A stretch of 64,000 nucleotides of DNA from Halopiger aswanensis (lineage in GTDB: Archaea; Halobacteriota; Halobacteria; Halobacteriales; Natrialbaceae), in assembly GCF_003610195.1 (NCBI RefSeq), contig NZ_RAPO01000002.1, positions 992,001 to 1,056,000 of the forward strand. The letters run 5' to 3'. Below the pieces are notes generated by a model. It worked only from the letters and a program-made list of their open reading frames with translations. It made no database searches and was not told where the DNA came from. The position numbers and the translations under genes were made by a program. Of the stretch, positions 1-64,000 are shown in pieces (position 1 is the stretch's first letter; each line of letters opens with the position of its first letter).

Positions 1-1
1 C

Positions 2-817
2 TGTCTCCACTCGGGGCCGGACCCGAAGGCCGACCTCGTCCGCCGGCTGAATCGGGCGAGCCGCGACCTCGAGTTGGGCGAGCGATTCGAATTCTTCGCG
101 CCCGCCCCCGACGAACCGGGCGCGTTCGTCGAAGCGATCTCGACGTTCGCAGTCGAACTCGAGGAGTCGCCGATTCCCGAGGGCGAGCACGAAGCGACGG
201 GGACAATCGACGACTCCGGCCGCGAGAACCCCGCCTTCGACAGTCACGGCTGGACGCTCGAGAGCGTCCGCGCGATCCTCGAACACGTCGACCCCGAGCG
301 CGAGGTGATCCGCGGGTTGAAGGACTTCGGTCGGCTGGCCGTCGACGATAGCTGTACGTTCACGCCGACCTGTTCGACCATCTGTCCGACCGATGCGATC
401 CGGCGGGACGAGGAGGGGGCCGTCCTCGAGTTCAACCACGAGCGCTGCGTGAACTGCGGGACCTGCGAGGAGGGCTGCGTCGAGGACGCCATCACGATGC
501 ACGACGGCCTCCACCTGTCGTTGCTGCCCGAGCGCCGCGACGACGAGTCGGAACCGGCCTGGGTCACGGTCCACGACGGCGAGATGCGCGAGTGTCGCAA
601 CTGCGGCGAGCCGTTCGCCAGCGAGGGCACCGCGCGGAAAATCGAGGGCGAAGTCGGCGAGGTCGTCGCCGGCGTCGCGTCGAACGCAGCGGGCAGCGTC
701 TTCGACTACTGCGACAACTGTCGTGCGCAACTGCTGTACGACCGCGGGGGCGGATCCAACAGACCGAGCGGTCCCGACACCGCCGGCCGCACCGACACCG
801 GAGGTGAACGCGAATGA
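2..817 (+). CDS. HdrA/MvhD-type polyferredoxin, C-terminal part (5' end outside window)
   Basis: The reading frame is open from base 2, so this is the C-terminal part of a longer gene. It aligns along its whole visible length with the end of the 719-aa protein at 13257-15416: the CLHSGPDPKA segment after the MvhD-like domain, the SPIPEGEHEATG segment, a cysteine-rich ferredoxin region (CSTICPTDAI, then CVNCGTCEEGCVEDA) and a terminal CxxC...CxxC zinc-ribbon-like tail. Proteins of this build pass electrons through multiple [4Fe-4S] clusters between cytoplasmic partners. A TTG at 74 can be read as a start, but homology upstream of it shows it is internal. The stop overlaps the ATG of the TorD-like gene (ATGA), implying co-translation. 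Family is clear; the redox partner is inferred. Confidence 0.85.
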   Translation, partial: CLHSGPDPKADLVRRLNRASRDLELGERFEFFAPAPDEPGAFVEAISTFAVELEESPIPEGEHEATGTIDDSGRENPAFDSHGWTLESVRAILEHVDPEREVIRGLKDFGRLAVDDSCTFTPTCSTICPTDAIRRDEEGAVLEFNHERCVNCGTCEEGCVEDAITMHDGLHLSLLPERRDDESEPAWVTVHDGEMRECRNCGEPFASEGTARKIEGEVGEVVAGVASNAAGSVFDYCDNCRAQLLYDRGGGSNRPSGPDTAGRTDTGGERE

Positions 818-1446
818 GCGTCGACCAGCGCGCGCTCTACGAGGCCCGCCTCGAGCTCGTGAACTTCCTGATCGACGCGTTTGCGGACGTGCCGACGACG
901 GAGTTCGTCGCGACGCTGCTGAACGACGAGGTCACCTTCCCGGAGGGCAGCGTCAACGACCGACTCGATCGGGGCTTCGAGCGGCTGGATTCGTTCATCG
1001 CCGAGAACGAGCACCGCGATCCCGACGCCGTCCAGGAGGCCCTCGAGCGCGAGTTCACGCGGCTGTTCGTCGGGCCGCGACCGCCGATCCTTCCCCACGA
1101 GACCTACTTCCGCGAAGATACGGATTTCCGCGGTGCGGGCCTCGCGAAGGTCGAGGCCAGCTACGGCGCGGCCGGCTGGTCGCCGCCGGAGGACTACCCC
1201 GAGGAGAACGACTACGTCGCCGTCGAACTGGCGTTCCTCCGGAACCTGATCCGACGACAGCGCGAGGGCTACGAGGAGACGTTCGGCTACCAGCGGGTCT
1301 TCCACGAGGAACACCTCTCGGAGTGGATTCCGGCATTCGCCGAGGACGTCCGCGAGCAGACCGGGGAGCCGTTCTACGCGGCCGTCGCGGACGTCCTCGA
1401 GGGCTACGTCGCGTTCGAGGAGGAGATCGCGGTGCAGATGGCCTGA
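814..1446 (+). CDS. TorD/DmsD-like molybdoenzyme maturation chaperone (copy 1)
   Basis: A 210-aa all-helical protein of the TorD/NarJ-like family. These chaperones bind the Tat signal of DMSO-reductase-family molybdoenzymes and hold them for cofactor insertion before export. The mid-region FTRLFVGPRPPILPHETYFRE matches the family core ending in a conserved P-x-E-x-x-Y/F motif. It starts inside the last codons of the polyferredoxin gene. It is closely similar over its whole length to the protein at 12625-13257, its mirror-image paralogue. The formate dehydrogenase at 15694 is the only Tat-type molybdoenzyme in view and is the likely client of one or both copies (inference). Confidence 0.85.
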   Translation: MSVDQRALYEARLELVNFLIDAFADVPTTEFVATLLNDEVTFPEGSVNDRLDRGFERLDSFIAENEHRDPDAVQEALEREFTRLFVGPRPPILPHETYFREDTDFRGAGLAKVEASYGAAGWSPPEDYPEENDYVAVELAFLRNLIRRQREGYEETFGYQRVFHEEHLSEWIPAFAEDVREQTGEPFYAAVADVLEGYVAFEEEIAVQMA

Positions 1447-1641
1447 CTACCCGTCGGTCGCGTCGTCGACCTCCGGCTCGTCCTCTACGTCGTCGACGAA
1501 ACCCTCGAGCACTTCGTCGGAGAACGAGACGTCGCCGTCGCACTCGGCGTCGTTGACGTAGTGGGGCGCCGTGTGCGTCCATACCTTCTTCCCACGTTTC
1601 CCGTCGGGACCCGCGTTCGTCTCCCAGTTGGTGTGGGTCAT
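1447..1641 (-). CDS. Small acidic protein, paralogue of the protein at 12368
   Basis: A 64-aa protein with an N-terminal W...KKVWTHTAPH segment and a very acidic C-terminus. The 60-aa product at 12368-12550 shares the WTHTxAHxV, DGxVxFxDE and acidic-tail pattern, so the two are paralogues within the mirrored block. No catalytic motif is visible. Its stop directly abuts the stop of the TorD-like gene (tail to tail). Function unknown; its repeated position beside TorD-like and membrane-protein genes suggests a role linked to the polyferredoxin module. Confidence 0.75.
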   Translation of the reverse strand: MTHTNWETNAGPDGKRGKKVWTHTAPHYVNDAECDGDVSFSDEVLEGFVDDVEDEPEVDDATDG

Positions 1642-1756
1642 ACGTCTACGTGTGATTCAGTGGCACGGATATAGCTTTGTGGCGATTTCGCTGTCAGTCA
1701 TGGTACTTTAGGCGTCGGTCGAACAGCAAAGGCGCCGACTCGAGCGAGCCGCGGCG

Positions 1757-2110
1757 CTACCGGCCGGGCCGCGGATCGTCCGACGACTGTGCGCCTTCGC
1801 CCGAGCGGTCGTCCAGAAAGGCTCGAGCGAACAGGTTGACGTGCATCTCGAGCACGTCCTCGGGGTCGACGCCGTGGCGCTCGGCCTGACGCTCGAGGAA
1901 CGTTTCGAGCTCCGGACTCGGCTCGTGGTGGATCGTCTCGCCCTCGACGGTGAACTCGACGTCGGTCGCGTCGGCGACGAGGTGTTCGATCTCGAGCAAG
2001 GCCTGCTCGGCCTTGACCTCGAGGGCCTCCTCATCGTCCATCAGTCGGTTGTCGCCCCAGTCGGCGGCGGCAGTCTGAAAGCGCTCGCTGACGGTGATCG
2101 AGAGAGTCAT
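1757..2110 (-). CDS. Conserved small cytoplasmic protein, paralogue of the protein at 11931
   Basis: A 117-aa protein beginning with a short beta-like strand (LSITVSERF) followed by an acidic helical body. Residues around EQALLEIEHLVADA and LEMHVNLFARAFL are nearly identical in the 112-aa product of 11931-12269, establishing paralogy. No known enzyme motif is seen. It lies between the small acidic protein and the two-TM protein, in the same order, reflected, as in the second block. Function unknown. Confidence 0.75.
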   Translation of the reverse strand: MTLSITVSERFQTAAADWGDNRLMDDEEALEVKAEQALLEIEHLVADATDVEFTVEGETIHHEPSPELETFLERQAERHGVDPEDVLEMHVNLFARAFLDDRSGEGAQSSDDPRPGR

Positions 2111-2224
2111 GCTGTACCTCCGAGACCGGATCGAGATTGCACTCGAACGTGCAAAGGGGTATCGTCGTGAATCATCGGATGCGAGAGACGTGACGGCGCG
2201 GGATGGACTCCTGCAGGTGACGGA

Positions 2225-2485
2225 CTACTCCTCGGGTGGCCACTCGTCGGGCGCCGGATCGGGCTCGCCGAGTTCGCCGAGCGCGACCAGAATCAGCGCG
2301 AGGAAGGTGAGCAGGACGATCAGCCCCATTAGCCCGCCGAAGCCGTGCTGGCCGACCCAGTTGCCGGGCGTGACACCGCCCATCTGTCCGGCGACGTTGA
2401 ACCCGATCAGTCCGGTCCAGACCGCCGCGAACAGCAGTCCGAACGCGACCAGCGGGTTGTGTCCGATGGCAGTTCGAAGTCCCAT
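2225..2485 (-). CDS. Small two-TM membrane protein, paralogue of the protein at 11663
   Basis: An 86-aa protein with two hydrophobic helices (about residues 12-32 and 48-70) joined by a Gly-rich loop containing GNWVGQHGFGGL, and an acidic Pro-rich tail ending in EEWPPEE-type residues. I chose the ATG at 2485 because the product at 11663 starts with the same MGLRTA and has the matching loop YGDWVGQSGVVGL. A longer frame to 2569 is not supported by the paralogue. Likely a membrane component of the duplicated module; function unknown. Confidence 0.75.
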   Translation of the reverse strand: MGLRTAIGHNPLVAFGLLFAAVWTGLIGFNVAGQMGGVTPGNWVGQHGFGGLMGLIVLLTFLALILVALGELGEPDPAPDEWPPEE

Positions 2486-2620
2486 AGGCGAGGCCTCACC
2501 GTCCAGTGTGAAAACTTCCCACGCTACCCGTACGCGACGGTGACTGTCACGTGCCGGAAAGAGAGGCACCGAAACGGAATCGACCGCCGAGCTACGATCG
2601 CGAGTCCGGTCGCCGAACCC

Positions 2621-3451
2621 TCACCCGAGATCGACGCGATCGAAGTGCCACAGTCCGAGCGCGACCGGCACGACGAGCCAGGCGACCAGCACGAGCACGG
2701 CGACCTCGGGCTCGAGGTACGCGGGCACGTCCGTGGTCCCGGTGAGCGTGATCTCGTCGTTCGGGAACGCCAGCGGCATGGCTTCCTCGTACGCGACGGT
2801 CGGGCTGAGTCGCCGTACGAACTCGAACGCGTGTTCCGAGATGCCCAACCCGAGGCGGTCGTTCAGCGCGTACTGGAACAGGCCGACGATCGAGAGCCCC
2901 GGGAAGACCATCAGCAGGTTGCCGACGAAGTAAAAGCCGATCGCGCCGCCCATCGCGCGCGACCGGGAACTCGTCGCCGCCGAAATGCCGATCGCGACCG
3001 CGACGTACGCCAGCGTAAACAACAGCGTCAGACCGACGACTCGAGCGAAGGTGGCCGCCTCGAGCGACGGATACCAGAGCAGCGTCAGCACCGCACCGAC
3101 GGCGAACGCGAAGACGATCGCGGCGCCGACGACGGCCCCGCGGGAGAGGTACTTCCCGAGGACGACGTCGCGGCGCGTGTTCGGCAACGAGAGCAGGTAC
3201 TTGATGCTCCCCGACTCCCGTTCGCCGGCGATGGCGAGGTAGGCGGTGACGAGCGCGATGAGCGGAATGAACAGCGCGCCGATGCTCGCAAGCGAAAGGA
3301 GTTGCATGATGACGTCGGGTTCGGACGTGCTGATCTGGCCGAGGTAGAAAAACAGCACCGCGAACAGCGTGTACAGCGCTCCGACCGCCCAGACGGTTTT
3401 CGACCGCCGAACGTCGAGCAAATCCTTCCTGGCGACCGAGAGGGTGCTCAT
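2621..3451 (-). CDS. ABC-2 type transporter permease
   Basis: A 276-aa protein with about six hydrophobic segments in the ABC-2/NosY-like permease pattern: TM1 near residues 21-42, then a pair, and the characteristic cytoplasmic GERESGSIKYLLSLP segment that contacts the ATPase. The reading frame overlaps the stop of the upstream ATPase gene by 4 nt, so the two form a translationally coupled exporter. Substrate cannot be read from the sequence; related haloarchaeal pairs are annotated as multidrug or copper/NosY-type exporters. Confidence 0.88.
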   Translation of the reverse strand: MSTLSVARKDLLDVRRSKTVWAVGALYTLFAVLFFYLGQISTSEPDVIMQLLSLASIGALFIPLIALVTAYLAIAGERESGSIKYLLSLPNTRRDVVLGKYLSRGAVVGAAIVFAFAVGAVLTLLWYPSLEAATFARVVGLTLLFTLAYVAVAIGISAATSSRSRAMGGAIGFYFVGNLLMVFPGLSIVGLFQYALNDRLGLGISEHAFEFVRRLSPTVAYEEAMPLAFPNDEITLTGTTDVPAYLEPEVAVLVLVAWLVVPVALGLWHFDRVDLG

Positions 3452-4428
3452 GCGGATACCTCCTCGACGGCTTCCGACGACTCAGCACGGTCAGCGCCGG
3501 CAGCTCCCACTGCCGGCTGCTCGCCGTTCGTGTACGTGTTGAACAGCTGCTCGAGCGACGTGTCCTCCGAGACGATGTCGCGGACGTCGGCGACCTCGCC
3601 CACCGCCGTCACGACGTCGTACTTCACCGGCGTCGCGGCGCAGGAGACCGCGATCCTCGAGTCGTCGACGGTCACCGAGCGGACGCCCTCGTGGCGCTCG
3701 AGGTCGTCGACGAGCGCGTCCGGCACGCGCTCGACCTCGAGCGTGATCGAGGCGTCGAGGTCGAGATCCGCCCGCAGCGCGTCGAGGGTTCCGGTCGCGA
3801 CGAGCCGCCCGGCGTTCATGATCCCGACGCGGTCGCAGATCGCCTCGACCTCGCCGAGGATGTGGCTCGAGAAGAACACCGTCGTGCCGCGGTCGGCTTC
3901 GGCGGCGATGATCTCGCGCATTTCCTGCATGCCAGTCGGGTCGAGCCCCGACGAGGGTTCGTCGAGGACGAGCAGATCGGGATCGCCGACCAGCGCCATC
4001 GCGAAGCCGAGCCGCTGTTGCATCCCCTTCGAGTAGCCGCCGGCGGATCGGTCACCGTCCGCGGGCTCGAGACCGACCCGCTCGAGCAGGGCGTCGGGGT
4101 CCTCGTCCGACCCCTTGGTGTCGATCACCCACTCGAGGTGTTCGCGGCCGGTAAGCCGATCGTACAGCGTCGCACCTTCGGGGAGGACCCCGATACGCTC
4201 GCGGATGACGTCGGCCTCGTCCTGCGCGTCGTGGCCGAGTACCGTTGCGCGGCCTGTGGTGGGCCGGACGAAATCTAAGAGCATATTGATCGTCGTCGAC
4301 TTCCCGGCGCCGTTGGGGCCGAGAAAGCCGAATATCTCGCCGTCCTCGACGACCAACTCGAGGTCGTCGACGGCGAGGACGTCGTCGCCGTACCGTTTCG
4401 TCAGTGCGGAGGTTTCGATAGCGGGCAC
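3448..4428 (-). CDS. ABC transporter ATP-binding protein
   Basis: A 326-aa ABC ATPase. Walker A is GPNGAGKS at about residues 38-45, the signature region reads YSKGMQQRL, and Walker B is LLVLDEPSSGLDP followed by the H-loop SSHI. After about residue 225 comes an extra C-terminal domain, common in exporters paired with ABC-2 permeases, and then a low-complexity Ala/Glu tail. It powers the permease encoded just downstream. Start at the ATG at 4426-4428 gives the usual N-terminus (ALTKRYG about 10 residues in). Confidence 0.92.
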   Translation of the reverse strand: MPAIETSALTKRYGDDVLAVDDLELVVEDGEIFGFLGPNGAGKSTTINMLLDFVRPTTGRATVLGHDAQDEADVIRERIGVLPEGATLYDRLTGREHLEWVIDTKGSDEDPDALLERVGLEPADGDRSAGGYSKGMQQRLGFAMALVGDPDLLVLDEPSSGLDPTGMQEMREIIAAEADRGTTVFFSSHILGEVEAICDRVGIMNAGRLVATGTLDALRADLDLDASITLEVERVPDALVDDLERHEGVRSVTVDDSRIAVSCAATPVKYDVVTAVGEVADVRDIVSEDTSLEQLFNTYTNGEQPAVGAAGADRAESSEAVEEVSA

Positions 4429-4563
4429 ACGAAACCCGACGGCGAGTAAGTGTAAATAGTTCTGGAAGTTATTTCAACACGTGATAGCGCTCCGTCCACC
4501 GCTCGAGTCGGGTCGGGTGCGGCCTCGACGGCGGGGGCGACCGCGCTCGACCACGTTCGCCGC

Positions 4564-6399
4564 TCAGACGTGCTCGTCGAGGAAGTCCGCAATCGCGGAG
4601 TAGGCCTCGATGCGGTTCTCGAGTTTCGAGAAGCCGTGCCCCTCATCCTCGAAGATCAGCTTGCGGACGGGGACGCCCTGCGCCTCAGCCTTCTCGGCGA
4701 TCTGTTCGGCCTCGCCGACCGGAACGCGGGGGTCGTTCTCGCCGTGGAGGACGAACAGCGGCGCCTCGATGTTTTCGATGTTGTTCGTCGGCGAAATCTC
4801 CTCGAGGAACTCCCGATCCTCCGCGAGCGAGCCGTACTCGGCTTCGCGGAGTTCGCGGCGCCAGTCGCCGGTGTTCTCGAGGAAGGTCACGAAGTTGGCG
4901 ATGCCGACGACGTCGATTCCGGCCGCCCAGAGGTCGGGGTACTCGGTCAGCGCGGCCAAGACCATGAAGCCGCCGTACGACCCCCCTTTGGCGGCGATGC
5001 GGTCGGGGTCGACCGCGGGGTGGTCCTGCAGCCACTCGACGCAGGCCTCGATGTCCGCCACGGAGTCCATCCGTTTCTCGACGTCGTCGAGGGTGGCGTA
5101 GTCGGCACCGTAGCCCGCGGAGCCGCGGACGTTGGGCTCGAAGTAGGCGTAGCCGCGGTCGAGGAAGTACTGCTTGACGGAAGAGAAGGAGGGGCGGCGC
5201 TGGCTCTCGGGGCCGCCGTGGATGTCGACGATGACGGGGACGCCGTCGCCGTCGTTCGCGTCGCCCTCCTCGTAGTCGTCCGGGAGCGTGAGAAAGCCCG
5301 GCACCTCGAGCCCGTCGAAGCTCTCGACGTGGACGAGGTCGGACTCGTCGAACGTTTCGGGCGGGATACCGGCGGTGGGTGCGCGGGTCCACTGCTCGGT
5401 CTCACCGGTCTCGAGGTCGACCACGAAGACGTTCGTGTTGACCGCGTCGCCGGTCGTCGACAGCGCGAACCGCTCGGCGTCGGGACCGAAGCTGACGCCG
5501 CCGGAGATGCCGCCCGGCAGGTCGGGCTCGGGGAACGTCTCGAACTCGGTCGGCGCGTCGGGATCGAACTCGCCGACCGTGAGATCGGTGTAGCCCTCGA
5601 CGTTGCGCGAGTAGACGAACCGACCCGTCTCGTCGTCCAGCGCGATGCCGTCGACGTTCCAGCCGTCCCCGTCGGCGACCGTCTCGAGGTCCTTCGTCTC
5701 GAGGTCCAGATACGCGAGGTAGAGGGTATCGGCGTCGCCCTCGTCGGTCACGAGGTAGATCCCCTCGCCGTCGGGCGCCCAACTCGCGCTCTGGTAGCGC
5801 ACGTCGCCCTCGTGGGGCGTGAGGTGCTCGAGGTCGGGGTCGTCGGCCTCGAGGTCGAGGACGTACAGGTCCTGGTCGAAGTTGGAGTAGGCCTGCGAGA
5901 CGAGCAGGCGGGAGTCGTCCGGGCTCCAGCCCGACAGCGAGAGCCAGCCGTCGCCCTCGTAGACGAGTTCGGCGTCCTCGCCGGTCTCGTCGCGGCCCTG
6001 CACGTAGATGTCGAAGACGGCCTCGTCGCGGCGGTTCGAGGCGAACGCGAACCGGTCGCCGTCGTGGCTCCAGCCGCCCCAGCGGTGCTTGGCGTCGGGC
6101 ATCGCCGTCAGGTTCTCGATCTCGCCCGTCTCGGCGTCGAGCCGGTAGATTTGGGCGCGCTCGTTGCCGCCCTCGTCCATCCCGAAGATCAGTTCGGGTC
6201 GCTCGGGCGACCACGAGGCGAAGCTCACCGTTTCGTCGTAGAATGTCCGCTGTTCGGGCCACTCCTGGGGCTCCCGAACCGTCCAGACCTGTGCCGTGCC
6301 GGTCGTGTTCATCAGGAAGGAGAGGCGCTCGCCGTCGGGGCCGAACGACGCGCCGTAGGCGCTGCGAATGTTGAGATAGCGTTCGATGTCGTAGCCCAT
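4564..6399 (-). CDS. S9 family serine peptidase (acylaminoacyl/prolyl-oligopeptidase type)
   Basis: A 611-aa protein with an N-terminal seven-bladed beta-propeller (WD/PD40-like repeats such as ASWSPDG, roughly residues 1-350) and a C-terminal alpha/beta-hydrolase domain. The catalytic triad is readable: Ser474 in GGSYGGF, Asp556 in GENDPRVP and His588 in DEGHGF. It should cleave short peptides, the propeller limiting substrate size. No signal peptide is seen, so it is cytoplasmic. Length matches the family. It stands alone between the exporter and the acidic protein. Confidence 0.93.
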   Translation of the reverse strand: MGYDIERYLNIRSAYGASFGPDGERLSFLMNTTGTAQVWTVREPQEWPEQRTFYDETVSFASWSPERPELIFGMDEGGNERAQIYRLDAETGEIENLTAMPDAKHRWGGWSHDGDRFAFASNRRDEAVFDIYVQGRDETGEDAELVYEGDGWLSLSGWSPDDSRLLVSQAYSNFDQDLYVLDLEADDPDLEHLTPHEGDVRYQSASWAPDGEGIYLVTDEGDADTLYLAYLDLETKDLETVADGDGWNVDGIALDDETGRFVYSRNVEGYTDLTVGEFDPDAPTEFETFPEPDLPGGISGGVSFGPDAERFALSTTGDAVNTNVFVVDLETGETEQWTRAPTAGIPPETFDESDLVHVESFDGLEVPGFLTLPDDYEEGDANDGDGVPVIVDIHGGPESQRRPSFSSVKQYFLDRGYAYFEPNVRGSAGYGADYATLDDVEKRMDSVADIEACVEWLQDHPAVDPDRIAAKGGSYGGFMVLAALTEYPDLWAAGIDVVGIANFVTFLENTGDWRRELREAEYGSLAEDREFLEEISPTNNIENIEAPLFVLHGENDPRVPVGEAEQIAEKAEAQGVPVRKLIFEDEGHGFSKLENRIEAYSAIADFLDEHV

Positions 6400-6682
6400 A
6401 CCGGAGTCGTCTCGACTCGAGGCGGTAGTCGTTTGGGTTCCGGAGAGTTCCCCGGGACGAACTCGGCGGGAGCAACCGAAATCTTCGCTCGAGTCGGCGA
6501 TATGGCGAGACTATCAACGTAGGGCGACCGTACAGCCGCGCCGTCGGCGATTGCGGGCCGAGCGCGGGTCCCTCGATTGGGTGCGAACGATGGCGACGTG
6601 CGGAGCAATAGCCGACGCGACCCGACGGACGTGCGTTACTGTACCGTGCTTAACAAAGCCCGGCGACTCCCGTGGACCTGCT

Positions 6683-7747
6683 ATGACAGACGCGGCCGCG
6701 GACGGAGCGGACGATCGGGACACGGATCCGGATGCGGATTCGGATCGAGGGGATCCCGTCGGCGTGGTCCTCATGACGATGCTGATCGTCCTCGTCTCGT
6801 GTGGCGCGATCGTCGCCGCCATCGGTCCCGAGTTCGTCACCGACCCGTCGCCGGTCGAAACGGAGGGGGCCGAGGAGGGCGACCAACTCGAGTCGATCGG
6901 GGGCGATGACGACGGTCGCGTCGCCGACGCGTCGCAGTCGATCGACGACGCGGACTCGAACTCGAACTCGAGCGAAACCGAGACGGATTCGGCGGACGGT
7001 TCGACCGACGCCGAGACCGACGAAAACGAAACGACGAGCGACGCGGCCGCAGACGATGGGGACGAAGGAGACGGAGCGGACGAGGAGCAAGCGGAGGACG
7101 ATGATTCGGAAGCCGAAGCGGACGAAGGTGAGGACGGCGAGGATGACGAAGCTGAGGACGGCGAAGATGACGATCGAGAGGACGAGGAGGACGACGACGA
7201 AGCTGCTGATGAGGACGAAGACGGTGAAGACGAGGCGGACGAAGATAACGCCGATGAGGACGGCGAGGACGACGAGAGCGACGGAGGAGAAGACGAAAAC
7301 GAGACCGACGAGGAGGACAGGACGGATGAGAATGACGGCGAGACCGACGACGAGAACGAGGACGAACTCGGGACCGATGGCGGCGACGGATCCAGCGAGA
7401 CGGATACCGAGGACGAGGAGTCGGAAGACGACGCGGCGTCCGATTTCGATCCCGAAGCGGACGCGGAAGACTCCGACGACGATGACGAGACCGACGCCGC
7501 GGACGCCGACACCGCGGCGGACGAGAGCGAAGCCGATGCAGACGACGACGCGGTGGACGAGTCATCCGAGACGGACGACGAAGCCGGCGAGGAGGGAGAC
7601 CAGGACGCCGACTCCGAGAGCGATGCCGGCGACGCTGGCGACGAACCCGAATCGGAAGACGACGCTGACGACGACGGATTCTTGGGCCCGATCAATTCCT
7701 TCCTCGAGGAGGTCTTCGATTTCGGCGATGACGACGACGGCGAGTAA
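6683..7747 (+). CDS. Membrane-anchored, extremely acidic low-complexity protein
   Basis: A 354-aa product. After about 25 acidic residues comes one hydrophobic helix (GVVLMTMLIVLVSCGAIVAA, about residues 28-47). The remaining roughly 300 residues are almost entirely Asp, Glu, Ser, Thr, Gly and Ala, with repeats of EDGED/DEDE type, ending in a short non-acidic motif FLGPINSFLEEVFDF. I chose the ATG at 6683 because it places the helix near the N-terminus; an upstream frame to 6551 looks like extension. The architecture suggests a long disordered acidic stalk outside the cell, perhaps cation-binding (inference). Confidence 0.7.
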   Translation: MTDAAADGADDRDTDPDADSDRGDPVGVVLMTMLIVLVSCGAIVAAIGPEFVTDPSPVETEGAEEGDQLESIGGDDDGRVADASQSIDDADSNSNSSETETDSADGSTDAETDENETTSDAAADDGDEGDGADEEQAEDDDSEAEADEGEDGEDDEAEDGEDDDREDEEDDDEAADEDEDGEDEADEDNADEDGEDDESDGGEDENETDEEDRTDENDGETDDENEDELGTDGGDGSSETDTEDEESEDDAASDFDPEADAEDSDDDDETDAADADTAADESEADADDDAVDESSETDDEAGEEGDQDADSESDAGDAGDEPESEDDADDDGFLGPINSFLEEVFDFGDDDDGE

Positions 7748-7844
7748 TACCGTACGAGGGTCGCCTCGCCGCGAAAACCGTCGCCGCTCGTCGAACGAAA
7801 CGAAAAAAGTGACTTTATAGCCCGGGACTACGTGGCGACCGAGT

Positions 7845-8906
7845 ATGCGCGTCGCGTTCGTCTCGTTAGCAACGGTCCACCACCGCGACACCGAGACGAA
7901 CCGGCGCATGCAGACGATCTGGGAGTTACTCGAGGAAGCGGGCCACGACGTCCACGTCTTCTGTGCACAGTTCTGGGACGGCGAGCACGACACGTTCGAG
8001 CGCGAGGACGTGACCTACCACGGACTCGTCAGCGAGCCCGACGCTCGCTCATCGTTCGCGCTCCGGCTGCCGACCGCACTCGCCGGCGCGAAACCCGATA
8101 TCGTCCACGCGAGCGCGAATCCACCAAGTCAGGTGGTCGCCGCGAGCGTCGGCGCGACGCTGGCCCGCGCGCCGACGGTCCTCGAGTGGTACGGCGACGG
8201 CGGCGTCCGAAACGACCGGTGGCACCGCTGGGCGGCCGGCCGCGCCGACCGGATCCACGTGCCGTCGGAACTCGTCGCGACGTGGCTCCGGGAACTCGGC
8301 GTCAGCGAGGACGCCATCGAGACGGTCCCGAACCCGATCGATCTCGAGCGCATCCGGTCGGTCGAGCCCGACGACCGGGTCGACGTCGTCTACGCTCGCC
8401 GGCTCGACGAGGGGGCGAACCTCGAGAGCCTCCTGCTCGGGCTGGCGGAACTCCGCGATCGCGACTGGTCGGCGACGGTCATCGGCGACGGCCCCGAGCG
8501 CGAGAACTACGAACAACTCGCGAGCGACCTCCGGATCGACGACCGAATCACGTTCGCGGGCGAGTGCTCGCTCGAGGAACGGATCGCCGCCTACCGCGGC
8601 GCCCACGTCTTCGCACAGACGGCCGAGCACTGCGTGTTTCCGACGGAGATGCTCTGGGCGCTCGCGTCGGGCTGCGTCGGCATCGTCGAGTACCACGTCG
8701 ACTCGAGCGCTCACGAACTCGTCGAGGGCTGGGACCGTGGCTTTCGGACCACGAGCGAGGAGGAACTGGCCGACGCCATCGTCGCAGCCGGCGACCTCGA
8801 GCACCGCGAGTACGACGACCGGTTCGCGGAGTACGATCGGGACGTCGTCCGCGACCGCTACCTCGTGACCTATCGAACGCTGCAGGAATCGACCGGCTTC
8901 TTCTAA
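7845..8906 (+). CDS. Glycosyltransferase, GT4-like
   Basis: A 353-aa two-Rossmann-domain protein. The N-terminal half begins MRVAFVS and contains DIVHASANPPS; the C-terminal half contains the nucleotide-sugar-binding VPNPIDLERIRS, VIGDGPERENYEQLA and a GT4-like acidic segment near TEMLWALASGCVGIVEY (the usual E-x7-E spacing is only partly kept). It should transfer a sugar from a nucleotide donor. A TATA-like element (actttatag) lies about 30 nt upstream, as in haloarchaeal leaderless genes. Isolated from other glycan genes, so the acceptor is unknown. Confidence 0.85.
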   Translation: MRVAFVSLATVHHRDTETNRRMQTIWELLEEAGHDVHVFCAQFWDGEHDTFEREDVTYHGLVSEPDARSSFALRLPTALAGAKPDIVHASANPPSQVVAASVGATLARAPTVLEWYGDGGVRNDRWHRWAAGRADRIHVPSELVATWLRELGVSEDAIETVPNPIDLERIRSVEPDDRVDVVYARRLDEGANLESLLLGLAELRDRDWSATVIGDGPERENYEQLASDLRIDDRITFAGECSLEERIAAYRGAHVFAQTAEHCVFPTEMLWALASGCVGIVEYHVDSSAHELVEGWDRGFRTTSEEELADAIVAAGDLEHREYDDRFAEYDRDVVRDRYLVTYRTLQESTGFF

Positions 8907-9031
8907 CTCCCGGCCCGCGGGTCCAGGTCCGCTACCGGAACGACCGCGAGAAGCTATAAGCTCGCGTGAAAGTCAACTTCGCAAAGCGAGACACTTTTCC
9001 TTCCGTCCGGTCGTTACTGGGACGAGACTGT

Positions 9032-10825
9032 ATGGGAGAGGGGGACTCCATCGTCCGGGTCGATCTCACGACCGAAGCCGTCACGACCGAGCCGGTGCCC
9101 GCGGAGTGGCGCCGGAAGTACGTCGGCGGGAAGGGACTGGGCGCTCGCTACCTCTACGAGGAACTCGAGGCCGGAGCGGACCCGCTCGGCGGCGAGAACG
9201 CCCTGCTCTTTCTCACGGGGCCGCTGACCGGCCATCTTCCCGGCGAACAGCGGTACGTCGTCGTCACGAAGTCGCCGCTGACCGGCGCCTTCTTAGACTC
9301 CTACGCCGGCGGCTCGATGGCCGACCGGCTCGCAGGATCGCTCGGCGATCACGTCGGGGTTCTGGTGACCGGCCGCGCGGACGAACCCGTCGCCCTCGAG
9401 GTCGCCGACGGCGAGGTGTCGATCGAACCGGCCGACGACTGGTGGGGACTCGACGCCCGGGAGGTCGACGAGCGGGTCCCCGACGCGGCGGTCGCGTGTA
9501 TCGGCCCCGCCGGCGAGAACGTCGTCTCGTACGCGACCATCGCCTCGGACGGCGGCGACCACCACGCCGGCCGCGGCGGCGCAGGAGCGGTTATGGGCTC
9601 GAAGCGGCTGAAGGCGGTCGTCGCCCGCGACGATGCGCCCGAATCGCCGCCGGAACTGCGGCGGCTGAGAGAGCGCGACGAGGCCGCGTTCGCCGACGAC
9701 GAAACCGGCCGGTGGCACGCCGCCAGCGAGACGGTCGAAACCGTCGACTTCGCGAACGAGGTCGGCGTCCTCCCGACCCGGGGCTGGCAGAAGGGCCGCT
9801 TCGACGGCGCCGATTCGGTCGGCATCGAGGCCGTCCGCGAGGCCGCCTTCGAGCGCGAGCGGGCCGACGACCCCGTTCCCGGCGGCTTCCGCGTCGGGAG
9901 CGACGACGGCGACACCGTCCCGCGGGGCTCGACGCCGATCGCGCTGGGCTCCGGGCTCGGCATCGACGACTTCGACGCCGTCGCGACGCTGGGCTCGATC
10001 TGCGACCGGCTCGCGGTCGACGTCATCTCGAGCGGCAACGCCGTCGCCTGGGCGATGCGCGCCAGCGAAGAGGGCCACCTCGAGCGGGACCTCTCCTTCG
10101 GCGACGAGGACGACGCTCGTACGCTCATCGAGGAGATCGCGACGCGCTCGAGTCCATTAGGCGACGCGCTGGCCGACGGCGTCGAGGCGGCGGCCGACGC
10201 CTACGGCGCCGACGAGTTGATCCCGTCGGTGAAGGGGATGGAACTGCCCTCCTACGATCCGCGCGGCTCGGCCGCGATGGCGCTTGCCTACGCGACCAGC
10301 GACCGGGGGGCCTGCCACCGGCGGGCGCGACCGGTCGAGACCGAGGCGATCGAGGGCGACTGGACGATCGCCGAGCGCGTCGTGACGGTCGCCGCCGAGC
10401 AGGACCGTCGTGCGGTCCTCTGGAGCCTCATCGCGGACGATTTCTTCGGCGAGGCGCTCACGCCCGACCTCGGCGCGGAGTGGCTCGCCGCGAGCGGCCG
10501 GGCGGCCGACTACGACCCCGCGGAACTCCAGCGGGTCGGCGAGCGGATCTGGACGCTCGTGCGGCTGTTCAACGTCCGCGAGGGGTTCTCGCGGGCCGAC
10601 GACGAACTGCCCGCACAGCTAACCGAGCCGCTCGAGGGCGGCCCCAACGACGGCAACGCCGTCGCAGCTGAGGCGTTCGAAGGAATGCTCGATCAGTACT
10701 ACGAGTACCGCGGCTGGGACAAAGAGGGGCGACCGACCCCGGAGACGCTCGAGCGACTCGGGCTCGCGGATCTTGCGGTCGATGCAGTTACGAACGCGAA
10801 CGCGAAACGAGGTGACCAACAGTGA
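9032..10825 (+). CDS. Aldehyde:ferredoxin oxidoreductase family protein lacking the [4Fe-4S] cysteines
   Basis: A 597-aa AOR-family protein. The tungstopterin-binding N-terminal features are intact: VGGKGLGARYLYEEL at residues 31-45 and GRGGAGAVMGSKRLKAV at about 180-196. In classical AOR a CxxCxxxC motif follows the LPTRN/G segment and a fourth Cys lies in SLGLC. Here LPTRG is at 247-251, but the expected cluster site (about 279-289) reads DDPVPGGFRV, and the later site reads SLIADDF. All four ligands appear missing. The ATG at 9032 fits the family N-terminus better than 8966. The stop overlaps the GTG of the next gene. Activity as a redox enzyme is doubtful. Confidence 0.85.
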   Translation: MGEGDSIVRVDLTTEAVTTEPVPAEWRRKYVGGKGLGARYLYEELEAGADPLGGENALLFLTGPLTGHLPGEQRYVVVTKSPLTGAFLDSYAGGSMADRLAGSLGDHVGVLVTGRADEPVALEVADGEVSIEPADDWWGLDAREVDERVPDAAVACIGPAGENVVSYATIASDGGDHHAGRGGAGAVMGSKRLKAVVARDDAPESPPELRRLRERDEAAFADDETGRWHAASETVETVDFANEVGVLPTRGWQKGRFDGADSVGIEAVREAAFERERADDPVPGGFRVGSDDGDTVPRGSTPIALGSGLGIDDFDAVATLGSICDRLAVDVISSGNAVAWAMRASEEGHLERDLSFGDEDDARTLIEEIATRSSPLGDALADGVEAAADAYGADELIPSVKGMELPSYDPRGSAAMALAYATSDRGACHRRARPVETEAIEGDWTIAERVVTVAAEQDRRAVLWSLIADDFFGEALTPDLGAEWLAASGRAADYDPAELQRVGERIWTLVRLFNVREGFSRADDELPAQLTEPLEGGPNDGNAVAAEAFEGMLDQYYEYRGWDKEGRPTPETLERLGLADLAVDAVTNANAKRGDQQ

Positions 10826-11577
10826 CCGAACGAATCGACCTCGACGAACTCGACGTCGGCGACGACGACGAGCCGGAGGAGGAATCGAACCCCGGCGACT
10901 GGTTCTGGCGCGGCGAGGGCGACCCGGAGGACGAGCCGCCGCGAACGACCGGCCCGGCGGTGAAGTCGGACGACGCTGGCGAAGATAGCGACGGCGCGGA
11001 GGCACCCGGCGCCGACGGGAACGCGAACGCAGTCGACCAGAACTCGCAGCCGGCCCCCCACGTACCGAAAGCGGAGTCGGGGAAGCCGGTCGGGATTCCG
11101 GCGGCGACCGGAGGCGCCGGTGCCGGTGCCGGCGCGGACGACGGTGGGGAGCCAGGCGCAGCCGAACCGGCGGAACCTCGCCCCGCAGGATCGGCCGCGG
11201 AGGGACCCCACGGCGGCGGCGTCGACGACATGACGATCGCCTTTACCTACCAGGCGCTCCAGCACCTCGAGCATCCGGCGGCCGTCTTCGCGGACGCCTA
11301 CAGTTGGAGCGACTGGATCGGGATCGTCGGCGACGTCGGCACGCCCGCGATCACGAAGTTCCAGCGCGATCACAACCTCGACGCCGACTTCTTTACCGGT
11401 AGCGGAACGGACCCGAGCGAACGGCTCGCCGAGATCGACCGCACGTCGATGTTCTACGCCGAGCGGATGGTCGTCATCGGCACCGGCGAGCGCGGCGAGA
11501 CCATCGCCGACGCCGCCGACTGGGAGTACATCCCGCTCGAGACCGCGGCGGAAAAGGCGGGCTGGGAGCTGTCATAG
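10822..11577 (+). CDS. Haloarchaeal protein of unknown function, disordered N-terminus plus globular C-terminal domain
   Basis: A 251-aa protein starting with GTG inside the last codons of the AOR-family gene. Residues 1-135 are acidic and then Gly/Ala/Pro-rich, probably disordered. Residues 136-251 form a compact domain beginning MTIAFTYQALQHLEHP and ending in WEYIPLETAAEKAGWEL, resembling a small Rossmann-like haloarchaeal domain of unknown function. It is translationally coupled to the AOR homologue, so the two probably act together. Confidence 0.75.
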   Translation: MTERIDLDELDVGDDDEPEEESNPGDWFWRGEGDPEDEPPRTTGPAVKSDDAGEDSDGAEAPGADGNANAVDQNSQPAPHVPKAESGKPVGIPAATGGAGAGAGADDGGEPGAAEPAEPRPAGSAAEGPHGGGVDDMTIAFTYQALQHLEHPAAVFADAYSWSDWIGIVGDVGTPAITKFQRDHNLDADFFTGSGTDPSERLAEIDRTSMFYAERMVVIGTGERGETIADAADWEYIPLETAAEKAGWELS

Positions 11578-11662
11578 GGACGACTACTTTTCCGCCTGCG
11601 ACGGTCACGGGCTCCGAAACGTTAATACTGCCCCAACAGACACGACCAGTCGAGAGATAGCT

Positions 11663-11929
11663 ATGGGACTCCGAACGGCGTTTCGGCAGAACAAACTCGT
11701 ACTGATCGGGCTGCTTGCGTTCGGTGCGTGGGCTTTCCTGACGATACTGAACGTCTCCTCGAGCATGGGAGCGGTCGTCTACGGCGACTGGGTCGGCCAG
11801 AGCGGCGTCGTCGGCCTCATCGGGCTGGGCGTCCTCGGCGCGATCGCCCTCCTCGTGGTGCTCGTCTACGGCGAACTCGGCGAGACCGAGCCGCTGCCAG
11901 AGGAATTCCCGCCGGAAGGGACCCAGTAA
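11663..11929 (+). CDS. Small two-TM membrane protein, paralogue of the protein at 2225
   Basis: An 88-aa protein with two hydrophobic helices (about 13-33 and 50-72) and an acidic Pro-rich tail. Its MGLRTA start and GDWVGQSG loop match the 86-aa product of 2225-2485. It is the first gene of the second mirrored block and is followed after 1 nt by the 112-aa gene, so they are one operon. Function unknown. Confidence 0.75.
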   Translation: MGLRTAFRQNKLVLIGLLAFGAWAFLTILNVSSSMGAVVYGDWVGQSGVVGLIGLGVLGAIALLVVLVYGELGETEPLPEEFPPEGTQ

Positions 11930-11930
11930 C

Positions 11931-12269
11931 ATGCCCGAGACCCTCGAGATCGAACTGAGCGACCGCTTCCTCGAGGCCGCCCGCGAGTGGGGGGACTCCC
12001 GGCTCACGGACGAGACGACCGCCGTCGAGCAGAAGGTCGAACAGGCTTTGCTCGAGATCGAACACCTGGTCTCGGGAGCGCGGAACGTCGCGTTCGCGGT
12101 CGACGACGAGACGATGACCGTCCGGTACGAACCGACCGACGACCTCGCCTCGCTGCTCGAGCGTCAAGCGGAGACGCACGGCCTCGAACCCGAGGCCGTC
12201 CTCGAGATGCACGTCGACCTGTTCGCGCGGGCGTTCCTCGAGGAGACCGAACAGATGCCCGAAGCCTGA
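11931..12269 (+). CDS. Conserved small protein, paralogue of the protein at 1757
   Basis: A 112-aa acidic protein whose core (QALLEIEHLVSGARNV and VLEMHVDLFARAFLEE) matches the 117-aa product of 1757-2110 almost residue for residue. It begins with a short strand and is otherwise helical. No catalytic residues are apparent. It is tightly coupled to the two-TM gene upstream. Function unknown. Confidence 0.75.
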   Translation: MPETLEIELSDRFLEAAREWGDSRLTDETTAVEQKVEQALLEIEHLVSGARNVAFAVDDETMTVRYEPTDDLASLLERQAETHGLEPEAVLEMHVDLFARAFLEETEQMPEA

Positions 12270-12367
12270 TCGAATCGACCTATCGACCTTCTTACCTGAC
12301 GAATCGACAACGGAAATCGACGCGAGCGGAAGGATTATACGACGATCGACGCAACCAGAGAGCAACG

Positions 12368-12550
12368 ATGCAGCGCAAACAGACCGACTGGAAACCGAAG
12401 AACGGGGAGACGGACGACGACGCGTGGACGCATACCGGCGCGCACGAGGTCACCGAGGGCGAAGTCGACGGTAACGTCGAGTTCGACGACGAACTCAAGG
12501 AGAAGTCGCGGAAGGCCTCGGAGTCGTCGGACGCGTCCGACTCGAACTAA
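12368..12550 (+). CDS. Small acidic protein, paralogue of the protein at 1447
   Basis: A 60-aa protein too short to be obvious, but supported by its counterpart at 1447-1641: both have W...WTHTxAHxV followed by DGxVxFDDE and a charged tail. A TATA-like ggattatac sits about 35 nt upstream. It lies between the 112-aa gene and the TorD-like gene, the mirror of the first block. Function unknown. Confidence 0.65.
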   Translation: MQRKQTDWKPKNGETDDDAWTHTGAHEVTEGEVDGNVEFDDELKEKSRKASESSDASDSN

Positions 12551-12624
12551 CGCGACCACGCGTCTCGAATCGGAATCGAACGGAGCAGCTATACTCGCTC
12601 CGGGAATCTGTTCCGCGCGATCGC

Positions 12625-13257
12625 TCAGCTAACCTGCAGGGCGATCTCTTCTTCGAACGCGGCGTAGCCGGCGAGAAGGTGGCCGACCGCCTCGTAGAAC
12701 GGCTCGTCCGCTTCCTCGACGATCGACGCCGCGCAGTCGTCGATCCAGTGCGAGAGGTGTTCCTCGTGGAAGACCCGCTGGTAGCCCAGCGTCTCCTCTC
12801 GGCCCTGGTACTGGGACCGGACTAAGTACCGCAGGAAGGCGAGTTCGACCGCGACGTGGTCGTTCTCCTCGGGGTAATCCTCGGGCGGACTCCAGCCCGC
12901 CGCGCCGTAGCTCGCTTCGACCTTCGGGAGGCCGTCGCCCAGGTAGTCCGTGTCCTCGCGGTGGTACGTCTCGTGGGGAATTACCGGCGGCCGCGGCCCG
13001 ACGAACAGCCGCGTGTACTCCACCTCGAGCTCGTCGGCGACCTCCTCGAGCGGCCGGTCGCGGTTTTGGTCGATGAACTGTTCCAGCAGGTCGAATCCCG
13101 TATCGAGGTCGTCGTTGACGCTCCCCGAGGGCGACGCAACGTCCCCGCTGAGGACGTCCTCGAGGAACTCCTCGGGCGGCGCGTCGTGGGTTGCGGTGAT
13201 CAGGAACTCGACCAGATCGAGTCGTGCCGCGTAGACGGCTTCCATATCCATACTCAT
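12625..13257 (-). CDS. TorD/DmsD-like molybdoenzyme maturation chaperone (copy 2)
   Basis: A 210-aa TorD-family chaperone, the same length as copy 1 and similar throughout, with the conserved YTRLFVGPRPPVIPHETYHRE core. It follows the 719-aa polyferredoxin gene with its ATG overlapping that stop codon. Because this operon is divergent from the formate dehydrogenase operon, this copy is the stronger candidate for the chaperone of the Tat-exported catalytic subunit at 15694 (inference from position). Confidence 0.88.
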   Translation of the reverse strand: MSMDMEAVYAARLDLVEFLITATHDAPPEEFLEDVLSGDVASPSGSVNDDLDTGFDLLEQFIDQNRDRPLEEVADELEVEYTRLFVGPRPPVIPHETYHREDTDYLGDGLPKVEASYGAAGWSPPEDYPEENDHVAVELAFLRYLVRSQYQGREETLGYQRVFHEEHLSHWIDDCAASIVEEADEPFYEAVGHLLAGYAAFEEEIALQVS

Positions 13258-15416
13258 CAGTCGTCACCTCGGCTGTACAGCAGCATCGAGCGACACTCCG
13301 GACAGTAGTCGAAGATGCTGCCGTCCGCGTTCGGGGCCATCCCCGAGACGAGGTCGCCGACCTCGCCTTTGATCCGTTCGGCCGATCGCTCGCTCGTGAA
13401 CTCCGTGCCGCAGTTCTTGCACTCGAGCATCGAGCCCTCGAAGACCTGGGTCCACGCGGGATCCGCATCACCGTCCGCGTCGTCCGCACTCTCACTCGGC
13501 TGATTCTCGGGCAGCAGGGAGAGATCGAGCCCTTCCTCGACCGTAATCGCGTTCTCCACGCAGCCGTCCTCGCAGAGGCCGCAGTTGACGCAGCGTTCGT
13601 GGTTGAACTCGAGGCCGGCCTGCGTGCGACGCAGCGCGTCGGTCGGACAGAGCGTCGAACACGTCGGCGTGAGCGTACACGCGTCGTCGACCTCGACGCG
13701 GCCGAAGTCCTTCAACCCGCGGATCACCTCCCGTTCGGGGTCGACGTGCTCGAGGATCGCGCGGACGCTCTCGAGCGTCCAGCCGTGACTGTCGAAGGCG
13801 GGGTTCTCGCGCTCGGGGTCGTCGATCTCGCCGGTCGCCTCGTGCTCGCCTTCCGGAATCGGCGACTCCTCGAGGCCGACGACGAACGTCGAGATCTCCT
13901 CGACGAACGCCCGCGGCTCGTTCGGATCGGGTGCGAAGAACTCCACGCGCTTGCCGAGGCCGAGGTCGTCCGTGGCGACGTCGAGTCGGCGGACGAGTTC
14001 GGCCTTCGGGTCCGGTCCGGAGTGCAGACAGTCGCCGCCGCAGCCGACGATCGCCACGCCGTCGGCGCCGCAGGCCAGCACGTGCATGACGTGGGCCTCG
14101 CCGACGGTATCAGTACAGTTGACCTGGACGGGGAGGATCGGCGGGTACTCGATGTCCTCGCGGCCGGCGGCTGCGAGGCGCCCGTACTCGGCCAGCGCGT
14201 CGGCCGCCTGCTCCGAGCAGACGAAGGCGACGACGGACTCCTCGAGGCCGGAGCCGCCCCGGCCCGGGATCCAGCTATCTTCGACCTCGTCGGGCGTGAG
14301 CAGTTCCTCGACCTCGCGGGCGATACGCTCGTTCGAGGGTTCGCGCAGTTGGGTTGCACCCGTCGGACACGAACTGGTACAGGCGCCGCAGTTCTGGCAC
14401 AGTTCCGTGTTGAACTCGACCTCGTCGATGCCCGACCGCTCGACCGCGTCGTGCGGACAGGCCTCGACGCACTCGTTGCAGCCGACGCGGCTCGAGTCGC
14501 CGGCCGCGCAGACGTCCATCTCGAGGTCGAGGAACTCGGGTTTGGTGAGCCCGCCGAGGTGGCGCTCGATCGATGCGATCTTCTCGGACGTGATCGGGGC
14601 GGTGTAGAAGCCGATCCGGCCGCCGCGGGCGGAATCCGTCGCCGAGGGATGGACGACCTGATCGACCTCGAGCGTGCGCTCGACGCCGTCGAGGTCGATG
14701 GCGTCGGTCGGACAGCACTCAGCCAGCGACTCGTCGTCGACCTCGGGGTCGATGTCGACCGGGTAGCGCGTCACCGCGCCGTCGGGACCCTCGTGGACGC
14801 ACTTCATGCAGGCGATGCAGTCCTCGGTGACCTGCGCGCGGACGGTGACCTCGAACTCGCCGTACTTGCCGTCGACCGCGACGACGCGGCCGCGCTCGAT
14901 CGTCACGTCCTCGAGGTCGTAGTCCGAGTTCGCGTAGTCGTTGCCGTTCGCGATCAGCGTCACGTCGGCGTCCTCGGCCAGCGCGGCGGCGGTTTCGGCG
15001 TCGCCGACGACCGCGACGGCGTCGCCGGCCTCGTGGGTGAGCGACTGGTGGACCGATTCGTGTTCCAGGCCCGCGTAGCGCGCGTTGACCATCCGGGCGG
15101 TCTTGGCCGTCGCCTCGGATTCGCCGTGGACCCAGCCCGCGCCCTCGCGCTGGTCGACGAACGAGACCGCGTCGGGATGCAGGCCGTTCTCGGTGGCCGC
15201 TTCGGTGATCTTCTCCTGGGCCGGAGCCTCCGGACAGGTGACGATGAGCTGATCGAGGTCGTGTTCCTCGATGACGTGTTCCATGCCGGAGAGTCCGTCC
15301 TGACAGAGCATCCGGGAGCTGGCGGCGACGTCGACGTGGTCGATCCCGTCGCGCGCCGCCTCCAGATCGATGTCGCAGGTGCCAGCGCACGAACAGACGA
15401 AAGAGCCGACGTTCAT
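13257..15416 (-). CDS. HdrA/MvhD-type multi-cluster iron-sulfur protein
   Basis: A 719-aa polyferredoxin. An HdrA-like N-terminus (VCSCAGTCDIDL, residues 8-19; C38; C61) is followed by ferredoxin-type cysteine groups at 200-206 with 234-235, and at 303-320 and 340-350 (CQNCGACTSSCP). Next is an MvhD/FrhD-like [2Fe-2S] domain (C434, C449, C459, C463 around VNCTDTVGEAH and GCGGDCLHSG), another ferredoxin at 580-619, and a zinc-ribbon tail at 666-708. No catalytic flavin motif is obvious. It probably relays electrons to a cytoplasmic acceptor. Being divergent from the formate dehydrogenase genes, it may be that enzyme's electron partner, although the Tat signal places the catalytic subunit outside the membrane. 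The window-edge gene at 2-817 is its paralogue. Confidence 0.88.
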   Translation of the reverse strand: MNVGSFVCSCAGTCDIDLEAARDGIDHVDVAASSRMLCQDGLSGMEHVIEEHDLDQLIVTCPEAPAQEKITEAATENGLHPDAVSFVDQREGAGWVHGESEATAKTARMVNARYAGLEHESVHQSLTHEAGDAVAVVGDAETAAALAEDADVTLIANGNDYANSDYDLEDVTIERGRVVAVDGKYGEFEVTVRAQVTEDCIACMKCVHEGPDGAVTRYPVDIDPEVDDESLAECCPTDAIDLDGVERTLEVDQVVHPSATDSARGGRIGFYTAPITSEKIASIERHLGGLTKPEFLDLEMDVCAAGDSSRVGCNECVEACPHDAVERSGIDEVEFNTELCQNCGACTSSCPTGATQLREPSNERIAREVEELLTPDEVEDSWIPGRGGSGLEESVVAFVCSEQAADALAEYGRLAAAGREDIEYPPILPVQVNCTDTVGEAHVMHVLACGADGVAIVGCGGDCLHSGPDPKAELVRRLDVATDDLGLGKRVEFFAPDPNEPRAFVEEISTFVVGLEESPIPEGEHEATGEIDDPERENPAFDSHGWTLESVRAILEHVDPEREVIRGLKDFGRVEVDDACTLTPTCSTLCPTDALRRTQAGLEFNHERCVNCGLCEDGCVENAITVEEGLDLSLLPENQPSESADDADGDADPAWTQVFEGSMLECKNCGTEFTSERSAERIKGEVGDLVSGMAPNADGSIFDYCPECRSMLLYSRGDD

Positions 15417-15501
15417 TAGCGAGCCGAAACCGCCGGACGGTAAAAGATGTTGCGTGACGGAATTCGGTTTTCGCCCCTAAATTATTGCATTCTAACAACT
15501 A

Positions 15502-15515
15502 TTCTATCGATAGAA
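15502..15515. promoter_or_regulatory. Palindrome in the divergent promoter region of the formate dehydrogenase and polyferredoxin operons
   Basis: TTCTATCGATAGAA is a perfect 14-bp palindrome about midway in the 277-bp gap between the start codons at 15416 (minus) and 15694 (plus). The gap is much more A+T-rich than the genes around it. A palindrome here could be an operator controlling both operons (inference). TATA-like stretches are visible on both sides, for example tataaattcc near 15592. Confidence 0.4.
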
Positions 15516-15693
15516 GCAATCGCAGTTTACCCTTCGGGATGAAGATAATCGGGTGCGATTACTTTTCTACACATTCACCGGAAAAAGAAGTATAAATTCC
15601 AAAGATTCATTATACTCGGCAAGAGCCCTACCGGATGGCAATCATCGGTGTGTGGGAGACTGTACTGTCACTGCAAATATCATCTCAACCAAC

Positions 15694-18600
15694 ATGAGTA
15701 CGGAACCAGTTACACTGGATCTCGACCGGCGGTCGTTCATGAAGGCGTCCGCCCTCGCCGGGGCCACCATACTCGGCAGCGGGGCAACGGGGCGCGTTCT
15801 CAGCGACGACCAGGGCGAATCGACCGGCGTCGAGGACGACGCCGAGACGGCAAAAGTCATCTGTAACTACTGCTCGGTCGGCTGCGGGTTCAAGGCCGTC
15901 AAGGAGGGCAACTCCTTCGTGGGTCAGGAGCCCTGGAAGGAGAACCCGATCAACAACGGCTCGCTCTGTTCGAAGGGAGCGAGCATCCTCGAGACGGAGC
16001 ACTCGCCGACCCGACTGAAGCACCCGCTGAAGAAGGAAAACGGCGAGTGGCGCAAGATCACGTGGAACGAGGCCTACGACGAGATCGCCGAGACCTGGCA
16101 GGATGTCGTCGAGGAGTACGGGCCCGACAGCACGATGATGGTCGGCAGCGCCCACCACTCCAACGAGGAGGCCTACGCCTTCCGGAAGCTGGCGGCCTTT
16201 ATGGGCACGAACAACGTCGACCACCAGGCGCGGATCTGTCACTCCCCGACCGTCGCCGGCCTCGCGAACACGTGGGGCTTCGGCGCGATGACCAACACGA
16301 TCAACGACTACCGCAACTTCGATCTCAACATCATCATCGGGCAGAACCCCGCCGAGGCCCACCCGATCGCGATGCAGCACATCCTCGAGGGCCAGGCCCG
16401 GGGCGGGACGATCGTCTCGATCGACCCGCGCTACACGAAGACCTCGGCCCACGCCGACCACTACTACCGGATGCGGCCGGGGACCGACGTGGCGATCATG
16501 ATGGGCCTGCTCCACTACCTCGACGAGCAGGACGAGCTCGACGAGGAGATGCTCTCCGATCGGGTCAACGGCTGGGAGGACGCCTACGCCGAACTCGACC
16601 GGTACGACCTCGAGACGGCCGCCGAGATCTCCTGGCTCGACGTCGAGGATCTCGAGGAGATCGGCGACCTGATCATCGAGAACAAGCCCAACGTCCAGAT
16701 CGAGTGGGCGATGGGCGGGACCCAGCACAACAACGGGACCCAGAACATCCGCTCGTACGCGCTGCTTAGCCTCGCATCGGGCAGCGCAGCCCGCTCGGGC
16801 GGCGGCCTCCAGGTCATGCGCGGCCACGCGAACGTCCAGGGTGCGACCGACCTCGGCGTCGACGCCGACATCCTGCCGGGCTACTACTCGGTGAGTTCGC
16901 CCGGGTCGTGGGCCCACTGGGCGAACGTCTGGAATCAGAGTCCGTGGACCAGCGGGAGCACGGACTTCAACGACATGTACAGCCGGTTCGACATGATGCC
17001 CGAGGACCTCTTTGCGGACCTCGGCGAGACGGAAGAGACCATCACGACCGCACAGGTCGACACCGAGGTGCAGGACAGCCTCGGCGGCGACGAGTACCGG
17101 CCGGACGAGGTCACGACCCGCTCGATGATGTTCCAGTCCGGGCTGACCGTCGCCCGCTGGTACGAGGCCGCACTCCCCCAGGAGGAGCGACTCCACGAGT
17201 CGAACCTCTACCAGCCGAACCCGCTGAAGATGCTGTTCCTCTGGGGCCACTCGGCCAACTCCATCAACGAGATGGACAAGATGAAGCAGGCGATGGAGGC
17301 GCTCGACCTGCTGGTCGTCGTCGACGTCTTCCCCGCCGTCGCCGGCACCCTCTCCGACGAGGACAACGTCATCCTGCTGCCGGCCTCGAGCCAGTACGAG
17401 CACTACCGGTCGCTGACGAACACGCACCGGTCCGTGCAGTGGTCCGAGCCCGCCGGCCAGCCGGCCCACAACTCCAAGCCCGACCTCCAGATCATGCAGG
17501 AGCTGGCCGACCGGTTCGGCTTCGGCGAGCACTTCGACTGGGGCAGCGGCGAGGAGATCCACAACGGCAAGAGCACCTACGAGGACGCGCTCCGGGAGAT
17601 CAACCTCGGCGTGCGCTCGATCGGCTACCAGCAGCCCCCCGAGAAGCTCCAGCAACACCGCGAGTACGACTACGCGTTCAATACCGAGACGCTGCGAGCC
17701 GACTCCGAGGGGCTGCCGGTCAGCGGCGAGTACTGGTCGCTGCCCTGGCCCTACTGGGGCGAGGGCCACACCGGCACCCCGATCATCTGGCGCGACGACA
17801 TGGACCCCCGCGAGGGCGGGCACGACTTCCGCGCCAACTGGGGTACCGAGGCGCCGTCGCCCGAGGACTGGGAGGCGATGGACGTCGACCGGGAGTACCC
17901 GCTCCAGGAGACCTACGACGAACACGGCGAAGAGGGCCTCGAGATGCTCCGCGAGCCCTACCAGCCCGACTGGTGGGACGAAGAGATCGAGGGCGTCCCG
18001 CAGTACCCCCACTACACGACGACGCTGCCGGACGATATCACGAACCCCAGCGAGATGTCCCTGCCCGTCGAGTACGCGCTGAGTCCGGATCAGTCGCCCT
18101 ACGACGCGGCCCAGGCGCTCGAGGAGGAGTACGGCCACGACCTCGACATGGAGTTCTGGGAGCAGTACGACGTCGAGCAGCCGGATCCGCCGACGGGTCG
18201 CGGGAAGGCCCGCGCCGTCGCCTGGAACTTCCTCGACACGGTGCCGGTTCACCGCGAACCGATCGAGAGTCCGTACCCCGACCTCGCCGAAGACTGGCCG
18301 GCCAACGGCTTCCAGCAGAACGTCTACCGTCTCGACCAGAACAACGGCCAGACCCAGCAGCAGGCCACCGAGGCGGTCCACGAGAAAGGGTTCGAAGTCA
18401 TCCTCACCTCCGGCCGACAGGTCGAACACCAGGGTGGCGGTTCCGAGACGCGGAACAACGAGATGACCGCCGACCGCCAGCCCCACATGTACGCGGAGAT
18501 CCACCCCGACCGCGCCGAGGAGATGGGCATCACCGGCGGCGACGAGGTCATCGTCCACTCCGCTCACGACGCCAAGAGCGCGATCCTCGTGAAGGCGAAG

Positions 18601-18927
18601 GTCGACTACCGACCCCACCCCGACGAGGTCTTCCTCCCCTACCACTGGGGCGGCGTCTTCGGCGGCAAGGACAAGTCCGACGACTGGCCCGAGGGCACGA
18701 AGCCGCTGGCGATCGGCGACTCCGTAAACATCGTCACCGCCCACGGCTTCGACGCCGAGACCCAGATGCAGGAGACGAAGGTCGGCATGGTCCGCGTCGA
18801 GAAGGCCACGCCCGAACGGATCGAGGAACTCGACATGGAGTTCATCGACTTCCCGCAGGACGAGGAGGGACTCGGACTCCAGAAACAGTACGACGTGCGA
18901 GAGCACGACATGCTCGCAGACGACTAA
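15694..18927 (+). CDS. Formate dehydrogenase catalytic subunit (Mo/W-bis-MGD, FDH-N type)
   Basis: A 1077-aa DMSO-reductase-family enzyme. The ATG at 15694 puts a Tat signal (RRSFMK, residues 12-17, then a hydrophobic stretch) at the N-terminus. [4Fe-4S] ligands are C57, C60, C64 and C92 (CNYCSVGCGF, SLCSKG). The metal ligand region reads RICHSPT: C182 sits where E. coli FdnG has selenocysteine, followed by the catalytic His183. NQSPWTSGST-type and HxxNPxxxHP-type cofactor segments and a C-terminal molybdopterin-dinucleotide-binding domain (ILTSGRQVEHQ) are present. It should oxidise formate outside the membrane and pass electrons to the subunits encoded downstream. Another FDH-like substrate cannot be excluded. 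Confidence 0.88.
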   Translation: MSTEPVTLDLDRRSFMKASALAGATILGSGATGRVLSDDQGESTGVEDDAETAKVICNYCSVGCGFKAVKEGNSFVGQEPWKENPINNGSLCSKGASILETEHSPTRLKHPLKKENGEWRKITWNEAYDEIAETWQDVVEEYGPDSTMMVGSAHHSNEEAYAFRKLAAFMGTNNVDHQARICHSPTVAGLANTWGFGAMTNTINDYRNFDLNIIIGQNPAEAHPIAMQHILEGQARGGTIVSIDPRYTKTSAHADHYYRMRPGTDVAIMMGLLHYLDEQDELDEEMLSDRVNGWEDAYAELDRYDLETAAEISWLDVEDLEEIGDLIIENKPNVQIEWAMGGTQHNNGTQNIRSYALLSLASGSAARSGGGLQVMRGHANVQGATDLGVDADILPGYYSVSSPGSWAHWANVWNQSPWTSGSTDFNDMYSRFDMMPEDLFADLGETEETITTAQVDTEVQDSLGGDEYRPDEVTTRSMMFQSGLTVARWYEAALPQEERLHESNLYQPNPLKMLFLWGHSANSINEMDKMKQAMEALDLLVVVDVFPAVAGTLSDEDNVILLPASSQYEHYRSLTNTHRSVQWSEPAGQPAHNSKPDLQIMQELADRFGFGEHFDWGSGEEIHNGKSTYEDALREINLGVRSIGYQQPPEKLQQHREYDYAFNTETLRADSEGLPVSGEYWSLPWPYWGEGHTGTPIIWRDDMDPREGGHDFRANWGTEAPSPEDWEAMDVDREYPLQETYDEHGEEGLEMLREPYQPDWWDEEIEGVPQYPHYTTTLPDDITNPSEMSLPVEYALSPDQSPYDAAQALEEEYGHDLDMEFWEQYDVEQPDPPTGRGKARAVAWNFLDTVPVHREPIESPYPDLAEDWPANGFQQNVYRLDQNNGQTQQQATEAVHEKGFEVILTSGRQVEHQGGGSETRNNEMTADRQPHMYAEIHPDRAEEMGITGGDEVIVHSAHDAKSAILVKAKVDYRPHPDEVFLPYHWGGVFGGKDKSDDWPEGTKPLAIGDSVNIVTAHGFDAETQMQETKVGMVRVEKATPERIEELDMEFIDFPQDEEGLGLQKQYDVREHDMLADD

Positions 18928-18933
18928 CTAAGG

Positions 18934-19614
18934 ATGTCAACAAACGAACAACAGCAGACCGCGCGAATCAGCGACGGAAACATGACCACCGGGGAGGGAA
19001 TGCGCCTCTTCCCGGACGTGGAAGCGTGTATCGACTGCGGCGGCTGCGTCGTCGCCTGTAAACGCACCTGGGACGTCGGTCCGGACCGCGAACGGATTGA
19101 CATCGTCAACATGCTCGAAGGTCAGGAGGCCGACGAGGGCTACAACGGTCGCCAGTCCGCGGCGCTGGCCGACGGCGCGAACCCCGGCGAGACGAACGTG
19201 CCGATGCAGTGTTTCCACTGCGAGAACGCCCCCTGTATCTCGGTCTGTCCGACCGACGCCCTACAGAAGAGCGACGACGGGTTCGTCGACCTGAAGGAGA
19301 GCCTCTGCGTGGGCTGTCAGTACTGTCTCTCGGCCTGTCCGTTCGGCGCGCCGCAGTTCCCCAAGGAGGACGAGGGCTCGGCCGAAATCGTCGGCACCGG
19401 CGGCACCATGGAGAAGTGTACCGGCTGCAAGGAGCGCCAGATGGCCGATCAGGGGCCGGCCTGCGTCGACGAGTGTGCGACCAACGCACTGCTGGTCGGG
19501 ACGGCCGGCGAGATCGCCGACGAACTCGAGAAGCGCGACAGCCAGCCGTTCTTCAACGACGAAGCGATGGAAATCATCTTCGGGAAGGAGGACGCCCAAC
19601 TGTTCGAATCATGA
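18934..19614 (+). CDS. Formate dehydrogenase iron-sulfur (beta) subunit
   Basis: A 226-aa four-cluster ferredoxin of the FdnH/DmsB/NrfC class. Cysteine groups are CIDCGGCVVACK, CFHCENAPCISVCP, CVGCQYCLSACP and CTGCKERQ with a later CVDECAT, the expected order for four [4Fe-4S] clusters. Unlike E. coli FdnH it has no C-terminal transmembrane helix. It starts 6 nt after the catalytic-subunit stop and overlaps the next ATG, so it is a core operon member carrying electrons from the catalytic subunit to the cytochrome b. Confidence 0.92.
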   Translation: MSTNEQQQTARISDGNMTTGEGMRLFPDVEACIDCGGCVVACKRTWDVGPDRERIDIVNMLEGQEADEGYNGRQSAALADGANPGETNVPMQCFHCENAPCISVCPTDALQKSDDGFVDLKESLCVGCQYCLSACPFGAPQFPKEDEGSAEIVGTGGTMEKCTGCKERQMADQGPACVDECATNALLVGTAGEIADELEKRDSQPFFNDEAMEIIFGKEDAQLFES

Positions 19615-20060
19615 GCGAGCAAGATACACCGACGGACGCGGACACCGGCGGACTCTCGGACACTGCGGCGTTCTGGATCGCCGCGGTCGTGAGCGCCGCC
19701 GTCGCGGTCGGCTCGATCTGGCTCGTCCAGGGGCCGAGCTACCAGACGCTGCTGCGTATCCGACCGACGGTCGGCGGCGGGGGCGTCGGCACCGCGTGGG
19801 TCGCCGGCAACACCGAACCGCTGCTGAACGCCCTGGTCTCGCTCCTGCACATCGCCGACGTGCTCATGGGCGCGTTCATCATCGTGATGGTCGCGATCCA
19901 CTGGGCGGCGTTCCGCCGGCTCAGCGACCGGATGCAGCCGCCGGCGGGTGCCGAACCCGAAGCGCGATCGGGAGCCGACGCCGACGTCGCGACCGACGGG
20001 GGCGTCGAGTCCAGCGCCACCGACGAGACCGCCCGCGCCAACGGGGGTGACGCCGCGTGA
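19611..20060 (+). CDS. Small membrane subunit of the formate dehydrogenase operon
   Basis: A 149-aa protein with two predicted membrane helices (about 21-41 and 76-103), a Gly-rich periplasmic-type loop between them and a long acidic cytoplasmic tail. No heme or cluster ligands stand out. It overlaps the beta subunit gene upstream and the cytochrome b gene downstream by 4 nt each, so it is probably an accessory membrane subunit of the complex. I do not recognise a named family. Confidence 0.8.
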   Translation: MSEQDTPTDADTGGLSDTAAFWIAAVVSAAVAVGSIWLVQGPSYQTLLRIRPTVGGGGVGTAWVAGNTEPLLNALVSLLHIADVLMGAFIIVMVAIHWAAFRRLSDRMQPPAGAEPEARSGADADVATDGGVESSATDETARANGGDAA

Positions 20061-21097
20061 CGAACCTCGACCACGGGAAGTTCTCCCGCGTCACCACGAT
20101 CTTCCACTCGCTGCTGGCGTTGACCGTATTCTTCCTGTTCTTTACAGGGTACTCCATCGCGTTCAACGCCGAGCTGTGGTGGCTCGTCGAACTCATGGGC
20201 GGCAACGAGTGGGTCCTGACCATCCACCGCGCCGCCGGCTTCGCGCTCATGGTGCTGACCGTGTTCTGGGTGCTGTACATGCTGCTGCGCCCCTCGAGCC
20301 GGTCGAACCTGCGCGACGTGCTCCCCGACCTCAAGAACGATACGGCGGCGTTCGTCCAGGACGTCAAGTTCGCGCTCGGCTACGCGGAGGAGCGCCACCC
20401 CCACGCCAAGCAGTTCGCCGGCTACAAGGCCGACGAGGTGCCGCTGCTGTCGTACGTCGGCAAGGGCGTCATCGCGATCTTCGCGGTCGAGCTCGTCCTG
20501 CTGATGATCTCGGGGCTACTCATCTGGCAGAAGACGTGGCTGATCGACTTCTACAACACCCAGTCGGTCGCCATGGGCTTCGTCGCCTTCCACGGCCTCC
20601 TCGGGATCATCATGTTCATGGGCGTGATGTTCCACACCTTCGAGCACGCCTGCCATCCGGCCTTCTACCCGGTCGAGATGAAGGCGTTCCTCCCGAAGGA
20701 GGAGACGCCGAACTTCCACGGCGATCCCGACGACTACGACACCACCGGGATCGAGAACCTGCGGCTGAAGCCGACCTGGAAGTGGGCGACGAACCTGTTC
20801 GGCGCCATGGTCATCATCGGCATCGCCGGCGTGCTGGCCGGCAGCATGACCTACGGCGGCTACCCGATCCCCGAAACGCTGGCGTTCAACGAGGGGAACA
20901 TCTTCCGCACGATCGCCATCAACATCGGCGTCCTCGTGCTGTTCATCGGACTCGCCCTCTCGATGTACGGGAACATCCTGCGGGTTCGGTACCAGCGCCA
21001 GCGCGAGGCGCAGGGTGACCAGACGGCCGAGAGCCAGCAGGAAGGAACTGACGCCGACGCGGACGTGATCGCCGCCGACGGCGGCGAGACGCAGTAA
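20057..21097 (+). CDS. Formate dehydrogenase cytochrome b556 (gamma) subunit
   Basis: A 346-aa membrane protein starting with GTG. Helices carry histidines typical of the FdnI-type di-heme cytochrome b: FHSLLALTVF, IHRAAGFALM, FHGLLGIIMF and FHTFEHACH. It should take electrons from the iron-sulfur subunit and reduce menaquinone, anchoring the complex. Unusual for the family are about 60 extra residues, including an acidic C-terminal tail (DADADVIAADGGETQ) and an insert after helix 3. Last gene of the operon. Confidence 0.9.
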   Translation: MTNLDHGKFSRVTTIFHSLLALTVFFLFFTGYSIAFNAELWWLVELMGGNEWVLTIHRAAGFALMVLTVFWVLYMLLRPSSRSNLRDVLPDLKNDTAAFVQDVKFALGYAEERHPHAKQFAGYKADEVPLLSYVGKGVIAIFAVELVLLMISGLLIWQKTWLIDFYNTQSVAMGFVAFHGLLGIIMFMGVMFHTFEHACHPAFYPVEMKAFLPKEETPNFHGDPDDYDTTGIENLRLKPTWKWATNLFGAMVIIGIAGVLAGSMTYGGYPIPETLAFNEGNIFRTIAINIGVLVLFIGLALSMYGNILRVRYQRQREAQGDQTAESQQEGTDADADVIAADGGETQ

Positions 21098-21393
21098 CGT
21101 TACCGTCGACCGCGGTTTCGGTCGGTTCTTGAATCTCGGTTTCCCGCGATCGACGGCGATTTCGCGAGTTTTGCAGTATTTCCGTTTTGCCGATTCCCGA
21201 ATGTTCGACTACTCGAGCAGCGTCGCCGGCCGAGCAGTCCCTTCCGGAGCCGCTCGAGGCGAACGCAGGGGAGTCGCTCCGTTGAAATCCTATTCTTCAG
21301 AGAGTCGTTCCCCTGGAACGACCGCTTACTACGGGTGCGTATTGTGTCGTTTCGTAGAACACGCTCGAATCACCTGCGCTCAGCCTCGAGGCG

Positions 21394-21807
21394 TCACGTA
21401 GCTATGAGGACGACCGCAACAGCACCAAACGCGATGCCGAGGGCCTTCCTCGCCGTGACTCCCTCGCCCAATATGACGACTCCGAGGAGTGCGCCACCAA
21501 CGAGGAACATCCCGAAGATCGGCACGACGGTGCTAACGGGACCAGTCGAGAGTGCACGGAAATACCCAACGACGGCACCAGCGAGGCAGATGCCTGCTGC
21601 GAATGCAAACCCAACAGATCGGCTCGCCGCCGACGGAATCGACCACTCACCGAACAGGGCCGCCACAGTTGTCGCTCCCACAGCCAGTGTGCCGACCGCA
21701 ATCGGCATGACGGTGAATGTCGGCAGATCTTGGAGTGCAATTTTCATAAACAGGAACGCAAACGAATAACAACCCATCGCCAGCAGTGCCCACAACACGT
21801 AGTTCAC
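21394..21807 (-). CDS. EamA/DMT-family small membrane transporter
   Basis: A 137-aa protein with five hydrophobic helices and one EamA repeat: ALSTGPVSTVVPIFGMFLVGGALLGVVILGE is the conserved second half. Single-repeat DMT proteins work as dimers or are paired; here it is alone. The substrate cannot be told. The 296 bp between the formate dehydrogenase operon and this gene hold no convincing gene. Confidence 0.85.
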   Translation of the reverse strand: MNYVLWALLAMGCYSFAFLFMKIALQDLPTFTVMPIAVGTLAVGATTVAALFGEWSIPSAASRSVGFAFAAGICLAGAVVGYFRALSTGPVSTVVPIFGMFLVGGALLGVVILGEGVTARKALGIAFGAVAVVLIAT

Positions 21808-22033
21808 AGGTCCGTCCCCTCCAGATCAAATATTACTCGGCCTTGTTGGTGTGGCATATGTCCACACATTCCTAGGTCCTGTAGAGAAAAACCTTACCGC
21901 TCGAACGATAACTGATTCAGTGCCAGCGTTCAGTCAGTCGACTGTACTTACTGCTGTGGGTGCCAAACAGAGTATCGACGAAGGGGACCAAGAAGTCGAG
22001 GGCGGTCAAAATCGGCGACAGGCGCGAGACCGT

Positions 22034-22423
22034 TTAGAGCAGTTCGGCGCTCTCCGAGGAGAGTTCGACGGTAACGTCCTGGCGGGTCTGCTCCTGAATC
22101 TGGTCGATGTTTCGCGTGAGCACCTCGAGGATATCGTCCGGATCCGGATACACGAGGACGTTCCCGTCGCCGTCCTCCATGACGAGTTGCGTGTCGTTCA
22201 TCTGGATCTGATTGTGCTCGATGCTCGCCACGTAGACGGACAGCGCCTCGGCGCCGCCGTTGTCTCCCTCTTCGACCATCGAGACGTACAGCGAATCGAT
22301 GCCGATGAGGTCCTTGTACTCCCGGATTCGGCGCGCACACTCGACCATGTCCTTCGTGATCGCCGTCTTCTGTGGGTTCCCGTGCTCGCCGTTATAGCAG
22401 TGCTTGCACACCCGAAGTTCCAT
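22034..22423 (-). CDS. Conserved hypothetical protein with N-terminal cysteines
   Basis: A 129-aa protein starting MELRVCKHCYNGEHGNP. The CxxC with a third Cys about 24 residues later could bind a metal. The rest is an alpha/beta domain with SLYVSMVEEGDNGG and an acidic LVYPDPDDILEVL segment. Two further ATGs lie up to 21 nt upstream; the last one was chosen because it places the cysteines at the N-terminus. I do not recognise a characterised family. Confidence 0.65.
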   Translation of the reverse strand: MELRVCKHCYNGEHGNPQKTAITKDMVECARRIREYKDLIGIDSLYVSMVEEGDNGGAEALSVYVASIEHNQIQMNDTQLVMEDGDGNVLVYPDPDDILEVLTRNIDQIQEQTRQDVTVELSSESAELL

Positions 22424-22525
22424 CCGCATGGGCCGGAGTAGCAAATGGACGTATTATAATCGTTCGGTCGCAGGCGCGCACGGGAACACACAACATTTAG
22501 TACGAAACGCGGACAGTCCTCGAGC

Positions 22526-22699
22526 ATGGAATATCTGCTCTACGCCGGACTGGTGTTCGCAGTCCTGATCGGCAGCATCGGCGCGATGGTCGCGACGACG
22601 AAGGACACGGCTGGCGGGTACGGCACAGTTGGCGACGGACTGCTCGCGCTCGTCGTGCTCGGGTTCGCGGTCCTGACGATCGGGACGTCGGTCTTCTAA
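22526..22699 (+). CDS. Small two-helix membrane protein (57 aa)
   Basis: A 57-aa frame (MEYLLYAGLVF...VLTIGTSVF) with two hydrophobic helices separated by a short polar loop (TTKDTAGGYGTVGDG). High third-position G+C and a clear start and stop support it as real. It is divergent from the 129-aa gene and convergent with trpB. Function unknown. Confidence 0.65.
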   Translation: MEYLLYAGLVFAVLIGSIGAMVATTKDTAGGYGTVGDGLLALVVLGFAVLTIGTSVF

Positions 22700-22747
22700 G
22701 CGTCCGAAGCGTCCGCATGGCGGACGCGAGTACCATTCACGTACCGT

Positions 22748-23899
22748 TCAGAGATCGAACTTCGTCGCCGCGGTCTCCATATCCTTGTCGCCCCGTCCCG
22801 AGAGGTTCACGAGGATCGTCTCGTGGTCGCCCTCCTCGGCGAGTTCGATCGCTCGAGCGACCGCGTGGCTGGACTCGAGCGCCGGGATGATGCCCTCGGT
22901 TTCGCTCAGTTCGCGGAAGGCGGCGAGCGCTTCCTCGTCGGTGATCCCCGTGTACTCGCAGCGGCCGACGGCCCGGAACATGGCGTGTTCGGGGCCGACG
23001 CCGGGGTAGTCGAGGCCGGCCGAGACGGAGTGGACGTCCACGTCGTCCTCGAGCACGCGCGTTTTCATTCCGTGGATGACGTCGTCGGTTCCGCTCGCGA
23101 GGGGTGCGGCGTGCTTGCTCGAGTCCGCGCCCTCGCCGCCGCCCTCGGCGCCGTAGAAGTCGACCTCGTCGTCGCGGAACGCGTGGAAGAGGCCGATCGC
23201 GTTCGAGCCGCCGCCGACGCAGGCGACCGCGGCGTCCGGCAGGTCGCCGGTCCGCTCTCGGAACTGTTCGCGGGCCTCCTCGCCGATGACGCTCTGGAAG
23301 TCCCGAACCATCCGCGGGAACGGATCCGGACCGACGACGCTGCCGACGAGGTAGTGCGTGTTCTCGACGTTCTGCGCGAAGTCCTCGAGCGCGGCGTCGA
23401 CGGCATCCGCGAGCCCCTCATCGCCGCGGGTGACTTCGTTGACCTCGGCGCCCATCAGCCGCATGCGGAAGACGTTCATCTCCTGGCGCCGGGCGTCTTT
23501 CTTCCCCATGTAGATCTCCGTGTCCAGCCCCAGCAGGGCGCCGACCATGGCGGTCGCGGTGCCGTGCTGTCCGGCGCCCGTTTCAGCGATCAGTCGCTCG
23601 CGGCCCGCACGTTTAGCCAGCAGGGCCTGGCCGAGGCAGTTGTTGATCTTGTGCGCGCCGCCGTGGAGCAGGTCCTCGCGCTTGAGGTAGATGTCGGCGC
23701 CGTAGCGCTCGCTCAGGTTGCGCGCGTAGTACAGCGGCGTCGGGCGACCGGCGAACTCCTCGAGCAGGCTGCGAAACTCCGCCTGGAACTCGTCGGTAGC
23801 CGCGACCTCGTCGTAGGCCGCCGCGAGCTGCGAAAGCGGTTCCTCGAGCGGTTCCGGAACGTGTCGACCGCCGTATCCCTCGAACTCTCCGTCGGACAT
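22748..23899 (-). CDS. trpB: Tryptophan synthase beta chain
   Basis: A 383-aa PLP enzyme of the TrpB1 type. The lysine that forms the PLP aldimine is in HGGAHKINN, and the catalytic/gating region AETGAGQHG and phosphate-binding GGGSNAIG are intact; the C-terminus has SGRGDKDM. It condenses indole with serine to make tryptophan. The ATG at 23899 gives the family N-terminus ([11 protein letters not shown]); an extension to 23959 is unlikely. No trpA or trpC is adjacent, which is unusual for haloarchaea. Confidence 0.95.
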
Positions 23900-23997
23900 A
23901 CGTTCGTGCTGGCGCTCGGACACCGTAAATGTAGCTCCGCGCCGTTCCGTCATCGGCAAGCCCGATGGCTACCCGACTCGAGACGGTAGGGCGGCGT

Positions 23998-24408
23998 ATG
24001 GTCGACGACGAGACCGACTCCGATCGCAACCTCGAGCCGGACCCCGAACGAGAACACGACCGCCGCTCCGAACCGGACCCAGAACCCGGCCCCGTCGGGG
24101 AGCACGCGCCCGACGAACACTTAAAGCGGGTTCGCGAGTACCTCCAGTACGCGACCGAAGGCGCCGATGGGCCGGTACAGACGCAACTGAACTCGCTCAC
24201 CAAGGGCGTCTTCGAGGAGCAGGCCGACGACCTCACGGCGGGCGACGATCCGCCGAAGGCCGATCGCATCGAGGAAATCGCCGAGAAACTCGACGGACTC
24301 GCCGCCGAGGCCGACGGCAAGACGACCGAGCACATCCTGGCCGCGCGCGATCACTGCCTCGCGTTTCTCGAGGAGGGCGGCGGCGAAGGGCAAGCGGACA
24401 GCGAGTGA
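23998..24408 (+). CDS. Conserved acidic helical protein
   Basis: A 136-aa protein: about 35 disordered acidic residues followed by a helical domain (EHLKRVREYLQYATEGADG ... HILAARDHCLAFLEE). No catalytic motif. An alternative ATG lies at 23965. It is divergent from trpB and ends 7 nt from the nuoCD stop. Probably a conserved haloarchaeal protein of unknown function. Confidence 0.65.
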   Translation: MVDDETDSDRNLEPDPEREHDRRSEPDPEPGPVGEHAPDEHLKRVREYLQYATEGADGPVQTQLNSLTKGVFEEQADDLTAGDDPPKADRIEEIAEKLDGLAAEADGKTTEHILAARDHCLAFLEEGGGEGQADSE

Positions 24409-24415
24409 ATCGGCG

Positions 24416-26113
24416 TCAGCGGTCGACGCTCCCGAGCACGATGTCAAGACTGCCCAGCGAGGCGATCAGGTCCGGGATGTACTCCCCTTCGGACATCTCC
24501 GGCAGCGCGGAGAGGTTGTGGAAACACGGGCTGCGGATCTTGAACCGGGCCGGCGAGTTCGAGCCGTCAGAGCGAACGTAGACGCCGAGTTCGCCCTTCG
24601 CGATCTCGACGGCGCGGTAAGTCTCCTTGCCGGCCTCGGGTTTCAGCGTCCGGGGCACGTTGCTCTGGACCTCCCGCTCGTCCTCGGGCCAGTCCTCGAG
24701 CAGGTCGAGACACTGCTCGATGATCTTTGCCGACTCCTCGACTTCCTCGATCCGACAGAGCACCCGGGCGTGGTTGTCGCAGCCGTCGCGGGTGACGACG
24801 TCCCACTCCAAGTTCTCGTAGTAGCCGTAGGGGTCGTCGCGCCGCAGGTCGTAGTCGACCCCCGAGCCGCGGGCGACCGGGCCCGTACAGCCGTAGTCCT
24901 TTGCGACCTCGGGCTCGAGGACGCCCGTGTCGACGGTCCGCATCCGGAAGATCTCGTTGGTGACGATGAGGTCGTGGTACTCGTCCATCTTCGCCGGCAG
25001 TTCGTCGAGGAAGTCGCGGCACTTCTCGATGAACTCCTCGCGGGGCCGGGGCAGGTCCCAGGCGACCCCACCCAGCCGGAAGTAGTAGAACATCATCCGC
25101 TGGCCGGTCAGGTCCTCTAAGATGTCCTGAACGACTTCCCGGTCGCGGAACGAGTACTGGAAGATGGCGGTGAACTCGCCGTAGACGTCCAGGGCGAAGG
25201 TGCCGAGCGCGAGGAAGTGCCCGAGCATCCGCGCGAACTCGGTCGACATCGTCCGCAGCACCTGCGCGTACTCGGGAACCTCGATCTCGGCCAGATCCTC
25301 GATGGCGCGGGCGACCGCCCACTCGTTGGGCAGGTTCGAGGTGTAGTCCCAGCGGTCGGCGTAGGGGATGATCTGGTGGCGGTAGGTGCCGTCCTGGCAC
25401 ATCTGCTCCTCGCAGCGGTGGAGGTAGCCCACGTCGGGATCGACGTCCGCGACCGTCTCCCCGTCGAGGATCGTCTTCAGGTGGAGCACGCCGTGCGTGG
25501 CGGGATGGTGGGGCCCGATGTTCAGCAACATCGTGTCGGATTCGGACTCGTCGCCCTCGAGACGGCGATCCTCCTCGAGCGGGTTCCGGTGCTCGGCGAA
25601 CTTGACGACCTGCGGCTTGTCCTGATCGTAGTCGAGCGAGAGCGGGTGGCCTTGCCAGGAGTCCGGCAGGAGTATGCGCCGCAGGTCCGGGTGGCCGTCG
25701 TACTCGATCCCGACGAGGTCGTAGGCCTCGCGCTCGTGCCAGTCGGCCGTCCGGAAGACGGGTTCGGCGCTCTGGGCGACCGGATCGCCCTGGGGCATCT
25801 GGACCACTAGCGACACCTCGTGCTGGCGCTGATCGTACTTCGTCAGGTGGATGATCGACTCGTAGCGGTCCTCGTACTCCTGGGGCGTGATACACGAGAG
25901 GTGGTCGAACCCCGCCTCGTCGCGCAGCAGGCGCAGCACCTCTTGGACGTCGTCGGGCCGGATCACGAACGCCGGCGCGTTCTCGTGCTCGTCCCGGCGG
26001 AGCGTGTACTCGTCGAGGAGCGCCTCGAGTTCGGCCTCGTCGACGGACTCGGTCCGCCGGTGGTCGTACTCGGGGTCGATGCTCGGTCGCTCGCGCTGTG
26101 GTGTCTCGCTCAT
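24416..26113 (-). CDS. nuoCD: NADH-quinone oxidoreductase subunits C and D, fused (orphan copy)
   Basis: A 565-aa fusion. Residues 1-190 are the 30-kDa/NuoC domain (HEREAYDLVGIEYDGHPDLRRILLPDSW) and 190-565 the 49-kDa/NuoD domain (GPHHPATHGVLHL, DPDVGYLHRCEEQM). In complex I NuoD helps form the quinone site. Haloarchaea normally carry it inside a nuoABCDHIJKLMN cluster; here no other nuo gene is within view, so it may be a second copy or a translocated subunit. The reading frame is intact and ends in the family-typical IASLGSLDIVLGSVDR. Confidence 0.93.
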   Translation of the reverse strand: MSETPQRERPSIDPEYDHRRTESVDEAELEALLDEYTLRRDEHENAPAFVIRPDDVQEVLRLLRDEAGFDHLSCITPQEYEDRYESIIHLTKYDQRQHEVSLVVQMPQGDPVAQSAEPVFRTADWHEREAYDLVGIEYDGHPDLRRILLPDSWQGHPLSLDYDQDKPQVVKFAEHRNPLEEDRRLEGDESESDTMLLNIGPHHPATHGVLHLKTILDGETVADVDPDVGYLHRCEEQMCQDGTYRHQIIPYADRWDYTSNLPNEWAVARAIEDLAEIEVPEYAQVLRTMSTEFARMLGHFLALGTFALDVYGEFTAIFQYSFRDREVVQDILEDLTGQRMMFYYFRLGGVAWDLPRPREEFIEKCRDFLDELPAKMDEYHDLIVTNEIFRMRTVDTGVLEPEVAKDYGCTGPVARGSGVDYDLRRDDPYGYYENLEWDVVTRDGCDNHARVLCRIEEVEESAKIIEQCLDLLEDWPEDEREVQSNVPRTLKPEAGKETYRAVEIAKGELGVYVRSDGSNSPARFKIRSPCFHNLSALPEMSEGEYIPDLIASLGSLDIVLGSVDR

Positions 26114-26326
26114 GGGATGGGGATCTCCTCGCGCGATCGGCGGCGGGCGCGGGTTTCGACTGCGCTACACCCGACGCGGAAATGAGGATTTTCCCGGATA
26201 CGGGTGACTGTCCGCTCGAGTCGAACGAACGGGCCTGACACCGCACCGCGGTGTTCGCGTCGCAGTGCTCCGTTTCCGGCCGATCGACAGCACATCCCTA
26301 TACCCCTCGAGTCCCTACCACCACCC

Positions 26327-27484
26327 ATGCACGTCGTCGTGCTCGGCGCGGGCTACGCCGGCCTGACCCTGACGCGGCTGCTCGAGGACGAGCTTCCCGA
26401 CGAGGCCGACCTGACGATCGTCAACGAGTCGCCGGATCACCTCGTCCAACACGAGTTACACCGGGTCGTGCGCCGCCCCGAACTCGCCTCGGCGATCACC
26501 GTCTCGCTGCCGCAGGTCCTCGAGCGTGCGACCGTTCGCGTCGCTCGCGTCGAGGGGATCGACCGCGAGGAGCGCGTCGTCGACCTCTCGAGCGGCCGCC
26601 TCGAGTACGACGTCGCGGCGATCTGTCTCGGCGCGCAAACGGCGTACTACGACCTCGAGGGCGTCCGCGAGCACGCGACGCCGCTGAAGCGGCTCCGGCA
26701 CGCCCTGCGGATTCGGTCGCGGGCGCTCGAGGTGTTGCGAGACCGGTCCGCTGGCGCTAGCCGCATCCTCGTCGGCGGCGCCGGCCTCTCCGGCATCCAG
26801 GTCGCGGGCGAACTAGCCGCGCTGGCCGACGAGGAACGCGGGACCGCGACGGTCACGATCCTCGAGCAACTCGACAGCGTCGCGCCGACCTTTCCCGGGA
26901 ACTTCCAGCGGGCCGTTCGCTCGGCGCTCGAGGACCAGGGAATCGAGGTCCGAACCCGATCGGCCGTGTCGCGGGCCGACGAGACGCACGTCCACCTCGA
27001 GTCGGGCGACGAAATTCCGTACGACCAGTTCGTCTGGACCGGCGGCATCGCGGGATCGGACGCGCTCGCGGGCGAGCGTCCGCTTGTCGAGAGCGACCTG
27101 CGACTGGACGAGCGGACGTTCGCGCTCGGTGACGCCGTTCGCGCGACCGACGCCGACGGGGAGCCGGTGCCGGCGAGTGCACAAACGGCCGTCCGCGAGG
27201 CGCGGACGGTCGCGGAGAACATTTCGCGCTTCGCTGGTGACGGGACCGACGCCGAAGCGGACCCCGACGCTCTCGAGCGCTTCGCGTTCGACTCGCCGGG
27301 CTGGACGGTCAGCGTCGGCGACGACGCCGTCGCACAGCTCGGCCCCGCCGTCCTCACGGGTCGACCGGCGAAGGCGCTGAAAGCGACCGTCGGACTGGGC
27401 TACCTCTCCGCGGTCGGCGCGGTCGGAAACGCGACCGACCGCTTGTATCGCGGGGTTCTCGAGAGACGGTTCGGTCGCGAGTGA
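26327..27484 (+). CDS. NDH-2-like FAD-dependent NAD(P)H oxidoreductase
   Basis: A 385-aa flavoprotein. The FAD-binding GAGYAGL is at residues 7-13, the NAD(P)H-binding VGGAGLSGIQVAGELA is near 147-162, and the second FAD motif FALGDAVRA is near 265. Type-II NADH dehydrogenases of this family reduce quinones without proton pumping. No C-terminal amphipathic membrane helix is obvious. The ATG at 26327 gives the canonical N-terminal strand; a longer frame from 26204 is out of keeping. It lies back to back with nuoCD. Confidence 0.88.
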   Translation: MHVVVLGAGYAGLTLTRLLEDELPDEADLTIVNESPDHLVQHELHRVVRRPELASAITVSLPQVLERATVRVARVEGIDREERVVDLSSGRLEYDVAAICLGAQTAYYDLEGVREHATPLKRLRHALRIRSRALEVLRDRSAGASRILVGGAGLSGIQVAGELAALADEERGTATVTILEQLDSVAPTFPGNFQRAVRSALEDQGIEVRTRSAVSRADETHVHLESGDEIPYDQFVWTGGIAGSDALAGERPLVESDLRLDERTFALGDAVRATDADGEPVPASAQTAVREARTVAENISRFAGDGTDAEADPDALERFAFDSPGWTVSVGDDAVAQLGPAVLTGRPAKALKATVGLGYLSAVGAVGNATDRLYRGVLERRFGRE

Positions 27485-27520
27485 GCGAGCGATATCGGCC
27501 GACTCGAGCCGGGAAGCCGC

Positions 27521-28543
27521 TCACTCGAGCGAGATGACGACCTTCCCCTGGTGCGCGCCCTCGTCGACGTAGCGGTACGCTTCGCGGACCTCGTCTTCCG
27601 AGAAGCCGAAGGTGCGGTCGATCACCGGCTCGATCTCGGCGGCTTCGATCGCGCTGTTCATCCGGTCGAACATCGCGCGACTGCCGACGCCCATCGAGCC
27701 CTCGACGGTGAGCGCCTTCTGGAGGATCGGGCCGGGGTGGACCTGCCCGTCGGGACCCGAGAGGACGCCGATCAGGTGGACGTAACCGTCGAACGCCGCG
27801 GCCTCGATCGACTGCTGAAGCGTGCCCGGGCCGCCGACCTCGATGACGTGATCGACGCCGCCGGTCTCCTCGGCCACCGCGTCACCCCACTCGGGCGTCT
27901 CCTCGTAGTTGAGCGTCCACGTCGCACCCAACTCGCGGGCCCGCTCGAGTTTCTCGTCGCTCGAGGAGGTGACGAAGACGTCGGCCCCCTGCATCGTCGC
28001 GAACTGGAGGGCGAAGGTGGAGACGCCGCCGGTACCGAGTGCGAGGACGGTCTCGTCGGCGGTCAGATCGCCTGCTTCCATCAGTTCGCGCCACGCGGTC
28101 AGCCCGGCGCAGGTGAGCGTCGCGCCCTGTTCGTAGGAGAGGTTCTCGGGGAGTTCGGCGAGCGAGGCGGCGGGGAAAGTGGCGTACTCGGCCAGCGTGC
28201 CGTCGACGTTCCCGCCCGTGGTTCGGGCGACCTTCTCGGGCGTGACGGGGCCGTCGATCCAGTCGGGAGCGAACGGCGTTGCAACGCGGTCGCCCGCCGA
28301 AAGGCGTTCGACCTCGTCGCCGACCGCGACGACCTCGCCGGCGCCGTCGCAGAGCGGCACGACCGGCGGTTCCGCGCCGGGATAGACGAGGTCCTCGTGG
28401 GCGATCGCCAGATCGCGGTAGTTGATCGACGCCGCGTGCACCTCGACGAGCGCCTCGTCCGCGGCGGGTTCGGGACGGTCGCGCTCGACTTCGACGACGC
28501 CGGCGTAGTCGCTCGAGGGTTCCTGGACTTCGTAGGCTTTCAT
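27521..28543 (-). CDS. NADPH:quinone reductase / zinc-type alcohol dehydrogenase family protein
   Basis: A 340-aa medium-chain dehydrogenase/reductase. The GroES-like half has INYRDLAIAHEDL and PLCDGAGEVVAVG, and the Rossmann half has ALGTGGVSTFALQFA. The classical catalytic zinc Cys/His set is not evident, favouring a quinone-reductase-like, NADPH-dependent activity. The ATG at 28543 gives the family start MKAYEV; the frame upstream of it is not supported. Confidence 0.88.
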   Translation of the reverse strand: MKAYEVQEPSSDYAGVVEVERDRPEPAADEALVEVHAASINYRDLAIAHEDLVYPGAEPPVVPLCDGAGEVVAVGDEVERLSAGDRVATPFAPDWIDGPVTPEKVARTTGGNVDGTLAEYATFPAASLAELPENLSYEQGATLTCAGLTAWRELMEAGDLTADETVLALGTGGVSTFALQFATMQGADVFVTSSSDEKLERARELGATWTLNYEETPEWGDAVAEETGGVDHVIEVGGPGTLQQSIEAAAFDGYVHLIGVLSGPDGQVHPGPILQKALTVEGSMGVGSRAMFDRMNSAIEAAEIEPVIDRTFGFSEDEVREAYRYVDEGAHQGKVVISLE

Positions 28544-28661
28544 CACCCGACGAAAGGAACCGGCGGAACTTCGGCCCTCGGTCCGGCGAGCGTTTTGCTG
28601 GCTCCGCGAACAACCGGCAACGCGGCGTTTCGGACCTCGGCGTGCCGTCTTCGGGTCTCCT

Positions 28662-29639
28662 CTACGTCCAGCGATCAAGTCCCGTCTGCGTCACGCTCTC
28701 CTCGATGCGCTCGAAGCCGCGTTCGACCTCGTCGGGGTCGACGCCCCACTCGTCGGTGACGTACTCCCGGGCCGCCGCGAGGTCGGGATCCATCGCGGTG
28801 TCGAACTCGTACTCGTCGGTCACGTTCGGATCGCGGAACAGCTGGCGGACGCGGTCGCCGTACTCGATCGAGTCGCCGCGGGCCTCGAGGACGCTCCAGA
28901 GGTCGCCGTGCTCGGTGATTTCCTTGATGGCCGTCTTCGGGCCGATGCCGGAGACGCCCTCGTTGAAGTCCGTCCCGATGAGAATCGCCGCGTCGATGAG
29001 TTGCTCGAGGGTGAGGTTGTGGTGTGCGAGGGTGGCCTCGAGGTCCATCAGTTCGGGATCGCCCTTGCTGGTCAGTTGGCGCAGCGTGAGCGGCGCGCCG
29101 AACAGCAGCGCGTCGTAGTCCTCGGAGCCGACGTAGTCAGCGTCGCCGCGACGGACGATGTGAGCGGCCTGGGCCTCGCCCTCCGCGGGCGCCTCGACGA
29201 TCGGCACGTCGAGTAATCGGAGGAGTTCGCGGCTGGTCTCCTGAATCGTCGGCGTCAGCCGCTGGGTCCGGGACTCGAGTTGCGCGATGGCGACCTCGTC
29301 GCCTTCCTCGCGGGCGACCTCGAGTTGCTCCTCGTAGGTGCGCCGCTGATCGCGGCGGGATTCGATCTCGTCTTCCTTGAGTTCGGAGGGGCCGCCGTCG
29401 AAGACCATCACGGGCGTGACGTCGTTCTCGAAGAACTTGGGCAGTCCCTGCACGATGCCGACGAGGTTCGCGACCTCGGTGCCGTCGGCGGTCGTGTAGA
29501 CGTCGCTGTTGGTCCACTTGACCGTCGTCGTCAGGTAGCGGTAGAGCCAGTTGTGCGCGTCGACGGCGACGACGCCCTCGATCTCGGAGAAGGGGATCTC
29601 CTCGATGACCGCGATATCCCGAAGTGCAGCGTTTCCCAT
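28662..29639 (-). CDS. fen: Flap endonuclease 1
   Basis: A 325-aa archaeal FEN1/XPG nuclease. The N-terminal ([19 protein letters not shown]) and internal ([30 protein letters not shown]) regions supply the acidic metal ligands and the helix-hairpin-helix. The C-terminus QTGLDRW is a PIP box for PCNA. It removes 5' flaps during Okazaki-fragment maturation and repair. A core gene, so it marks this side of the window as stable chromosome. Confidence 0.96.
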
Positions 29640-29761
29640 TGCCGTGGTATTGGGCCGACCGGGATTTGAATCGTTGGCTTCCGGCCGGCCGCTGATTCAA
29701 TCCTCGACGCTCGATTGCGGTTCCTCGAGACGCCCGGGGCGGATCACTCCACTCGCTGCGC

Positions 29762-30337
29762 TTAGCTGTCCGCCTCGACCTCGGGATCCGGCGGCTCGCT
29801 CCCGCGGCGCGACTCGAGGAACTCTTCCTCTTCCGCGGACAGATCGCGCTCGCGAAACTCCTCGAGGCCGGTCCGGTACCGCTCGGCGGCGTGTCGGTCG
29901 GGATCCTCGACCTCGTCGATCGGATCCGGCCGCGGGTACTCGAGGACGAGTTCGGCGATCCCTGTGGTCTCGCCGGTATAGGCGAACCCGCAGCGGTACA
30001 GCGCCTCGTAGGCGAAGGGGTTGTTGACCGCGATCCGGAGGCGCTCGTAGCCGCGCTCGAGGGCGCGGTCCCGGACCAGCCGACAGAGTCGCGGGCCGAT
30101 GCCCTCGCCGCGGCGGTCGCGGGCGACGGTGACGTACCGCAGCCAGAGGGTGTCCTCGTCGGTGCGATCCTCGTTGAACGCGACGGCGGCGACGATCTCG
30201 CCGTCCTCGTCCCCTTCCTCGCGAGCGACGGCCTTGCCCGTGTTCGTCATGACGAACTTGCCGGCGTAGCTGAACCGCTCGTAGTCGAGGCGCAGTTTCG
30301 GTCCGTCCGGCGGCCAGTCGAGCAGTTCGTACTCCAC
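29762..30337 (-). CDS. GNAT family N-acetyltransferase
   Basis: A 191-aa protein with a GNAT fold: beta4 LWLRYVTVARDRRGEGIGPRL supplies the acetyl-CoA pyrophosphate-binding R/Q-x-x-G-x-G/A loop, and NPFAYEALYRCGFAYTG is the conserved motif B. The last 50 residues are an acidic helical extension. The acceptor is unknown. Confidence 0.88.
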   Translation of the reverse strand: MEYELLDWPPDGPKLRLDYERFSYAGKFVMTNTGKAVAREEGDEDGEIVAAVAFNEDRTDEDTLWLRYVTVARDRRGEGIGPRLCRLVRDRALERGYERLRIAVNNPFAYEALYRCGFAYTGETTGIAELVLEYPRPDPIDEVEDPDRHAAERYRTGLEEFRERDLSAEEEEFLESRRGSEPPDPEVEADS

Positions 30338-30376
30338 ACGCGCAGTTGGGGCGGGCGTCCCTATGTGGGTTCGGGA

Positions 30377-30868
30377 TCAGAACCGATTCCGCCAGCGCTG
30401 GGTCCGCAGCACCTCGTCTTTCATCGCCGAACAGTGCTCGCGGGCGCGTTCCGCCTCGAATTCGTCGGTCAGGTCCTCGGCACACGCCTCCCACGAGCCG
30501 CCGATCGACGACCAGTACTCGAGGACGCTGTCCCGGTCCCAGCCCTCGGGCAGGTCGTCCAGCCCGTTCACGTCCTCGTCGACGACGTCGGTCAGCGCCT
30601 CGGTGTCCGTCGATTCGGGTGCGTCGTCGGCCTCGAGGGCGCTCGCTTGCATCGCCGAGGCGCGGTAGACCGCGGAGCCGACGGTCGGGGCCTCGAGGCC
30701 GACGACGTAGGCCGGACTGTCCTCGCTGGCATCGACAGACGTGAGGTCGTCCTCGCCCTTACCGCCGCCCTGCGGAAACTCGAAGTCCTCTGTCAGGACG
30801 GCCGCGACGACGCCGCGGCCGTCCGGGGTGGCGACGACGTCGCCCTCCTCGTATCTGGTACCGCTCAT
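30377..30868 (-). CDS. Conserved haloarchaeal protein with N-terminal SH3/KOW-like strand set
   Basis: A 163-aa protein. Residues 1-50 (YEEGDVVATPDGRGVVAAVL) resemble an SH3-like beta-barrel; the C-terminal half is helical and charged (WDRDSVLEYWSSIGGSWEACAEDL). The ATG at 30868 is preferred over an upstream extension to 30949. Not recognised as a characterised family; possibly nucleic-acid associated by its barrel (weak inference). Confidence 0.7.
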   Translation of the reverse strand: MSGTRYEEGDVVATPDGRGVVAAVLTEDFEFPQGGGKGEDDLTSVDASEDSPAYVVGLEAPTVGSAVYRASAMQASALEADDAPESTDTEALTDVVDEDVNGLDDLPEGWDRDSVLEYWSSIGGSWEACAEDLTDEFEAERAREHCSAMKDEVLRTQRWRNRF

Positions 30869-31176
30869 ATCGGACCGTTCGAGGGCCGATTCGGTAGTGA
30901 CGGTGCCGGGATTCGCAAGGACCGCGGGTAACTGACGGACCACGACCACTGAGGGGCGCCGAAACGGTCGCTAAACGTAACACTACGTCGGCCACCGCAT
31001 GCAGTCACGGCCCGCTGCTCGAGCCGTCGCACCGTCGTGCCGTCGCGCCGTCGCGCCCGAGCGCTTAAGCGGTCGACACGTCCTACCGAACGGAACGCGG
31101 CCGCGATCGGCTGTCCAACCGAGTCTGCCGGCCCCAGACCTATCCGCGCCGCCGTGGATAGTGCGAACGTGACAGA

Positions 31177-31596
31177 ATGACCGACGATGCCGAGTCCGAC
31201 CCGCCGGACCAATCGGACCAGTCTGACCCGCCGGATCCTCCCGAGTCGTCCGCGGACGACCCGCTCGAGGACGTTCCGCTCTCCCTCGACGCACACCTCG
31301 ATATTCTGGCCAACGAGCGCCGTCGCTACCTCCTCGAGTACCTCTGGGACCAGCCGGGACACGTCGGTTCGTTCGAGGCCGCGACGAAACACACGATCTC
31401 GCAACACGGGCAGAAATACGGGTGGCAACCGAACCACGACGACATCCAAGTCGATCTGCAGCAACACCATCTCCCGAAACTGGCCGACGCCGGCCTCATC
31501 GAGTACGATATCCGTAGCCAGACGATTCGGTATCGCGGCAACGACCGCCTCGAGGAGATTTACGAGCGGATCGTCGAGTTCGAGCGCGATCGCTAG
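31177..31596 (+). CDS. Winged-helix DNA-binding protein (haloarchaeal HTH family)
   Basis: A 139-aa protein: an acidic N-terminal 40 residues, then a winged-helix domain (LDILANERRRYLLEYLWDQPG; QVDLQQHHLPKLADAGLIEYD; IRYRGND). This arrangement is typical of haloarchaeal DUF7344-like transcription regulators. It is the last chromosomal gene before the tRNA-Gly attachment site. Its targets are unknown. Confidence 0.85.
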   Translation: MTDDAESDPPDQSDQSDPPDPPESSADDPLEDVPLSLDAHLDILANERRRYLLEYLWDQPGHVGSFEAATKHTISQHGQKYGWQPNHDDIQVDLQQHHLPKLADAGLIEYDIRSQTIRYRGNDRLEEIYERIVEFERDR

Positions 31597-31645
31597 TCGG
31601 CTCGAGAGTTGTCGGCAACGCTGCGAACGATCGGCTGTTGAGACG

Positions 31646-31726
31646 TGCGCGGATCGGGATTTGAACCACGCGAAGACGGTCGCGTTCGCTACGCTCACGG
31701 GCTGGGACTTCCCTAATTCAAATCCC
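31646..31726. repeat. Degenerate tRNA-like/att copy with inverted-repeat ends
   Basis: Bases 31646-31667 match 21 of 22 bases of the start of the tRNA-Gly fragment at 31768-31789. The stretch gggatttgaacc at its end is repeated in inverted form as aattcaaatccc at 31715-31726 (10 of 12). This looks like an old attachment-site remnant or a small palindromic element next to the current integration site. Confidence 0.5.
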
Positions 31727-31767
31727 TCATACGAGTGCTGTTGCTCGCAGGTTTGCGCATACAGAAA

Positions 31768-31810
31768 TGCGCGGACCGGGATTTGAACCCGGGCCATGAG
31801 CTTGGAAGGC
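31768..31810 (-). other. 3' part of a tRNA-Gly(TCC) gene: attachment site of the island
   Basis: Read on the minus strand, these 43 bases give the anticodon loop CTTCCAA (anticodon TCC, glycine), the 3' anticodon stem, the variable loop, a perfect 5-bp T stem around TTCAAAT, the 3' acceptor strand and the discriminator A. To the right (5' in the tRNA sense), the sequence stops matching a tRNA and the anticodon stem cannot close: two of five pairs fail. Tyrosine recombinases of archaeal elements typically recombine in tRNA 3' halves, so this is the displaced fragment at one island end. The complete tRNA is expected at the other end, outside the window. Confidence 0.75.
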
Positions 31811-32438
31811 TTCTATCACAATCCGTGTGATTTCACCCGTCAAACAGGGGTCAATTCGACGCAGAACGACACAGATCCAACGATCATTTCGACAGTCACC
31901 CCGTCTCAGCCTTGCATTTTCCCTCGTCAGCGTTCCCGGTTTCCTCGTCTCGTAATACTATCTAGGATAATATAAAGACCCGCGGCGTGAGCTTCAGGGT
32001 CTACATCTATAACACGTACCACCTGATCTACCGCTGTTTTCAGTCGGTCACGATCTCTCACGGATACGGAGGCGGATATCTAGATCGGACGTGAGCTGCT
32101 ACTGGGTTCGAAGCCCGATCTGGAACTGCTAACTGATCTCTGACTGGTGTTCCAGCCACGCTATTGGGACGCGACGATTGATCCGTCTTGAACTTATCCA
32201 ATGTGATGCATTGTATGGCGCAAGGCGACAGATAGAACACGAGAGACCACCGGCCGGCGGCGCGAGTCTCGTAACTGGATCGGACAACCGCGGCCACCTC
32301 GGGAACGACGACATTCCGGAGATTCGGTTGCCCGTCGACGGTGATAGGCGAGTGGAAATTAGCTGCGTCAAACGCGGCAGACGGAAGATACGGGTGATAT
32401 ATATCGAATACGCCGCGCTAGCATAATCGTTTCAGGAT
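31811..32438. other. Gene-poor island junction
   Basis: About 630 bases with no convincing gene; open frames here are short and lack family features. The stretch is a transition from the attachment site into the low-G+C island and may hold decayed sequence. Confidence 0.5.
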
Positions 32439-32972
32439 GTGCTGTTGCCGTACGGTGTGTATGGTATATCCCTGTTGTCATTTTTCAATTCCTCGTTCTC
32501 AGTGATTCAGACCAAGATCCTGTTGGTGCCGCTGGTGTTGTTGCAGTCGGAGCAGGAATTTCTGCTCGGAACGGTGGCAACCGTGGCGTCGGTGCTGGGT
32601 GCAGTGTTCGCCTACTATGTAGGGCAACGCGGTGGCCGCCCGCTGCTTGAGCGGTTTATCTCTACAACGTATGTGGACCGGATAGAATAGTGGCTGCAGA
32701 CGCACGGGTACGTGGTGGTCGGCGTATCTGGGATCTCGCCACTCCCGTTTAAGGTATTTTGTATCGCATCCAGGGTTTTCGTCGTGGGCCTGAAGAAAAT
32801 CCTCGGTCCCTCCTTCCTGTTCCGCGGGTTCCGGTTCTTCTCAATCGCGTTCCTCTTAGCGTGGTACGGTGACGCGATTATCTTATTTGTCCGGCAGCAA
32901 TTCTGGATAATGACTTCGGTGCTTGGTGTTGTTGTGATTCTCAGCTATGTAGGTTGGCAGCGGTATTCTTGA
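32439..32972 (+). pseudogene. DedA/VTT-family membrane protein interrupted by one in-frame TAG
   Basis: The frame from 32439 continues in the same phase through a single TAG at 32688-32690 to 32972. Upstream: AYYVGQRGGRPLLERFI...VDRIE. Downstream: WLQTHGYVVVGVSGISPLPFKVF and FRGFRFFSIAFLLAWYGD. Together these make one YqaA/DedA-like (SNARE-associated, VTT) protein of about 177 residues, in which RIE-[x]-WLQTHG is the expected RxExWF-type segment. The first half also seems short at the N-terminus. Most likely a recent nonsense mutation (for example CAG to TAG). Confidence 0.8.
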
Positions 32973-33218
32973 TTTGATCTCGAGTGGTCTCACAGACCTA
33001 ATGCTGAGCCGTATATTGAGGGGGAAATTGCTTGCTCGATTTGTCCCTCCCTCTTCCCAAAGCACCCGTCATAACCTCTGAACACTCATTTCAAACATTT
33101 TCATGCCGTAATTTCACTTACACTTTTACGTGTTAATAATAGATGGTAACGAGAAAGTATGCTGCCACCGAATAACCAGGACAACATCAATTTCTGACTA
33201 CGCCGACTTTCATTTGGG

Positions 33219-33932
33219 TTACCGGCCTCTCATTCTATCGAGTTCTTCGTTCATCAGATAGTCTTCATACTCGATTTCTTGCTTTTCCAGGTCTTCGGTC
33301 TTCTTGGTCAGACCTTGAGCTGTTCTTACTACTTCTACCAGTTCTTTCTCAATCCGTTCCCGGTCCGGGTCGACGTCTTGTTCCAGAATCTCCCTGGATT
33401 CTTCAGCTGCTTCATGGATCGGCGAGTATTCAGAGTCGAACCTGTCGAATCGAGGTTCTGAGGAAAGCACTCGCTGTAAATTTTGTTCTACCAGAGTGAC
33501 CAGTGCTTGTTTTGGGCTGAGGTCCTCCCAGGCGCGGTAGTATGCCTCGGTCATCTCTTCAATTTCTGTTCTCCATTCCGGTGCCTGATCTCGGATTTCC
33601 TGCAGGTCGTCGATATGTTGTCTTGGTTCACACCGGTCGTTGTGAATGATCGAATTTCTGGCTTCGATTATCGGAGTGAGTGTGTTCTCGAGTTCTTTGG
33701 GTACTTGACCGGGGACCTCTTCGAGTTTGTCCCGTACCAGGCTCCATTGCTTGTGTATGCGGTCTTGATTGATGGAAGCCATTGCTCCCAGGTTTTCTTC
33801 AGCGGTGTTGGTTAGAACTGTGGAAAAGTAGTTGTGGAGAAGGTAGTATCCGGTTCGCCGGTCTTCGATGTTATCCAAGTTGAGTTCGTCGAAAAGTTCG
33901 AGGTATCTCTCTGGTTGCGGTAGCTGGCTCAT
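33219..33932 (-). CDS. Helical protein with HEPN-like Rx4H motif
   Basis: A 237-aa all-helical protein. Residues 92-97 read RNSIIH, which fits the R-x4-6-H signature of HEPN ribonucleases, here preceded by a helix (LTPIIEA) and followed by ND. The second half is a long charged helix or coiled coil (DRERIEKELVEVVRTAQGLTKK). HEPN toxins and RNases are common in defence islands. The motif is short, so a HEPN call is tentative; no partner nucleotidyltransferase is adjacent. Confidence 0.6.
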   Translation of the reverse strand: MSQLPQPERYLELFDELNLDNIEDRRTGYYLLHNYFSTVLTNTAEENLGAMASINQDRIHKQWSLVRDKLEEVPGQVPKELENTLTPIIEARNSIIHNDRCEPRQHIDDLQEIRDQAPEWRTEIEEMTEAYYRAWEDLSPKQALVTLVEQNLQRVLSSEPRFDRFDSEYSPIHEAAEESREILEQDVDPDRERIEKELVEVVRTAQGLTKKTEDLEKQEIEYEDYLMNEELDRMRGR

Positions 33933-34014
33933 TACCAGTCGTGTTCACCCCGACACAGTGTAAACGATTGGGAGAAGGACACTAATTTGATGCGCGAGTC
34001 TGTACCGTCCTGCT

Positions 34015-34308
34015 ATGGGCAGTAAGACGTATGAGGAGGAAAGGGAGTGTAACGAGTGCGGAGCTACCTATACTGCTTCTGTCTATATCGGTGTAGGCCG
34101 GGATTCAACTAGAGGTCTCTGTAATAGCTGCTACCGTGAGCAACGGCAGCAACGGGTTGATAGCGTTCTCTCGAAGCACGAGGATGTATGGTACAGGCCG
34201 GATTCCGAAAAGTATGAGATCGCGGTGTACAAGCCGGACGGCGATCGTCGGTACTACAAGCACGATATACACGCTGTCCAGAGAATTGAGTCCTGGTATT
34301 CCGAATAG
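34015..34308 (+). CDS. Small zinc-ribbon protein
   Basis: A 97-aa protein with CNECGATYTAS and, about 19 residues later, CNSCYREQ, two CxxC knuckles that should bind one zinc. The C-terminal half is basic and aromatic (YKPDGDRRYYKHDIHAVQRI). Possibly a nucleic-acid-binding element protein. No close family is recognised. Confidence 0.65.
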   Translation: MGSKTYEEERECNECGATYTASVYIGVGRDSTRGLCNSCYREQRQQRVDSVLSKHEDVWYRPDSEKYEIAVYKPDGDRRYYKHDIHAVQRIESWYSE

Positions 34309-34532
34309 CCGTGTTTCCCGAGTTCAGCTATACCTGAATTACCTTGTAGCCAGTATATTACCAGTATTTATCTATCAATCCGGCAGGATTACCTTGAGCA
34401 ACTTACGGACCGCGGATTAAAGGGTTTAGTCGGCCCTAGATGCCTATTTTCGGCGGTAGTTATATAGTGTCTTAGAACATACGCTGACATGTCTCCCATC
34501 ACGAATACACACCAGGAGACGGAGAGCAAACT

Positions 34533-35417
34533 TTGAGTTCGCACGCAGAATCCCAAGAACTCGGTAGAGGCCAGCAAACACTGCATGAGGCAGTTAATTC
34601 TCACCGGATCTATGAACCGGTTAGAGGTGTTCATCCCCGTGTCGAGCTTCCGGACGAGGAGTACGAGGAGTGGCTTGACAGTAACCAGGACGTCGAGTAC
34701 GTGGTAATCAACTTTTCAGATGCTCAGAAAGTCATCAAGCGGGATGGGGGCCTGCGCCAGGCCATCGAGCCGTGGCATATCCCAGTAATCCTCGGAACAG
34801 AGCACGACGACGATGTCAACAAGCGTACTTTCCAGGACGTAGTGGATCTGCTGGAGGTGGTGCAGCCAGCGATCTACGTCCCAGACGTGGTCTACAGCTA
34901 CAACTGGATGGAGGACGAAATCCAGGAAAACGCTATCGAGGCATACATCGGCCATGTCAGAGATCTCCAGAAGGAGATTATCGAGCAGGACTTCGATATC
35001 CGGTTGATCCCGACGAACAAGGGCTGGAAGTACGAACACTTCGTTGAGTACCGGGAGTTATACGATGAGTTCGATTACGAGGAGTTTGCGTTCTACGCTG
35101 TCCAGTACACCGGTGGGGATGCCGGTAACGGGATCAACGTGCTCCAGAGCCATGTCAGGAACTCCATCGCTGCTATAGACATGGAGGATGTTTTCCTGAT
35201 CGGATGGCTTGCGGAGGACGACCTGTTTGATTTCGCTCCGCGTGTCCGTGGTGCTACCGGGCTTCGGCAGTGGAAGGATGCCTGTTCTACGAGGAACGGG
35301 CTTTCGCAGGATCCGTGGCCAGAGTTTCAGGAAAGCCGCGAGGCCAAGCTTTCGTTTAACGAGGATCAGGAGCAGAGGCCGGTAAACGAGTTCTTCAGCG
35401 GAAAAGAGGATAACTGA
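34533..35417 (+). CDS. Possible TIM-barrel / tRNA-guanine-transglycosylase-like protein
   Basis: A 294-aa protein with alternating strands and helices: VEYVVINF, IPVILGTE, AIYVPDVV, IRLIPTNKGWKYEHFVEY, FAFYAVQYTGGDAG, VFLIGWLAEDDLFDFAPRVRGATGL. The PTNKGWKYEHF...EFAFYAVQ stretch is reminiscent of LQGWKPEQYL...YVAIGS in the DpdA-like protein at 62412, so a divergent TGT-like fold is possible. The start is TTG, because no ATG is in frame until late and homology-like structure begins early. It sits 3 nt before the DsbA-like gene, in one operon. Function unproven. Confidence 0.55.
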   Translation: MSSHAESQELGRGQQTLHEAVNSHRIYEPVRGVHPRVELPDEEYEEWLDSNQDVEYVVINFSDAQKVIKRDGGLRQAIEPWHIPVILGTEHDDDVNKRTFQDVVDLLEVVQPAIYVPDVVYSYNWMEDEIQENAIEAYIGHVRDLQKEIIEQDFDIRLIPTNKGWKYEHFVEYRELYDEFDYEEFAFYAVQYTGGDAGNGINVLQSHVRNSIAAIDMEDVFLIGWLAEDDLFDFAPRVRGATGLRQWKDACSTRNGLSQDPWPEFQESREAKLSFNEDQEQRPVNEFFSGKEDN

Positions 35418-35420
35418 ACG

Positions 35421-36710
35421 ATGTTCGTATTCCTTGGTTCATACAGCGGCGGTGATTACGATTCGTCGGATAGTGATGATTCACAGAATGATGGATCGAC
35501 TGACGATCATACTCAGACCGGTGTAGACGATTACACTGGAGACGACGGAGACGATAACCCCGAGGAAGATTCGGATAGCGCTGCAGGTGCTGCTGCAGGC
35601 GTTGCCGATGCTGCAGGTGCTGCCGCTGGTGCCGCTGGTGGAGGTGCGGGTGGTTCAGCTGGTGCTGCTGCCGGAGCCGGTGCTGGTGCAGGAGCAGTTA
35701 CAGAGCCGCCAGAAGGCGACGATCCCGGCGACACGGATGAAACCGATGAAGACGAAGACTGTGAAGAGGAGGAAGAGGAACAACCTGAACCCCCGGATAT
35801 TGAGGAACCGGACATAGATCCTGAAGACGACGTCGACGAGCCTGACACAGAGGAAGACACGGAAGAGGATGTCGACGAGTCCGAAGACGTCGAAGAGGAT
35901 ACGGAAGAGGAGGACTCGGACGATGAGGCGGCTGAAGACGAAGAGCAGGAGAGCGATGAAGACAACGAGGAAGACGAGGACGAGGAGGAAGATGAGACAG
36001 TGGTCGTGGTCCAGGAAGTCGATGCGTTGAGCGCCATGTCCTGGTGTGTCCAACCAGTGATGAAACGGGTTGAGGAGTGCTACGGTGAAGAGATTGAACT
36101 CTTCTACAAACCGGCTCCCGTCCGTGAAGTTGACCCAGAGCAGGAGAAGCAGAAGTGGATTGACGCCGGTCAGCAACTCGGTATGCCGGTTGATCCTTCG
36201 TTCTGGGAGGACGACCCGCCGATGTCTACGGAGCTAGTCAACAAGGCGTTCGAGGCAGCAGACAGGCAGCGTCGGGGTATGGATTACCTCAGGGCGTTGT
36301 GGCGGCATGGTGTTGCAGCTGGTCGGGACATCAACGACGAGGATGTTCTGGTCGACCTGGCATCAGATCTCGGCTTGGACCGGGAGCGTTTCGAGGAGGA
36401 CTTGGATGAGGTTGAATTGGAATCCGGTGGGCGTGGCGAGCTGCCGTTCACGTTCATGGAGATTCAGGGTGCTCCGGTACCGAAGAATGGCCGTGTCCGG
36501 TACTCGGACTTCAGGACTCAGTTCACGTTCCAGGGTGTCGAGGAGCAGGAGCCTCAGGATCTGCAGGGATTCGTAGAGGAGCATGGGCCTGTGGCCACGC
36601 CTGAAGTGATGGAGGTCTATGGTATCCGGCGTGAGGAAGCCGTGCAGCGTCTCCAGGATGTCGATGGAGTTTCGTCGTTCGAGGCTGGCGGAGAAGACTT
36701 CTGGTGTTGA
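35421..36710 (+). CDS. Ala/Gly-rich and acidic linker fused to a DsbA-like thioredoxin-fold domain
   Basis: A 429-aa protein in three parts. Residues about 52-95 are a Gly/Ala-rich stretch, about 97-190 are almost pure Asp/Glu, and the last 230 residues resemble the FrnE/DsbA family: SWCVQPVMKRVEECYG, GMPVDPSFWEDDPPMSTELVNKAFEAADRQ, ALWRHGVAAGRDI, then a small C-terminal HTH-like module (TPEVMEVYGIRREEAVQRL). The CxxC redox pair is absent; only one Cys (SWC) lies near the usual position. Disulfide exchange is therefore unlikely in the standard way. Co-transcribed with the TIM-barrel-like gene. Confidence 0.65.
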   Translation: MFVFLGSYSGGDYDSSDSDDSQNDGSTDDHTQTGVDDYTGDDGDDNPEEDSDSAAGAAAGVADAAGAAAGAAGGGAGGSAGAAAGAGAGAGAVTEPPEGDDPGDTDETDEDEDCEEEEEEQPEPPDIEEPDIDPEDDVDEPDTEEDTEEDVDESEDVEEDTEEEDSDDEAAEDEEQESDEDNEEDEDEEEDETVVVVQEVDALSAMSWCVQPVMKRVEECYGEEIELFYKPAPVREVDPEQEKQKWIDAGQQLGMPVDPSFWEDDPPMSTELVNKAFEAADRQRRGMDYLRALWRHGVAAGRDINDEDVLVDLASDLGLDRERFEEDLDEVELESGGRGELPFTFMEIQGAPVPKNGRVRYSDFRTQFTFQGVEEQEPQDLQGFVEEHGPVATPEVMEVYGIRREEAVQRLQDVDGVSSFEAGGEDFWC

Positions 36711-36715
36711 GTTAA

Positions 36716-37195
36716 TCAGATCTCATCGAGGCTATACTGTCTTTCTCGTCCCGTGGTGTCTATTGTTCTGATGGTGAGGCCCGAGGTACCGAAGTCTTCT
36801 AACAGGTTTCGGCAGGAGTTGCAGATATCCACATGGCGTGTGTCGCTGTAGACTGCTACGTCTGAGACTTCGCTGGCTCCTTCTGAGAGGGCTTTGTAGA
36901 TAGCTACTCGGAGTGCATGCACTGTGTCTTGTTCGCTGGGAATCTCTAACTCGGCTCCTGAGTAGATACTGTTGCTGTCGGTGTAGACCGTTGCCCCATT
37001 GCTTTCGCCGCTGGTAGAGTTCTTCGCAGCTTCTTTCGCGGTTTCCCGAAGTTCTTCTCGCAGCTCTTCTGGTGTCCGGCCTGTCCCCTGTGTTGACGGT
37101 GGCTGGATATCGAGGTCGCTCGGCTCAACCTGCCGGACCTTGTACGGTGTCAGGATGGTATCTTCGTCGTCCAGTCGGGCTTGATAATCGGTCAT
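36716..37195 (-). CDS. Cytidine-deaminase-like protein lacking the catalytic Glu
   Basis: A 159-aa protein. The C-terminal half follows the cytidine deaminase pattern: VHALRVAIYKALSEG (H93) and ICNSCRNLLEDFG (C125, C128), three residues that could hold zinc. The standard HAE motif reads HAL, so the proton-shuttling Glu is Leu95 and catalysis is doubtful. The N-terminal 60 residues are polar and probably disordered. Its start overlaps the stop of the McrB-N-like gene upstream, placing it last in the six-gene helicase/DndD-like operon. It might bind a nucleotide or modified base rather than deaminate it (inference). Confidence 0.6.
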   Translation of the reverse strand: MTDYQARLDDEDTILTPYKVRQVEPSDLDIQPPSTQGTGRTPEELREELRETAKEAAKNSTSGESNGATVYTDSNSIYSGAELEIPSEQDTVHALRVAIYKALSEGASEVSDVAVYSDTRHVDICNSCRNLLEDFGTSGLTIRTIDTTGRERQYSLDEI

Positions 37196-37788
37196 AGTTC
37201 TATGAAGTTGCTTGATTCGATGTCTGTGTTGCCGGTGCTGTAGAGTTCGGTGAAGTCAGGGTCGTCGCGGTCGTAGACGAACTCTTCACAGAAGGCCTGA
37301 ATCAGTGTGTCTGCAGATGGATCCTCTACTTCGAACCCGTAGTCTCGGAAGAGGAATGCTGCGAGTGGTTCGACAGGAACCTGCTCGCCACTGCACAGGT
37401 GTTCTCTGGCGAGTTCGGCGTGATTGTCGAAGAGTTTCCAGCGGCTTTTGCGTCCGTCTTTTTCGAACTCTCCGACTTTCAGGAGTGGAGTTGTTGTCCG
37501 GAGTGACGAGGGTGCGTATGTCCCGGCCACGTTTTTGTTGAACCAGAGCTCGGTTTCCTCAAAGTCGTCGACGGTGAAGGGTACGAGGTATGGCTTTTTC
37601 CCGGACCTCATTTCGAAGTACTTGTCGAAGAAGTCGTTGTAGTTGAAGTCCAGATCGTCAAGCCGGTTTTCCATACCTGCTTCTTGTCGAAGGCAGAGGT
37701 ATCCGGGGAACAAGCGGTGGATCGGCAGATCGACCAAGTCCCAGAACGATTCACGGACCACATCGACATCGAGGATGTATTCAGGCAT
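37192..37788 (-). CDS. Stand-alone homologue of the McrB N-terminal (specificity) domain
   Basis: A 198-aa protein colinear over its whole length with residues 1-202 of the McrB at 43846-45444. Shared features are FWxLxDxxIHRxFPGYL near the start, FxYNDFFDxxF, KPYxxPF, PVExxAAFLxRD, and DPxAxxLxxAFxxEFxYD near the end. In McrB this region precedes the AAA+ motor and should recognise DNA. Here the motor is absent and the domain lies between the 146-aa and deaminase-like genes of the neighbouring operon. It may give the DndD-like/helicase machinery the same target recognition as McrBC, or compete with it. Confidence 0.75.
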   Translation of the reverse strand: MPEYILDVDVVRESFWDLVDLPIHRLFPGYLCLRQEAGMENRLDDLDFNYNDFFDKYFEMRSGKKPYLVPFTVDDFEETELWFNKNVAGTYAPSSLRTTTPLLKVGEFEKDGRKSRWKLFDNHAELAREHLCSGEQVPVEPLAAFLFRDYGFEVEDPSADTLIQAFCEEFVYDRDDPDFTELYSTGNTDIESSNFIEL

Positions 37789-37803
37789 CTGTTTCTCTCT
37801 CGG

Positions 37804-38244
37804 TTACTCTTCTGCTTCGTGAAGTGACTTAAGTTCGCTTGTCAGCTCGTTCAGCGCCTCGTCGGGACCGAACACCTTGCCGTGGAGCTTCTCAATTCCG
37901 CTGTTGGCGTATTCCTGGGCGATGGTGTAGACAAGTTTCTCGTCTCTGAGGATGTCAGGGTCTCGTGTTTCTTTGACTGCCACGGACTGGATAATCCATT
38001 CTTGTTCGTCTGCAAGGGAGTCCCGGCCAAACAGGTAATGGAGATCTCCGTCGAGTTCTACTCTGCCTCCTTTCTCCCGTCCGTAGCCCATAGCGAACAG
38101 GAATATTTCACGGAGTTCAACTTCGTAGAACGGGGAGGACTCGGTTGTCCTGAGTTCTTCGTAGAGTTCGCGTTTGGAGCGTTCAATGGCAACGTCACGA
38201 GGAGCTTCGGTTTCCTCGTATTCGACCTGGCTTGAGTCAGTCAT
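37804..38244 (-). CDS. 146-aa accessory protein of the DndD-like operon
   Basis: A small alpha-helical acidic protein with FYEVELREIFLFAMGYG and IIQSVAVKETRDPDILRDEKLVYTIAQEYANSGIEKL. Such short proteins accompany DndD/Dnd-restriction-type ATPases; I recall this pattern in Dnd-associated accessory families but cannot confirm the match. It overlaps the DndD-like gene by 4 nt (ATGA), so the two are made together and probably form a complex. Confidence 0.6.
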   Translation of the reverse strand: MTDSSQVEYEETEAPRDVAIERSKRELYEELRTTESSPFYEVELREIFLFAMGYGREKGGRVELDGDLHYLFGRDSLADEQEWIIQSVAVKETRDPDILRDEKLVYTIAQEYANSGIEKLHGKVFGPDEALNELTSELKSLHEAEE

Positions 38245-40214
38245 CGGTCATTCACCTGGGTAACGTCTTTTTCGTAGTTGAGACGGTATTCGTGGGCGAT
38301 ACTGGGTTTTAGCATGGCTTGGACTTCCTGGCTGTACTCTTCGTCGGTCATCAGGAATGTGATCTGCGTGTCCTGGAGGTAGTCAGGAAGGTTTTGGGCG
38401 ATCCTGCGTTTGGGGCGGCTGGAGATCCTGCCCAGTGGTGTGTCGATTACCAATGGTGCGCTGAATCCACTGATTTTGGAGAGGGCAGACATGAAGGAGA
38501 GAGCGAGTACCTGGCGTTCGCCAGCAGACAGGGAGCCAAGCTTTTTCTCTCCGCTGGGGCCGAAGACCTTCACCTGGTACTCGTCGGTAAGTTCTACGTC
38601 GTAATTTTCGTCTTTCCAGATAAGGTCGTTGAAATACTGATTCAGGTATTCCTCAGTTTCGTTCCTAACCTCTTTGAGAATCTCTGCCCTGATCTCCTGC
38701 ATCTCTTCTTCGCTGTCATCGATGAAAGAGATCTTCTTGGCGAGGACTTCGTATTTTTCCTCCTTCTCCAGTTCTTCCTGCCACGCCTGACGGCGATCCT
38801 TGACTTTCTGTTCCTGTTGCTCAATCTCTCCTCGCAGCTGGCCGACTTCTTCCCGCATCTGGCGGATACGTTCCTCGATTTCGCTCCTCTGCTGTTCTAA
38901 CTGGGCGACGTCGACGTCTTCCGGGATTTCTTTGCCTTCCAGTTCCTTGGAGATGTCTCGGAGCTGGCGTTCAATTCCCTCGATGTCGTCTTCGATACCG
39001 GTGATGTCCCCGACGCCTTGGAGGAGGGCGTTGAGTGAGTCGTCGGCCTGTGAGAGCAGGTGAGGTATCTCGATTTTACCCTCGATGTTCCCCTCGGTGA
39101 TTACGGCAACCTCTTTCCGCAGCTCTTCCAGATGTTCCCGTTTCTCTTCGTCATCTTCGAGTTCTGCGCCACAGATACATTCTCCGCGATCCAGTAGTTG
39201 GTCGAGGAACCAGTCTTGGATCTTTGGCGGCAGCTGTCCCTGGTTCTCCAACTCTTCCAGCTGTTCCAAGGTGAACCGGAGAGCGTCCTCGTTGTAGATC
39301 AGTGCGCCTGCTTCAGCGAAGTTCTCAGCGACTTCCGCACGTTTCTCTACAAGATCGTCTCGTTTCTCGTCCAGTCGGTCATTGAGGTTTTCACGCCGTT
39401 CGAGTTTTCGCTGGACTTCAGGGTCGCTGCTGCCTGCAAGCTTCTCATCGATTTCATCAAGCCGGTCGTTTGCATCCCTGATATCTCGCTCGTACTCTTC
39501 TTCCCGGGATTCGAGGTCTTCCAGCTTGTCTTCGGCTTCCTCGTATTTCTCTCGTTTCCGCTTGGCTTCGCCTTCGTATTCTGTGGAGGTTCGCTCTAAC
39601 TCTGTTCTAACGGTGTCTATGTGATCCAGTGACCGGTTCAGGAGTTCAATGTGGGAGACGTCCAGGATTGCGGATTCGACACGGTCGGTGTATCTCTTAT
39701 CGAAGAAGTCGTCCAACTGCTCTCCGTCGAAGAGGAAGTATTCGTGGACTCGTGTCGGCAGGATCTCTGAAAGCCGGGTGTGAGGGTTTGGTACGTCCCG
39801 CCAGTCCTGCTGGAATTTCTGTCGTAGACGGAGGTCGCCGGTAGCGTCACTGAAGTCTCCGTCTTCCCTTTTGGCGGTGCGGAACTCCCGTGTGAAGATG
39901 TACTTGGGTTCGTCCTTCCCGAGTGTGACTTCGACGTATCCGGACGCGCTCTCTCCTTCGTTGATTTCGTCCAGTCGGCGTTTGTTCACCAGTGGATCTG
40001 ATTCAAGGCCTTGTTCTTCCTGTGTTTCGAGGTGTGTTTCCTCGTTGTAGAAGCAGAGTGTGATAGCGTTGAGGAGGTTGGATTTCCCTGCTCCGTTCTG
40101 GCCTTCGATGATGTTGATATGTTGGTCGCCGTCGATCTTGAGGTCAATTCGGACTGTACCCTTGTACTGCCGGTAGTCCTTCAGCTCGATGTCGAAGATC
40201 TGCAGGTTGTTCAT
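38241..40214 (-). CDS. DndD-like SMC-family ATPase
   Basis: A 657-aa SMC/Rad50-type ATPase. Walker A is EGQNGAGKS (residues 37-45). Long coiled coils flank a hook-like ECICGAE (CxC, near residue 350). The C-terminal half-domain carries the signature LSAGERQVLALSF and Walker B-type LVIDTPLGRIS, followed by FLMTDEEY. The DTPLGR motif is characteristic of DndD and relatives. DndD acts in phosphorothioate DNA modification, but no dndA, B, C or E genes are visible here. The coupling to a PLD-helicase fits a restriction or surveillance complex better. It overlaps genes on both sides. Confidence 0.8.
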   Translation of the reverse strand: MNNLQIFDIELKDYRQYKGTVRIDLKIDGDQHINIIEGQNGAGKSNLLNAITLCFYNEETHLETQEEQGLESDPLVNKRRLDEINEGESASGYVEVTLGKDEPKYIFTREFRTAKREDGDFSDATGDLRLRQKFQQDWRDVPNPHTRLSEILPTRVHEYFLFDGEQLDDFFDKRYTDRVESAILDVSHIELLNRSLDHIDTVRTELERTSTEYEGEAKRKREKYEEAEDKLEDLESREEEYERDIRDANDRLDEIDEKLAGSSDPEVQRKLERRENLNDRLDEKRDDLVEKRAEVAENFAEAGALIYNEDALRFTLEQLEELENQGQLPPKIQDWFLDQLLDRGECICGAELEDDEEKREHLEELRKEVAVITEGNIEGKIEIPHLLSQADDSLNALLQGVGDITGIEDDIEGIERQLRDISKELEGKEIPEDVDVAQLEQQRSEIEERIRQMREEVGQLRGEIEQQEQKVKDRRQAWQEELEKEEKYEVLAKKISFIDDSEEEMQEIRAEILKEVRNETEEYLNQYFNDLIWKDENYDVELTDEYQVKVFGPSGEKKLGSLSAGERQVLALSFMSALSKISGFSAPLVIDTPLGRISSRPKRRIAQNLPDYLQDTQITFLMTDEEYSQEVQAMLKPSIAHEYRLNYEKDVTQVNDR

Positions 40215-40408
40215 TCGTCACCTTGCTCTTGTGTTTCCTCGATGTGTTCCTCGATCAGTTCTCTGTATTCGTCGGAATACTGGTAGTTTTCCCGGTCGAG
40301 TTTAGACCGTTCGAACCGGAGGATTTCGTTGATGAAGTTGCGGAGATCGTCCCGCTCGATCTCGTCTGTCTTCTCGAGTATGAGGGAGTGGACATCAGTT
40401 TCTTTCAT
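40211..40408 (-). CDS. 65-aa acidic helical protein between helicase and DndD-like genes
   Basis: A 65-aa protein, predominantly helical and charged (DDLRNFINEILRFERSKLDREN ... EYRELIEEHIEE). Its stop overlaps the start of the DndD-like gene by 4 nt, which argues that it is a genuine operon member. Possibly a bridging subunit. No family recognised. Confidence 0.65.
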   Translation of the reverse strand: MKETDVHSLILEKTDEIERDDLRNFINEILRFERSKLDRENYQYSDEYRELIEEHIEETQEQGDE

Positions 40409-40451
40409 GTATGGTGTCGTTTACTAGTTCAACTCATATGGTCAGGGTACT

Positions 40452-42470
40452 TCAAATCTCGTAGACTGTTCTCAGTCGTTCGATTCCATTCCGTGCTTGG
40501 TGTTCGTTCCGCGCGTTGTCGGCAAACTCTTCAAATCGGTCGAGTTCTTTCCTCAGCAGGTTCTTTTCTGACTCTTGAACGTCGTCTGGGGGATGGAGTG
40601 AAGGTACAACGATCATGTCGTAGATTACTGCTTTGTCTTTGCCGGGGTATTGGCGTAGCAGTCTTCCACGCCGCTGGACGAACTGCATCGGATTTCCGCT
40701 GTTGGACATGAGGACTGCTTGCCTGGTCGATGGCACGTCGACGCCTTCATCGAGGCATCTCATGGCGACCAGGGCATCGTAGTCTCCTTTATCGAAGAGT
40801 TCGAGAAGTCGCTGCCGTTCCTCGTCATCTTCCTCGTAGGTGAATTTGTGCTGGATGATACCGTGTTCGTTCAGTACTTCCTGTACTTGGTCGATTTGTT
40901 GGGGATTAGTGTAGGCTAAGAAGTGGTCAACGTCTCCGATCTCGTCCAGGATATCGTGTAGGGCCTGGTACTTGTTTTCTGCACTTTTCACCAGCTTGGA
41001 GCGTTTCATCGCTAATCGTTCTACAACTTCGTCAGGGGCGTCTTCACTGGCGGAGGCCGCAGCTACCTTTTTTGTCAGTTGCTGGTACTCTTCTAATTCT
41101 TCTTGGGTCATCTCGACGATGATAGGGTGGTAGTCGTACGGTGTCAGGTAGTCTGGAATCGCATCTGCCAGTGTGTATTTGAAGATGACGCCGTTGAAGT
41201 ATTCCAGTAGATACGTGGTCCCTTCTTCGTCGTAATGGCGTTCTGGAGTTGCTGAGAGACCGATGCGGGCGTCGTAGCTGGCCAGCAGTCCTTTTCGTTG
41301 GTCATCTGATCCGAGGCGGTGGACTTCGTCCCCTATCAGCAGGGTTTTGCAAGTTGCGGAGTCGAGTTTTTCCCGGAAATACGAGTTGCTAAGGGTCTTA
41401 TGGGTGGTGATTACGAAGGCTTGGTCTCTGACACCGAGGTTGACGTTAGAGACTAATTTGGATAGATCTGATTTCCAGTCTGGGTTCATTGACCCGAAGA
41501 TCATCCTGGGGTTGTCGAAGTCGAACAGTTCCATGCTTTCCGCCCATTGTGGAGCCAAGTGAGTGACAGGAACAGCGATAACAGTGATTACGGGTTCGTC
41601 CTGTTCTTCGAGATATTGTTCGAGGGCGGATAGGGCTGTGATTGTTTTCCCGGTGCCAGTTGCCATTTCGAAGAGCCCGTTGCAGGCGTTCTGGAACCAG
41701 GATTTGACGGCTTTGTCCTGGTAGTCTCGAAGCGTTATCCCGGATTCTTCCTCTTCATCAAAGTCGTATGGAGGGCTGTCGTATTCACGGAGATCTGCCA
41801 GTTCTTCTTTGATGCTTTCTGGGATGGTGTAGACAGCTACGTTGTCGTCTTGATTCTCCCAGAGCGCGTCGAAGCGTTTTTCGTGGTAGTCGACTCCTTC
41901 CTGGTCGCGTTTGCTGAGCCAGTCACAGTCGATGGTATATGCTTCGTAGTTCCGGAGAGCTTGCTCACTATCGTTTTTCGATCCGTGGAATGCAACTCGG
42001 TTCCTGTCCTGGTCGTAGAATACGCCGAATTTGTCGTGGAAGTCGCCGGAAAGAGAGTTCTGGGGGATTGCAAGTCGGATTTCTAGTAGGCCGTCAGCGA
42101 TCATCCACGCTATGGCCTCTCGGGTGTCTTCTTCGAGATCGTTGTGTAGATCCTCGATGGAGCGTTCAAGAGCTTGTCGCAGCCGTTCGTCCTGTTTAGC
42201 TTGTTCTCCTTCGACGATTGCCTCCCAGTCCTCCTCGCTAAGATGGGGGCTGGTCAGCCATTTTGCAGTCCCGCCGTTCTTTGCGAGCTGTGTAAGTCCT
42301 CGTGCTGCGGATTGTGCCCAGTTTGAGGTGAAGTATCCGACTCCGCGTTTGTATTCGACTGAGCGGGAGAGTAGAGGGATGTAGAAGTCGTTGATGAAGT
42401 CTGTGTTTGAGGTGTCGATGACTCTTGGAATGTCGAGAGCCGGAAATCCTGGAGAATCGCCAGCCGTCAT
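40452..42470 (-). CDS. PLD-nuclease / SF2 helicase fusion
   Basis: A 672-aa protein. Residues 1-230 form a phospholipase-D-like nuclease domain with one HKD motif (H145, K147, then GSKN at 163-166). An SF2 helicase follows: Walker A MATGTGKT at 269-276, DEVH in LLIGDEVHRL, SAT in GLSATPERHY, and motif VI QRRGRLLRQYPG. With one HKD motif the nuclease would need to dimerise. First gene of the operon, so it probably supplies DNA unwinding and cleavage for the DndD-like system. Similar helicases accompany Dnd-type and type I/III-like restriction modules. Confidence 0.85.
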   Translation of the reverse strand: MTAGDSPGFPALDIPRVIDTSNTDFINDFYIPLLSRSVEYKRGVGYFTSNWAQSAARGLTQLAKNGGTAKWLTSPHLSEEDWEAIVEGEQAKQDERLRQALERSIEDLHNDLEEDTREAIAWMIADGLLEIRLAIPQNSLSGDFHDKFGVFYDQDRNRVAFHGSKNDSEQALRNYEAYTIDCDWLSKRDQEGVDYHEKRFDALWENQDDNVAVYTIPESIKEELADLREYDSPPYDFDEEEESGITLRDYQDKAVKSWFQNACNGLFEMATGTGKTITALSALEQYLEEQDEPVITVIAVPVTHLAPQWAESMELFDFDNPRMIFGSMNPDWKSDLSKLVSNVNLGVRDQAFVITTHKTLSNSYFREKLDSATCKTLLIGDEVHRLGSDDQRKGLLASYDARIGLSATPERHYDEEGTTYLLEYFNGVIFKYTLADAIPDYLTPYDYHPIIVEMTQEELEEYQQLTKKVAAASASEDAPDEVVERLAMKRSKLVKSAENKYQALHDILDEIGDVDHFLAYTNPQQIDQVQEVLNEHGIIQHKFTYEEDDEERQRLLELFDKGDYDALVAMRCLDEGVDVPSTRQAVLMSNSGNPMQFVQRRGRLLRQYPGKDKAVIYDMIVVPSLHPPDDVQESEKNLLRKELDRFEEFADNARNEHQARNGIERLRTVYEI

Positions 42471-42736
42471 TTATACTCTACAATGGCGGGAAGGTCCGAT
42501 AAGTGTATGGTTAGATTCTGTGGATTAGATGGAGTGAGCTGAGTGCAGATGATGTACTTTGTAGCTCTCGGTTATCCACTCCAAGTAACCAGCCTACTAA
42601 TTTCCACCAAGATGAGTTCTCAGAGAACTGACTCGGCCTGTATTACACTAAGCAGGACGATTGCCTGTAATCTAAGTCAACTACTTTCACTGGGGTTCCG
42701 GTGCGTTCAAGTGGTCGGTACTCAGTATTTCTTGTA
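42471..42736. promoter_or_regulatory. Divergent promoter region between the two restriction operons
   Basis: A 266-bp A+T-rich gap separates the start codons of the helicase (minus) and the methyltransferase (plus) genes. No gene is seen in it. It must hold both promoters and is the natural place for joint control, for example delaying restriction until methylation is established. I could not identify a clear operator. Confidence 0.45.
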
Positions 42737-43849
42737 ATGACTGAGAACGAGTCTGAGGATTCCGTTGTTCCATATCCGGATGCGGATCTTTCTGTTGAGA
42801 GGCCAACGATTCACGAAAGTGATGCAAGGGATGTCCCGCAAGAGGATGATTCTGTGGATATTATTTTTACATCGCCTCCGTATTGGCAGAAGCGTGACTA
42901 CGGTTTTGAGGACCAAATTGGGCAGGAAGAGACGCCCGAGGAGTTCATCGATACGTTGATTGATTGTATGGATGAGTGGAACCGGGTTTTGAAGCCGAAT
43001 GGTTCTCTATTCCTGAATATCGGTGACACGTACGATAACCGGAGTTTGGTTGGTATTCCCGAGATGCTAATGCAGGCTGCTCGTGAGAACGGGTGGCTTG
43101 TCCGGAATAAGATTCTGTGGGCGAAGCCGAGTGGGATGCCGGAGCCTGCTCCGAACAGGTTGGCAAATCGCCACGAGTACATTTTCCATTTCACCCGTAA
43201 CAACGAGTATTACTACGATCTGCACGCTTACTCGAAGGAGTACGGTAACGGCTCGAATCCTGGAGACATCTGGAACGTAGGTTTCGACCGGAATACTGGT
43301 GATCACTTGGCTCCTTTCCCGTCTGAGCTTCCGGAGCGTGCGTTGACGATGGCAGGTCCTCGTGCTGTATGCAGTGAGTGCGGTCAGCCGTTGGAGCGGA
43401 AGATGGTTCGTACGACGAAACTGGATGAGAGCAGAGATCAGGCTCGGCGTGCGATGGAGATCTACGAGGAGTCAGATCTGACTGAGGAGCATATCCGTGC
43501 TGTGCAGGCAGTCGGTATCTCTGATGCTGGTAAGGCGATGGAGATTCAGGATGGTACGGGCCGGAATGCTGACGATGTCCAAGAACTAGCTGATGAGGCG
43601 AAGGAAGTCCTCGGCGGGTATTTCCGTGAGTTCACGTTCCCGAAGAAGGAGACGGGCGGCTGGGAGGGCTGTGATTGTGATGCTCCTACGGAGCCTGGTG
43701 TTGCTATGGACCCGTTCATGGGTTCAGGCACGACCCTTCAGGCGGCGTTGAAGATGGGTTTGAACGCTGTCGGCGTGGACCTTGATCCTGTAGAGGATTT
43801 CCAGATGCCCATTCAGGCCAAGTCAAAGATCGAAAGTGAGTCTTCATGA
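42737..43849 (+). CDS. Beta-class DNA methyltransferase (m4C or m6A) coupled to McrBC
   Basis: A 370-aa SAM-dependent DNA methyltransferase. Catalytic motif IV TSPPYW is at residues 45-50 and SAM-binding motif I DPFMGSGTT at 325-333, the order of the beta class. SPPY favours N4-cytosine but does not exclude N6-adenine. An insert contains CSECGQP and later CDCDAP, possible zinc ligands, probably in the target-recognition region. The ATG at 42737 is preferred to an in-frame start at 42701. Its stop overlaps the McrB start (ATGA), so it is translated with the nuclease and probably protects host DNA. Confidence 0.88.
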   Translation: MTENESEDSVVPYPDADLSVERPTIHESDARDVPQEDDSVDIIFTSPPYWQKRDYGFEDQIGQEETPEEFIDTLIDCMDEWNRVLKPNGSLFLNIGDTYDNRSLVGIPEMLMQAARENGWLVRNKILWAKPSGMPEPAPNRLANRHEYIFHFTRNNEYYYDLHAYSKEYGNGSNPGDIWNVGFDRNTGDHLAPFPSELPERALTMAGPRAVCSECGQPLERKMVRTTKLDESRDQARRAMEIYEESDLTEEHIRAVQAVGISDAGKAMEIQDGTGRNADDVQELADEAKEVLGGYFREFTFPKKETGGWEGCDCDAPTEPGVAMDPFMGSGTTLQAALKMGLNAVGVDLDPVEDFQMPIQAKSKIESESS

Positions 43850-45444
43850 CGGAATACGTCCTGACCGAGGAAGCAGCCAGAGAAGCCTTCTGGGAGCTTA
43901 CTGACATCGAGATCCACCGCAGCTTTCCAGGGTACCTTGGGTTGAAGTGGGCCTCGTCGAAGGCTGGGACCACGGACGGCTTTCAGTTCGAGTACAACGA
44001 CTTCTTTGACACCTTTTTCAAGATCCGCGAGCAGGCGGTCGGGAAGCCTTACGTAATTCCGTTTAATCCAAATGAGGATCCCGATGCCGAAACCGAGAAC
44101 ATGTGGCTGCAGAACAACGCTGCTGGCTCCTACGGTCCTTCTTACAACGGTGTAACCTTCGGCAGTATGGTCGAAGATGTCTCTGGGCGTGCTACCAGTG
44201 CTGACTGGGAGTTGGTGGACGATTACTGGACAGTCGTCCGGGACGACATGCTGGAAGGAGACAGTATCCCGGTTGAGTTGGTGGCCGCATTTCTTCTTCG
44301 AGACTTCGTGATCGAGATGGACGACCCGGGTGCAGAAGGGCTTGTTGAAGCCTTCCAGGACGAGTTTGGGTACGACGAAAGCGATTCCGACTACAATGCA
44401 CTGTACCTGACCGATACTGGTCACATCGACGCTGACAATTTCGAGCAGTACGATTCATCGATGGGTAGCGGCTCCGGCACCGATGCTTCAACCAGTTCGA
44501 AATTGCAAGGGAAGGCGCGTGATATGGATCCTGCCGATCTCGGCCTTCTGGGGACTACGGGGCCGAGTCTTGACCTTGATGACATCGATATTGACGGCTT
44601 GAGCGACGACACCAGTTTCGACCGTGATGATGTCGAGGATTGGTTGATCGGTTTGAAGCGGAAGAAACAGGCCATCTTCTACGGGCCGCCAGGCACGGGC
44701 AAGACGTTCACTGCGAAGAAAATCGCGGATGAATTGGTGGAGGGTACTGATGGGTTCACTGATATCCTTCAGTTCCATCAGAACTACGAGTATGAGGACT
44801 TCATTCAGGGGATCCGACCATCGACGGATGGTAGCGATCTTTCGTATAGCTTGGAGAGCGGCACGTTCCTTGACTTCTGCGAAGAGGCAGGTGAACGGAG
44901 CAGTCCCTGTGTCTTGATTATCGACGAAATCAACCGGGCCGACCTCTCTGCTGTGTTTGGTGAGTTGATGTATCTCTTGGAGTATCGGGAGGACGATGTG
45001 CAGCTGGCGCAGAGCCAGGTCGATGAGGATGATTCGTACTTGGAGGAGAATGGTTTCGAGATTCCGGATAACGTCTACATCATCGGTACGATGAACACGG
45101 CAGACCGTTCCATCGCCTTGGTGGATTTCGCGTTGCGCCGGCGTTTCGCGTTCCTCAAGCTTCCTCCGAACTGGAGTGTATTGAGAGAGAAGTTCTCTGC
45201 TTCCGGTGTCGATGTCGACGACTTAGTCAATGTAATGGAATCCGTGAATGGTGATATCAATGATCAAAACTACGAGCTGGGGCACACGTACTTCTTAGAG
45301 GCCAGTGACCGGGATGAGGTCCGGAATATCTGGGAGCTGGAAATCGTGCCGTATCTCGAGGAGTTCTTCGTTGACCAGCAGAAGAAAGTAGATAACAACT
45401 ATACCTGGGACGAAATCACGTCTTCCAGCAGCTTCGATCTATAA
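43846..45444 (+). CDS. mcrB: McrB-family AAA+ GTPase
   Basis: A 532-aa McrB. Residues 1-202 are the DNA-recognition domain shared with the 198-aa protein at 37192, 205-265 a linker, then the AAA+ motor: Walker A GPPGTGKT (280-287), Walker B LIIDEINRA (357-365) and the McrB hallmark MNTADRS (416-422), followed by ALRRRFAF. It hydrolyses GTP to translocate DNA and drive McrC. Placed directly after a methyltransferase, which suggests the complex attacks DNA lacking, rather than carrying, its partner's methyl mark, as in LlaJI-like systems (inference). Confidence 0.92.
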   Translation: MTEYVLTEEAAREAFWELTDIEIHRSFPGYLGLKWASSKAGTTDGFQFEYNDFFDTFFKIREQAVGKPYVIPFNPNEDPDAETENMWLQNNAAGSYGPSYNGVTFGSMVEDVSGRATSADWELVDDYWTVVRDDMLEGDSIPVELVAAFLLRDFVIEMDDPGAEGLVEAFQDEFGYDESDSDYNALYLTDTGHIDADNFEQYDSSMGSGSGTDASTSSKLQGKARDMDPADLGLLGTTGPSLDLDDIDIDGLSDDTSFDRDDVEDWLIGLKRKKQAIFYGPPGTGKTFTAKKIADELVEGTDGFTDILQFHQNYEYEDFIQGIRPSTDGSDLSYSLESGTFLDFCEEAGERSSPCVLIIDEINRADLSAVFGELMYLLEYREDDVQLAQSQVDEDDSYLEENGFEIPDNVYIIGTMNTADRSIALVDFALRRRFAFLKLPPNWSVLREKFSASGVDVDDLVNVMESVNGDINDQNYELGHTYFLEASDRDEVRNIWELEIVPYLEEFFVDQQKKVDNNYTWDEITSSSSFDL

Positions 45445-45447
45445 TAG

Positions 45448-46662
45448 ATGTGTGCAGATTGGATTATCGAAGAGTACGATGATAAGTACATTCCTCAGTC
45501 GGAACTATCTGATACTGATATCCGGTACTTAGATGAAGAGCTTGACTCTGAACTGGAGTTAGAGGGGCCGTCCAGTTTGAATGACTGGAACTGGGTTATA
45601 TGGAACGATGGATATGTCGGCCACATCCAGCTGCCGGAGAACAGTTCTATCGAATTGAAGCCCGGTATCGACCTGGATAACGTGTTTGGGATGCTGGAGT
45701 ATGCGTATGATCTAAGCAAGTTTAACCTGGCGGAAGAGGGCCTATATGATTCGGAGTCGGTTCAGGACTTCTACGATAAGATTGCCAGCATCTTTGCCCA
45801 GAGTGTGAATAAGAGGCGGAAGCAGGGCTTGTTTCGGTCGTATCAGGATCGAGAGGAAGAGTCACAACGTATCCGGGGACGGATTGATTTCAGGAAGACG
45901 GCTCAGAGGCCGTGGGATCCGAAAGCTCATGTGAAGTATCGGGAGATGACTTCTGACAACGAGGATAATCAGATCCTGTTGTACACGTTGAACCGTATCT
46001 CTCGTTCTGATGTTCCCCGTGAGGATACGTTGGAGAAGGTTAGAAAGGGTGTCAGGTCGCTTCGAGGCAGTATCAGTTACCGCGAGTTTGAGCCGAGTGA
46101 CTGTGTGGGTCGCCGGTATAACCGTTTGAATCAGGATTATCAGCGTATGCACGCTTTGGCCCGGTTGATTTTAGATACGAGCGGGCCTTCTCACGAAGAG
46201 GGGGATGCGGATATGATTCCGTACACTGTGTATATGCCGGATTTGTACGAGTTGTTCGTTGCGAGGTGGTTAAATGAGAACTTGCCGACCGGGTACAGTG
46301 TTGATACTCAGAAGCACGAAGATCTCGGTGATACAGGATTGTTTTATAGGATTGACGTGGTCTTGAATGATGATCGAACCGGTGAGACGGTGGCTGTGCT
46401 TGATACGAAGTACAGGGAGCCGGATAACGAGAGTCCGGATACCAGTGAGGTGAATCAGGTGCTGGGGTATGCGAAGAAAATGGAGACAGACAAGGCGTTC
46501 CTGGTATACCCGGCTGAGCTAGATAATTCGTTCCCGTTGCAGCTTGATGACGTGGATATTCACTGCATCAAGTTTGCTTTGGAGGATGGTCTGGAGAGAA
46601 ATGGCCGTGAGTTCTTGACGGATCTTTCCAGTGTTCTTGGCCGTCCAGACTTACTGAGTTAG
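45448..46662 (+). CDS. mcrC: McrC-family PD-(D/E)xK nuclease
   Basis: A 404-aa McrC. The N-terminal part contacts McrB. The C-terminal nuclease core is readable: YRIDVVLNDD, VAVLDTKYR (D-x-K) and NQVLGYAKKM, the PD-(D/E)xK order. It begins 3 nt after the mcrB stop and completes the MTase-McrB-McrC operon. Length is normal for the family. Confidence 0.92.
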   Translation: MCADWIIEEYDDKYIPQSELSDTDIRYLDEELDSELELEGPSSLNDWNWVIWNDGYVGHIQLPENSSIELKPGIDLDNVFGMLEYAYDLSKFNLAEEGLYDSESVQDFYDKIASIFAQSVNKRRKQGLFRSYQDREEESQRIRGRIDFRKTAQRPWDPKAHVKYREMTSDNEDNQILLYTLNRISRSDVPREDTLEKVRKGVRSLRGSISYREFEPSDCVGRRYNRLNQDYQRMHALARLILDTSGPSHEEGDADMIPYTVYMPDLYELFVARWLNENLPTGYSVDTQKHEDLGDTGLFYRIDVVLNDDRTGETVAVLDTKYREPDNESPDTSEVNQVLGYAKKMETDKAFLVYPAELDNSFPLQLDDVDIHCIKFALEDGLERNGREFLTDLSSVLGRPDLLS

Positions 46663-46880
46663 GGCTTTTCGAGGTCGTTGTATCGGAAGTCAGATTCTCC
46701 GAACTCTTCATCGTAGAAGTCGACCGAATATAGGAAGTCATCTTCTGGGTCGCCGGATAATCCGCTTAGATCGTCTTCGAGAATATCTACAACTTCTCCC
46801 ATCTCATCATGGTACTGATGGTCCGGATCTTCTGGATCAGGTATGTTGATTTGGACTTCATCTCCGATATCGTATTTAAT
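46659..46880 (-). CDS. Small acidic SH3/KOW-like protein, start codon unclear
   Basis: On the minus strand the frame from 46895 to the TAA at 46659-46661 reads KYDIGDEVQINIPDPEDPDH, then DEMGEVVDILEDD, SGDPEDDFLYSVDF and DFRYNDLEKP. This ordered pattern resembles small haloarchaeal SH3-like proteins, so the coding signal looks genuine. There is no ATG, GTG or TTG at the head of the frame; an ATT at 46880 is the best-placed start and a TGA closes the frame just upstream. Either a non-canonical start is used or the 5' end has been lost. It overlaps the mcrC stop tail to tail. Confidence 0.5.
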   Translation of the reverse strand: MKYDIGDEVQINIPDPEDPDHQYHDEMGEVVDILEDDLSGLSGDPEDDFLYSVDFYDEEFGESDFRYNDLEKP

Positions 46881-46976
46881 TAGTGAATCACCTATTCAGT
46901 TCTCAGGTCTCGCTTAAAAATTGCTCGAGCGTTGCGTTTTCGTACGTGTATCTACCTCTACCCAGTCGATTCCGAA

Positions 46977-47777
46977 TCACCCGTCGATCAGGAACTGTGG
47001 TGTTATCTTGTGGGCGTTTTCTTGGGATGCTCGACGGCCTGCTTGGCGGAGGCGTTCAAATGCATCTCGGCAGTCGCCGCCTGATTCGGCTACTTCTTCA
47101 GCAACCGTTTCTATGACCTCGGGTTGGACGGCTCCGGGCTCGAACGCTTTCTCGACTCGGTCACTGAGGATTTCCTGTAGTTCCTCAGCTGTGTAAGGCT
47201 GAAACTCGAGAGTCCGGCAGTTCAACCGGCTTCTGCTCCGTGAATCGAGGAGAAATTCTTCGGGTGGGAGGTTTGAGACCAGTATGAGGCCGAGCTTGTT
47301 CTCTGACTGCTGGCTCAACATATGGAGGTCGTAGATAATCTCGGCCTTGTCTTCGAAACGGTCGAATTCATCGAGTGCAACCGCAATACTTCGGTTCTTG
47401 TCGAGCCAGGTGCCGATCAGTTTGAGGAGTGTGTCGACCGGCTTTCCCTTCCTGGGAGCTGGGTATCCTAATTGGATCAGTAGTTCTGTCAGGAGGGAGG
47501 GCCGGGTTCTGTACTGCCAGCAGTTGATCCGGATGGTTTTCACTCTCGTCTCATTTTCGAGCGCATTGAAGACGTGGTTGACGCAGACGGTTTTCCCGCT
47601 GCCTGGCGGGCCATATACGAGAAGGTTGTCCGGAGTCTTCCCTTCTGTGAGTGGGCGGACCGCATCCCGAATATTATGAATCTCAGCTTCTCGGCCCACT
47701 ATTTCTGGGGGAGGTGAGTCAGCGGTGAGGTGTTGTTCTGATCGGATGATGCTTCTGTTAGATGTATCGTCGAACAT
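46977..47777 (-). CDS. Orc1/Cdc6-type AAA+ ATPase without winged-helix domain
   Basis: A 266-aa protein. Walker A VYGPPGSGKT, Walker B VALDEFDRF, and sensor/lid regions (SNLPPEEFLLDSRSRSRL; EFQPYTAEELQEILSDRV) match Orc1/Cdc6. Full-length initiators are near 400 aa; here the C-terminal winged helix that grips origin DNA is missing. Such short forms occur on haloarchaeal plasmids. Divergent from a second ATPase of the same class. Confidence 0.85.
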   Translation of the reverse strand: MFDDTSNRSIIRSEQHLTADSPPPEIVGREAEIHNIRDAVRPLTEGKTPDNLLVYGPPGSGKTVCVNHVFNALENETRVKTIRINCWQYRTRPSLLTELLIQLGYPAPRKGKPVDTLLKLIGTWLDKNRSIAVALDEFDRFEDKAEIIYDLHMLSQQSENKLGLILVSNLPPEEFLLDSRSRSRLNCRTLEFQPYTAEELQEILSDRVEKAFEPGAVQPEVIETVAEEVAESGGDCRDAFERLRQAGRRASQENAHKITPQFLIDG

Positions 47778-47998
47778 ATCGAAACCACGTCCTTTCTATA
47801 CCATATCTACCGGTCCGTATTGAAAAACGGAGCCGTGGACGCTATTTCGTATGTGGAAGTCTGCATTCATCCTCGAAAACATCCGTGCCGAATAAGATGT
47901 AGGGAGATAGGATGCCCTACCCGTTTGACGGTTTTGTATCCCAAGTGAATATGGGTGTGTGAAAACCTGTGTAGATGTTCTCCACCGGTTACGTTACA
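47778..47998. other. Intergenic region between divergent Orc1/Cdc6-like genes: possible origin
   Basis: A 221-bp A+T-rich gap between two initiator-type genes. It contains small inverted repeats such as gtaggg...ccctac (about 47911-47932). Haloarchaeal origins usually lie next to orc1/cdc6 genes, but I see no canonical origin-recognition-box pair with a G-stretch, so an origin here is only a possibility. Confidence 0.3.
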
Positions 47999-49060
47999 AT
48001 GTCCGATCTTATCGATACGCGAACGCCTCTAGAACTCTCGCATCTCCCGGCACAGTTTGTAGGACGGGAGGCTGAGCAGGATACTCTCACTGATGCCTTC
48101 GGCGTTGAGGGGGAAAGCCGTCTCCAAGATTTCCATGTCTATGGGTCGCGTGGTACGGGAAAGACACATCTCCTTCAGCGGTTCTTGACGACGTTTCCGC
48201 CGACGTTCACAACCTGCTACCTCTCTGGAATCCATCAAGATACACAGTACAAGGCCTTGGAACGTCTCTACCAGCATTTAACAGGTACTGCGCTCGGTAC
48301 GGGCCACCATGTCGCCGATATCCAGCGGAAAGTCAAGGAACAGGTAACTCTACCGACTGTGGTCGTGGTCGATGAAGTCGACTTTCTCCTATTGAATGAC
48401 GGGGACGACCTCCTCTACTACCTCACCCGTCTTGAGAACACCGCGGTCATCACGATCTCAGCCTACCGGCGATCGATTGAAGAACCGCTTGATGACAGGA
48501 CGTATAGCTCGTTCCATCCGCAGCATCTAACACTGAACGGATATACATCCAACGACGCCCGTCAGATCCTCGCTGATCGGGCACGGAAAGCACTCCATCC
48601 ACAGTCATTACAGAGAGCGGCTTTGACGTATATCACAGCGACGACGCAGAACATCTCTATTGGAATCACCTGGCTCCGTGAAGCGGCCGAGACCGCTGAA
48701 GACAGAATCACACGTGATCTTGTCCAGGATGTAGAGCTGACAGCGTATCACGAGTACGTGAAAACGCTTCTCAACGAGTTCACTACTCACCACCGCCGGC
48801 TGTACAATACCATTGCCCGCCTCGAACAGGAACAGGATCCGCCTCTTACAACTGGAACCGTCTACAAGGAGTATAGCAGACGGTGTGAGACAGCGGGTGT
48901 TGCACCGCTCAGTGAACGCCGGATAAGCGATTTCTTGACTCATCTGGAACTACTTGACCTGATCGAGGCCACCTACTACCGTGGGGGACGGAAAGGGAAG
49001 ACGCGTGAGATTAAACTGGTCGACTGGAACAACCGTCCGGATTCAGAGGAGACTGGTTAA
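47999..49060 (+). CDS. Orc1/Cdc6-like AAA+ ATPase with C-terminal winged helix
   Basis: A 353-aa protein. Walker A VYGSRGTGKTHL, Walker B VVVVDEVDFLL, lid QHLTLNGYTSNDARQILADRA, then a helical region and a winged helix (TVYKEYSRRCETAGVAPLSERRISDFLTHLELLDLIE seen in segments). It is divergent from typical chromosomal Orc1 and fits a plasmid initiator or partition-type ATPase. The ATG at 47999 is preferred over 47975. Confidence 0.85.
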   Translation: MSDLIDTRTPLELSHLPAQFVGREAEQDTLTDAFGVEGESRLQDFHVYGSRGTGKTHLLQRFLTTFPPTFTTCYLSGIHQDTQYKALERLYQHLTGTALGTGHHVADIQRKVKEQVTLPTVVVVDEVDFLLLNDGDDLLYYLTRLENTAVITISAYRRSIEEPLDDRTYSSFHPQHLTLNGYTSNDARQILADRARKALHPQSLQRAALTYITATTQNISIGITWLREAAETAEDRITRDLVQDVELTAYHEYVKTLLNEFTTHHRRLYNTIARLEQEQDPPLTTGTVYKEYSRRCETAGVAPLSERRISDFLTHLELLDLIEATYYRGGRKGKTREIKLVDWNNRPDSEETG

Positions 49061-49492
49061 GAGGTTATCGTCAAGCGCGTCTAACTCGCGGCGGGCCTCC
49101 CGGCGTTCGGCCAGCAACTTCTGTCGGTCGTGCCAGTGCCGCTGCTGTTCCTCCCTGATTTCCTGTTTGAGCTCCTGTATACGTTGTTTCTGGTGCGCCT
49201 TCTTTTCCCGGCTACCGCTGCCGAACTGTCTGAGCAGTTTCTGTAGGTTTTCCTCGTACCGTTCTAACTCCTGTTCCAGCTCATGGATTAGGTCCTCATG
49301 CAAGCCGGTGCGCTCCTGGATCTGTCCCTCTATTTCCTTAAGCAGTGTTTCAACGCGTTCACGTTCTTCCCTGTATGCTTCGGACAGCAATCGGTCGATC
49401 TCCTGTTTACTGGGATATCCTTCGTTACCGCTAGTGAACTGTGGTACGGGATCGGCGGACTCTAGGAGACCGGTGTAGTCTTCATAGACCAT
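49043..49492 (-). CDS. Coiled-coil protein
   Basis: A 149-aa protein. After 30 polar residues it is a long highly charged helix (ERVETLLKEIEGQIQER ... REEQQRHWHDRQKLLAERR). No enzyme motif. It overlaps the end of the Orc1-like gene tail to tail and follows the 50-aa gene at 49519 in the same direction. Function unknown. Confidence 0.65.
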   Translation of the reverse strand: MVYEDYTGLLESADPVPQFTSGNEGYPSKQEIDRLLSEAYREERERVETLLKEIEGQIQERTGLHEDLIHELEQELERYEENLQKLLRQFGSGSREKKAHQKQRIQELKQEIREEQQRHWHDRQKLLAERREARRELDALDDNLLTSLL

Positions 49493-49518
49493 TCTATCCT
49501 ACAAGGGGACTGTAGTAT

Positions 49519-49671
49519 CTACAGTTGTTCGGGGTCGCCGTGTTTCCGAAGCTTCCGGTACCGTTCTGCCCGTTCACGATAGAACCGGGGTAGCTCCTCG
49601 AGTTCAGTCTCCGACCATGTTCCAACCTTTTCGAGTAACCGTTCCGCCTCCGCAATCTCGTGAACTGTCAT
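49519..49671 (-). CDS. 50-aa charged helical protein
   Basis: A short frame (MTVHEIAEAERLLEKVG ... RKLRKHGDPEQL) upstream of, and co-directional with, the coiled-coil gene, 26 nt apart. Composition is that of a real haloarchaeal protein. Probably the first gene of a two-gene operon; function unknown. Confidence 0.5.
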   Translation of the reverse strand: MTVHEIAEAERLLEKVGTWSETELEELPRFYRERAERYRKLRKHGDPEQL

Positions 49672-49994
49672 TTGTCTTCACGGAATTGGCTGGGAGTCCA
49701 GCTTTGTCTATGCTTCAGAGGGCCGTGTTACAGTTGACAAGAGAACTAGGGCCTATGGCTAAAGCTACGTGTATCCTTTTTCCGGGAGATGCAGCAGAGG
49801 ATGACCTACAAACGAAGTGGATTCGTACGAAGGAGGGTCCATATATTCACTCAGAAGAGTTTCAGAGATTCGCCTGTTCTGGGCTTTATCTCCACAATAT
49901 ACCTTGGATAAAGAGTCTGTTTTACCAACTGCTGTTAGTCAGAAGGCTCTGATAGAATTATCGTGTCTGAAGGAGTGGTTGACCAAGTACCACT
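49672..49994. other. Gene-poor stretch before the first integrase
   Basis: About 320 bases with no convincing gene. A frame containing DDLQTKWIRTKEG resembles the tail of short haloarchaeal proteins and may be a remnant. Confidence 0.4.
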
Positions 49995-51038
49995 ATGAGC
50001 GAAGATCAACTGGAGTCGATCCACCCCACAGAGGCGTTTGAGCTGTATCTTGATGAGCGACGTTCCGAGGTCACTCCAAACACGCTTCAGGCGCATAGAT
50101 ACCGTATCAGGCATTTTCTCCGGTGGTGCGAGAAAGAGGATATCACCGACTTGAATGAGTTGACGGGGCGGCAGCTACATGAGTACAAGGTTTGGCGGCG
50201 GAAGGAAGGCGATTTGAACAATGTTACTGTGAAGACGCAGATGGACACTCTCCGTGTCTTCATCAAGTTCTGCGAGTCAATCGACGCAGTCCCCTCTAAT
50301 CTGCATGAGAAGGTGCTGTCTCCGAAACTTAACCGGGGAGACAACCAGAGTAACGATATCCTCAGAGAAGAGGAGGCACACAGCCTCTTGGACTATCTCT
50401 ACCGGTTCGAATACGCATCCTTTCCCCATGTCTTGATCCGTCTTCTCTGGACCACAGGAATGCGGATCGGGGCGGCTTATTCACTTGATATCGAGGACTA
50501 CCACAGCGATGACCGATTTCTCGAGATCCGTCACCGAGAATCAACTCCGTTGAAAAACAAGGAGGAGGGAGAACGTCTCGTCGCATTAGATCCGGAAACC
50601 TGTGAAGTCCTCAGTGACTGGATCAACCATCAGCGGCCAAGTTCTCAGGACGATGAAGGACGAGAGCCTTTGTTGGCAACCGTTTATGGACGCGCCCATA
50701 AGAACACGCTTCGAAAGACCGTCTACCAATGGACCCGGCCGTGTGAATACACCGGGACTTGCCCTCACGGAAGGGGTCTCGGTGAATGTGAAGCCTTGAA
50801 CGATAACCAGAAGTCGCCGAGCCTCTGCCCATCCTCAGTTGCACCGCACGCGATCCGCCGGGGTTCTATCACCTACCACCTCACAAAAAATGTTCTAGCC
50901 GAGGTCGTCAGCAACCGGATGAACGTCAGTCAGAAAGTCCTGGATATACATTACGATAAGAGGAGTGAAGAAACGAAGATGGAGCAGCGGCGGCGGTACT
51001 TGGAGGATCGGCCATCAACACGGTTCCGCCGCCACTGA
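49995..51038 (+). CDS. Tyrosine recombinase (XerC/D-like integrase)
   Basis: A 347-aa integrase. The N-terminal SAM-like core-binding domain (residues 10-105) is followed by the catalytic domain with Arg157 (TTGMRIG), His285-x-x-Arg288 (HAIRRG) and the nucleophile Tyr320 (DIHYDKR). An insert of about 40 residues with three cysteines (CEYTGTCPHGRGLGEC) precedes the HxxR box, a feature of haloarchaeal element integrases. Intact, so the element may still be mobile. Confidence 0.9.
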   Translation: MSEDQLESIHPTEAFELYLDERRSEVTPNTLQAHRYRIRHFLRWCEKEDITDLNELTGRQLHEYKVWRRKEGDLNNVTVKTQMDTLRVFIKFCESIDAVPSNLHEKVLSPKLNRGDNQSNDILREEEAHSLLDYLYRFEYASFPHVLIRLLWTTGMRIGAAYSLDIEDYHSDDRFLEIRHRESTPLKNKEEGERLVALDPETCEVLSDWINHQRPSSQDDEGREPLLATVYGRAHKNTLRKTVYQWTRPCEYTGTCPHGRGLGECEALNDNQKSPSLCPSSVAPHAIRRGSITYHLTKNVLAEVVSNRMNVSQKVLDIHYDKRSEETKMEQRRRYLEDRPSTRFRRH

Positions 51039-51053
51039 CATACTCAATGGGGG

Positions 51054-51416
51054 TTAGTCACTGAGCGTATCTTCGGTCGGCTGTGTCCCTGGTCCGTTTC
51101 GTTCTGCAAAGGAAACCGTCTCACCTATCTGTACCTCTCCGGAGCTATCGACTTGAACTTGGTAGCCCTGATACTGGAACTCAACCTTTCCAACTGCCCT
51201 CTCTGTACTCGAAGTAGATTGGAACAGAGAGTCCAAAGCTTCGGTATCGACGACCGTATGAAGCGGCGGGGTAAGATCCACTGGATCAACTCCTTCACGG
51301 TCAGCAACTTTCTCAACAACTTTGAGACTGATCGACCTCCCCATCTCTTCCATAGACCGGTCTGCCACAGCCCGACACATAAATTTGGATGAAAGGGTGT
51401 GACGTGCGTCAGACAT
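51054..51416 (-). CDS. HalOD1 domain protein
   Basis: A 120-aa protein. Residues 28-97 match the halobacterial output domain 1 pattern: SISLKVVEKVADREGVDPVDLTPPLHTVVDTEALD and a terminal beta pair (VEFQYQGYQVQVDSSGEVQI), seen in segments. HalOD1 proteins are thought to act as signalling output modules. It lies between the two integrase genes and may belong to the element. Confidence 0.8.
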   Translation of the reverse strand: MSDARHTLSSKFMCRAVADRSMEEMGRSISLKVVEKVADREGVDPVDLTPPLHTVVDTEALDSLFQSTSSTERAVGKVEFQYQGYQVQVDSSGEVQIGETVSFAERNGPGTQPTEDTLSD

Positions 51417-51430
51417 ATATCTAACGAGTG

Positions 51431-52708
51431 TCAGATCCCAACGGAATCAGTTCCCATATTTTCTCCATTCGACTGTGTAAATGCGTCTAATTGATCGAGA
51501 ACTCCTTTCTCCTCGAGTTCGGCGAGGCGTTCCAAAGTTTCGAGTTTCTCCTCACGCGTCGACTGGTTCTCAAGCGAAAGCGGTCTTCCACAGGTCCTAC
51601 ACTCTGTCTCCTCTGACTGGTTCTCGGTTCCGCAGAAGCTGCAGTTCACGGGTTGACTTTCGTCTTCCTCGCCACTGATACCGTACTGGTCTCTAATAGC
51701 TTGGTTGACGTCGTCGTTGTTGAGGTGGACATACACTTTGGCCCTGTCCGAACCAGGTTTCCATCCGGCGAACTTGTTCAGTTGCTCGTAACCCATGAAG
51801 GTCGCCACTTCCGTCAAACGTGTGTGTCGAAGGTTGTACGGGCGGCGTTTGTTCTCCGGGATATCGACTCTTTCACAGGCGTCCTGAAACCGTCGGAGGA
51901 AACTGTCGTACTTCCATCTCTCACACCGATCGGGTTCGTACAGACATTCGGTGTCGCCGTGTTTCTGGGGGAGCTCCCCGCATTTCTTGCATTCCTGTTG
52001 CTGTGTCTTCACCCATAATGGTGTAGATGGATCCTGTATGTCGCCTACTTCGCCGCCTAACGGGTGTTGTGCGATCCACTCTCTGAGAGGTCTTCCGCTT
52101 CTAACGAGTTGGTTGGTCCTGTCAGGAGTGCCCTTGATCCCTTCTAGGTGGATGAAGTCGCCTTTCCCGTTGGAAGTGAAGTCTCCAATGTTCCTTGAGA
52201 GCAGTTCGCCTGGCCGTGCCGCACTTTCGTACAGCACCATTGTGAACGCCCGGTCACGAGTGTTGATGAACCCGCTGAAAAGCCGTTTCAGTTCTTCTTT
52301 GGTGAAGAGGTCTTCTCTTGAGATGGTGGTCGTCTCTTTGGCGGTAGCGTCGAAGAAATCGACCTTCTCCGGGTGCTCTCTTCCACCGTTCTCGACCTTG
52401 TAGAACTTCTTCGTGGCGGCCTTCATCGTGTGTTTCGTGGACTCGGCGTAGTCACTTCTGTTCAGTTCGGCGACTGCCCGTTTCAAGTCCTGTTCCGAAG
52501 CACCGCGAAGTTCGAAGTTGTCGGGTGCGAAGTTGAGCACCAGTGATTTGAGGGCGGTGATCAAACGGCTTTGACGGACTTCGCTGAGGCCTTCTGCGGC
52601 GCAGTGATCGATGAAGCATCGTATCGCTTCGACGTTAGCCGGTTTAAGGTCAGAGTCTTCCAGGTTTTCCAGTTGCGTCTTGACGTTGATGTACCGTTCT
52701 GTAGACAT
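51431..52708 (-). CDS. Tyrosine recombinase with C-terminal zinc ribbon
   Basis: A 425-aa recombinase. Catalytic residues are Arg165 (AARPGEL), R294-H295-x-R297 (LRHTRL), Trp316 (AGWKPG) and Tyr326 (KVYVHL). A CxxC...C insert sits before the HxxR box, and a zinc ribbon (CSFCGTENQ ... CRTCGRPL) follows the catalytic domain, then a short coiled coil. The ATG at 52708 is chosen over an extension to 52840, because the SAM-like domain begins there. This is a different lineage from the integrase at 49995, pointing to more than one element. Confidence 0.88.
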   Translation of the reverse strand: MSTERYINVKTQLENLEDSDLKPANVEAIRCFIDHCAAEGLSEVRQSRLITALKSLVLNFAPDNFELRGASEQDLKRAVAELNRSDYAESTKHTMKAATKKFYKVENGGREHPEKVDFFDATAKETTTISREDLFTKEELKRLFSGFINTRDRAFTMVLYESAARPGELLSRNIGDFTSNGKGDFIHLEGIKGTPDRTNQLVRSGRPLREWIAQHPLGGEVGDIQDPSTPLWVKTQQQECKKCGELPQKHGDTECLYEPDRCERWKYDSFLRRFQDACERVDIPENKRRPYNLRHTRLTEVATFMGYEQLNKFAGWKPGSDRAKVYVHLNNDDVNQAIRDQYGISGEEDESQPVNCSFCGTENQSEETECRTCGRPLSLENQSTREEKLETLERLAELEEKGVLDQLDAFTQSNGENMGTDSVGI

Positions 52709-53100
52709 AGTCTTCGTACCTCTGTCGAAGAAAAGGAAGGCCGGGGAGACACCACGGTTCAAATGTATAGGTTGTTCTGGAAGGGCAGTGAACCCTCTGT
52801 CAACTGTTCCAGTACCCGGTGTTTCTCTTGGGGTTTCCACCCCTAGTCACGTTTGAAGGACAGTGAACCCTTGATAGGTAGTTCGGACGGGGCTACCTCT
52901 TATCCGTTCACCGTCTCCTATTCAAGTGTTATCCGGCTCTCCTTCTTTCGTTTGGTTTTCAAGAGAAATATTGTCGTCCAAGATTCAAATATGGTTATTC
53001 AGTGTACTATACCTATCTAAGTACGTCTCAAAGATAGTGAAAGAATAGAATTTTAAGGGTTTCTTCCTTCAGCATTGACTGAACGGGCTGAAGGTCGTAG
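52709..53100. other. Gene-free region with a 16-bp direct repeat upstream of the recombinase
   Basis: About 390 bases without a gene. Aagggcagtgaaccct at 52781-52796 recurs with one change at 52856-52871 (75-bp period), just upstream of the recombinase start. Direct repeats here could be recombinase arm-binding or operator sites (inference). The rest is A+T-rich. Confidence 0.45.
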
Positions 53101-54954
53101 ATGAAACTAGAGAAACTTCGGATCAGGAATTTCAGGTCGTACAAGGACTCCCAGGTCGTAAGTGTCGGAAATAAGCTGGTTCTGGTTGGGGAGAACAATG
53201 CGGGGAAATCGAATGTTCTCCGGGCTTTGGACATGTTCTTCGATATCAGTCCTACGTCTCCGCATACGGTAGAAGACTTCCATATGAAAGACACTGAGGA
53301 GGATATTGAGATTGAAGCCTGGTTTGAAGATCTGTCTGAGGAGGAAAAAGAGGTGTTTGATGAGTTCTTAGTGGATGATCGTCTATGGGTGAAGACGGTA
53401 TATCCGTTTGACGATGAAGGTGGTGTTGCTGAAAACAAGCAGTTTGTTGTGAAGAAGGAGGTTCCGGCAGAAGAAGACTTCCGAGGGTATGACGATATAA
53501 CTGCTGATGAGGCAGAAGAGATCTACAAACGGCATGAAGAGAAGCTTCAGCCACATCAGGTAGAGGATTGGAGTGGGAATCTGTATAAGAATGAGATCCA
53601 GCCAACGATAGGGAAATACCTTGAATCGGATGATGCAGAATGGGAAAACGAGGAGGTAGTGGATCCGAGAGGTATCAAAAAGAAGCTTAAAGCACATCTC
53701 CCTGAGTTCGAGTACTTTGAATCAGATAGGAACATTGAGGATGCAACTAAGACGAGTACGAGTGCTCTACTTGGAAAGCTTCTGGATGATGCTCTTGATT
53801 CCGTTTCTGACGAGGAAAAGAGCGAGATCGAGGATGCCTTAGAAGATGTCGATGAAAAACTCAATCAAGAGGATAAGTTTGATCAGATCAAGGACTTGGA
53901 GTCGGAGCTACAGGAGAAGCTGTCTGAACACGTCCCTGTTGACAATGTAAATCTCGAGATTGATGTTCCTGACTTAGACTCGATCCTCTCGAGGGTCAAC
54001 GTCTCGATCGACGACGGTGTCAAAACTGATATCACCACGATGGGTTCTGGCCTCCATACTTCTTTCATCCTGGCTTGTCTCTGGCAGATAAACGAGGGAG
54101 ATACCGGCGATAAGGATATCATCTTCGGGCTGGAGGAACCGGAGAACGATCTTCACCCACATGCGCAACGCCAGCTCTACGATACTTTAGATGACTTAGC
54201 AGAACAGGACTACCAAGTCGTGCTCTCGACCCATTCCGCATTCCTCGTAAGTTCCGAGGATCTGTTTGATACAGTCCGGGTTGAGAAGCCAAGTAATGAA
54301 TCCCAGCTTCACTCTATTGACACCGACTCTTTCGATGAACAGGAGATGGATAAAATCCGGAGTAAGATAACGCCGGACAACAATGAGGTATTCTTCTCAC
54401 GTGCGGTCCTCCTCTGTGAAGGCCAGTCAGAACTCCAGGCCCTTCCTGTATTGAACTCGTTGGTAGATGGTGTGAAAGACGATGTCTACGCGTTCGACCG
54501 GTTAGGGATCTCGCTGATAGAGGTCAACGGTAAGATCGGTTTTAAGAATTTCTTGAAGGTCACAGACATGTTCAATATTCAGTCGATAGTGCTGGTGGAT
54601 AATGACCGGGAGAAGGATGAGGGACATGAAGAGCTGATCGAGGAACTCGAGGAGAAGGCAGACGAACTCGTTGAACTCCCTCTTGACTTTGAGGAACAGT
54701 TCTTCAGCTCGATCACATTCGAGCAGTTCTGTACTGCGATGAGTAGGATCTCTAACTACGATACGACGGCTGACAACCTATCTACAAGGCAGGAAAACAC
54801 CGGGGAATCCAGACAGGAGATCCTAAGAAGTGAGTTCGAAAAAGAGCAGCCTTCAAAACCCCAGTTAGGACGTACATTGGCGAAAGAAGTCTCCGAGGAC
54901 GAGGTACCTGAAGAGATCGTCCACGTGTTCAAGCAGTGTAAAGAGATAGTGTAG
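53101..54954 (+). CDS. OLD-family ATP-dependent nuclease (AAA+/TOPRIM)
   Basis: A 617-aa protein. The ABC-type ATPase half has Walker A GENNAGKS (near residues 30-37), signature-like MGSGLHTSF and Walker B FGLEEPENDLHP. The C-terminal TOPRIM nuclease has LLCEGQSELQALP (catalytic Glu) and VLVDNDRE (DxD). It should nick or degrade DNA in an ATP-regulated way and is linked to phage exclusion. No UvrD-like gajB gene is adjacent, so it is a stand-alone class 1-like OLD rather than a Gabija pair. Confidence 0.9.
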   Translation: MKLEKLRIRNFRSYKDSQVVSVGNKLVLVGENNAGKSNVLRALDMFFDISPTSPHTVEDFHMKDTEEDIEIEAWFEDLSEEEKEVFDEFLVDDRLWVKTVYPFDDEGGVAENKQFVVKKEVPAEEDFRGYDDITADEAEEIYKRHEEKLQPHQVEDWSGNLYKNEIQPTIGKYLESDDAEWENEEVVDPRGIKKKLKAHLPEFEYFESDRNIEDATKTSTSALLGKLLDDALDSVSDEEKSEIEDALEDVDEKLNQEDKFDQIKDLESELQEKLSEHVPVDNVNLEIDVPDLDSILSRVNVSIDDGVKTDITTMGSGLHTSFILACLWQINEGDTGDKDIIFGLEEPENDLHPHAQRQLYDTLDDLAEQDYQVVLSTHSAFLVSSEDLFDTVRVEKPSNESQLHSIDTDSFDEQEMDKIRSKITPDNNEVFFSRAVLLCEGQSELQALPVLNSLVDGVKDDVYAFDRLGISLIEVNGKIGFKNFLKVTDMFNIQSIVLVDNDREKDEGHEELIEELEEKADELVELPLDFEEQFFSSITFEQFCTAMSRISNYDTTADNLSTRQENTGESRQEILRSEFEKEQPSKPQLGRTLAKEVSEDEVPEEIVHVFKQCKEIV

Positions 54955-54989
54955 GACCATCTCCCCCCTCCGGTGTTGCCAATAAGGAG

Positions 54990-55136
54990 AGCTCTGTTGA
55001 CTCGCGAACCCTTTTTTCTGTAAAGGGTGTACACCGTTTTTCACCTAAACGGGAACCCTCTGTAAGAGGGTGTTCGCCGCCCTTGGCATACAGCCTTTTC
55101 ACCCCCTTTGGTTTGGTGAGCGATGTCAACAGAGCT
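54990..55136. repeat. Short palindrome-bounded element (MITE-like)
   Basis: agctctgttgac at 54990-55001 is repeated as a perfect inverted copy at 55125-55136, and a TCGC/GCGA extension continues the arms with a 1-nt offset. The interior has two hairpins: accctttttt...aaagggt near 55009 and accctctgtaagagggt near 55062. Such a 147-bp unit between two convergent genes resembles a non-autonomous insertion element whose ends look IS6-like. I see no target-site duplication. The hairpins could also end transcription of the flanking genes. The remaining bases to 55311 hold no gene. Confidence 0.5.
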
Positions 55137-55311
55137 TTATTTTCCGTTTTGCCGAATACCCCTAAGACCCTGCCGATCGCTGCTGCTTGAACCGGGTTTC
55201 TGCCGAAGTAGCCGAACTAGACCGTTTCCTCCCCACAACTGTTGTTCCGGTCTTTGTAACTATGCTGGACGGCAGATCGACCAGGATGTGGCTTTTGACC
55301 AGATGTGGTTT

Positions 55312-57372
55312 CTACGGCCACTTCTCAAGAGCATCGGAAACGTCCTGTACCAAGTGAAACACGACCTGGTCCGGATCAATCCCTGTCTCTTTGAAACGTT
55401 GCTTCAAACCATCCCGTACTTTTTCTGTCCGGCATACGACCCAGATCACGTCAAATCTGGTTTCAAGATGTTTCTCTACGTGTTCCTGTTCTCTCTGAGT
55501 GTTCTCCATCGCAATCTCGATAGCGACTTCGAACCGGCCTGTGTTCACGTAGACGTCAGCATCGAATAGCTCAAGTTTTGTGGCCCATCCCGCTTTCTCG
55601 AACGCCTTCTTGACCTGATGCTGCCAATACCGGTGAACAATACCACCTCTCCCCTCATGGCTTGAATCAAGATCAAGCTGGTCTTCGACGTAGGTACGTC
55701 CTCTGTCGGTTAATTCCAGAAGTTTTCGAGCACCTGTCCTTGTTTCGAGAGAGCGTTCTGTGACCAGGCCTGTCTCTACCAGTTCAGATTTGGCCTTGTT
55801 ACCTTTGTACCGGCTCGAGAACGTTTCGTATCTTTCAGTCAACGGGATGAACGGCTCCTCAACAACTCCTTCCAATAACTGTTCCGCCTCCTCAGAGACT
55901 GTGACCTTCGACGGTGGATCGTCGATAACCTCAGGCTCTTCCGAATCCCTACTTTCGGACTGAACGGTCTCTTCGAACCGTGGCGGTTGTTTCCGAGGTT
56001 TAGCTGAAAGCGAGTTCCAGAACTGTCCCTGGTTTCTCTGTAGATCAGTGTCTGTAACCGTTTTCTCCAGTCGGTACTCATCGAGTATCACCCGTTCGGG
56101 TTCATCGTTTCCTGTCTGGATGACTGCTTCCCCGGTACCGAGGTCTTTGGCAGCGTTTGCTTGCCGCTGAGTAAGATTCATTGAGTCCGCGACCGCTGTG
56201 AACTGCTTCCGGTCACCTGTAGAGAGAAGGATCTTAGTGTAGGTGTTGGCCTTGATTGAATCGGTCAGCTTGGATGCTTCCTGATCTGCCACGATCAGTC
56301 CTTCCCCGAACTCCCTCATCTTGGCAGTCAGTTCGTCGACGGCCGGGATACCGGATTCAGATTGTCTCTCCTTGTAGACACTGAAGATTTGCTTGGCCTC
56401 GTCGAGGACGAACACGTGGTTGAGATCTTCCGTTCGGTGTATCTGTGTGAGCCGGTACTCGTAGACGGCTGCCAACAAGATATCCATTAGGAAGTTCTGT
56501 GTATCGCGGCTTAACCCGTCGAACTCGAACACGACGTTTCGCTCAAGAAGATCTTCGAACGTGTAACCTTCACTGCAGTCAAAGATGGTTCCAGCTCCCA
56601 GGTTCATCGCTTCTATTCGGTTGAGGACTGTGTCCCGGTAGTTCGAGGTCTTCCGCATATAGTTGATGTAGTCAGAGGTGAGGAACTGCTCGAGTTCATG
56701 GAAGCTGGGATACGGCGGTGATTTCTCCTCAAACAAGTTGTACAACCGGTAGAGTTTGAGAATGGATTTCAAGAGATGGTTTTTCGATCCGGATAGGAGG
56801 GCGGTGGCGTGGCCGAATATCTCGCTGACAACCTGAGCCCACCGCCGTGGCTGCACGCCTGGGGGTGGAACCAACGGATTATACTTGAGTTCGGTCCACG
56901 GCAACACCAGTACATCATTTCTGTCCTTGACGAGATGGCGGTAGTCCTTCTTGAGATCGAAACACCAGAACGGGACATCCAGTTGGGAGAGAAGATTGTA
57001 GAATAAGGTTGTTTTCCCGGAACCCGACTGACCGATAGCCAGGAGATGTTTCGAAAGCAGTGATTCACTGAGGTCATAGGATCGTCCAGAAACCGTCGTC
57101 CCAATTTGGATCGTCTCCGAAATCGGAGGACCGACTGTATTCGAGGTGTTGAACGGGTGTGACCGATGGTGTGCTAACGTGGCTGCAAGTGCTTTCCGAC
57201 CCTGTTTCTGAAGCGGTTCCGGGGCAAGGATGTTGTATAGTGCCAGCCGTCGAATACGTGGATCCGATAGCTCGTCATCCTCGAGCATCCAGAGAAGAGA
57301 AGTCCGATCTCTAGAAAGGGAGGACATACATTCAACATAGTAGGGTAGGGTTCGAAATATGCTTGTAGACAC
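55312..57372 (-). CDS. HerA/TraG-like DNA-translocase ATPase with C-terminal extension
   Basis: A 686-aa ATPase. Walker A GQSGSGKTTLFYNLL is near residues 113-127 and Walker B HVFVLDEAKQIF near 317-328; VPFWCFDLKKDYRHL follows the motor pattern of HerA/VirD4 proteins. After about residue 480 come a winged-helix-like part and a domain (ADVYVNTGRFEVAIEIAME ... VIWVVCRTE) resembling nuclease-fold extensions seen in haloarchaeal conjugation-type ATPases. It probably pumps DNA in transfer of the element. A shorter start at 57327 is possible. Confidence 0.8.
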   Translation of the reverse strand: MSTSIFRTLPYYVECMSSLSRDRTSLLWMLEDDELSDPRIRRLALYNILAPEPLQKQGRKALAATLAHHRSHPFNTSNTVGPPISETIQIGTTVSGRSYDLSESLLSKHLLAIGQSGSGKTTLFYNLLSQLDVPFWCFDLKKDYRHLVKDRNDVLVLPWTELKYNPLVPPPGVQPRRWAQVVSEIFGHATALLSGSKNHLLKSILKLYRLYNLFEEKSPPYPSFHELEQFLTSDYINYMRKTSNYRDTVLNRIEAMNLGAGTIFDCSEGYTFEDLLERNVVFEFDGLSRDTQNFLMDILLAAVYEYRLTQIHRTEDLNHVFVLDEAKQIFSVYKERQSESGIPAVDELTAKMREFGEGLIVADQEASKLTDSIKANTYTKILLSTGDRKQFTAVADSMNLTQRQANAAKDLGTGEAVIQTGNDEPERVILDEYRLEKTVTDTDLQRNQGQFWNSLSAKPRKQPPRFEETVQSESRDSEEPEVIDDPPSKVTVSEEAEQLLEGVVEEPFIPLTERYETFSSRYKGNKAKSELVETGLVTERSLETRTGARKLLELTDRGRTYVEDQLDLDSSHEGRGGIVHRYWQHQVKKAFEKAGWATKLELFDADVYVNTGRFEVAIEIAMENTQREQEHVEKHLETRFDVIWVVCRTEKVRDGLKQRFKETGIDPDQVVFHLVQDVSDALEKWP

Positions 57373-57378
57373 CCTATT

Positions 57379-57573
57379 TCATTTCCACGGCCTCGTTGAA
57401 ACCCTCAAATAGTGATGGTTCTCGGCGATCGTGCTGAGTACACAGCGCAAATCGGTCATGGTGTTGATGCAGTAGTGTGTCAAGGATGGCGCTTGATTTT
57501 GAGCTGGGGCAGCAGATAACTCGACAATATCGGTATGATAGTATCGCTTCAGAAATTCGTGAAAGTCATCCAT
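57379..57573 (-). pseudogene. Probable N-terminal remnant of an MCM helicase
   Basis: A 64-aa frame starting MDDFHEFLKRYYHTDIVELS and continuing NQAPSL. Haloarchaeal MCM proteins open with the pattern F-x-x-F-x-R-x-YY-x-x-D/E-I-x-ELA ... Q-x-SL, so this looks like the first part of an mcm gene cut off after about 35 residues. The rest does not match and no MCM motor follows. It lies just upstream of the HerA/TraG-like gene. Confidence 0.45.
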
Positions 57574-57627
57574 TTATTCCTCATCCATCCGACTACGGTA
57601 TCTGAGCAATACCAATAATATCATCAA

Positions 57628-59070
57628 TTATATTAAATTACAGGTAGTCGTTCGTGTCTCGCTATCTCTCTCATCTTTGTGTGCCGTCAGTTGTTTCTCC
57701 ACCTCCTCGAATTGTCCCAGAACGTGTTGCGGATGGAGAGGTTTCTCGTGCAGGTGATACTCTCGAATGCGACCATCCCGTCCAGTCCGCTGGGTACCTG
57801 GGTAGAAGAGCACTCCGTCACCACCGATATTGGGATCAATCAGGTCAACTGCGTAGCCGAGTACTTGTCGCACGTCCGAAACACTCGGCGCATCCTTGTA
57901 TTTTGCGTCGCCGACCCAGATCGTCTCGCCGTCGTAGTCAATAACGAAATCGGGATCGCCGACACTCCGGCCGAGGTTTGGTTCGAAGTATCGACTCGTA
58001 AAAGGAGTCGAGACGTCCGACCCAGAGACCCCGTTTGGACGATTCGGAGATTGGTTGTAGTGGACCGTGTAGTCGCCAATTGAGTACGCACCAGCGATTT
58101 CGCCGATATTCGGTTCGACCCCCTCGATATCGGCGACGCTCTCGAGGAGTCGGCGAAGAACCCACACCTCATAGACCTTCGACATCGGCTTGACGGCAGT
58201 GTCGTAGTGATCGGTGAACGCAAGCTCTAGGTTGATGTTCTGAAGGAACGATTCCCAGAGATCGATGATGAGCATGAAGTCCTCGTCAGCACCACGCCGT
58301 GCCTCATCTATCGTCTCGATCGTCGTTAGTGGCTCGTCCAGTCCTTTCTCCAGTAGTCGATCGAAGAGAGGCTTGTCGAGAACACTCCGATGGTAGGCAA
58401 GACGGTCTCCCAGTAGGTCCATGTAGTACTGGTGTTGCTGGGTGAGTCGACGCAGTTCTCTCGCGAGTACCGCGTGAAAGCGGACGAGAATAAGGTTCTC
58501 CAATGAGTCGAGACGGAACTCCGTCCGTTGGGAAACGATCTGGTTAGACTGGCGTGCCTGCTCACGTAGTGTTTCTTGGATCCGGACGCGCCCCCTGGGC
58601 TCTGGATGTCGTTCTGTCCGCTGCTCGACGTCGACGGGAAGCCGGTGTGAGAGAACTTGGTCCGTCTGTGTTTGGAGTGCGTTGCTGTAGGGTCCAAGGC
58701 GTGCTTTTTGATCCAAGAGGAGATCCGGGGAGAACTGAAACGCCGCCGTGATCGTGTCCGGGCCAAGTATTTCTGACCAATCCTGAACCTCCGTGATCAG
58801 CGTTTCAAACGCATCGTCGTCGAAGTGCTCCGGTTTCACGACGACGCCTGGAGCGAACTCGCCGACCCAACCCCCAGGCTCAAACAGGTCTCCCCGTATC
58901 GATGGTGGTCCTTCTTCAAGCTCCTCGATCGAGCTCGCGTACTCTTCGCTAACGACGTCTTCAATATGTGCAACCCGATCACGAAGCTGCTGCTCGTCTT
59001 CGTCATCGAGGTCGAGGTCCGATACCGGATATGAGTGAAACGTGATATAGTCGCGGTCGTTCCCGCTCAT
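57628..59070 (-). CDS. McrC-like PD-(D/E)xK nuclease (system 2)
   Basis: A 480-aa protein with the McrC/LlaJI-type nuclease core GDPDFVIDYDGETIWVGDAKYKD and VRQVLGYAVDL near residues 385-420. The N-terminal 370 residues are mostly helical and should contact its McrB. Its start overlaps the stop of the 968-aa McrB by 4 nt. Differs clearly from McrC at 45448, so this is an independent system. Confidence 0.88.
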   Translation of the reverse strand: MSGNDRDYITFHSYPVSDLDLDDEDEQQLRDRVAHIEDVVSEEYASSIEELEEGPPSIRGDLFEPGGWVGEFAPGVVVKPEHFDDDAFETLITEVQDWSEILGPDTITAAFQFSPDLLLDQKARLGPYSNALQTQTDQVLSHRLPVDVEQRTERHPEPRGRVRIQETLREQARQSNQIVSQRTEFRLDSLENLILVRFHAVLARELRRLTQQHQYYMDLLGDRLAYHRSVLDKPLFDRLLEKGLDEPLTTIETIDEARRGADEDFMLIIDLWESFLQNINLELAFTDHYDTAVKPMSKVYEVWVLRRLLESVADIEGVEPNIGEIAGAYSIGDYTVHYNQSPNRPNGVSGSDVSTPFTSRYFEPNLGRSVGDPDFVIDYDGETIWVGDAKYKDAPSVSDVRQVLGYAVDLIDPNIGGDGVLFYPGTQRTGRDGRIREYHLHEKPLHPQHVLGQFEEVEKQLTAHKDERDSETRTTTCNLI

Positions 59071-61973
59071 TCCAGAATACTGTTGCTGTCCTTGGCGTCT
59101 TTCAGCGCTTGGGCCGTCTTTTGGAGGCCTAACTCGGCAGCGATACCGACCGCGTTTGTGTAATGTTCGGCTAACTCTTCGTTCTCACCAAGCGTCTCAG
59201 CCCGGCGGAGATCACTGAGGACATGCTCGAACTGTGGAACAATATACGCACGGGCGGCTCGGTCGACGACGTCGGCATCAGTTTCACCAGGGAACAGTAG
59301 TTCATGTGCGAGAACAAATGTCACAGCATCCATAATGACGGCCTGTCCGAGTTCGAGGACAGCGTGCTTGTCGACGTACCGAGCGAAGGCGACCAATGAC
59401 TCAATGAAATCCTCGCCTTCGAGATCGAGACCGCCCTCAGTTACCGCTCTGAGGGCTTCATCGATCCGTTCAGGGACTGCAAGCTGTGGAAAAATCGTAA
59501 CTTCATCCGGAGCCTCGGTGAGTACCCGATCGTCAACTGCTGTTCGCTCGACTCGAGCTCGCGCGACATCCGCAATCGTAGATCGGACTTCCCCGTCGTC
59601 GACGAGTGACAGCGCATCGTGTGCGGTAACCCCTGCAGTGTCGATATCGCTCAGATCGATCGTCGTTGCGTTCGAGAGGAGGGACGGAACGCGGACAAAT
59701 GCGAACCGGCGTCGAAACGCATACCCGAGGGAAAAGAGTTGTGCGAGGTCATGTGTGTTCATCGTCGCAAGAATTCGGAAGGAAAGCGGGACGTACTGGT
59801 CCTTGCCGGCATACGTGATCGGGAGATCTGACCGATAATCGAGATCGAGAAGAGTGAACACATCGCCAAACGCCTGATCGAGATTTGCCCGGTTTAGTTC
59901 GTCGATAATGAGCCAGGCCGGTCGACCCTCTGTCTTAAGATGTGACTCGCAATCCTGTACTGCGCTTGTGAGAATACCTGGTTCCGGTTCCCAGAGACGA
60001 TCACCATCATCCGAGATTGTTGGTTGAAGACCGCCGGCGATCTCATAATTTGTCCATTCCGCGTTCGCAGTCGCCAACGCGAAGTCATCTTCCGAGCCGC
60101 AAACGAGTTTGCTCAGCTGTTTTGCAGTGTGAGTTTTTCCTGTTCCTGGGGGGCCGTACAGTGCTAGGTTCCGACCGGCAACTAGGTGGACAAGTGCTTC
60201 TTTATATAGATCGGGTCGGTCAGTTTCGTCAATTTCAGCTAGCGTCTCTTCTAGGGGGCCGTCGTGCCACTGAAGAATTAGTCGTAGATCTTGTGGCGTT
60301 ACTTTGTGGATTCCCGGGCCATTTAGTAGACCGTTCTTGCTCAGGTACGGTTCGATGACATCGAATGGGATTGGCGGAAATCTTTCGAACTCGTCAATTT
60401 TCGCATAATAATCGGTCGTCGAGTCATCTTCATCTCGGGATTCTTCTCGAATCGTCTCGATTGTTCCGACACTATCGAAGATCCGCTGTCCAGCACTATC
60501 TTTCCGAAGATAAACGAAGGTTGTTCCCGCCCCAGCAGACTCAAGCTGACTGTATCCCGGTATTCCGGATTCAAAGTGATAAATTTCATCAAGTGTGTCT
60601 TCGTATTCTCCGCCCTCTGGAAGGAGAACGAAGCACTGGTCTTCGGGGAGGTCATAATCAGATATCGCTGAGACACCTGGGTTTTTCTGTGGAGCCGGGA
60701 GATCACCCTCAGAAACGTCGTATTTCACTTCTGGATCCGAGAATTCCTTGTCTGGGAAAATTGCCTCGAGGACCGTCTTTCCGCCACCCGCTTCTTTGAT
60801 TGGGAACGGATTGAATTGGTTGAACATCCCCGCAGCGCTATCGAACAGAAGCGGTTCCCCATCGAGGTTTAGCGTATCTGTCAGCTGACCTTCGATCGAT
60901 GACCAGTCCTCATCCGGTTGGTGGATTTCCGCACTTGAGATCCAGAGTCCGCTAAACGAACTATTTCCAGCGATCTCCTCCGCGATGTTACTCCGGATGT
61001 TTTCGGGTAGATATCCTAGCGAGTGATCGACACGTTGGATGTATTCAATCGTGCCGGAGACATCGTGAAGCACCCAGTCACCGCGATCGAGGACAGCATA
61101 CTCTTCGACGTGTTGTCCTTTTGTGCCCCATAGTGTCGTGTTTTCACTCTCCAATAGCTGCAACGCTTCTGATTTGACGTTTGGCGCCTTCAGTAAGTGT
61201 TCTCGAATCGTCTCACGTTGGTCCGATGATAGTGATTGTCCAACCGTCTTGTCGAGATTGTCCTTGAAGGCTCCCTTTCCGCCTGCATTTCTGAAGAGAT
61301 TCGTTGTCTGGATTGGAGATCGTTTGTCTGTTTCGTACGATGAGTATCCTAGATGACGTGCAACCGCTTCTTTTTCTATCCGTTCGATATCTCTTTCAAG
61401 ATAACTCGCCGAAGGATCGCTCACATCATCGGTATGACTGAGGATTGCGGATCGATAGTCCGGATACTTTTCAGTTCGATTTACAAGCCCAGTGTGTCCA
61501 CTGACGACTGTAACACCGGTTGTCTCTACATCGATGCCTTCCCTTTCACCGTCGAATGTCAAATCGAGCCAGCCTACCCAACGATAGTGGGTGTCTGAGG
61601 AATCTCCAATAGATGGGTTTTTCTCAAATTCATACTCGGAGCGTACGACACCGAACCCCTTCAGGAAATTGCTTCCATTCGCGATAAGGATATCCCCCTC
61701 CTCTACTCTTGAAGCGAATTGGAACAGCAGTCGTCCCTTATCGTTTCCACTACTCTCAATTCCGCATTGCGTACGTACTTCCTTGACCGATTCAACACCC
61801 TGTAGATCTTGTTCACAGCCGGAGAAGCCGATTCGGATTTGGCCGGCATCCCGCAGCGTTGGCCACATCCCATCGTCACCGATTGTATATACTGATACTC
61901 CAGCGTCGTCCAGTGGCTCGTCAGGCATTGATTTTTCTAATACAGTGAGCTTACATTTATTTTCCCCCATCAA
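59067..61973 (-). CDS. Large McrB-like AAA+ protein with several N-terminal reader-like domains
   Basis: A 968-aa protein. The motor has Walker A YGPPGTGKT (606-614), Walker B LIIDELNRA (688-696) and MNT at 738-740 followed by HDLAQL instead of ADRS. Ahead of it are three modules resembling small PUA/EVE-type folds: residues 36-139 (IRIGF, EEGDILIANG, FGVVRSEYEF), 281-350 (WGTKGQHVEEYAVLDRGDWVL, segments) and 446-508 (CFVLLPEGG ... FVYLRK). Such readers recognise modified bases in type IV restriction. The fold calls are by pattern only. Coupled to the McrC-like gene downstream; no methyltransferase is adjacent. Confidence 0.88.
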   Translation of the reverse strand: MMGENKCKLTVLEKSMPDEPLDDAGVSVYTIGDDGMWPTLRDAGQIRIGFSGCEQDLQGVESVKEVRTQCGIESSGNDKGRLLFQFASRVEEGDILIANGSNFLKGFGVVRSEYEFEKNPSIGDSSDTHYRWVGWLDLTFDGEREGIDVETTGVTVVSGHTGLVNRTEKYPDYRSAILSHTDDVSDPSASYLERDIERIEKEAVARHLGYSSYETDKRSPIQTTNLFRNAGGKGAFKDNLDKTVGQSLSSDQRETIREHLLKAPNVKSEALQLLESENTTLWGTKGQHVEEYAVLDRGDWVLHDVSGTIEYIQRVDHSLGYLPENIRSNIAEEIAGNSSFSGLWISSAEIHQPDEDWSSIEGQLTDTLNLDGEPLLFDSAAGMFNQFNPFPIKEAGGGKTVLEAIFPDKEFSDPEVKYDVSEGDLPAPQKNPGVSAISDYDLPEDQCFVLLPEGGEYEDTLDEIYHFESGIPGYSQLESAGAGTTFVYLRKDSAGQRIFDSVGTIETIREESRDEDDSTTDYYAKIDEFERFPPIPFDVIEPYLSKNGLLNGPGIHKVTPQDLRLILQWHDGPLEETLAEIDETDRPDLYKEALVHLVAGRNLALYGPPGTGKTHTAKQLSKLVCGSEDDFALATANAEWTNYEIAGGLQPTISDDGDRLWEPEPGILTSAVQDCESHLKTEGRPAWLIIDELNRANLDQAFGDVFTLLDLDYRSDLPITYAGKDQYVPLSFRILATMNTHDLAQLFSLGYAFRRRFAFVRVPSLLSNATTIDLSDIDTAGVTAHDALSLVDDGEVRSTIADVARARVERTAVDDRVLTEAPDEVTIFPQLAVPERIDEALRAVTEGGLDLEGEDFIESLVAFARYVDKHAVLELGQAVIMDAVTFVLAHELLFPGETDADVVDRAARAYIVPQFEHVLSDLRRAETLGENEELAEHYTNAVGIAAELGLQKTAQALKDAKDSNSILE

Positions 61974-62411
61974 TATATGTTACTCTGCCTATATTTCTAC
62001 GGTTTTATAACAGAGAAATAGACAACACAAGATCACATCCTCGTACAAGTGCCATAAATAGTAGAAGTGTAAATTAGCGGGTTTTTGACTACTCTGTGGT
62101 CTGGATTACAGTCCGGATATCCGCAAGCTCTGATTTCACTTCGCTTTCAATCTCTTCTAATTCTTTGTCGATCTCATTTGCCGTCTCCTGATTGACGTCG
62201 TTTCTTCCGGATCGTGCTGAACCGGTCAATCTAGTTGCTCACCTCACCGACCACGTTTTGAATGATCTCGGGATCCAAGTCAGCCCCCGTATGAAGTGAA
62301 ATGCGGCGGGTTGATGACTACGACCTCTGTATGCAGCACGCCATTCCTATCAAGTGCAGAGGGATTCAGCAGAGCCCTTTCCACAGATTGCGATCAGAAC
62401 AGACGGTAAAG
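61974..62411. other. Gene-poor region with decayed coding remnants
   Basis: No intact gene of normal size. On the minus strand, fragments such as NPSALDRNGVLHTEVVVINPP (62284-62376, approximately) and DLDPEIIQNVVGEV are readable in different frames, with stops between them, which suggests a decayed gene. See also the entry at 62089. Confidence 0.45.
62089..62229 (-). pseudogene. Short helical remnant, probably frameshifted
   Basis: A 46-aa frame (TTG start possible at 62229) with TGSARSGRNDVNQETANEID then KELEEIESEVKSELADI. The preceding bases in another frame read DLDPEIIQNVVGEVSN, which would join naturally to it, suggesting one frame shift in a small helical protein. It could equally be a real short protein. 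Function unknown. Confidence 0.35.
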
Positions 62412-63191
62412 TTACTGCTGGAGCGACTGAAGGAGTGACTGTTGGCACTTAGACTTCTGTCTCCATGACTTGATCTGTCGTTTCATACTGAGGTAGTGGT
62501 AGACTTGTTGACGCCAGGTCTGTCGAGGTTCTCGCATCCGTGTCCGGAAGTCGTAGGCAGCTGAATCAGCGGAGTCCAGAGACTCGATGACCCGTGGAAG
62601 TTGGAGAGTATCTGTTCCGATACCGAAGGCATGTAACCTGTGTTTGGAGGAGAGGGCGTTTCGGATTTTATGGATGATCTGAGCTGCTGTCTCCGGGTTC
62701 CGGTTACTGAGTGAGCCAATTGCCACATACTGTGTAAGTACGCCTTCTTCCCGGAGCTCATCGAGATGAGAAAGGTACTGTTCCGGTTTCCATCCCTGGA
62801 GAACAGCGACCGGCTCAGAACCGATATCGGCGTTGTTGTACGTATCAAGCAGTTTTCTGTGGTGACGGGTGGTCCTCTGCTGATGATCTCTAACGGTTCG
62901 GTTGAGCTTCCATAGGAGTCCGGGTTCACACGGGTAATCCCTGAGAGCGAACAGCTCCGGCTCATATTCCTTAAGGTACGAGAGATACTGCCTATCGGAG
63001 GACTGGTACTCTCGGTGAGTGTGGAGCTGGCTGTAGCCGCCTGAATCAGTGAAGAGGTTCTCGATCGTCTGGAACGGCGTATTGTTCGCTGTGGCGTGGC
63101 TGATCATCACATTTGGTTCTTCCATCTTCCTCAGTGCTTTCCGGGCGCTGCCTGAGGCACAGCCGTAGTAGAACCGGAACTCATCGGCCAT
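62412..63191 (-). CDS. DpdA-like tRNA-guanine-transglycosylase paralogue
   Basis: A 259-aa protein with TGT-family features: FTDSGGYSQL at residues 48-57 (the DSGG motif with the catalytic Asp49), VLQGWKPEQYLSHLDEL near 130-146, YVAIGSLSNRN near 155-165 and HAFGIGT near 187-193. DpdA proteins insert 7-deazaguanine bases into DNA; tRNA TGTs are about 400-500 aa, so this shorter protein fits the DpdA side. No other dpd gene is nearby, so its activity is uncertain. The ATG at 63191 is preferred to 63203. Confidence 0.75.
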   Translation of the reverse strand: MADEFRFYYGCASGSARKALRKMEEPNVMISHATANNTPFQTIENLFTDSGGYSQLHTHREYQSSDRQYLSYLKEYEPELFALRDYPCEPGLLWKLNRTVRDHQQRTTRHHRKLLDTYNNADIGSEPVAVLQGWKPEQYLSHLDELREEGVLTQYVAIGSLSNRNPETAAQIIHKIRNALSSKHRLHAFGIGTDTLQLPRVIESLDSADSAAYDFRTRMREPRQTWRQQVYHYLSMKRQIKSWRQKSKCQQSLLQSLQQ

Positions 63192-63212
63192 AGACGTGGT
63201 CACCGTCGCCGT

Positions 63213-63374
63213 CTACCGGACCGCTCCAGAGTGGGCAGCAAGCTCCACCTCGTAGAGTTTGACCTCGACAGTAGCATCAGTAGGTTTCTCTTCGATTGCC
63301 ACTGGATCAGCACTATTTAATGGGAAGTAGATATACCGCGGGGTGTGGTTGATCTCAATCATATGTAGCACCAT
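63213..63374 (-). CDS. 53-aa hypothetical protein upstream of the DpdA-like gene
   Basis: A short frame (MVLHMIEINHTPRYIYFP ... VKLYEVELAAHSGAVR) ending 21 nt before the DpdA-like start and in the same direction. An internal ATG at 63362 is also possible. Beta-strand rich; no family recognised. Probably co-transcribed. Confidence 0.45.
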   Translation of the reverse strand: MVLHMIEINHTPRYIYFPLNSADPVAIEEKPTDATVEVKLYEVELAAHSGAVR

Positions 63375-63502
63375 ACTGACATGGTGAAGAGTTCATCTAG
63401 AAACATGTACTGAGACCCTCTGTTTCATTTGAGCTGCTGGAGTCATGGTTGAAGCAGGGTCTTCGAGGCAACCATCTCTAAAGGAAATGGGATGATGGGA
63501 GG

Positions 63503-64000
63503 TTAGGCCTGTGTCTGATGTTCTGCCATGAGTTCTCGAAGACTTTCTTCCTCCCCTTCCCAGTATGGCTCTGTCTCATCCTGGTCTTCGATAAATTGGT
63601 TAGCCCGATCCTCTACGGTTTCCTTTCCAAGTTTGGTGGCGTCAGGTAGTTCTGAATATCCATTTTCAAGGAGAGCAGCGGCCCGTTCGAAGCCGGTGTC
63701 AAGTTCGTAGTCAGGAACGTCCCGGCTGTAATGGGTGAGTGCACGTGTCGCAGCGTTATATGTCTCCCAGAGTGTCGGACTATCCCTATCATCAATCTCG
63801 TCGTGTAAGGAGTTCAGGAGGTCGGGTACTGGCTGCTCGAGGTACTCTCCGATCCCTTGCTCAAGGAGGACCAGGAGTGCTTCGTCCTGGTTGAGAAAGG
63901 TCTGGTTCTGTGCTTCTTCGATCCGATTTTCGACGATTTCCGGGCTTTCGACAACGCTGTCAACCGCGTTGTAGGCGAGACTCGGTTGGAACGGCTCACT
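63503..64000 (-). CDS. DUF932-like plasmid/phage protein, C-terminal part (5' end outside window)
   Basis: The frame is open from the window end to the TAA at 63503-63505 (165 residues). It contains FQPSLAYNAVDSVVES, NQDEALLVLLEQGIGEYLEQP, LWETYNAATRALTHYSRD and an acidic C-terminus. This resembles haloarchaeal DUF932-type proteins that are carried by plasmids and conjugative elements. The N-terminal part lies beyond the window. Confidence 0.65.
   Translation of the reverse strand, partial: SEPFQPSLAYNAVDSVVESPEIVENRIEEAQNQTFLNQDEALLVLLEQGIGEYLEQPVPDLLNSLHDEIDDRDSPTLWETYNAATRALTHYSRDVPDYELDTGFERAAALLENGYSELPDATKLGKETVEDRANQFIEDQDETEPYWEGEEESLRELMAEHQTQA

Follow-up and report, generated by a model that had tools for sequence, protein, structure and literature searches.

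A detached McrB-type N-terminal domain as a candidate reader subunit of a methylation-type PbeABCD operon in a haloarchaeon

The window analysed here (64,000 nt of Halopiger aswanensis contig NZ_RAPO01000002.1) encodes a 198-aa protein. We somewhat favour the view that it is the target reader, present as a separate subunit, of a PbeABCD defence operon of the methylation type. The proposal draws on the observed homology of this protein to the N-terminal domain of a neighbouring McrB, the operon structure, a constant partnership with one methyltransferase family, the occurrence of split and fused McrBC forms, a shared peptide, and the presence in the genome of a single methyltransferase of that family. 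The protein would bind the sequence that its cognate methyltransferase modifies and tell unmodified from modified DNA, presumably in that direction, and so flag foreign DNA to PbeA, the nuclease-helicase, and to a clamp of PbeC and PbeD. A deaminase-like protein, putatively docked through its N-terminal KVRxLSxxDLGI peptide, would probably bridge it to the rest. In the McrB encoded nearby, the domain is joined to a motor within one protein; a single methyltransferase would protect the host against both machines, Pbe and McrBC, if, as we suppose, they share a target. Coordinates are collected in Table 1.

Table 1. Features of the window and, in the last row, of related loci
Feature	Position	Strand	Evidence
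Cytidine-deaminase-like protein, 159 aa	36716..37195	-	Pfam PF00383 8e-9; alignment with 8 relatives
Shared linear motif YKVRQVEPSDLDI, deaminase-like residues 18-30	37106..37144	-	Motif profile
Stand-alone McrB-N-type domain, 198 aa (protein under study)	37192..37788	-	ORF and BLASTP
PbeD / clade-2 DndE-type protein, 146 aa	37804..38244	-	TIGR04062 3.5e-9, below cut-off; conserved place after PbeC in relatives
PbeC, CxC-type ABC ATPase, 657 aa, CIC in sequence	38241..40214	-	PADLOC PbeC 9.9e-264
PbeB, small protein, 65 aa, between A and C	40211..40408	-	BLASTP to same-place small proteins
PbeA, PLD/HKD nuclease fused to SF2 helicase, 672 aa	40452..42470	-	PADLOC PbeA 2.9e-235; TIGR04095 4.8e-137, below cut-off
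DNA methyltransferase, TSPPYW motif, probably N4-cytosine	42701..43849	+	PF01555 4.5e-39
McrB, N-domain and AAA GTPase, 532 aa	43846..45444	+	PF07728 1.1e-19; PRK11331 6.9e-47
N-domain of fused McrB	43846..44448	+	BLASTP with 198-aa protein
Shared linear motif GKARDMDPADLGL, just after McrB N-domain, residues 222-234	44509..44547	+	Motif profile
McrC, 404 aa	45448..46662	+	PF10117 8.2e-39
Homing-endonuclease-fold proteins	L056:13595-14584, L057:13583-14575, L094, L097		Near Pbe genes

The 198-aa Protein and Its Homology to McrB

BLASTP aligns the 198-aa product over its whole length (residues 1-195) with residues 1-199 of the McrB encoded at 43846-45444, with 78 of 200 positions identical (39%, 153 bits, E=2e-48); the stretches IHRxFPGYL, YNDFFD, KPY, and PVExxAAFL fall inside this alignment. 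An AAA/P-loop, and thus a motor, is absent from the 198-aa protein. The gene lies exactly where an earlier note on this DNA had placed it, on the minus strand (which that note did not give); its description as an McrB N-domain protein that keeps the McrB motifs and has no motor holds, and the similarity of the two domains, on which it had made the idea depend, is significant. The solo domain is a functional gene under purifying selection, since dN/dS is 0.02-0.09 between pairs of close relatives.

No Pfam entry matches the 198-aa protein at E<=1, and the protein together with nine relatives gave no convincing Pfam or NCBIfam family match; PADLOC has nothing matching the solo protein. A DUF3578 profile matches neither the solo protein nor the window McrB. 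No DNA-binding fold could be assigned: the AlphaFold models reach a pLDDT of only 54 and 68, Foldseek returned nothing, and PDB and BFVD fold searches with the N-domain models gave no match. Two candidate identities were set aside. The MTaX1 profile, PF20296, does not match the solo protein (Pfam, E<=1), nor 10 of its relatives at E<=5; and the sole match of a PDB sequence profile, to the designed repeat protein Scone-E (2.6e-4, with no stretch passing alone), was taken as spurious.

The Pbe Operon and Its Surroundings

The minus-strand genes run in the order PbeA-PbeB-PbeC-PbeD-N-domain-deaminase-like, with the N-domain gene fifth; from PbeB onward they overlap or nearly touch, and the start codon of the deaminase-like gene overlaps the N-domain stop. 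The small PbeB product resembles those at the same place in other loci (BLASTP, 46% and 1.5e-13 for L056; 43% and 1.4e-12 for L031); the earlier reader did not list it. Gene content and order suggest that this PbeABCD operon of the CxC type is complete; genes for phosphorothioation are not part of it. The "DndD-like/helicase complex" of the earlier note therefore corresponds to PbeABCD, the CxC ABC-ATPase system described in PMC6459918 and PMC10853773. The dndC profile TIGR03183 has no match in the genome itself, so the system is of the methylation rather than the phosphorothioation type.

GC content falls from about 0.67 to about 0.5 over 31500-64000, a stretch that also contains two Orc1/Cdc6-like genes, two tyrosine recombinase-like genes, and an OLD/GajA-like gene (53101-54954), and forms a defence-rich island that is probably mobile. 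Within it, a plus-strand gene at 34533-35417 encodes a tRNA-guanine transglycosylase-like protein (PADLOC TGT, 1e-21), and the next gene (35421-36710) a protein whose N-terminus is long and acidic and which has a DsbA domain (PF01323, 5.5e-9).

Distribution and Gene Neighborhoods

The N-domain was found in 15 of 391 haloarchaeal genomes; among GTDB contigs and plasmids its relatives are solely haloarchaeal, and none outside this group turned up in the phylum sample, IMG/VR, or phages. PbeC is present in 12 of the 15 carriers, against 37 of the 391 genomes overall (1.4 expected), and in all 12 the domain lies within the same gene run as the Pbe genes (the G363 run is cut by contig ends). The loci of G039, G128, G292, G344, and G385 are nearly identical, as are those of G071 and G363; the domain-plus-PbeC loci represent about seven independent lineages. 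The common order is PbeA-B-C-D, methyltransferase, N-domain, deaminase-like; the methyltransferase is downstream in G102 and G220, and in the divergent McrBC unit in the window. Deep branches of the N-domain tree are unresolved (supports 53-87).

These neighborhoods bear on both roles that the earlier note had offered. One was an antagonist that competes with McrB; put more broadly, the protein would compete for the target or partner of McrB and act as an antagonist or regulator of McrBC. The solo domain and McrB do occur together in the window, within 7 kb, but 8 of the 12 genomes with Pbe and the domain have no McrC match and 2 more have only distant ones, and the domain has a conserved operon of its own; as a general role this reading is very improbable. 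The other, an adaptor for the DndD-like/helicase complex, fared better in part: the domain shares the PbeABCD operon in those 12 of 15 carriers, and in two relatives it is a separate subunit gene of McrBC. The most constant partners of the domain, however, are the methyltransferase and the deaminase-like protein rather than DndD/helicase, and at two loci (G221 and G007) no Pbe gene was found within the 20 kb read. The order there is GHKL-ATPase, a 247-aa gene, methyltransferase, N-domain, deaminase-like (L058:5417-11071 and L030:9206-14875; the 685-aa ATPase is 96% identical in the two genomes), possibly an undescribed defence system.

The methyltransferase association suggests an alternative to the reader role, in which the 198-aa protein is an accessory of the methyltransferase (a target-recognition or activator subunit of modification) with no part in restriction. 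Of the 14 genomes whose stand-alone copy lies outside McrBC, 11 have it directly after the methyltransferase; the two loci without Pbe genes are among them. Identities of N-domain and methyltransferase also co-vary (r=0.61, Mantel p=0.011, from seven or eight distinct loci). In a mirror-tree comparison over the same small number of loci, the N-domain correlates about equally with the methyltransferase, Pbe, and deaminase-like proteins (0.49-0.63), so that no single partner is picked out. Arguments against a purely accessory role are that fusion to, or an operon with, an AAA McrB motor links the same domain to restriction; that the window copy stays with Pbe though its methyltransferase is on the McrBC side; and that the methyltransferase has a conserved middle region of its own. 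We regard the accessory role as unlikely.

In other haloarchaeal Pbe loci the genes after PbeD differ, with other methyltransferases near most of them. Four have a homing-endonuclease-fold (LAGLIDADG-like) protein nearby (PDB profile match 3e-10), likewise of a fold that recognises sequences, which by analogy might perhaps be their sequence reader; this would suggest that Pbe loci hold a slot for exchangeable recognition proteins.

The McrBC Unit and a Single Methyltransferase

The methyltransferase, McrB, and McrC genes lie on the strand opposite to the Pbe operon, with the methyltransferase gene overlapping mcrB. In two relatives, G228 and G220, the McrB N-domain is a separate ORF, followed by McrC and an McrB that is AAA-only. 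The window McrB is therefore a fusion of parts that these genomes keep apart, and the domain can serve a motor in trans. An insertion element, recognisable by terminal inverted repeats and a TTCAG duplication, splits the G220 ORF and is visible at two contig ends of that one genome (L031:1-286 and L033:13682-14161).

The cognate methyltransferase family is present in 14 of the 15 carriers. The window genome and G220 each have exactly one member of it, on the McrBC side; neither of their Pbe operons has a family copy of its own. The McrBC-side enzymes of these two genomes are 66-67% identical, while the window enzyme is 50-58% identical to Pbe-side copies. Between McrBC-side and Pbe-side enzymes the best conserved part is the middle region between the catalytic motifs, where target recognition would be expected. 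The simplest reading is that McrBC-side and Pbe-side recognition share a target, and the methyltransferase of the McrBC unit probably protects the site of the Pbe system. In G220 a shared target is doubtful, since its stand-alone copy lacks several stretches that are otherwise conserved in the alignment.

The sense of the discrimination could also be reversed, with the 198-aa protein reading methylated self DNA and restraining or licensing the Pbe complex rather than finding unmodified foreign sites. In known PbeABCD systems the phosphorothioate modification genes are needed for defence, and their absence causes no growth defect (PMC6459918); in addition, E. coli-type McrB N-domains bind methylated cytosine (PMC11090510). 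Yet McrBC would then be directed against self DNA, since its McrB has the same domain and lies beside a methyltransferase, and LlaJI-type systems attack unmethylated DNA (PMC1459862). Self-reading thus seems improbable to us, and recognition of unmodified foreign sites remains the preferred role.

A Peptide Shared by McrB and the Deaminase-like Protein

The deaminase-like protein keeps its H/C/C zinc ligands, and has Leu at the position of the catalytic Glu. Relatives in L020-L031 likewise have H-x-[LI], with Leu or Ile at this position and the zinc ligands kept, so the protein looks like a repurposed deaminase. In L027, L028, and L031 it is part of long proteins (659-699 aa); a GyrA-type C-terminal beta-propeller was confirmed in that of L031, the one tested.

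Near their N terminus, the deaminase-like proteins have a peptide, KVRxLSxxDLG[IL], that is shared, among McrBs, only by those using this N-domain family. A profile built from the deaminase-like proteins only was used to rank the other ORFs of 24 loci, which hold 537 ORFs in all. Three McrBs came out high: the AAA-only one of G220 in first place, that of the window in fourth, and the AAA-only one of G228 in eighth; none of 300 column-shuffled motifs ranked all three as high. Their peptide scores are 19.3, 13.3, and 11.9, and 27 other haloarchaeal McrBs do not exceed 5.9 in that region. The AAA parts of the other two show 57% and 49% similarity to that of the window, and the three form one AAA clade and so are not independent events; that an unrelated fold, the deaminase-like one, also has the peptide is separate evidence.

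This distribution would make the peptide a putative docking site for the N-domain, and points to the deaminase-like protein as a likely docking partner. The peptide was found in no Pbe protein itself, and the link of the N-domain to PbeA, PbeC, and PbeD is therefore by operon only.

Implications

The methyltransferase, reader, and docking-peptide partner might form a portable cassette that is plugged into three unrelated effectors: PbeABCD, McrBC, and the GHKL-ATPase system. We put this forward tentatively, as possible but on balance doubtful; if true, two restriction engines in the window would share a methyltransferase and a target, and a single modification would guard against both.

For methylation-type PbeABCD, earlier work has either PbeD/DndE or an MTaX1 reader find the foreign DNA. 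The present locus gives a concrete, testable candidate reader, related to the domain that is presumed to set the specificity of the neighboring McrBC. It also suggests that specificity subunits and protecting methyltransferases may be exchanged and shared between restriction systems that differ in mechanism. The shared peptide offers a direct biochemical handle.

Comparison with Known Systems

Each element of this arrangement has a precedent; the combination (an McrB N-domain as a putative Pbe subunit, beside an McrBC with the same domain and a shared methyltransferase) appears nowhere in the literature searched. A Pbe-McrBC link through this N-domain was likewise not found there, and may have been mentioned earlier, for example in the source of MTaX1 (Krishnan 2020).

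The window operon resembles PbeABCD/CxC systems in apparently having all four Pbe genes in order, and is of the methyltransferase type. Methyltransferases in place of phosphorothioation are already known for many CxC/Pbe loci (Xiong 2019 PMC6459918; PMC10853773), and CxC systems that are linked to a methylase and include a gene for the reader MTaX1 have been reported (PMC10853773). The reader proposed there is MTaX1, whereas here it would belong to the McrB N-terminal domain family, with no PF20296 match. Phosphorothioation-linked systems (DndCDEA-PbeABCD) differ in having dndC, absent from the window genome. The PbeD of PbeABCD is a clade-2 DndE with two RHH units; the 146-aa window protein matches TIGR04062 below cut-off.

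Compared with E. coli McrBC (Type IV), the likeness lies in a fused N-terminal domain and AAA GTPase, with McrC. The N-domain there is ADAM/DUF3578 (PMC11090510), while the window McrB lacks DUF3578 and its gene is overlapped by that of a methyltransferase.

LlaJI, LlaI, and BsuM share with the window unit an McrB-type motor, McrC, and a methyltransferase. Their specificity lies in the McrB-type subunit, R1.LlaJI being the sole specificity subunit of its McrBC-like R-M system; the three-gene cassettes of LlaI and BsuM include a short McrB that consists of AAA only (PMC1459862). The window N-domain matches no named Pfam domain, and it is on this basis that it is set apart from theirs. Unlike these systems, the window has a detached copy of the N-domain in an operon that is not McrBC.

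Follow-up and report, generated by a model that had tools for sequence, protein, structure and literature searches.

Three separately mobile N-terminal modules, candidate readers of modified bases, on a haloarchaeal McrB

The window, a 64-kb stretch of the Halopiger aswanensis genome, carries an mcrB-like gene and an adjoining mcrC-like gene (Table 1). The mcrB-like gene has an in-frame ATG at 61928 (residue 16) at the position where homologues start, which makes a protein of 953 aa the likelier product. Residues are numbered here with the TTG as 1, while structure models carry ATG numbering, which is 15 less.

Table 1. Positions of the mcrBC-like genes and of the segments of the McrB-like protein within the window.
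Feature	Coordinates	Strand	Residues	Remarks
mcrB-like gene	59067..61973	-		single intact ORF; 968 aa from TTG
mcrC-like gene	57628..59070	-		PD...DAK nuclease motif; 4 bp overlap with mcrB
M1	61404..61910	-	22-190	probable PUA/EVE-superfamily reader
M2	60693..61361	-	205-427	predicted YTH-like reader of TgMcrB type; core 222-369
M3	60249..60656	-	440-575	predicted EVE-like reader
McrB AAA+ motor	59070..60242	-	578-968	GPPGTGKT, LIIDELNRA, NTHD (NxxD)

The C-terminal part of the McrB-like protein matched AAA_5 (PF07728) at residues 603-757 (E 1.6e-17), and its nearest solved structures were McrB proteins, the best being E. coli McrB (6hz4, E 4.7e-16). With Walker A, Walker B and the NxxD signature (Asn 739) all present in the AAA_5 domain, the motor belongs to the NxxD branch of McrB. 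The initial annotation had singled out the sensor motif MNTHDLAQL as a departure from MNTADRS. Because MNTHDLAQL retains NxxD, we attach no special meaning to this departure and dropped the motif as a novelty; MNTxD followed by YAFxRRF is the usual form among haloarchaeal McrBs, and sensor motifs of the MNTHDLAQL and MNTADRS types both occur within the window. The adjoining McrC-like protein matched PF10117 (DUF2357) marginally, at 24.1 bits against a cut-off of 23.9, and has a PD-(D/E)xK nuclease motif, as expected of an McrBC pair. This motif, G-x-PD...W-x-x-DAK, is kept across five McrC homologues, and the adjacency of mcrB and mcrC is kept in four other haloarchaea (L042-L045).

The genes lie in a large island of low GC content. 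GC drops from ~66% to 51% near position 32000 and stays low through 64000 and on to about G000:C2:1088000 (L009/L010). The island contains two tyrosine recombinases (49995-51038 and 51431-52840), together with Orc1/Cdc6-like genes and HerA/TraG-like ATPases, and carries several defence genes. An OLD-family ATPase-TOPRIM nuclease lies at 53101-54954 (PADLOC Old 6e-71, GajA 1.5e-54). It also holds a second, canonical McrBC pair at 42701-46662 (McrB 43846-45444, with MNTADRS; McrC 45448-46662, PF10117 8e-39), which immediately follows an N6/N4 DNA methyltransferase and has a ResIII helicase close by. An ORF of 198 aa at 37192-37788 resembles the N-terminus of this second McrB (E about 5e-46) without the motor and is either a free-standing or a truncated reader domain. 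Upstream of the mcrB-like gene, on the same strand, is a DpdA/TGT-like gene at 62412-63203 (PF23859 1.8e-16; phrog_1279 7e-23), whose product might mark island DNA with 7-deazaguanine. Downstream of mcrC lies a HerA-like ATPase at 55312-57372 (PADLOC mad8 1.2e-22, HerA 3.4e-12) with weak winged-helix matches near its C-terminus. A link of the McrB to either the DpdA or the HerA neighbour was rejected, since neither is conserved beside related McrBs.

Full-length relatives of the McrB-like protein are few. A search of 149 related genomes yielded two, from Natronolimnohabitans innermongolicus and Halovivax asiaticus, and a third (G264) came from a wider genome sample. A scan of genome contigs recovered only the same two, and relatives were not found in viral contigs scanned with the N-terminus and the module alignments.

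No Pfam family covers residues 1-580 of the McrB-like protein. Three pieces of this region, at residues ~22-190 (M1), 205-427 (M2) and 440-575 (M3), nevertheless each match other proteins separately. That each recurs on its own is the best argument for regarding them as real domains. On these sequence matches, the first 580 residues consist of three modules that move separately. The initial annotation had proposed three PUA/EVE-like segments at residues 36-139, 281-350 and 446-508, which fall within M1, M2 and M3, respectively. That proposal holds for M2 and M3, on both sequence and model, and becomes a probable one for M1, for which profile links to EVE are weak and the AlphaFold2 (AF2) model has a pLDDT of 39.5. 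A single non-PUA fold spanning the whole N-terminus was not seen. Profile links were controlled by column shuffles; AF2 models were built from three sequences, and mean pLDDT was 49 for the N-terminal model and 39.5 for M1 alone.

The M2 profile, from a family of eight full-length members, aligned in hhalign with the N-terminal domains (A7) of short haloarchaeal McrBs of ~520-550 aa at 96.8% (E 2.8e-10), with a score of 69.3 against a maximum of 19.8 over 60 column shuffles. The A7 family in turn matches the McrB of Thermococcus gammatolerans (TgMcrB; PDB 6p0f, E 2.4e-5). The M2 part of the AF2 model, in which pLDDT rises to 82 (overall 49), superimposed on 6p0f with Z 9.7 and rmsd 3.9 (131 aligned residues, 18% identity; model residues 207-354, ATG numbering). 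By this model and by a sequence link that is transitive via A7, M2 is a homologue of the TgMcrB YTH-like reader and, by analogy, a candidate m6A-type reader. At residue 282, the Trp of its WG-K motif, seven of the eight members have W and the remaining one has F. A glucose dehydrogenase (L120) and McrC C-termini also surfaced as M2 relatives and were dropped as drift of the iterated M2 profile.

The M3 part of the same AF2 model (pLDDT about 60-69) matched 2eve with Z 10.6 and rmsd 3.2 over 122 residues and the THYN1-DNA complex 5j3e with Z 10.3. In hhalign, M3 aligned with EVE at 59.6% (E 8.9e-5; score 31.9 against a shuffle maximum of 18.7). Pfam EVE (PF01878) gave weak matches in three of 16 M3 relatives, the best at 6e-4, and no match in the M3 of the target itself; we therefore call the module EVE-like rather than EVE. 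M3 is thus predicted to have the EVE/PUA fold, in a model of moderate confidence, and by analogy is a candidate reader of modified cytosine. The module is also found as free proteins of 140-150 aa. McrB-borne copies do not have the YFW Trp of these stand-alone relatives (the target has CFVLL), and M3, or M1, may be degenerate.

A Pfam scan of M1 returned no match, and Foldseek/VIA searches with its low-confidence AF2 model gave low-score matches only. The M1 profile did match a subfamily fused to a NucS-type nuclease at 98.7% (E 4.5e-16). The profile of this subfamily matched EVE at 40% and M3 at 71%, and one of its members matched Pfam EVE at 8.6e-4. The link to M3 is weak, because shuffles reached 27.5 against a score of 34.9. 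The sole PDB profile matches of M1 were to cupins, plant seed-storage proteins among them, at E >= 0.006, and these were taken as chance. Among 391 sampled Halobacteria genomes, 54 contain M1, several of them in the form of a 336-aa M1-Mrr_cat protein. The module recurs in other McrBs; five haloarchaeal proteins that were checked join it to Mrr_cat, and one carries a divergent copy fused to NucS_C. These fusions appear to place M1 in the position expected for the DNA reader of a restriction nuclease. From its profile links, M1 is probably a PUA/EVE-type reader.

To place the protein among its relatives, 59 haloarchaeal McrB-like proteins were picked by similarity to the motor domain of the target, a non-random sample, and their modules were recognised by six reader profiles. 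Most (41) carry one recognisable reader; eight have none (one of these bears a DCD domain), five have two, three have three and two have four, so that ten have at least two. Those with three are the target and two orthologues of it; those with four are L109 and L110. Multi-reader McrBs are thus an established minority pattern in haloarchaea and not a one-off. Size does not set the target apart, as the description of it as a giant McrB had implied, since the median length in this census was 948 aa and 28 of the 59 proteins have at least 953 aa.

In a tree of the motor domains, the M1-M2-M3 proteins group together (95/95) and adjoin M2-only proteins; deep joins were flagged as long branches and left out of interpretation. 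Sister McrBs of the target clade carry either M2 alone (L097, L045) or a DCD domain, while all three modules turn up on distant McrB clades as well. This distribution indicates that the modules have been exchanged, and, as far as sequence comparison can tell, haloarchaea swap them between McrB motors and nucleases. One sister McrB (L044:8002-10848, in G099) has a DCD (Dev_Cell_Death) match at 1.5e-8 and a start that by eye resembles an Mre11-type phosphoesterase. Another McrB of the same genome (L095:5375-10165, 1596 aa) has M2 at ~320-560 and winged-helix matches at its N-terminus.

Parts of this arrangement are known from characterised or described systems. McrBC of T. gammatolerans (6p0f/6p0g) shares the NxxD McrB motor and an N-terminal PUA-superfamily reader (for m6A in TgMcrB), of which M2 is a detectable relative. 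It has one reader, whereas here M1 and M3 flank M2, and M2 additionally has a C-terminal extension (about 370-427) relative to TgMcrB. Among the defence fusions of EVE, that with McrB occurs most often, frequently with additional domains (Bell et al. 2020, PMC7641849). Our protein shares with these fusions the EVE-type module on McrB and the presence of extra domains, but its M3 is divergent, is missed by Pfam in the target and is joined with a YTH-like module and M1. The ~1220-aa haloarchaeal McrBs L109 and L110 also combine M1, M3-type and EVE modules, up to four readers, on an McrB motor; unlike the target they are without M2 and belong to another McrB clade. VcaM4I EVE-HNH and the Mrr/NucS-type fusions follow the same logic of reader plus nuclease, with M1 fused to Mrr_cat, but are single polypeptides without an AAA+ motor. 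Likewise, E. coli McrBC pairs an McrB motor with an McrC nuclease, but its reader is DUF3578/ADAM rather than PUA-type, and the McrC here matches PF10117 marginally.

We consider it likely that the locus encodes a Type IV restriction system in which carrying three modules broadens the set of modified bases, or of sequence contexts, that can be sensed, any one of them being able to trigger cleavage. McrB forms an NTP-driven ring that is activated by McrC (PMC11090510). In a ring presumed to be hexameric, every subunit would bear M1-M3 at its N-terminus, and the modules would bind flipped-out modified bases when DNA of a virus or plasmid enters the cell. A single bound module would suffice for ring loading, and NTP hydrolysis would then allow McrC to cut. 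The EVE domain of VcaM4I flips 5mC/5hmC and the YTH domain of TgMcrB senses 6mA, the modified base going into a pocket (PMC7897488). By analogy, these preferences of characterised readers are a guide to the ligands of M3 (5mC/5hmC) and M2 (m6A), albeit a suggestive one only. In a stronger form, all three modules would be working readers, M2 of adenine, M3 of cytosine and M1 of a third, perhaps unknown modification, such that one system screens for several at once. We regard this full version as doubtful; if it were true, M1 would be a new and widespread haloarchaeal family of modified-base readers.

It is somewhat less doubtful that one module only, most likely M2 or M3, reads a modified base while the others contribute non-specific DNA binding, sequence context or protein contacts, in which case the enzyme would not sense several modifications. 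The M2-only McrBs of the sister clade retain the same motor, the absence of the YFW Trp from McrB-borne M3 points in the same direction, and a single recognisable reader is what most of the sampled McrBs have. Against it, M1 and M3 each retain conserved motifs, and each also occurs either next to a nuclease domain, with no other partner recognised, or by itself in a protein of 140-150 aa, which suits an autonomous reader. The modules could instead act jointly, by AND logic or avidity, so that several modified sites or mixed modifications are required and the sparse marks of the host are guarded. E. coli McrBC is known to require two modified sites (repeated in PMC13385129), and a subunit with several modules would make more contacts, but module content differs between close McrBs, and we think joint action rather unlikely.

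Modified RNA has been proposed as the target of the CoCoNuT branches of McrBC; that it, and not DNA, is the target here appears highly improbable. EVE and YTH domains are also known to bind RNA, and CoCoNuTs are McrB relatives (PMC11090510). However, the motor here has NxxD and not the NxD that defines CoCoNuTs, which moreover are almost missing from archaea (PMC11090510). The PD...DAK motif is retained in McrC, and the fusion partners of M1 are DNA restriction nucleases.

The main interest of the locus lies in M1, which may be an uncharacterised family of modified-base readers, together with the shuffling of modules. Restriction of modified DNA limits haloarchaeal transformation, so readers of this kind matter in practice. 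Viruses evade restriction through DNA modification, and several swappable detectors on one host enzyme would be a natural counter-move.
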